Shown in pieces: positions 1-30,556 of a stretch of 30,556 nucleotides of DNA (positions are counted from its first letter, which is position 1; the number at the start of each line of letters is the position of its first letter). Origin of the DNA: Ectocarpus siliculosus (taxonomy: Eukaryota > Sar > Phaeophyceae > Ectocarpales > Ectocarpaceae); assembly GCA_000310025.1 (NCBI GenBank), contig FN649759.1, forward strand, positions 60,120-90,675. Reading direction: 5' to 3'. The position numbers were made by a program, and so were the translations under genes. The notes beneath the pieces are model-generated. The model was not told the DNA's origin, made no database searches, and saw only the letters and a program-made list of their open reading frames with translations.

Positions 1-30
1 ATCTGCGAACAATCATCGATCATCGATTTT

Positions 31-291
31 GTAATTGGTGGGAGATGGGCATCTACCCGGCTCTACCCCTCTAAAACATCAAATGTCTTACAAAATCGAC
101 GGGTGATTGGTGGAAGATGGGCATCTACCCGGCTCTACCCCTCTAAAACATAGATAATTGTTAGAAGTTCTTCCTTGTCTTAAAAATGTCTTACAAAATC
201 GGCGGGTGATTGGTGGGAGATGGGCATCTACCCGGCTCTACCCCTCTAAAACATAGATAATTGTTAGAAGTTCTTGCGTGTCTTACAAAAA
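31..291. repeat. Three-copy tandem repeat
   Basis: Three copies of a block share the core GATGGGCATCTACCCGGCTC, followed by TACCCCTCTAAAACAT, near 44, 117 and 219. Copies 2 and 3 also share AATCGRCGGGTGATTGGTGG upstream and ATAGATAATTGTTAGAAGTT downstream. The repeat unit is about 75-100 bp with indels between copies. It may continue to the left of the window. Confidence 0.9.
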
Positions 292-294
292 AAT

Positions 295-334
295 TGCCCT
301 ATTTATGGGTGCTCTGCCCTATTTATGGGTGCTC
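295..334. repeat. Perfect 20-bp direct repeat, two copies
   Basis: TGCCCTATTTATGGGTGCTC occurs twice, back to back, at 295-314 and 315-334. It directly follows the three-copy tandem repeat, suggesting a repeat-prone locus. Confidence 0.9.
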
Positions 335-369
335 TGCCCAAAGGCACACATCATGGCTGGCGTCGGAAG

Positions 370-610
370 CTATTTTTAGACCCCGAGGCCTACTGCTAGC
401 AGCGTCAGCGAGGCAACACGCGAGTGCACACAAGTCAGATCTCTGTCTGCGGTCTCTTCGTCTGCCGGCCGATCTTTGCTTCCACAACAGACGCACCCAG
501 AGACAAAGACAAGTGAGACGTACACGGCGCTGTAAGCCAAGGGCGGTCCAGGCCAATTTTTAGAGCCCGTTGCCCTCTACTAGTAGCGAAAGCGAAGAAA
601 GCAAGTGCGC
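370..610. repeat. Imperfect direct repeat pair about 180 bp apart
   Basis: 370-427 and 553-610 share a diverged block of about 55 bp: ATTTTTAGA, then CTACT, then a GTAGCG/GCAGCG-like purine block, then GAGTGCRCAC. The spacing is about 183 bp. The pair could be a decayed tandem duplication. No transposon termini or target-site duplication could be identified. Confidence 0.5.
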
Positions 611-617
611 ACCCACA

Positions 618-638
618 TGCAGCAGCAGCAGCGGCGGC

Positions 639-699
<61 letters not shown>

Positions 700-701
700 C
701 T
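618..701. repeat. CAG/CGG triplet microsatellite
   Basis: A (CAG)4(CGG)3(CAG)n tract of about 84 bp. It is open in frames that would read poly-Ser or poly-Ala, but nothing around it looks like a gene, so I treat it as non-coding. Confidence 0.95.
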
Positions 702-870
702 GCTGCCGCTGAGCTGATGATGATGAGAGCTAAACAGCGCTCCCATTCATCCCCTGACTGACTGGTGGTACCGGGTGAGGTGTGAGCGTGCGCACTGGTG
801 ACCTACGTGGTGGGGTAGGCTCCGTCCATGTCTATCTGCGCTTGCTTTGATGTCTCTCTCCGACCCTTCT

Positions 871-889
871 TTTCGCGCTTCGCGCGAAA
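871..889. other. Perfect 8-bp stem hairpin
   Basis: TTTCGCGC at 871-878 and GCGCGAAA at 882-889 are exact reverse complements around the 3-nt loop TTC. No T-tract or adjacent gene end accompanies it, so no function is assigned. Confidence 0.5.
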
Positions 890-2930
890 TAATTTAATTT
901 CTTTTTGTTGGACCCATGTGTATGGGAGGGGAGCCGACTTTTCGTTGAAGCGGCACTAGGCCCGCAAAGCTGTGCTTTTTTGTGGGTGAGCCGATTCCAT
1001 CGGCAGCAATAGGCGGCTAGCAATCCCTTGAAATGAGTGAAGAAGGTGGATTATCTCACGGTGGATATCAGACCCCCCCTAGCGACAGTTTGTGTGAATG
1101 ATGAATACTGGTGCCAGGGTCATATGTCGCTGGGTCGTTTGGGTTGTGGTATAATTCCTCAACCGTGTGGCGGATGGGGGGAGGGGTTGCATTTCCAGGA
1201 GGGGTGATAATGACGTCCCTTTGATCTGAAGCACGTGCACAGAGAAATGGATGAAGTAAACGCGTTATCGCAAAGCAAACCTGAGAACAAAAATATGGGT
1301 GCAGGCTGCATGCAATGAACGGGACTGAATCAATTGATCAACAGCAAGGCAGTTATGGAAAGCCCACCAGAAATTCAACCCTCTTCGAACCGCAGCGGCT
1401 GACTAACCCACAGCAGATACATAGCACCCGCAATTACAGTATACAGTAGTGGCACCTCTAGTTCTGGTCGAGGCTGGGGGCTCTTAGTTCCTAGGGTCAC
1501 ATAGGCTACAAATGACCGCTGTATAGGTTTCCATGTTCTAAACATTCCTCACAAAAAATGCTGACGTTCTTATTTTATTTTCGAGCATGAAGTTCTCAAG
1601 TGCCTAACTCATAAGTTCGCGCACTAAGTAGTGTAAAGCAATTTGTTGCAAGTTGTTGCTTACAGGATGTTTGACAGAATTCCTTGCTTCAAATCTAGCG
1701 GTATAACATAACGTCAGTGTACTCAGTAGCACCGCCAATCTGAGAGAACGACATCTTGGCCGCAGAAGCCTCACATGGGAGCCTTGGCATTAACAGCGGC
1801 AGGCAGAGGACTATCAGTCGGAGAAAGACACAGAAGATTGCGGCCCGGTGCTGTCGTGAGCCACCCCTTCACGAGACGTTAGGAACTTCGTCCACCTTCA
1901 TCCTGCTGTTGGTGCGTGTGGTCAGGTCATGGCATGTCACGATCTCCTCTTACTTTGCACCTGACTCTCTTTCCCATTGGCTCTGCGTGGTTCGAAACCA
2001 ATGTGCGAGCCAAGAATAGGCCAACTGAGTTTGATGACCCGTTTTTGCCAACAGAGTCATTCCGTTGTTCTTTCTCGGAGTGTGTCTGCACGTTCAGTTC
2101 AAAGGTGTTGACAACAATACATGCATGTGGTCACACTTGTCACACGTGTGCATGGGACCCCTACACTCTTTGTGCCCCGTCGCCTCCCCCCCGTCATGTC
2201 GTCTTTGCGTCTATCTGCCCTCTTGTCGTCTATCTGCCTGGCTGTATGTCTCTCTGGCTGCCTGTCTGTTCGTCTGTCCGTCCGCCCGTCTGTGTGCCAA
2301 TGCTGGGCGTGGCAGAACCCAGGACGGATTGGCGTTCATACGGGGGAGGGTACGCAGCCTGCGGAAACAGCTCAGGGTCGATGATGATTCACAGAGCCGG
2401 CTCACGCTTGGTGAGAGCATGGAACACCGCAGGAGATGTGTCGGTGGGGACCCATGGTTCGAAACCAAGATGCTTGAGTAATCCCTTACGATTTTGTGCC
2501 CGCGTTCGGCTGCTGAAGTAGGTCACTGCGTCGACCATTTTTCCAAAGCTTGTCGCCAAGACCAGTGTTGCACATCTGCCGTCTGCACACTCTCAGATCA
2601 CTCGTGCTGCATGCCCAGTGCGGTAGGCTTTAGTGCCCCTCCCATGATGGTGTGCCGGACTATGCACGTGCTGGTGTCTCTGTTTCCCAGCAGTTGGAAG
2701 GATCCGAGAATACTGATGGTGGTTTGGTGTCTCCCACAAAGTCCCGTTTGGTGTTTCTTTGTATGTGGCAGTACACAGGTAGCTGCTCCTACACACGTCA
2801 ACTGATTCGTAATTGCATTGGTTCACCCAAATAATCATGAGTCTAGCATTTCCGAGCGAGATGGATGGGGTAGCCCGACGCTCTTCCCCCCCCTGCTCAT
2901 CCATCCGGCACAGCGCTGTATCTAGAGAAG

Positions 2931-5900
2931 ATGGGCGATGACTATCTCGAAGAGGCGCTGGCGGAAATGGACGGTGCCTTGGCGCGAATGCTGGGGTAAG
3001 AGCAGATTCGTGCATGACTGAGGTACCGCTCGCGCGGGCATCCTTGACCGTTCTCGAGTGTGGAAAACCTGGGAGGTCTTCCCCAGGTCAATCATTTTAT
3101 ATGTTCGGAAACGTCCTACCAATACCCTGACCTGAATATCAACATACATCCCCGATTCTGACGGTGTTGTTCTCGTGGCAGGCGTGGAAGCGGCAACAGC
3201 GATAATGGATGGTCTAGGAGTGAGCGGTCGCGGCTAGCGAAAGCCGTTGATTCTCTTCGAGTGCGACGACGCGCCTTGCTGAAAGCGCGCGATTCACGGG
3301 CGACGACGTCGTCCTCACCGGCGATGCACGAGTCGGCAGGGTTTGGCGCGTCGGCGGACGTAGGCCGTGGCATCACACCGGACTCAAGCGGCGGTCGGAA
3401 GAGACAGCGTCCGGGGAGATCGCCGGAAGACAATGGCCTCGGCGGAAGTGAGGGGTCGCCGCTACCGCGGGTGCCGCTACCGCGTGGTCCTGCCTGTGTG
3501 CGTTTCCAGGCTATTGATGAAAGGTAATTGCCCGCTTGAGTCCGGTATCCGGCAAGTCGAGCACAAGCGTGGTCGCAAGCAGGATGCTGTGGAAGAGGTT
3601 TTGTAGAGACTGTTCCGTTGTGGTGCCCTCCGGTTGTGGCGTAAGTTTGTTATTGTCATTCGCCCTGCGCGATTGTGTTGCTGTCAGCCCCCCATGTCAT
3701 CGTGGAAAACCGACTTCAACCGCTGGAACTTATCTCAGGAGTATGGACCAGAGTCCAATCGCCAGCAGTCATCCGAGGTTTCTTACGAATATCCCCCGCG
3801 ATACTCGGATATATATCCCGGGGAGGGACGAATTCTTCCCATGGGCTCATTCCAACGGAATTTTTCATCAATGCCTGGGGACTACCACAACACGTTCCAA
3901 ACCCTGGGTGCCCGCCCCTGTGGTGATCTCTCCTTTGCGTGTTTTTGCTCGCGTTTTTGCCGCGCTTGCCTGCTGTTCACATCATGGCACGTAGAATGGC
4001 GTCGACTCTGAGCTACGAAGACTTCATAGAGACATACGCGCTACGTGGGCGCCCCGTGGTCCTCAAAGGTGGTGCGAGCCTGTGCTTTGAAGAGGGCAAC
4101 GCTTGGAGTCGAGAAGCCTTGCGGGTGGAAGCAGGGCACAAGGTAGCTGTGATCTCTAAAGTGTCATATCGTACATATATGTAGGACTTGAGTGAGGAGT
4201 TGCTTGCTGAAATACTCACTCGCTGGCGAGTGCCGGCTGCTGCTGTACGTATGGCCGCCAGTTGTGTGTGCGTGATCCGCCTTGCTCAACGAAGGGAAGT
4301 TTCAGCTTTTCTCTGCTGTGGAGGTGTATTGAATTGATTTGGCGTCAATGGCATGTTTATTTGTAGAGGATGGAACAAAGTTCAGCGGCAATACTGGCAG
4401 TACAGGAACACAGGAACACACGCGTTGGCAACCGAATCATATGCCGGGAATGAATGTGTTGCGCTTTGACCTCAGCAGTGTATTAAGTGGCACGGGGGGA
4501 CGAATCGCGGCGCAGGTAGTGCCGGTTCGGCGATGGGTGCCCGACTCAGTCAGCTGGGCGAGGCTGGAGAAGGCCGGCCAGATGCCACTCGAACGACTCC
4601 TTTCGCAACCTGCGACAGACACCACGAGCGGACAAGAAGGCGCTGGCAAAGGCACCGGAGAGGCTGCCGCATGCGGTCAAATCGAGATGGACGGAGGCGA
4701 CCCGTTGTACCTGCACGATTGGTCCCTCCCGCAGAACCTGGGTGTGGCAAGTCCGCTCCTGGCAGGAAAATTTCGGGTGTGATTTGCGGCAGGCACTTGT
4801 CGCTCGTTTTTGTTAGTTAAGTGGTCTAAGATTTGGCAGTTCTCGGCCATCGAAGCTGGCTCGAGAGTAAAAAGTGGTTCGGTGCCTCACATTTTACGTA
4901 AATTGTTGGTTGGTTTGCACGAAGCGGTTGAATCGACTGTTGTTGCGTGCATCTGTGTGTTTTTGTGTACTCCGCATAGCGTCATACGAAGGGGTGTCAG
5001 CCAGTTCCGTCATGCCGGCTCTGCTTTTCTCCCCGCCGACGTCGTAACGATGGTAACAGGTGCCCAAGTTCTTTGCGGGTGATTTGCTGCAGAGACTGGC
5101 CGGACGAGGGTTACCGTACACAGATAGGTGGGTTTCTACACCGATGAAAGCTTGTGTCGTACAGCGTGGCCTAGAGGTAAGGGGGGGGTACGGTATAGAC
5201 CTGCTCGAGAGGCTTTCGGCTGCATGGTGGACCCGTCAAAATCGCGGAAGGTTTCGAGGTTTTCTACACCCACTGAACTTCGTTTGTTTATGTTCGTCTT
5301 CTGATGGTGGCAACTTCTCCTTCTCGCGAGCTGTGGATCAGACATTCCAAACCATGTTACCTTTGCCAGATGCTGAATACATATGTGGTTGTGATATTTT
5401 GCTTGTCGAACGGCAAATGCATCCCGGACCTCCAACTTGTTCATCAATGGTTCTGCTGTTGTGCTGCTGTTGTGCTGCTGTTGCGTTGTTTCTGCGTCTC
5501 GCAGCTGGCCGAGCCTTTTCATCGGGCCTAAAGGCAGTCGAAGCGACACGCACATCGATTCCTTCGGGTGAGAACTGGAAATGCTCGGGAGGCAACGCCG
5601 CTGTGCGTGCTTGGACCAAACGTGGCATGGACTAGCAATGGTAGAAGCCGGGAGACGCCTTTGAGTCAATTCTCCCCGAGTTGCTGGACTCGGTTCAACA
5701 GAGCAGACGATGTTGCGCGAAAGTGACACTGGCAGGGTATTTGAGTCCGTTCGTGGACTTTCTGGTACTAGCCGTGTGTGATCACCCACCTCATGGACAC
5801 ACCTGCCAATATTCAGGTCGCATTTTTGGATGGCCCTACTCGAGGGCAAGAAGCGATGGCTCCTGTACCCGAAAGAAGAGGCCCCTCTTCTGTACCCGAT

Positions 5901-7100
5901 TTGGCCGGAGGGCTGCCACGACCCCGTCTTCGAAGCCGACTTGGACAACCCGGACGCGACTCGAACACCTGCAGCACTGCTGGCGAAAGGGTTTTCTTGC
6001 GTCCTAGAAGCTGGTGCGAGCCTGATTGTATTTACGCTCGAGAGGCTCTTAGCGGTTGTTTGTCGAACGTTCTCAAGTTCATGTTGCTGCGTGGATGCCC
6101 GTCGTTTGCGAAGGCCATAGTCGATGCTGGCAACGCCATCCTAGCGCGCCAGGACGTGTTTCGACTGAGCACGGTGTATTTCGTACATGATGCTGTCGGT
6201 CGCTGAGTTGATCTGCTCGGTCTTGTGCTTGCCCGGCTTGATGAGCACGTAGTAGGGAGACTCTACACGTACTCAGATTGGCACTGTAGCGATCTAGTTT
6301 GTCTCATTGCTGTCACGTTCGGAGGCGTGGCCCCACAAATTCCCGTGCTACTTTGATGTCGCGGAGTATGCCACGGTGTCCCTTTAAGAGACGCACGCTT
6401 CTTGTTGCGCTTGCGACCAGGTGACCTGTTATTTGTGCCGGCTGGCTGCCCGCACCGTGTGGAGAACCTGACAGGCACGCTTGCTCTTTCGTGCAACTAT
6501 GTGGACGCTACCAACATCGACATGTCACTGGCAGCCCTCCAAGACCAGGCGAGAACATCAAAAGCTTTGGCAGAAGATGCAGCGGAAATATTGCTCTTTC
6601 TCCCTCGTCGCTCTCTTGTCCATACCTGAACGCGCTATTGTCAGACGATTGTTTCACCAAACTTCAGTTTAGTTAAACACTTGCTGTTTCGTTTGTCTCC
6701 CCGGACATTCATTAAAACACGCATGCTCAAGCCATGGTTGCCTGCTCTGCGGTAGCGACGACGTGTCTTCAGGGTTAAGCGTGCCGAAAAGCGCGAGAAC
6801 CCGGCAGCCACGCCAGGTTGGAACCCTCACTTGTTTTAGGACTACGTGGACGTTAGCGCGACCGCATCAGGCCCGGCCATTGGATACCCGTCACTATTTA
6901 GCCCATGGCAACGTGAACCCTTCTTGTCGTCGTCGCCTCAGGCCTTTACGGACCCTCAAGCTGCCGCGCTGGCATCAGCTCTGGGCAATTGCAACCGAAA
7001 GTTGGCCCGTCGACAGGAGGAAGTGCCGTGGACGATGCTCAAGAAATGGCCACGAGAAGGCGAGGTTGCTGAATGGCTGCCGAACCCCCGGGTCCAGTAA
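2931..7100 (+). CDS. JmjC/cupin-8 domain Fe(II)/2-oxoglutarate-dependent oxygenase
   Basis: Nine exons fit by phase: 2931-2995, 3182-3523, 3995-4142, 4369-4776 (or from 4414), 5060-5127, 5505-5567, 5817-6013, 6421 to about 6617, and 6840-7100; about 582 residues. The N-terminus (about residues 1-135) is Arg/Ser-rich and has no family match that I recognise. Residues about 137-185 hold the domain entry (YEDFIETYALRGRPVVLKGG). The catalytic core is easy to read: YLHDWSLPQN, VPKFFAGDLLQRL, WPSLFIGPKGSRSDTHIDSF with metal ligands H360 and D362, FWMALLEGKKRW with the likely 2-oxoglutarate lysine, and DLLFVPAGCPHRVEN with the distal ligand H442. An intact HxD...H triad argues for an active hydroxylase or demethylase; the substrate (protein or RNA) cannot be told. 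The exon 8 to 9 junction is unresolved: no good in-phase donor is visible, and exon 8 could instead stop at 6629. The start is the first ATG of an open exon after a purine-rich context. Confidence 0.88.
5452..5490 (+). repeat. CTG/TTG triplet array before the HxD exon of the JmjC gene
   Basis: CTGCTGTTGTG units repeat imperfectly, ending about 14 nt before the AG at 5503-5504 that opens the HxD exon. The array lies inside the intron in the sense orientation and probably supplies the pyrimidine tract. Confidence 0.7.
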
Positions 7101-7193
7101 AATGGGGATCTGGTGCAGCTGTGCAGTAGGTGTCCCAGGAGACGCCGAAGAAGCTGGTTTTCCGAACACGCCCAGAAGCCGGCTAGGTGCTTT

Positions 7194-8236
7194 TTAACCT
7201 TCGATCCGGCGTTGTGCACGCCCGGCGACCGTCGACGGACCAAGTATTCTGAAAGGGATGTTTGGCTGTAACATGACGGAACCTTCGTCCTTGCCGTCAG
7301 GGAAGGCACCTGTGGGCAAAGACACGATGACTTCCCCGGGATGAAGATGACGCGGTCTTCGGTCACTGGGAGAGCACTGTTAGAATCTCGTCAGCGGGCC
7401 AACGACAGCTAGCCGCATCACCATCCACTCGAGGCCATACCAAGAAATCTAAGCCGCGAAGACTCGAAGCACGTGCCGCAGCAGGTGACATGTATTGTGG
7501 CTAGGGCGACGATTAGGTTGCCATATTGACGGGTCAAGGTGTCACACACCGGTGGGAAAGCGCTGCAAATGAGACTGATCGTCTTTCTCAACGAGAACCA
7601 GCGGAGGCACGAAGAGGACATCTCTACTGGCGCTGTATCCCCCATCGAAGAACAGATACAGGAGCCTGGCGCGTTCGGCCAACCCCAAGAACAGCGAAGA
7701 CGTTGCCATGTTCTCAAGTATTGCCGTCTTGATGCGCTAGTGTCACTCCAAGCTACCGTGCAGTGAATCCTTGTTCGTTAAACTCGACTTCCTGGTTAAC
7801 GAGGCGATCCCCCTCGTGATCACAGTGAAGGCTTGCTAACCGAGGACTGCTTCTGTATGACACTGGTGGTTGCTTCTCAGCCTTACGTAGATGGAAAGAC
7901 CTTGGGGTCACAAAATACTGCCGGGAGAAGGTCATGAAACCCTACAAATACAGGTGTTTTTCGACGGAATCAATGGACGCTACCGTAACGCGACGATGCG
8001 ACCTGCAAGATATAGAAAGCTAGACCCCACTTCTTCGTGTCGGCGTAGACGCGGTCCAACGCTTCTACGAGAATACCCTAGGACGTCGTTCTTACTATAG
8101 CACCTTCCGTTGGGTCTGCCCCTCCACCGGTATTGACCAGCTCCGAAAGCCCCGGGCGAACATCAGCGTCGTCGAACGATACGTTGTCAGGGAGGCCAAG
8201 CTCACTGCGGAGGTCCCAAAGTTGCTTCTCCCTCCA
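7194..8236 (-). CDS. Candidate multi-exon gene of unknown function, 5' end unresolved
   Basis: I do not recognise the product. Five minus-strand segments are coding-like and join in phase: about 8236-8128 (QLWDLRSELGLPDNVSFDDA), 8064-7984 (ALDRVYADTKKWGLAFYILQ), 7941-7887 (FHDLLPAVFCDPKVFPS), 7665-7550 (LLYLFFDGGYSASRDVLFVP) and 7309-7194, which ends IPFRILGPSTVAGRAQRRIEG with stop TAA. The last junction (CCACCG|GTGTGT to TTGCCCACAG|GT) is the best; the first implied intron is only 63 nt, short for this window. More coding-like sequence lies upstream to about 8560 (FRGLGFADHDN, GYFGFGHFAGRGRW), but I could not chain it, so the start is unknown. Its stop is about 94 bp from the stop of the convergent JmjC gene. 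It could instead be a decaying pseudogene. Confidence 0.42.
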
Positions 8237-8677
8237 CTACCTTCCACTCCTCCACGAGGTCACAGTAGCCGCGGGCTACGGCCACCCAAGAACGGAGTGA
8301 ATACTCAACCATCTGCCCCGTCCGGCGAAGTGGCCAAAACCAAAGTAACCCTATACACAAGATATCCGCACGGGTGTTTGAGATGCGACTGAACTTGATG
8401 AGTTCCCAAGGCTTCATGGCGGCAAGCGCTTGGTTCAACCTACGTTGTCGTGATCGGCGAAACCCAGCCCACGGAAAATGACTTGTAATTTAGACGAGGC
8501 TGATGTCGTGAGAGGTTGGAAGCTCAACAACGCGCGACCAGATCTGTTGCCCTGATTGTCGGCAAACCCATGGAATTAATCCTGGGCAAAACGGACTTCC
8601 GCCAGCTTTCAAATTCGTTCCCACGACCTTTTGGCCGCGACAATTGGATCAACGCCCACCCACAGAGTCACGCACGC

Positions 8678-11600
8678 TTAATCCTCTTCTTCCTCCACCC
8701 ACCCCCCCAATGCGTCGCTCGGGTAGTTGGTGTAGAGTGACATGGGAGTGGCGAACTTGCTCTTGAACGCCAGCTGGTACGGCGTCCTGCGCAGCCCCAT
8801 GTTCTCCCTCAAGTACGCATGGTTCAACGGACCTTTTGTTTAAAACAAGAACACCGGCAAAAACAACGGAAATGGTGTCTCTCGGAGCGTTTGGCGCAAA
8901 AAACGGGAATAACCGGCGAGCGATGAGAACACCAAGGACGCATACATCGGAATGATTCGTATTGCACTCACTTGTGATGAACATCATGGGTGTAACAGGG
9001 GGTGCGGCCTCCTCCTTCCCGTCCCCGTCGCCTGCCACTGCCGCCCTTGGTCTTCGCGCGATCACGTCCGCGGTCTCTAGGAACTTCCCGATACACTCGG
9101 GGTTCTACTCGCGCGCGCACAGCAGCACCAGCAGCAGTAGTAGTAGTAGCAGCAGCAGTAGTAGTAGCAGCAGCAGCAGCGCAACATTTTTCGAAAGAGT
9201 GAAACCTCGGGGAATGCTGGTTGGTTTATGGGAATGAATGCAGAATCTAGAGCGCGCACAACTTCGTGGCACAATTCACACAAGACGACATACTGCTCTT
9301 GATTGGTGTGCGGAGTTCCGGGCCATGTGGCAAGGGTCGTCGTTGATATGGACATAGGCTGTTGTTGATGCTACAGTAGATTGTCTTCTCGAGAAAAGGA
9401 CTGTGTTCGAGGAAAGGCAAAACTAAACGCTCGGGTTGAACGTCTCGTCGCCTCTCGATGTATCGCGCTTGATTTTGTTGTCGGCGGCAACATTTAAACA
9501 AGGGTAAACGCTGCGGAAGCGTGCATAGAAACGAGCGAATAGGCGTGATAGAAACGAGCGAATATGGTTGCTGCGGATGTTGCAATATTCACAGAACGTG
9601 GCGGCCAACTCTCTCTTTCGTCGTTGCCCTTAAAACTCTACTCCACTGACTGTGATCACGCTGCCTGCCTCGCCCTGTCTCTTTTTCGCTCACCAAGTAT
9701 GGCGGGTCCATGAGGATGTAGTCGACAGACCCTCGCAGATCGTCGGGTACCGCCAAAGGTTCGTTGAAATCGTAGTACCTTCATCGTATCCGTTGAGAAC
9801 GAGATAGAGAGAGGATAGGGTGGGGGGGGGTGCCACTTAACGTTTGACGTGATGCGGGGTTGTGGTGACGGAGGATTCGTTAGCATTTCTGATGCTCTGC
9901 TGCTGTTGTTGTTCGCGAAACTGCAGCAACAGCATCGTGCGCATAGCGCCCCCCCGAACGTAGGAGAGTGGCCGGCCAGAGCCGATTTTGACAACCACCG
10001 CTAAACACAAGCGCCTAGATAAGACAACCCCGACTCTGAGTAGGCGCAATGGGCCGGACCTCATTCACCTACAAGTGACCACCCTATCTATGCACTGCCT
10101 AAAGCAAACAATTGACCAACCCTTCAATCGGACGATGAAAAATGGCGGGGAAACCCCAAGAACAATTTGGCGTGTCAACAAACATGGCGTCAAGAAAGTA
10201 TCTGAAGGATCGTTTCCTGGAGGGCCTGCCGGCTAGGGAGATTCTTTGAGTGCGCGCATGAAGCTTGTTCGATGCCCTCTTCACTCACACGAAGGACTCT
10301 GGATACGCCTGGTCGAAGCGACGATCGTACTCGAAGATGTACACCGTCGCCCCGCCCCCCGCACCACAGGTCCAGCCGTCGGATTTTAACAACTGCAGCG
10401 GTGTCACGGTTATATGAAATACGGTGGAAGGAGGATAATCCGCACGTGTCTTCTGTGCATGCTGTCGTTCGCGGGATCGGAAGACGATGTCGTGCAACGT
10501 TGTTCTCAGCAACTCTCCAGAATCCTTGTATCTTTCGTATTTGTCGCTGGTCGCCTGGAGAAAACTAAAAAGAGAGAGGGCCTACCTTTTCACCCCGCTT
10601 CCAAGACATAATTACGTGTGCAAATGAGACAAAGTTCAATGCACTCATTCCACATGGAAAGTGTTTCGTCGAGCAGGACAACACCGACTGCCTCGCTGTT
10701 ACCTTGATGCCGTTCATCACGGAAGGGGCGCTGATTATCGCGGCCTTTCCGCCCCGGGCCTCTCTCAGGACCTCTCTGGCCATCGCCCGCTGAGTGTCAT
10801 CGTCGTACCTGGATCGTTCGCGAACGCCTTCGTAAAGTTCCCCGAAAATCAATCTTCGAATGGCGCAAGGAATAGTTTCCTAGAATACACAGCAAAGTAG
10901 GGTTTCAGTTAACAAAAGGTCGAGGACGAGCACCGGCACCGACTGCTGTCTGTTCACCTGCGTGGATGAGACAACCCGCCCAAGCGCAGCATTGGCCTCC
11001 GTGAATATTTCCGCCAAAGTGGGAACACACATGCTCAGTGCATTCTCGGGGAAGCCCGCCAACATCCTGATGGGCATTACTTGGGGTTTCGCAGGCGTTT
11101 GAGGGCAGCATCTTTCATGCGATAGCCTCTTCCGGTACACGGAATCAACCTTTTCCACAGAGCAACTACAGCAGTCTGATCGCTGTCAAAGCTACCTGTA
11201 TGCATGGAAAGCACGACTCTTACCAAAACTGAGACAGGCCGAAGTCCTCGGTCACCAACGTGCCCTTCACTCCTTCGGAATCCGCCTCCTCGCCCTTCCG
11301 GGGCGCAACAACACGGGTACAAGGTGGGGGATGTTGTTATCAGTGTCGATCTTCTACGAGAGGCGTACGGCTGCGCTCTAGTTGTGGTTTGCATGGTTAA
11401 GGTTGTGGCAAAATGTCGAGTACCCGGGCGGACAAAGCGTATTCTGCGCTATGTGTCAGATCGCTTGGCTAAAGGATATGTTGGGCCGACTCGATTTTTC
11501 TCCCCACGGGGGCAAAGTGCTGGCGCGGAAAAAGGGTGGCGTTGGAAACATGTTGTCGAGAGCTTCCCGGAAACGTGAACGAAGCATTCGGTCGCTGGAC

Positions 11601-12050
11601 ACATACTTTTGCTGAGGTGATGTTCAAACCAGGGACGATTGGTGTACAATCTGAAGGGAGCCTGTGAGCCTGTTTCGTCTCGTTTCCCCCCCCCACCCGC
11701 GCTACGGGACTGTTAGCTGGCGGGACTGTCATCATTCCTCACTTTGAAAACTGAACACCTACTCCTCTGCTCTGCTCGCAGCAGCAAGCTAGATGTGCTA
11801 GAGTACAATCTGTGCTAGAATATTGGTGCCGGGGTCGTGTTGCCTGTACCCCTGCGTGTACTTCGTGTTGCGGATCAGGCCAGATGTACAACCCAAATCT
11901 ACGCATCAAAGAATCTCCTGTCACCTCAGCCGCGCCCTTCACTGCAAGGTGCGCATTGAGCGCCGCCAAAGTATCAGCCGATAACGCATCGAGTGTGATC
12001 TCAGGAGGCTCGCCATCGCTGGAAGTGCTTGACGACCGGGAGCGAGACAT
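8678..12050 (-). CDS. EEF1AKMT1: EEF1AKMT1-like (EFM5 family) eEF1A lysine methyltransferase
   Basis: Seven exons on the minus strand join in perfect phase: 12050-11925, 11294-11224, 10808-10703, 10392-10289, 9778-9694, 9104-8972 and 8832-8678, encoding 259 residues against about 214 in the human protein. Family landmarks occur in the expected order: EDFGLSQFWY (around residues 58-67), IISAPSV (about 90-96), YIFEYDRRF (about 119-127), YYDFNEPL (137-144) and the catalytic DPPY at 160-163. The extra length is an acidic/serine-rich N-terminus and an insert after NPECIGKFLETAD, before the strand that reads MMFITS. Proteins of this family are cytosolic S-adenosylmethionine-dependent methyltransferases that modify a lysine of elongation factor 1A; the older label was N6-adenine DNA methyltransferase (N6AMT2). 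The ATG at 12050 opens a Ser-rich exon followed by ITLDALSADTLAALNAHL, which matches the family's N-terminal helix. The 3' end is GGWVEEEED then TAA. Confidence 0.9.
9120..9181 (-). repeat. AGC/AGT (sense CTG/CTA) triplet array in a 3' splice region
   Basis: The plus strand reads (AGC)n interrupted by (AGT)n. In the sense of the EEF1AKMT1-like gene this is CTG/CTA. It ends about 15 nt before the acceptor of the exon starting at 9104 and probably serves as its pyrimidine-rich tract. Confidence 0.85.
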
Positions 12051-13806
12051 CCTGCGCGTCTGGGGCTGTGAATGTGTGACTCAAAACAAAATCGTGGATG
12101 GATCATGCTTGTCCACGCAGCCGTGAGGGGGGGTCCAACTATCCTCTGTGTGCCCCCGCCGTTATCCCATTTGATATTTGTTCCCATTAGATATCCCACC
12201 AATCCCGCGCCCCCCACCAACCCTCAGCCCCCAACGGGCATCTATTATAGACGTCTAGACACCCCGTGGCGTACCCCTTCATTCCCCGCTTGTCCGCGGT
12301 TTGTTGTGCCGGGGTGGCTTGTTTGCGTGTGTTGCTGCCATTTTCTGGTCCTCATCGCGAGGACGTAAATATCAATGATATCACACAGAAATCGCGACAT
12401 ATTCGGAAAGCTCGATGTCCTCTTTCTTATCTACAGCAAAGAGTGGCGGGGTGTCGAAAATGTCGGCGTTGGAATCGGTCTCGTCTGGAGCTTGCCGAAA
12501 ACGTATCGTTGTTCACATATGTCCTCTTCGTCGCGGAGTTATCGACGTTTCTTTGAAAGTGGCTCAAATGGGGGTGTGTGGTATCTCATCTCCCCTACCT
12601 ACTGGTCGGGCTCCACGGCAGCGCGGAACAGGATTGATTCGGAGTTTGCTCGACGATGGGACCTGTGCCCGAGACGCATGCCCTTAGCGCTATCTCTTGC
12701 CCCACAAAGGCGACAAAATGGAGCCAATTCACGTGCCTGTCGCAAAGGCATTTCCTCTACTACTTCATGATGACAAATCCCTCTTCTTGCTGTCGTCAAC
12801 GTCTCTTTAAATCACAGTGACCACTTCAGCAGAAGTCTGCTAAGCCTGTGGCGGTGAACACCCAGCGGTGAAAAACCACACTACAGAAATATCTCCTGTT
12901 TACCTACTTTGTACACATCATCAGTGCAGGCGCGGGCGTCGTGTTTTGTGGGGGTGGGAAAGTCCCGTAACGTCCAAAAACCCGAACATGCCAGCGACGA
13001 GGCACACGCGACAACGGGAGGGCAGGCACCGTCAGCCGTATGCCATGGCTTGTTGGAGTTCAGAGTCGCAAGAAGATCGTCTCGAAGAGCTTGGTAATCT
13101 CTTATGACTTGCACATCGTCTACATAGTTATCGCTTTATTATCGTCCACATACGCGTGTCGTTTTTTAGAGAAAAAGCTCTTTGACAACGCTCAACGCTT
13201 TTCCACACATGTTTCCAAAAGCGGAACTGCTGTGCTCACAACGGTGCGCGGCGTGTAGGCGGCAACAGCCACAACGCACCCACAACCGAATTGCCATTGT
13301 CAAGTGCAACAGGCATGCAACGGCCGCCACCAATCTCTCTACTCTTACCCCTCTCAACTGCCCTTTTCCCGTTCCCCTTTGCAATATTTCCGGGTTTGCT
13401 CGCTGAGGCCGTCAAGGGGCGCATCCAACGAGGTCACTACAAGCCCGAGCACTCCACGATGGGACCCTGACGTGTGAATATATCACACCGTTTGCCGGGA
13501 AACGAGTGTGCGCATCACGCATCCGGGTCCCCCCTTCTCTAGCACCTGTGCACGCGTTTCACGAAACGGAACGAAAAGAGTAACCCAGTGGGAGGAGAAC
13601 TGGTGAGCAAAGAGAACCGGTGAGCAAACAGCAGTAGTGAATCGTATTTGAGCTCTTCCAAACGACAAAAAAACATCAGCAACAACGGAAAAATCGCAAA
13701 CATCGAAAGAAACGTTGCGATACCGCACACACACTGAAAGCATCGAGAACCTATTATACTACGATAATAGTAGGAGGGAAAGAGAGGGGCTCCAACGAAC
13801 AAATCA

Positions 13807-14160
13807 ACCCCCCCCCCCCCCCCCCCTAATGCAAAAAAGTTTGGGAATAGAATTGGGGTTTTGTTGGTTGGGAAAGAAGTTTTAAAAAAGGGGGGCCCCG
13901 GCGGGGTTTGGCATTGGGGTTGGGGGGTTTTTGCTTGGGAAGGAAGTTTTAAAAAAAAGCGAATAATTTGTGAGGTTGGGAAACAAGGTAAAGGTTTTTT
14001 TTTGGCTCTGGTTTTTTTGGTTTTGGGGGAAAAAAGAAAGGGGGGGGAAGAAAATAAGGTTGGGGGGGGCGAAAAACCTTAATTCCCGAAAAAGGGAAAA
14101 AAGGAAGTTTGGTTAAAATGGGTAAGGACCCTTGAAGGAATTAAAAAGGGGTTTTAAATG
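13807..14160. other. Low-quality contig tail, degraded copy of about 14764-15110
   Basis: After a run of about 22 C, the text reads as a homopolymer-smeared version of the sequence that follows the poly-C run at 14764-14782. For example, TTTGGCATTGGGGTTGGG matches TTTGCCATCGGGGTTGGG, and AAGGACCCTTGAAGGAATTA matches AAGCACCCTCGAGGCAGTTA. This is typical of reads failing beyond a homopolymer. Any open frame in it is spurious. Confidence 0.88.
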
Positions 14161-14260
14161 NNNNNNNNNNNNNNNNNNNNNNNNNNNNNNNNNNNNNNNN
14201 NNNNNNNNNNNNNNNNNNNNNNNNNNNNNNNNNNNNNNNNNNNNNNNNNNNNNNNNNNNN
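14161..14260. other. Assembly gap of 100 N
   Basis: Exactly 100 N, the usual placeholder for a gap of unknown size. The flanking sequences indicate that the two contigs actually overlap. Confidence 0.99.
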
Positions 14261-14783
14261 GTGCAACAGGCATGAAACGCCCCCCACAATTTTTTTTTTT
14301 TTTCCCCTTTTAAATTCCCTTTTTCCCTTTCCCTTTTGAAATTTTTCCGGTTTTCCTCGCGGAGCCCTCCAAGGGGCCCTTCCAAGGGGGTCATTACAAC
14401 CCGGACCCTTCCAGGAGGGGCCCCTGAGGTGGAAATTTTCCCCCCCTTTTCCGGGAAAAGGGGTGGGCGCATCACCCTTCGGGTTCCCCCTTTTTTTACC
14501 CCCTGGCCCCGTTTTTCAGAAAAGGGAAAAAAAAGGTTACCCCAGGGGGGGGAAAATTGGTGACAAAAGAAACCCGGGGACCAAACCCCATTAGTAATTT
14601 TTTTTTGGTTTTTTCCAACCGAAAAAAAAACTTCCCCACCACGGAAAAATTCCCAAACTTGAAAAAAAACGTTGGGTTCCCCCCCCCCCCCTAAAACCTT
14701 GGAAACCTTTTTTTTTTCCGTTATTATTGGGGGGAAAAGAGGGGGGTTCCAAGAAAAAAATCACCCCCCCCCCCCCCCCCCCG
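14261..14783. other. Low-quality contig head, degraded copy of about 13300-13828
   Basis: It begins GTGCAACAGGCATGAAACG, matching GTGCAACAGGCATGCAACG at about 13301, and follows that region collinearly to the poly-C run with widespread homopolymer errors. CTCGCGGAGCCCTCCAAGGG matches CTCGCTGAGGCCGTCAAGGG, and the TTATTATTGGGGGGAAAAGA block matches ATAATAGTAGGAGGGAAAGA. Confidence 0.88.
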
Positions 14784-15078
14784 TAGCGCAACGATGTTTG
14801 CCATCGGAGTTGGGTTTTCGTCGCTTGGCAACGACGTTGTAAAACAGGCCGCCCCCGCCGGTGTTTGCCATCGGGGTTGGGTGTTCGTCGCTTGGCAGCG
14901 ATGTTGTAAAACAAGCCGATCACTTCGTGAGCTCGGCAACCAGGTTACCGCTTTTTTTTTGCCTCTGTTTTTTTTGTTTTTGCGGTAACCATGAATGGTG
15001 GTCGAGTAGATTATGTTGTGCGGGGTCGAGAACCCTCACTCCGCGCAAAGGGGATAACCGCACGTTGTGTTAAATCGG

Positions 15079-18000
15079 TCAAGCACCCTCGAGGCAGTTA
15101 CACAGCGCTTCCAACTGTCTCTGGAAGTGAAAGCGCCAGAAAATAAATTAAGTCATACGCAGCTGTCATCCGCAACCAAGGAAGTAAGCACAAGATGCCG
15201 AACACCCCTCGCAGGATGCAGCGCACCCTTCATGCGACTCGCCGAATACCTCACGGCGCTTCGCGCTTGGTGATGTGAGAGCCCGGTCCGGTGAGAACCC
15301 GGCGTGCTCCGTCCCGGCATTTGTAGGGATGCGAGGTCAATGGTCTAACGACTACGGCATGCACGACTATGAGTACACCCCCCCCCCCCCCCCCCGCCGC
15401 TTGAAACACTTGCCGCCCATGGAAACACTCCCCAAAACCCCCAACGCACCTTCGCGTGCCACTTGAACAGCGGCCCGTTGTTGCGAGGCATCCCCAGGCC
15501 CTTGTAGACGTACTTGACGAGGACGTCGATCTCGTCCAAGGACAGACCGGCCAGGCAGTTCTCTATCTGGTCCTCGCGGACCCCCGTGAGCACCATCAAT
15601 ACGCACTCCGTGCTCTTAGCCTGGTTCGCGGGGAGGACATGAGATGGGGAGTTGGGTCACTGGTCTATACCCGGGTACGTGTGGGATGGGAAGTTGGGTC
15701 ACTGGTCTACACTCGGATACGGGGAGGGTACTTGTATGAACAACCGGGAGGGAAGTTGGGTCAACGGTCTACACTCGGATACGGGGAGGGTACGGGCAAC
15801 CGCGGTGGGGAGTTGGGTCACTGGTTATACCCGGATGTACGAGGATGTTACGAGCAACCGGGACGGGGAGTTGGCTACTGATCAACACCCAGGTACGGGG
15901 AGGATATCGACAACCTTGATGAGAAGTTGGGTCACTGATCTTACTCGCATGCGGGTAGGGTATACGCAACAGGGATGGGTAGTATCATGAACCCAGATAC
16001 GGGGACGGTATGAGCAACCGAGATGGGGAGTTGGCTACTGATCTACTTCTAATCCGAATACGGGGAGGTTATGAGATGGGAAGTTGGGTCACTGGTCATA
16101 TAACCCGCTTCGGACCCGTCGGTGCTGGCTCCGAGACGATTGAACCCGCGGGTGCTCGACCCGGATCCCAAGAAAATGAAGGACATGACGTTTTGACACG
16201 TAAATCGAGTGAACCAAGGGGGGTGTCTTACGCATGCACCGCCAAAGGGATATATGATGCGGTCCATCACGATGCACGTCCAGCTAAATAGTTTCAATTT
16301 CCTTCCATATCAAACGCCTGTAGGGGGGAGGCAAGAACGCACCGGTTATGCGTTTGCAAGATAAGCACCAACCACCCCCCCCCCCAAGTCGCTGTAATCA
16401 ATACCACAAGACGAGCGAAATCAATCAAGTCAACTCGTCCAACCTTGACGGCTTCGTCCTTGCAGAAGATAGGCGGGTCCTCGAGCGATTTCCGGAGCGC
16501 CCCGCCGGGGTCTCTGTGCAGCATCCCCCGCACAGCCGTCTGTCATTCGAACCGACAAGAGAGCTGGGTTAAAGTCACGGCAAAACAGGAGGTGGTGCTA
16601 CACGCATAGCACGTGGTCTTCTGAGCGTCTGGTCCGTCTTCTACAATACATCCAAGATGTTCCTTCGTCCGTTCCCAAAACAAACAACGCCCGCCTTTTG
16701 AACTGAGCTCCTCGTGACACACAACAACGTTCTTGAAAAAACAAGCACGTGCTCTCACCTCTCGTTGCTGCACCTCGCCCATAGCCGCAGGGTCAGACAC
16801 CGCGCCCGGGACCTTGCTCGGTGCTCCCGCGCCCCCTCCTCCGACCACAGGGGGCTGGTAACCCCCCCCCGAGGCGGCAGCAGGCGGGGGCGGCGAGTAC
16901 CCCTGCTGCGAGGACGGCGGTGAAGCGCTCCTGTACTGCTGCACCGGCGCCAACGCAGCCGGTGCCGGTGCCGCCACGGGGGGGTTGTACCTTCCCCCTC
17001 CGCCGCCGTACTGCGCCGCGGCGGGAGGCTGGTACGCCGCGGCCGGCGGCGGGGGGACGGCAGCCGGTACCGGGGGCGAGTAAGGGGCCGGCGCCGGCGC
17101 CGGCGGCGACGAGCTGAAGGTAGACCGCAGCCCCGTGTAGGGCTCCGCGGCAGGCTGTGATGACGGAGGGGGCGGGGGCTGGGCCGCGGGAGTCACTTTC
17201 CGGAGCGCGACCGTAGGCGCGGCCGGCGGGATGTGCGCGGCCGGCGTGTAGGACGGGATCGCCGGGGCGGGGGGCTGGTATCCCGACGATGGGGGAGACG
17301 TCGCCGCCGGTGCCGGGGGTTGATACCCGTACGATGATGAGGCCGGGGGCGGGGGAGGCGAGCTCGCTGCTGCCGGTGTCGGCGGAGGCGGGGGCTGGTA
17401 ACCTCCCGTGGGCGCTGCCGGGGCAGGGGGCTGGTACTGGTAGCTCGAGGAGGCGGAGGGGACCGGGGGCGGGGGCTGGTACCCTCCCTGGATTGCGGCT
17501 GGCTGCTGTGGGAGCGGGCGACAAGGCGGGCGAAGGGAGAGAAAACTGCAAATCATAAGTTACGGCGATGGTGACAGCGTTGCCCACCATTCATGTACAC
17601 AGCAGTTGGGGCATGCGTTTTGCGTGACTAAACCTACAGCTATAAGTACATCCATGCTTACACCACACAACTGTAGATGGTGACAACATGCTCACAAATA
17701 AAGCGTCTCCAATATCGTCTCCCAAAGTGCTAACCGCTACATACCACGACGCCTACATCTGTACACCGTACCGGCGGCGGCGGCGGCTGGGACCTCGGCA
17801 CTGCCGGCGGGGCAGGGGGCTGGTAGCTCGGCACCGCCGGGGGGGCCGGTGGTTGGTAGCTTGGCACCGCCGGCGGGGCGGGGGGATGGTAGGCAGACGG
17901 CACCGGGGGGGGCGGCGGCGAGGAGCTCGGTATCAGCGACGGCCCCCGCGCCGCCGGCGCTGAGTGCGCCAGCATCGGCCGGACGCCGCCGGGGACCGGC

Positions 18001-18293
18001 GGGGGCGAGCTCATCGGCACGGGCGGCGGCGAGGCTCCCGGCACCGAAGGGGGCCCCCGGCTTGGAACGGGCGGCGGAGGGGGGGACACTCCCGTCCGCG
18101 GGGGGCCGTAAGACGGCACCGGCGGCGGCGCCGCAGCGGGGATGGACGGAGGAGCGGAGCTGGGGATTGGCGGGGGGCCGGCAGACGGGACGGGTGGCGG
18201 CGGTGGTGCTGAACCTGGGAGTGGCGGGGGTGCTGACCCGGGGAGCGGCGGTGGCCCACGCCGGGGAGGCGGTGGTGGCGGCGGCGCCGACAT
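15079..18293 (-). CDS. ARPC5: Proline-rich protein fused to ARPC5 (Arp2/3 complex p16 subunit)
   Basis: Five exons, all joined in phase 0: 18293-17772, 17505-16759, 16539-16444, 15620-15450 and possibly 15120-15079; 525 residues if all are right. Residues 1-174 are nearly pure Pro/Ala/Ser/Gly with PPPLPGSA and PPPPPVPS motifs. Residues 175-416 carry repeated GYQPPAPA-type units. The C-terminus is a clear ARPC5 domain: GEVQQRE, then MLHRDPGGALRKSLEDPP and CKDEAVK, then VREDQIENCLAGLSLDEIDV and LVKYVYKGLG, ending with KWHAK. ARPC5 is a subunit of the Arp2/3 actin-branching complex and is normally about 150 residues. Polyproline of this kind binds profilin and SH3/WW domains and is usual in WASP/WAVE activators rather than in Arp2/3 subunits. 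ATG 18293 is the first in-frame Met of exon 1. The last exon has a good acceptor (CTTTCACTTCCAG), but its 13 residues do not closely resemble ARPC5 ends. Two separate or alternatively started products remain possible. Confidence 0.8.
15275..15394 (+). repeat. Dispersed poly-C-tailed repeat, copy 1
   Basis: It contains CCCGTCCCGGCAT-like and GCGAGGTCAATGGTCTAACG sequence, then ACTACGGCATGCACGACT, then ATGAGTAC and a C run. It matches the copies at 27098-27192 and 27205-27318 and the inverted copy at about 24838-24920. It lies in the last intron of the ARPC5 gene, on the antisense strand. Confidence 0.8.
15640..16095 (+). repeat. Minisatellite in the third ARPC5 intron
   Basis: About eight imperfect units of roughly 55-60 bp. 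The unit runs approximately GATGGGGAGTTGGGTCACTG, then GTCTACACCCGGATACGGGG, then AGGGTATGAGCAACCGG. Units differ by substitutions and small deletions. The array fills about half of the intron between exons 3 and 4. Confidence 0.9.
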
Positions 18294-19199
18294 GATGTTG
18301 TTGCCTCGCGTTCGATCTCTCGGCGGGCTGCGGCTGCTGCGACCTATGGGATGCCGGATGAAACGGGAGAGAGATGGCAAAAGGGTAGGGGGGTAAACCG
18401 GCTTGGAAGGAGGAGCATCGGAAAGGGTTCCACGAAGAAGCTGTGTGCTTCCTACTACGGTACATTTGTGGAAGGAGTTGCAGCTTGCAAAAACACTAAA
18501 ACACGAAGAAACACAACCAATTCATAGCGTCAGCGGAAGCTACCTGTGTGTCTATACGATTCCCCGAGCAGCAAACAGCGATGTCTCTGGACAGCTCAAT
18601 ATGTTTTCGCGCTGTGCGGAACCTGGCGACGCTGAAAAAAAAACCCTCGAAGGACACCGCGGGTACACTATTATTGTGGCTACTGCTTTTGGTCTTGCCG
18701 ACCAGAAAGAGTTCCTCGCTCCAAGACACGACGTCACAGCAGAGTCGTGTAGCTGACACCATCCGTACATATCTGCCTGCTGTCCCTCCTGCCCGTGTGC
18801 GAACCCCTCTCTCTTCTACACCATTTTGTTCGGAGGAACCTTGTAGGGAGGTGTAGGATGTTGCGCCATGATCGACGCGCAGCATCAACCAAATTTTCAT
18901 TTTGGCGAGAGCAACACCAAGGAAAGCGGACCAATTATGCAATATCTCTCTCTCACCACCTCTGTCTCCCTCTGTTGTTGGCGCCTCTCACAGCACGCAC
19001 GTGCTGGCTGTGGCAGTGGTGTATCGATGCGCCGTGCGATGAACATCCAGCAGACATCCCGCCGCGGACTTCGCCCCCCCCCCCCCCTAAAAGGGGCTCC
19101 GTGCCTAACAAAGGGCCGAGCGCGGGGAGTGCGCAAAATGCACACCAGCTGTCTATTCACAACACCTCGTTGGGGAAGCGAGGAGCGCATAGTAGCACC
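18294..19199. promoter_or_regulatory. Divergent intergenic region (ARPC5 / QCR2 promoters)
   Basis: About 0.9 kb separates the start codons of two divergently transcribed genes, so both promoters and 5' UTRs should lie here. I see no clear TATA box or initiator. The region includes a copy (18519-18600) of a short repeat also found in QCR2 intron 1, and a C run of about 12 at 19075-19087. The sequence just before the QCR2 ATG reads AGTAGCACCATGA, a favourable start context. Confidence 0.6.
18519..18600 (+). repeat. Short dispersed repeat, copy A
   Basis: AATTCATAGCGTCAG, then TACCTGTGTGTCTA, TTCCC, GCAAACAGCGA and ending in GGCTCAAT-like sequence. The same order occurs at 20471-20556 in the same orientation. 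There is no coding potential. Confidence 0.75.
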
Positions 19200-22035
19200 A
19201 TGATTCGCGCGGTGTCGGGACCGGTAGTGGCTGCGGCGAGGGCGGCCCCCCTGCGCGCGGTGGTGGCGTCAAAGGGCATGTCTTCTTTGGTGCCTTTGGA
19301 TGAGGAGTACATGGGGTGAGTGCGTCGTGGGAGTTCTTGTGAGACCGCGACAGGGCGCGTTGCGACGGCCAACGCGCTCGGTGCGCCAGCGGCGGGTGCA
19401 CGAAACGCTGCCGTTGCTTCTGCTGAAGCTTTGCCTGCTTCCTGTGTCGATGCACACAAGAAGCAGGGATAGTGGATGTTGCGCAACGTGGTGTTTAGCT
19501 GCACCTGCCTCTTGGGGTATACCAAGAAGTGCGTGAGCGTTTCAAGCCCTTTGGGCGTGTGTTGGCAAGGGAGGGGTTCTGTGACGTTGTGTGTGTCTAT
19601 GTTTAGAGAGGATGCATTGCACTCGGGAGCAATCACGCTAGCACGACAGCCCTGGGTGAATCGCGCGAATCTAGCATGCGTGGTACCAGCAACGGTGCTC
19701 TTGGTGTCGTCGCATTGGGTGTGCACATCGTTCGAGGCACCACGCTGCTGTGGGATGCATACATGGTCTACATGCAAATCCACCCCCCCTCAGAGACAGA
19801 TGTACCTGCGAGGGTACCACAGGTAGGGGGCCTGTTTTTGTGCCGGTATATGCCCAGAGAATTGGCCGGCCGTGTACCGGACACTGGGGGCTGTTCGAGT
19901 ACAGAGTGACTTGGTGATTCAGTGTGGTGCCAGCCGAATAGTCCGGCATTTTACCTAGCACCCGCACTAGTAGTCATCCAGCACTAAACAGGGCCCCACT
20001 CCTGTCGCCTACGATACGTGCAGGGAGTGTAGAGCCCTCTTGACCCTCTGGATGAGATTGCTGTACCCGCGTCCGGGTCGTGTTTTGTGCATTCCAACCG
20101 GTTTTTCGTTAACTCTCTGGTGGCGGGATGCTCAGTTGGTGTTGTCGAATGTGAAGCCGTTCTACAATACAATACAATACGCCAGGATGCATTTTTTATT
20201 GTGGGCGCACACCGCCGTTGGTGGGGTTGTTTGCTTGTGACCACGTTAGGCGTCCGCGTCAGTTGTACTGTTATAGGATACTATACTATAGTATAGTATA
20301 GTATAGTACGGACATTAGAAGGTACTGAGCGGAGACCGGAACGGTTTTTGATGTGAAGACAACAACAACAACAACAACAACAACACACACTCCCCCCTTT
20401 TTTTTTTTTTTTCTCTTAGTATGACACAACGAATCCATCTCTATCATAGAGTCTGAGACAGATTAGCAATGAATTCATAGCGTCAGAATGTACCTGTATG
20501 TCTACGGTTTCCCAGACAGCATATAGGGACATCTCCCCTGCGGGTAACAGGCTCAATTTTTGATAATTTTTGATAGATGCCCCGCGCCCCGCCGCATGGT
20601 TACCTAATCCTGCTGTAGTTGCGCCGCCCAAACTTCTGCGCTAAACGGCACCACCACGCAGCACCAGCAACAGTGCCCTGGAGCGGCAACATATTTACTC
20701 CGTTTCAAACCGTGCTCTTTCGAATATGATCACAGCGCAGTTCGCACACCTGCCGCCTGAATGTGCTTCTTCCCACAGCCCCGTTTGCTGCTTGCGAAAG
20801 AGCAGAGAGGATTCATCGGCCTCGTGAATGCTGAGCGATTCGGTTCTGCTGTTCCCCCCCTGTAAAACGTTCATTTCTAGCTGTATGATCTTCGTTGAAG
20901 GCTCCGAGAGTCACGCACACCCGAAACCCAGCCGCCCTGCTTGATTTTGTACCTCGAATAAACTCGAGTTTCGTTTTCGCTAGGGGACTGACTGCTCTGT
21001 GTACGACCAGTGCACGACACACGACACACGATGTCATGATGACCTACTTGGCGTTTCAATAGGAAAGGTATTTACCATCATGGGTGGTGTTCTGTAAGGT
21101 GTGTGTGCTTCTTGTGACGCTCCTTAATCTGAGAGTATGCTGCTTTATAGGTCCTAAGATGGCGGCTACCACTTGCCGGGTGTATTGCCACAGGAGGTGC
21201 GCTATCCGTTGTGGGTGTGACATGACGTAATTTCATGTGTCACCGTAGTCGGAGGGCATATGCGTATGGTTGGATGTCTCACAGAAGGCGTTCCCCGCAC
21301 TCGTATGACAATTCCGTCCCATCGCATGGGAAGAATACAAATCGACCACCGTGATTCCCATCAGTTTTCGACACCTTTCATGGTGACACCCAGCGTATCC
21401 TCTCAACCTCATCGCGTGAGCCCCCCCTCTATAAGTAGTGTTGGGTTTCCAACGCTCGCGCTCGCTCGAGGGCAAGGGGACGGGGGGGAGGGGGGGGGTT
21501 GTGCCCCGTACCCGTATCCGTCCGGCCTGGTGCTAGCGCCAACCGCTGTGTTCCGTGTGCTTTTGTTTCGTCTCCTTGTAGTGTCGCGTTGTTGCTGTTG
21601 CTGTTGCTGCTGCTGATGATGAGACTGTGTTGCTGTTGTTGCTGTTGTTGCTGTTGTTGCTGTTGCTATTGCTGCTGTTGATGATGAGACTATGTTGCTC
21701 TTGTTGCTCTTGTTGATGATGGTGGTGTGTTGTTGATTGATTGATTGTTGTTGTTGCTCTTGTTCCTGACGGTTGTTGCGTCTATTCCGCCGCTGCTCGT
21801 GGTGCGGTTCGGTGCGATCGGTCGGCCGCGTGGCTCCCCCAGGTCTCCGAGCACGATGCCCGCCGCGGCGTCGGCCCCCGTCACCAAGGTGTCCACCCTC
21901 TCCAACGGCGCCAAGGTCATCACCCGCGAGAGCGGCCAGCTGGTATGTAAAATTATGTGCGGACCACGCAGTACGACTACGAGACGGGCAGATTTAGTTG
22001 TTGTTGTCGTCAGGCGGTATTTTGTGTTTGTCGCC

Positions 22036-22071
<36 letters not shown>

Positions 22072-25000
22072 GCCGCCGCCGTTCATGTTTCTGTTTTTTG
22101 GTGGTGTTGACGGTGATGTTTTTTTTTGTTGTTTTTGTTGTTCAGGGAGCGACCGTCGGAGTGGTGGTGGGCTCCGGCTCGAGGGACGAGTCGGCGTCGC
22201 AGTCGGGGGCCTCGCTCCACCTGGAGGGCATGGCCTACAAGCTGACCGAGGCGCGCTCTTCCATCCGCCTCATGAGGCAAGCGTAAGCGTATCACTCACG
22301 TCTTCCGTCTCTTTTGTTTCCGCTGGCCGGGGAGGAAAGGGGGGAGGCAGTCTATCGCTACCGCTGCCCCCCCCCACGCGCCGACGATTTCGTGCACGCC
22401 GCCATCGTAGGTTCTGCGTGTCACGTGTGATGCGGCAATGTCCGTTCCGTTTGTTTCGCGTTGCTGTGTAGGGCATGTGCATGATCTCTTTTCTGTAACT
22501 GACGTTGCTATGTAGGGCGAATCAGATCTCTCGCTCATACATACGATATCGGTTATGCCTTACTCCTTATCTGGGCTATGACCACCCAGGGACGTGGAGA
22601 ACGTAGGAGGGAACCTGGCCGCCTCGCGAGGGCGAGAGAAGGTGAGCGTGTGCTTTTTTCTCACGATGCGTCAGCCGTTTGTTGCCGGATTGTGGTGCAG
22701 ACGATGTCGGGCATGGGACATTTTTGATGTCTAATCAGAATCTTTTTGCGCGCCGTAGACATGGACGGACTCCGTCTTCCAATTCATGGTTGTCTTGATT
22801 TTCCCGGGAGCTGTTCATGCCCCCCGCCCTTCTCTTCTCTCTTTGATCCCGAGTGACACTACTGTCACGCTGCTTCCCCCTTTTTCTGGAATAGTTTTTT
22901 TTTTTGCCGTGTACACCACTGCTGCTTTCATCCCTGTAGCTCCCCCTTTCGCCCGTACCCCTGACGAGCGCGCGCTGCATGACTCCTCACTCTCTTCGCG
23001 TCGCCGTTTGTCCCAGATGGTGTACGTGTCGGAGTGCCCCCCCGACTCCGCGGGAACGGTCTTGTCGGCGCTGGCGGAGTCCGTGGTCTCGCCTAAGATT
23101 GTGCCGTGGGAGATCAGCGATGCTTCGGTAAGGCGGTGTTTAAGCGTGTGGGTGTGCTTTTAGAATGCGCTGACCGGCTGCTGACCAATGAACAGACGGA
23201 GTCTTTGTATTGCATAGCGTGATAAAAAAAACACGAGCACTTTCTAGGCAAAGGGTAAGGGTGCTGGCTATGTGTATGTGTATGTGTGTTTTTATTATTA
23301 GCATCGACCGCGCTAACCGGCTGGCCAATGAAAAGACGTCAGTCCCGGTGAGATTGAAAACCGAAAAGGCTTCCTATAGGCCATCATCTCTCTCTCTCTG
23401 TGTGTGTGTGCATGTGGGTTTTCGTCGCATCGATTTTGGCGCCAGCTTACACACCTCTCGCTGTACTGTAAGTGTTTGACGTATCAGCCGGGGACACGGT
23501 CACACAGGAAGAAGTTGACACAGGAGGAGTGTTTTTTTTGCTTCGCGCTTGTGCCCCATCTTTCGTAGTGCGGTGCTTGCTCTGAATATGTTTTATCGCG
23601 ACCAGGTGTGCAGACTAGAAACGGACAGAAGTTGTTGTCTAGTAATGTCCAAGTATCCGGCAGGCTTTGACCCCAGCCGTCACTGATGTAAACATCAAGG
23701 TTTCATTCCATACAGCCTCTAATGGGTACAATCCCGAACGGGCGGTCTCTTGGTATTGATTGTATTTATGCTCACACGGGTGGGTGTGGTTGTCTTGTCG
23801 TTTATGGGGCAGTGTCAGCACTGTCCGGTTGCTTTCTTTATTTTTCATTTTTACCGCTATAGCAATTTCCATAGCGTGTGCGGCGCCCTACTGCCGCTCC
23901 TACTGCTGCTATTGCTGCTTTTGATGCTACTGCTGTTGCTCCTGCTCCTACTGCTGCTCTTCCTTCTTCTTTTTTTTTTTTTTTTGCTTGCAACCCCTGA
24001 ACCCTCGCCGTCCTTTGCGTGCCGCCGTCCGCTGCTACAACGACAACCGCCACCAGGCAAAGCTGTCCGAGATTATCCTGCAGCGCCACGGCGAGTCCAC
24101 CGCCGAGCAGGTGGATGACGCCCTCCACGCCGCGGCCTTCGGGGATGCGTTCTCCCTCGGGAAGCCCCTGACCCCGGGTCTCAGCTCCCTGTCCGCCGAC
24201 GGCCTCAAGGAGTTCCGCGGCGCCAGGTGCGTCGCGGGATACAGTCTTACGCACGTGTTCTTTTGCTTTTTCCGCCGTGCTATGGTGTGTTTGGTTTTGT
24301 CGCATTGCTCATTCTTGTCAAGGTTGATTTTGGCGTATATTCAGCCCGTTTTTGTTGCCGTGTCGATATTTATCCCCCGCGGTTTGCGAGATTGAGAGCT
24401 TTGTTTGGCCTTGCGGTTGGATCAAAGATGTAAGGGGTGACCGTGCGTGTTCAGGATTTTTTCACCATGAAATTTTGCTTCCGTCGCTCCCTCCAAGTCC
24501 CATTATACAACGGCGTTCATGCTTGGGTCCCACCTGCCGTAGCAAGCCCAGCCATCACAGGTGCAGATTCTACAAGCCCAACACCCCCGTCGTTACAGAA
24601 CACAACCTTGGACGTGACGAAGCAGGATCACTCTAACGGTCGTGCTGTTGCTGACATTCTCGAGAGGCCCCTACACGCTCATCTCGCTAACGTTTCTCCT
24701 GGTTCTATCTACATGTTTTGTTTTTCCCACAGGTACAAGGCGCCGGGTATCACCGTCATTGGCGTCAACGTGCCCCACGAGGACTTCAAGAGCCAAGCCG
24801 AGGTACGGAGTGCATGGAACGGTGGGGGGGGGTGGGGGGGGGCACTCATGTTTTGCATTCCTTGGCGATTAGACCATTGACCGATCGTCCTCGAGAGGGT
24901 CCTCGAGAAGACGGAGCATGGAACGGTGGGGGGGGGGGGGTACAGATACACAAGCACTCAGGATGGGTGCGTTTCTGGGATATAGTATGCATACAGTTTA

Positions 25001-28000
25001 CACGAGATGGCACGAAAGAAGCGTTTTGGGGACGGGTTTGCGGTGAATGCCGAGATTCGGTAGGTTCGTGAAACAGGGCCGGGGGAGGGGGGGTCGAGCT
25101 TCTCTGTGTATCTGTGGGTGGCCGTCTGTCTCGAGAACCTCGCATCCCGAATGATGGGGCCTCAGCAAGACGCCCCGCAAGCGGGAAAAAACATTAAACG
25201 CTGTGTTGGTTGTCACGACCAGGCGCGCAGAAAAAGGCACTAAACGCTGCATTGGTTTTTGGTTTGCGCGCTGCGCGCCTGCACAGATATTCGAACCAGA
25301 AACCTCTCTGCTGTTGCTGTTGCAGTTGTAATTGTTGTTGTTGTTGTTGTTGTTGTTGTTTTTCACATCAAGAACCGTTCCGATCTCTTGCGCAGTGCCT
25401 TCTAGCACCCGTAGCTGTCCAGCTAACGCGGGCGCCTCCGGCGATCACAGACCTACTGCTACCCACAAAGGAGCACAGCAGTACACACGTTGTTGAAAGC
25501 TCCAAAGAGAAAACGACGAGGACCAACGTATAAATAAACACGTCTTTGGACGTGCAACATCCACGGCAATTCATGTGTCTTCCTCTCCCTGTTTGAATAT
25601 TGTTACATATCCCCCCCCAATTCCTGTCCAAACCCCAATCCCGAACCGTAACCACTTACCCCGCTTCTTTTGTTTGTGGGAGTTCAGGCTGCTCTCGAGG
25701 CCGCGGACTCGTCCGCCCCCGCCGCTCGCTCGCCCGCCAAGTACGTCGGGGGAGAGCTCAGGGTCAAGAGCGACGTGGGGTCCACGAGCGTGTCCATGGC
25801 TTTCGCGGCGCCCTCGGGCTCGGACGCAAGTGAGTGGATGACTGTTGGTGTACCATCAGGGTAAGCTCCAATAGGGGGTCACCCCGATGGACTGTCACCG
25901 TTGATACTAGTATGATTGTTTAGAGCAACATGGCATCAATTATTATTGTTGTTGCATGTGACGTTTTCCTCTTTCGCGGGGTCCCCGGGCTCGGCTGCAA
26001 GTGAGTGGATCACACAAATTTGGGTGTTTTTTTTTTTTTGCGAAGCTGCGGACACTACCGGGCGGAGGGATATTGCATATGCGTCTCCTTTGCGGCGGTG
26101 TATTCGGGTGCTCTGCGGTAGCGTGAACGGTGCTTGTGTTCTGGCTGTTTGTCGACGCCAGCGAGTTGTGAATGTGGAAACTCCAGACTCGGGGGCTTGT
26201 GTTGTGAGCCTGGGTCTTTTGGTTTCAGGTCGTGGGTGTACCCGAAGACTCATCATCGTGTTCGGTCACGGGCTCCACTTGGGCACCCTCACCTACCTGA
26301 ACACACCTGAAAAAGGCTGAAAAACGTCAATTATCCACATTTTTTTGTTTTTTTTTTGTCAGATCCCCCAGAGAGAACGCGGCGGTCTCACGCTGTATTA
26401 AAAAAAAAAGCCATGACGTCGTGGCGTGTGCCCTAAACTTGCATTTTTTCGACATTTTTTTTTTTTCAGGTGCCCCGGCCTACGAGGTGCTCGGAGCCCT
26501 CCTCGGCGCCCGCGCCGCGGCAGCCGCCCCCTCCGCCTCTGGGTTCAGCGTGTCCTACACGGACGCCGGGCTCGTGGGCGTCACCGGAACCTGCCCCGAC
26601 GGGCAGGCGGGAGCGCTGTCGCAGGCGCTCGCCTCCTGCTTCTCGGTGAGTTGCTAGCTTCTGTACACTACTGGGCGGTTTCGTGTTTTTCCAACCCAGG
26701 GTGTGTGTGTGTGTGTTTTGGTTGTATCAGGCCATGATCTGGGACCCCCTGACGGTGTGGTTGTACTTGTATTATTATTTCTCCGGCTCGGGTGTGAGCG
26801 GTATCGGTACGGACGGGAAGGTGGGGGTGCGGTTTTTGAGGGTGGTCTGACCGTGGGGGTCGTTTGTATCAATGCCATGACGACATGCTCCGAAGCAGAG
26901 GGTGCGCATGATACGGATTGGCTCTTGCGGATTACGTACGTTGTGTGTAGTTTCCATTCGTGCCATTTTTGCCGACGAGAGCCTGTAGTACCCCCCTCCC
27001 CCGTAACGTCTCCGTTTTCTCTCCAGGAGCGGTGCTTGCGCATGGTGCTTGCCCCGTTTTCGAAAAACAAGCAACCAATATTTCCTCCCGCCCGCCGCCT
27101 GCTCCGTCTTGTCGAGGACAAACTGTGGTCAATGGTCTAATCTCTAAGGCATGCACAACATGAGTACCCCCACGCCCACCCCTCCCCCCCTCTGATGTGC
27201 TAGCCTGGGCCAGCGAAAACCCGCGTATCGCCCGTCCCGGCATGCGACGCCAATGGTCCAACGACCACGGCACGTGTTTACATGAGTACCCCACCCCCCC
27301 CCCCCCCTCCCTCTCACGCCTTAAACCAGGGTCTAGCCACGGCATCCAACGCCGAAGTGGCATCCGCGATCGCTTCTGCCAAGGTCAGCCGTGCCCTCAA
27401 GATGGAGAAGCCCCTGTACGCCCTCCTCGCCCTGGCCGACTCTGCCTCTGTCGGCACGGACCCCGCAAAGGCGGCGACTGCCCTCGACGGCGTAACGGCA
27501 GCGGCGGTCAAGAAGGCGGCGGCCGCCGCGATCAAGTCGGGCATGTCGATGGCTTCGGTGGGCAACATCTCGGAGGTGCGTCGTGCTTTTGTATACTTGG
27601 ATGCAAGCTGCTCTGAACAAGTCAAAAGCGCCTTGAAGGACGGCTCCCCGAACTCCAGCCTCCACCGCTGACGACCTCAAGTGACGAATGTGTAACTGTA
27701 GGACGGAGGGCGTGCGTGTGGCCCGTTCTCTTTGGGGGGGATTGTGGTGGCCTTCGCTCTGTGCCGTGCCCATTACAGTAGGTGGCCCTCGTTGGTGGCT
27801 TTGACTACAATGCACTGTCGTTTCGTCGTCGCGTGTGGTAATGTATGTTGGGTATTTTGCTGCTATGTCCGCACTACTGCTGTACTGCTGTGTACCCCGC
27901 CTTTTCCGAACCCGCCTCCTTTGTTTTGGTTTGAGAGACCGGCACGTGTGCGGTTGTTGCATGTTGTCGTTAACCGCGCGTTCTTCCCGAGAACGAAGCA

Positions 28001-28298
28001 AACAAAAATAAGAGACAAGACCAGCATCACCTCCACCACCCCTCTGCGTCTTCACCATCCCGCTTGCCTGACAAAATTCGAACTCCCACGTAGGCGTGCC
28101 TGCGGGCATGCGAAGGCGGCGAATACAGAAGCGCGATATGTACCCCGTTACACTCAAACGTCCCACCCAACCCGTCTACTGTATCAAGCTCCCTACCTCG
28201 CCGTGCGATAGACCCTCATAATCCCCGCCCGCCTGCCCCATTTTTGGTTCGCGCGTTCTCAGGTACCGCAAAAGGCGGAGATCGTGGCAATGCTCTGA
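19200..28298 (+). CDS. QCR2: Cytochrome bc1 complex core protein 2 (QCR2/UQCRC2)
   Basis: Eleven exons fit exactly in phase: 19200-19315, 21843-21942, 22146-22282, 22590-22641, 23017-23127, 24057-24226, 24733-24802, 25688-25829, 26470-26645, 27330-27575 and 28263-28298, giving 451 residues (human UQCRC2 has 453). The N-terminus (MIRAVSGPVVAAARAAPLRA) is Arg/Ala-rich, as in mitochondrial presequences. The M16/MPP-like fold is seen in VSTLSNGAKVITRESGQL, GVVVGSGSRDESA, VENVGGNLAASRGREK, DDALHAAAFGDAFSLGKPL and SVSYTDAGLVGVTG; the end is SVGNISE then VPQKAEIVAML. Where active peptidases have HxxEH, this protein reads LHLEG (96-100): both zinc histidines are missing, so it is a structural core 2 subunit of respiratory complex III in the inner membrane (matrix side), not a protease. 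Alpha-MPP is a less likely alternative. Exon 3 may end at a GC donor (after 22275) instead of GTAAGC at 22283; both keep phase 2. Confidence 0.93.
20280..20307. repeat. TATAG tandem with an 18-bp perfect palindrome
   Basis: ACTATACTATAGTATAGT (20280-20297) equals its own reverse complement and continues as TATAG repeats. It lies in QCR2 intron 1, so it can form a hairpin in DNA or in the pre-mRNA. Confidence 0.8.
20360..20413. repeat. CAA microsatellite followed by poly-C/poly-T
   Basis: (ACA)n at about 20360-20385, then CACACA, a short C run and a T run of about 16 at 20398-20413. It lies in QCR2 intron 1 and has no apparent function. Confidence 0.9.
20471..20556 (+). repeat. Short dispersed repeat, copy B
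   Basis: GAATTCATAGCGTCAG, TACCTGTATGTCTA, TTTCCCAGACAGC, then GGCTCAAT follows the order of copy A at 18519-18600 with about 75-80% similarity over the shared parts. It lies in QCR2 intron 1, about 1.95 kb from copy A. Confidence 0.75.
21588..21772 (+). repeat. CTG/TTG triplet array in QCR2 intron 1
   Basis: A long imperfect array of TTGCTG units with GATGATGAG interruptions. It ends about 70 nt before the acceptor at 21841-21842 and is in the sense orientation. Open frames reading poly-Leu or poly-Cys here are intronic artefacts. Confidence 0.85.
22037..22081 (+). repeat. TGC/CGC triplet array in QCR2 intron 2
   Basis: About 12 TGC units followed by CGC units. It lies within the 203-nt intron 2, about 65 nt before the acceptor, and is followed by a T-rich tract ending in GTTGTTCAG. 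Confidence 0.85.
23885..23990 (+). repeat. CTG/CTCCTA-type array and poly-T in QCR2 intron 5
   Basis: CTGCTGCTATTGCTGCTTTTG-like triplets run into TTCTTC and then a T run of about 18. The next AG after this tract is the exon 6 acceptor (24055-24056), which supports that exon start. Confidence 0.8.
24812..24945 (-). repeat. Dispersed poly-C-tailed repeat, inverted copy 2
   Basis: Read on the minus strand, this contains CTCCGTCTTCTCGAGGACC, then GTCAATGGTCTAATCGCCAA, then GGAATGCAAAACATGAGTGC and a C run. It closely matches 27098-27175. The plus-strand text GCATGGAACGGTGGG occurs on both sides (24812 and 24916). It lies in QCR2 intron 7, starting about 10 nt after the exon 7 donor. Confidence 0.8.
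25308..25362 (+). repeat. CTG then TTG triplet array in QCR2 intron 7
   Basis: CTGTTGCTGTTGC units are followed by about ten perfect TTG units. The array is sense-strand and intronic, about 325 nt before the exon 8 acceptor, the farthest such array from its splice site in this window. Confidence 0.9.
25972..26013 (+). repeat. Duplicate of QCR2 exon 8 3' end with its donor site
   Basis: These 42 bases match 25801-25842 at about 36 of 42 positions, covering the last 29 nt of exon 8, the GTGAGT donor and GGAT beyond. The copy sits inside intron 8, 142 nt after the true donor. If the copied donor were used, translation would stop at a TAA at about 25862. Confidence 0.85.
27098..27192 (+). repeat. 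Dispersed poly-C-tailed repeat, copy 3
   Basis: CTGCTCCGTCTTGTCGAGGA, then GTGGTCAATGGTCTAATCTC, then AAGGCATGCACAACATGAGT, ending in a C-rich tail. It is the plus-strand counterpart of the inverted copy at 24812-24945 and lies in QCR2 intron 9. Confidence 0.8.
27205..27318 (+). repeat. Dispersed poly-C-tailed repeat, copy 4, abutting a 3' splice site
   Basis: CCTGGGCCAGCGAAAACCCG, CCCGTCCCGGCATGCGA, CAATGGTCCAACGACCACGG, ACATGAGTACCCC and a long C tail. It resembles copy 1 more than copy 3. The C tail runs to within about 15 nt of the exon 10 acceptor (27328-27329), so the repeat appears to supply its pyrimidine tract. Confidence 0.8.
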
Positions 28299-29256
28299 TC
28301 CGGGGATGGGTCTACTGTAGTTCTTTTTTCATAGCTCCATTGGCGTTTTACCGGCGAGAGGGGTATGGGCTTGCTGGTGGAGGTCATACTCTGAATTCTT
28401 CCTTTAAGACTGGAGGGGAGGAGAAGATGGAGATGGAAGATTCGAGACCCTGGGGAATTTCTAGGACGGGTTTTTTACCGCCCTTAGGCTCTATCTGGTG
28501 TACACTTGATGCAGAGTAGCAGCATTAGGAGCTTTTAATTTTTGGTGCCTATGCCACGCGGGCCCCTTGTGGACGGCTGCTGCGCTACCTTGTCAGAATC
28601 GAATCGTTTGGGTTTTCAGCGAGACCAATGAATGACGAGTGCTCGGGTGCTTTTCTCGCAGAATCTCATCTTTCTCCCTCGTTGTTTACCTGTGGCTCAA
28701 GCCACGTCTCGGGGAGGGACACATGTCTTACATCTCACAATCGTCAGGCGCAGGTCTATAGCTGTCTCGTGCGAGTGGGTATTTCGCACAAATTCCATCA
28801 TTATGGTTTTCCCCGTTTTATCGGCACACGCCTCGGTGCTGGTACGGAGACCCGTTAAAACTACAACAACCGAGCGGCAGTGCCAGAGCTGTGTACAGGT
28901 TCGTGCGGCGAGGCGGATGACAGAAAACAGAGAAAATCAAGAATATTATTGCCGAGAGAGCGAGGATGCCACCTCCTCAGCCGTTCAAGGCACTCATGAA
29001 CATATTTGCTTGAAAGCTCTCCGGCCGTGCAGCTACGGGTGAACCTTGTTTTTTGGCTAAATCTCACTTTCCATCGTTTATTGTACCAAGAAAAAAGAAA
29101 AGAGGTTCTTGCATTCCTAGCCTTATCAATCTACAGAACCCCCCCCCCACCCATTTGTCCTGCCCAGCAGTTGGTTCAACTCTCCTGCAACCCATGTGAG
29201 ATCCTGATGGAAGTCAACACGAGAAAACAAAACGCTATTAATCCTTTTGTGCCACG

Positions 29257-29302
29257 GCAGCAGCAGCAGCAGCAGCACCACCACCACCACCACCACAGCA
29301 GC
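29257..29302. repeat. CAG/CAC triplet microsatellite
   Basis: (CAG)n passes directly into (CAC)n, then CAGCAGCAA. No gene context is evident. Confidence 0.9.
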
Positions 29303-30494
29303 AACGAACACACCGCATACGCCTCTCGGGCGAGTCTGATGCCCCCCCCCCCCACACACAGCAGTCGTTACACGTGCAGTACAACAGATTCCCCGCAGTA
29401 AACTACTTGAATTGAATGCAACAAAAATACACCCCTCTACACAACCACTCTAGGTAGGGGGAGGTGGGTGTACAGGATAAGATGAAGGTGGCAATCATCC
29501 CAATCCTAAAAAAAACGCGGTCGACGACACCACTCGGCAATGCGTTTGGCCCGAGAAACTTCTTCCAAGCAAAACTTAGATATTTCACCACGGAAAAAGA
29601 CCGCTGTCGTCGCCCTTTTGCATCTCATGCCTGCAAGGAGGATATAGTGTCTGAGCAAGAAAGTGCACCCATAGCGCTAAATGCAATCAATCCCCACCGT
29701 CGATTAGCACTCTTTTCTGCCGGCGCGCTGATCAAAATATTTAGTACTCCCTCGGGGTCACGACAACAGCGCAGGACTCGGGAAAATCAAAACAGGTTCA
29801 AGTTTTTTACCTGTAACGTCCATCAAACACCGAACAAAGCCTGGGGGGGGGGGGGGGATTGCCGGAAGATGATCTCGTCTGTCGTGCAGCGAGACACGAA
29901 AAACAGCATGCAATGCGTGTTGTAGTTGCGCTCCCGCAAAAAAGGTACGCCCACATTCATTCTTCAAAACCTCTCGCCGTGTGCCGCCACTTGCCGGGCC
30001 TACTCACCCTCTGCCTACGCTTAGCGTGGCATCGAAATCACAGAACCCCCGCGGGCGTCGCGGGCACAAACACGGCCAAAACATGAGTGCGCTGCGGGAC
30101 GGATCAACCGACGGGCCCAAACCACCGAAGGTGGAAAGAACAAGGGAGGCTCACTGCTGCCGCCCGCCGGTCCGTACGCGTGCGTACACTCAGCTCCTTC
30201 CTGCAAACGGCAGCAGCAGCACTCCTTGACGCCCCGCCTCCCCTCCCTTGCCCTCTCTAATGGGACGCCAAGGCCACCAGGGAGCTACGACGCCCTTGAC
30301 AACGCTAACGGCCGACACAACCGACATTTGGCGCACCCACATGGTTCACGTCGACCCCCCAACAACACGCACCAGGCTCAACAGGAAATCTAGGAAAGAC
30401 AAACGCCAGAGCGGCACCGAGCACAACATAGGACAAGTTTTTTCTGTCTACCCACCTACCCACCCCCAACCCGTTATCTTTAACCCCTACATTC

Positions 30495-30556
30495 CCCCCC
30501 CCCCCCCCCCCCCCTCCCAGAAAAAAAAAAACCCCTTTTTCCCCTTTTCTCCCACC
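30495..30556. other. Poly-C run and contig-end-like low-quality sequence
   Basis: About 19 C, then CCCAG, a run of A, then C and T runs to the window end. This smeared pattern resembles the sequence after the poly-C run at 13807, suggesting that the window stops at a contig end or just before a gap. Confidence 0.7.

What the first reader, a model, noticed from the sequence alone, without database searches (positions are those of the whole stretch)
15079..18293. ARPC5 subunit carrying a ~420-residue proline-rich N-terminal domain
The sequence shows two proline-rich exons and two ARPC5 exons on the same strand, all joined by phase-0 GT-AG splices. ARPC5 homology starts exactly where the proline-rich exon ends (GEVQQRE followed by MLHRDPGGALRKSLEDPP). 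Known ARPC5 proteins are about 150 residues without polyproline; polyproline that recruits profilin-actin normally sits in WASP/WAVE or formin proteins. By inference, this fusion could bring profilin-actin or SH3/WW partners directly to Arp2/3, reducing the need for a separate activator. I do not know whether it is already described in stramenopiles.
Basis: partly seen in the sequence, partly recalled or inferred. Interest (0 to 1): 0.75.

Follow-up and report, generated by a model that had tools for sequence, protein, structure and literature searches.

The report
Arp2/3 subunit with proline-rich arm
In what looks like a brown alga, the gene for a small subunit of the actin-branching Arp2/3 machine appears to carry about 410 extra, proline-rich amino acids at its start, of a kind that elsewhere sits on the proteins that switch Arp2/3 on; sequence supports the joined gene, but no RNA has been checked.

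Summary
The core observation holds; its 3' end does not. On the minus strand, two proline-rich exons (18293-17772, 17505-16759) run in frame, by phase-0 GT-AG splices, into ARPC5 exons 16539-16444 and 15620-15450. The last exon is most likely 13545-13483, not 15120-15079: Pfam P16-Arc rises from 75.2 to 101.4 bits and reaches the last profile position. It lies beyond a 100-N gap flanked by a garbled duplicate. The predicted protein has 532 residues; ARPC5 homology starts at residue 414, ten residues inside the proline-rich exon. One ARPC5 locus was found in the genome. Best reading: an ARPC5 in which the acidic Arp2-contacting N-terminus of animal ARPC5 is replaced by a probably disordered arm with eight runs of five or more prolines, likely binding profilin-actin or SH3 proteins. 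Main rival: an internal ATG (16782) gives a plain 117-residue ARPC5. No transcript or eukaryotic relative could be searched. New variant of a known kind.

The parts
17772..18293 (-). Exon 1: start ATG (18293) and proline-rich residues 1-174 (MSAPPPPPPPRRG...)
   Evidence: GC 0.81 against 0.50 in intron 1; no other in-frame ATG upstream in the open frame to 18521
16759..17505 (-). Exon 2: proline-rich residues 175-413, then residues 414-423 (AAMGEVQQRE), the start of ARPC5 homology
   Evidence: P16-Arc match starts at residue 414; donor 16758 best of 163
16780..16782 (-). Internal in-frame ATG (Met416, context GCGGCTATGG) that could start a plain 117-residue ARPC5
   Evidence: 74.1 bits for the product with the old last exon (protein 10)
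16444..16539 (-). Exon 3: ARPC5 residues 424-455; an in-frame TGA (16545-16543) lies just upstream of its acceptor CAG
15450..15620 (-). Exon 4: ARPC5 residues 456-512
13483..13545 (-). Exon 5 (corrected): VLEKGGPGCVMRTLVSRQTV and stop, the ARPC5 C-terminus; acceptors at 13536 and 13533 would trim it by three or four residues
   Evidence: P16-Arc 75.2 to 101.4 bits and profile end 130 to 150; PDB 1k8k chain G aligned to its last residue
15079..15120 (-). The end implied by the finding's coordinates (RQLEALCNCLEGA), probably intronic
14161..14260 (.). 100-N gap in intron 4; 13304-14160 and 14261-15117 are 71.4% alike over 861 columns, read by me as an assembly duplicate with low-quality ends

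Best explanation
One five-exon gene encodes a 532-residue ARPC5. Shown from sequence: residues 414-532 are an ARPC5 core complete to its C-terminus; residues 1-413 are low-charge and proline-rich, in the same open frame. Inferred: they are disordered (from composition; no disorder predictor was run); the core sits in the Arp2/3 complex against ARPC4 like other ARPC5s, and the arm projects where animal ARPC5 sends its acidic N-terminus to Arp2 and ARPC1. With that acidic segment missing, the Arp2 contact should be weak, as in the more active human ARPC5L complex. The arm's eight runs of five or more prolines should bind profilin-actin, as formin FH1 or WASP proline regions do, concentrating monomers at the new branch, or bind an SH3 protein that holds the complex at its site. 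It works alongside the WAVE activator and does not replace it.
For: Phase-0 open frame and splices. Donor 16758 is best of 163. GC steps at the proline-rich exons' splice sites. Homology crosses the exon 2/3 junction: real tail 75.2 bits against 68.9-72.4 for four alternative exon tails and 69.6-71.0 for three hand-scrambled tails. An in-frame TGA just before exon 3 rules out plain read-through. Repeats inside the arm: 98 of 98 similar 30-nt windows (24 or more of 30 identical) are shifted by multiples of 3, and 44 of 75 mismatches fall at codon position 3 (nominal P 6e-6, not independent). YQPP occurs in both exons. One ARPC5 locus found. ARPC4, profilin, CYFIP, formin FH2 and ARPC3 matches present. 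The profilin exon keeps W4 and Y7, with Y where W31 is usual (positions recalled). Swapping ARPC5/ARPC5L N-terminal regions changes human complex activity (PMC7406314, passages); the acidic D15, D17, E18, Y19, D20 region was proposed to sit between Arp2 and ARPC1 (PMC7755917, passages).
Against: No RNA read, EST or eukaryotic relative could be searched. The real tail beats the best alternative tail by only 2.8 bits (75.2 against 72.4; 101.4 against 98.6). The exon 1 donor (CCG|GTACGG) ranks only sixth of 163 and an in-frame donor 27 bases on scores higher. Other frames in this GC-rich stretch are also long and open. The internal ATG at 16782 sits two residues into the homology. Intron 2 (219 bases) is a multiple of three and open in the exon 2 frame until its TGA at 16545-16543. 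SH3 motifs are at chance level. The ARPC2 search found nothing, with no control ringing. Exons 4 and 5 lie on opposite sides of an assembly gap. Profilin and SH3 binding are motif inference only.
Confidence: 0.55

Rival explanations
1. ARPC5 is mainly made as a plain 117-residue protein from the internal ATG at 16782 (MGEVQQRE|TAVRG...), from a transcript starting inside exon 2 or intron 1; the long proline-rich form is a minor isoform or is not made.
For: Met416 lies two residues into the homology and has a strong context, GCGGCTATGG (Kozak rule recalled); its product scores 74.1 against 75.2 bits. The eight ARPC5 sequences matched in the PDB are 143-153 residues long.
Against: The upstream frame has codon-level repeat structure and GC steps at its splice sites. 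Three in-frame ATGs and no out-of-frame one precede it in the coding part, so scanning from 18293 would rarely reach it.
Confidence: 0.22
2. ARPC5 uses a different first exon, for example one ending at donor 18956 (...RRQQQRETEV), skipping the proline-rich exons.
For: That tail gives 72.4 bits, best of four alternatives tested, and its donor GTG|GTGAGA ranks second of 163.
Against: 2.8 bits below the real tail in both calls; low-complexity GAGA-type sequence; it lies about 240 bases from an ATG of a possible divergent plus-strand gene, likely promoter DNA. Only 4 of 163 GT sites were tested as alternatives.
Confidence: 0.06
3. The proline-rich exons are a separate gene whose transcript ends before exon 3, or by retention of intron 2, next to an ARPC5 gene.
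For: Exon 2's frame stays open through intron 2 to the TGA at 16545-16543.
Against: Exon 2 itself carries the start of ARPC5 homology; intron 2 is 219 bases; from exon 3 alone ARPC5 could start only at the ATG at 16524 and then scores 68.2 bits; the strongest donor ends exon 2.
Confidence: 0.07
4. The arm is translated but does not bind profilin; it is a spacer or a tyrosine- and proline-rich condensate-forming or crowding segment.
For: Regular YQPP units (9) and 20 tyrosines; low charge; WW PPxY and EVH1 motifs absent and SH3 motifs at chance.
Against: Runs of five or more P and [LIGAS]PPPPP exceed shuffles (0 and 3 of 2000 reach them).
Confidence: 0.3

Closest known systems
ARPC5 / ARPC5L (p16-Arc)
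   Same: P16-Arc profile positions 28-150 matched at 101.4 bits, cut-off 21.9; 39 identical of 102 alignment columns to PDB 1k8k chain G
   Different: The matched PDB ARPC5 sequences are 143-153 residues; this has a 413-residue proline-rich extension, and profile positions 1-27 are unmatched, where animal ARPC5 has the acidic N-terminus proposed to bind Arp2/ARPC1 (PMC7755917, passages)
WASP/WAVE proline-rich region, including the two-WH2 WAVE of Ectocarpus (PMC3298513, passages)
   Same: Long proline-rich stretch in an Arp2/3-linked protein; this genome has a WAVE-like gene of that kind (L003)
   Different: Here the stretch is on an Arp2/3 subunit; Pfam reports no WH2 in it and acidic residues are nearly absent
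Formin FH1 (recalled)
   Same: Repeated runs of five or more prolines, which bind profilin in formins
   Different: No FH2; Pfam reports only P16-Arc
Atypical malaria Arp2/3 complex (PMC13340494, abstract start in a listing)
   Same: Lineage-specific change of Arp2/3 composition
   Different: [quoted passage not shown] here one subunit gains an arm

Membership tests
ARPC5 (p16-Arc) | P16-Arc profile above the curated cut-off | tested here: met
   101.4 bits against 21.9
ARPC5 (p16-Arc) | Complete C-terminal region (packs on ARPC4 in human complexes, PMC7406314, passages) | tested here: met
   Corrected exon 5 aligns to profile position 150 and to the last residue of 1k8k_G; packing itself not testable
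ARPC5 (p16-Arc) | Acidic N-terminal segment contacting Arp2/ARPC1 (a feature of animal ARPC5, not taken here as required of every member) | tested here: not met
   One D and three E in residues 1-423; profile positions 1-27 unmatched
ARPC5 (p16-Arc) | Assembly into the Arp2/3 complex | not testable with these tools
   Other subunits: ARPC4 and ARPC3 found; ARPC2 gave no candidate and no control rang; Arp2, Arp3 and ARPC1 not searched
WASP/WAVE-type activator | WH2-central-acidic (VCA) region | tested here: not met
   Pfam at E up to 1 reports only P16-Arc in the 525-residue version that holds the whole proline-rich part; no match to a simple WH2 pattern in residues 1-423
Profilin ligand (FH1-like) | Runs of five or more prolines above composition | tested here: met
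   8 against a shuffle mean of 1.78; 0 of 2000 shuffles reach it
Profilin ligand (FH1-like) | Measured profilin binding | not testable with these tools
   none

The most novel reading that the evidence does not exclude
An Arp2/3 complex with a built-in FH1-like arm: each branch nucleus brings its own profilin-actin store, so that nucleation and first elongation are coupled inside the complex, while WAVE still triggers it.
Probability: 0.2. Interest if true: 0.75.

Novelty: new variant of a known kind. Interest (0 to 1): 0.5.

Why it matters
Proline-rich, profilin-binding stretches are normally on Arp2/3 activators or formins (recalled; for the WASP family also PMC3298513, passages). On a core subunit, the stretch would join monomer supply to every branch and would change the very ARPC5 end that tunes complex activity in humans (PMC7406314, passages). 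Fucoid brown-algal zygotes use Arp2/3 for polarity, and what activates it there is named as an open question in PMC4261725 (passages), so a modified core complex would be directly testable.

Tried and rejected
Exon 15120-15079 as the last exon: rejected. A scan of 39 phase-0 candidate last exons between 15449 and 12500 (stop within 30 codons, at least 8 residues) put the exon at 13545 first (46 against 11 on BLOSUM62 with four recalled ARPC5 tails), and Pfam then supported it. Relatives: genome contigs and viral contigs gave none (24 and 17 pattern matches, none confirmed); these hold prokaryotes and viruses, so this says nothing about algae; no eukaryotic collection was on hand. Second copy of the proline-rich part: I searched 165 of its 423 residues (the end of exon 2) in the genome; the only match is the locus itself (54 candidates scored); exon 1 was not searched. 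I fetched stretches at the ARPC3 and ARPC4 matches (L004-L006) to see whether those subunits also have long N-termini; the translations did not settle their starts, so I draw nothing from them. Print: searches list no paper whose title or shown abstract start describes a proline-rich ARPC5; the lists were partly capped (for example 20 of 70 papers, 8 of 8,327, 12 of 56), papers were seen only as listings or passages, and supplements were not searched. PMC4501334 (passages) gave subunit losses in apicomplexans, nothing on this. A bacterial promoter scan upstream found nothing and is not meaningful here.

Full report
Observation. The minus strand holds an exon with an ATG at 18293 encoding MSAPPPPPPPRRG..., ending at 17772 before GTACGG, and a second exon 17505-16759 ending GAG|GTGAGA. 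Both are phase 0 and together encode 423 residues, 153 of them proline. They run in frame into 16539-16444 (TAVRGMLHRDPGG...) and 15620-15450. Pfam finds only P16-Arc (PF04699) in the joined protein, and PDB ARPC5 chains match. Of 163 GT dinucleotides between 19300 and 16541, the exon 2 donor scores best on a consensus I recalled; the exon 1 donor is sixth, and 17744, in frame 27 bases further on, is third. In 60-base blocks GC drops by 0.20 to 0.33 across the exon 1 donor, exon 2 acceptor and exon 2 donor, but not across the exon 4 ends.

Where homology begins. The P16-Arc match starts at residue 414, ten residues before the end of exon 2. With the old last exon, the real tail gives 75.2 bits. 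Four alternative tails (donors 18956, 17744, 18543, 17771) give 72.4, 68.9, 70.0 and 69.2; three hand-scrambled tails give 71.0, 69.6 and 70.3; starting at Met416 gives 74.1; starting at the exon 3 Met gives 68.2. With the corrected last exon the real tail gives 101.4, against 95.2 without it, 98.6 with the 18956 tail and 95.4 with exon 2 skipped. The margin is small but always in one direction. The TGA just before the exon 3 acceptor means ARPC5 cannot be read straight through from intron 2.

Corrected 3' end. The reported end (15120-15079, RQLEALCNCLEGA) leaves the last 20 profile positions unmatched. A scan for phase-0 last exons found VLEKGGPGCVMRTLVSRQTV-stop at 13545-13483 after an AG. 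It brings the match to position 150 of 150 and adds 26.2 bits; PDB 1k8k chain G (bovine, recalled) then aligns to its last residue, 39 identical of 102 columns. The stretch between exons 4 and 5 holds 100 N (14161-14260), with 13304-14160 and 14261-15117 71.4% alike over 861 columns. I take this as two overlapping contig ends that were not merged, each carrying a low-quality copy of the other; intron 4 is then nearer 0.95 kb than 1.9 kb (inference). The gene model has 532 residues.

Is the proline-rich frame real coding? In its 1,269 bases, 98 of 98 pairs of similar 30-base windows lie a multiple of three apart, and 44 of 75 mismatches between them fall at codon position 3. The nominal binomial P is 6e-6, but the pairs are not independent. 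YQPP units occur in both exons. All four ATGs in this stretch are in frame. Against this, other frames here are also long and open. The end of exon 2 (165 residues) has no second copy in the genome that the search could find.

Genome context. The 189-Mb genome has 87 light-harvesting (PF00504) matches, ARPC4 (3 matches), ARPC3 (2), a profilin exon (1), formin FH2 (3, two over the cut-off), CYFIP (8 on one contig) and SH3 (2). ARPC2 gave none, with no control ringing. One WH2 match lies in a proline-rich locus with, by eye, a second WH2-like start and an acidic C-terminus ending SDWDDG. Kollmar and others report that WAVE of Ectocarpus has two WH2 domains (PMC3298513, passages). I therefore take the genome as a brown alga or near kin (inference; no species test was made) and conclude that a WAVE-type activator exists. 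A review also names Scar/WAVE homologues in Ectocarpus as the likely route to Arp2/3 (PMC4261725, passages).

Mechanism. In human complexes the ARPC5 N-terminus contacts Arp2, and hybrids with the ARPC5L N-terminal region are more active (PMC7406314, passages). In branch junctions the acidic residues D15, D17, E18, Y19 and D20 were proposed to sit between ARPC1 and Arp2 (PMC7755917, passages). [quoted passage not shown] The algal protein has one D and three E in its first 423 residues, three of these four at 412-423. I expect a loose, ARPC5L-like N-terminus with added profilin-type proline runs. Motif counts favour profilin over WW PPxY and EVH1 and are neutral on SH3. None of this has been measured.

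What remains open. Without RNA or a second alga, the strongest rival is translation from Met416, which would give a plain ARPC5. I put the long fused protein as a real product at about 0.75, and the profilin or SH3 role, given the fusion, at about 0.7 in one form or the other; the combined statement stands at 0.55.

Noticed in passing
window 13304-15117: Probable assembly artefact: 100-N gap with a 71%-identical, homopolymer-rich duplicate on its two sides; intron 4 of the gene is probably inflated by about 0.96 kb.
   Followed up: yes
L003 (G000:C9:2336245-2336310): WAVE-like locus: proline-rich open frames, WH2 (LLASITNGKKLKKV), a second WH2-like start (ELLAAIR) and an acidic SDWDDG C-terminus, as described for Ectocarpus WAVE.
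   Followed up: partly
G000 contigs C92, C232, C488: 20 of 87 light-harvesting matches share one score (127.6 bits), 18 of them on these three contigs, often a few kb apart: a recent gene array or an assembly repeat.
   Followed up: no
window 19200-19316 (+): Open frame MIRAVSGPVVAAARAAPLRAVVASKGMSS... that by eye looks like a mitochondrial targeting start of a divergent gene; no Pfam hit for this piece.
   Followed up: partly
window 6357-6626 (+): Cupin/JmjC-like open frame; of seven Pfam matches only AraC_binding passes its cut-off, by 0.6 bits.
   Followed up: partly
window 15640-16110 (-): Intron 3 holds imprecise repeats of the type ACCAGTGACCCAACT...CCCCGTA (by eye).
   Followed up: no
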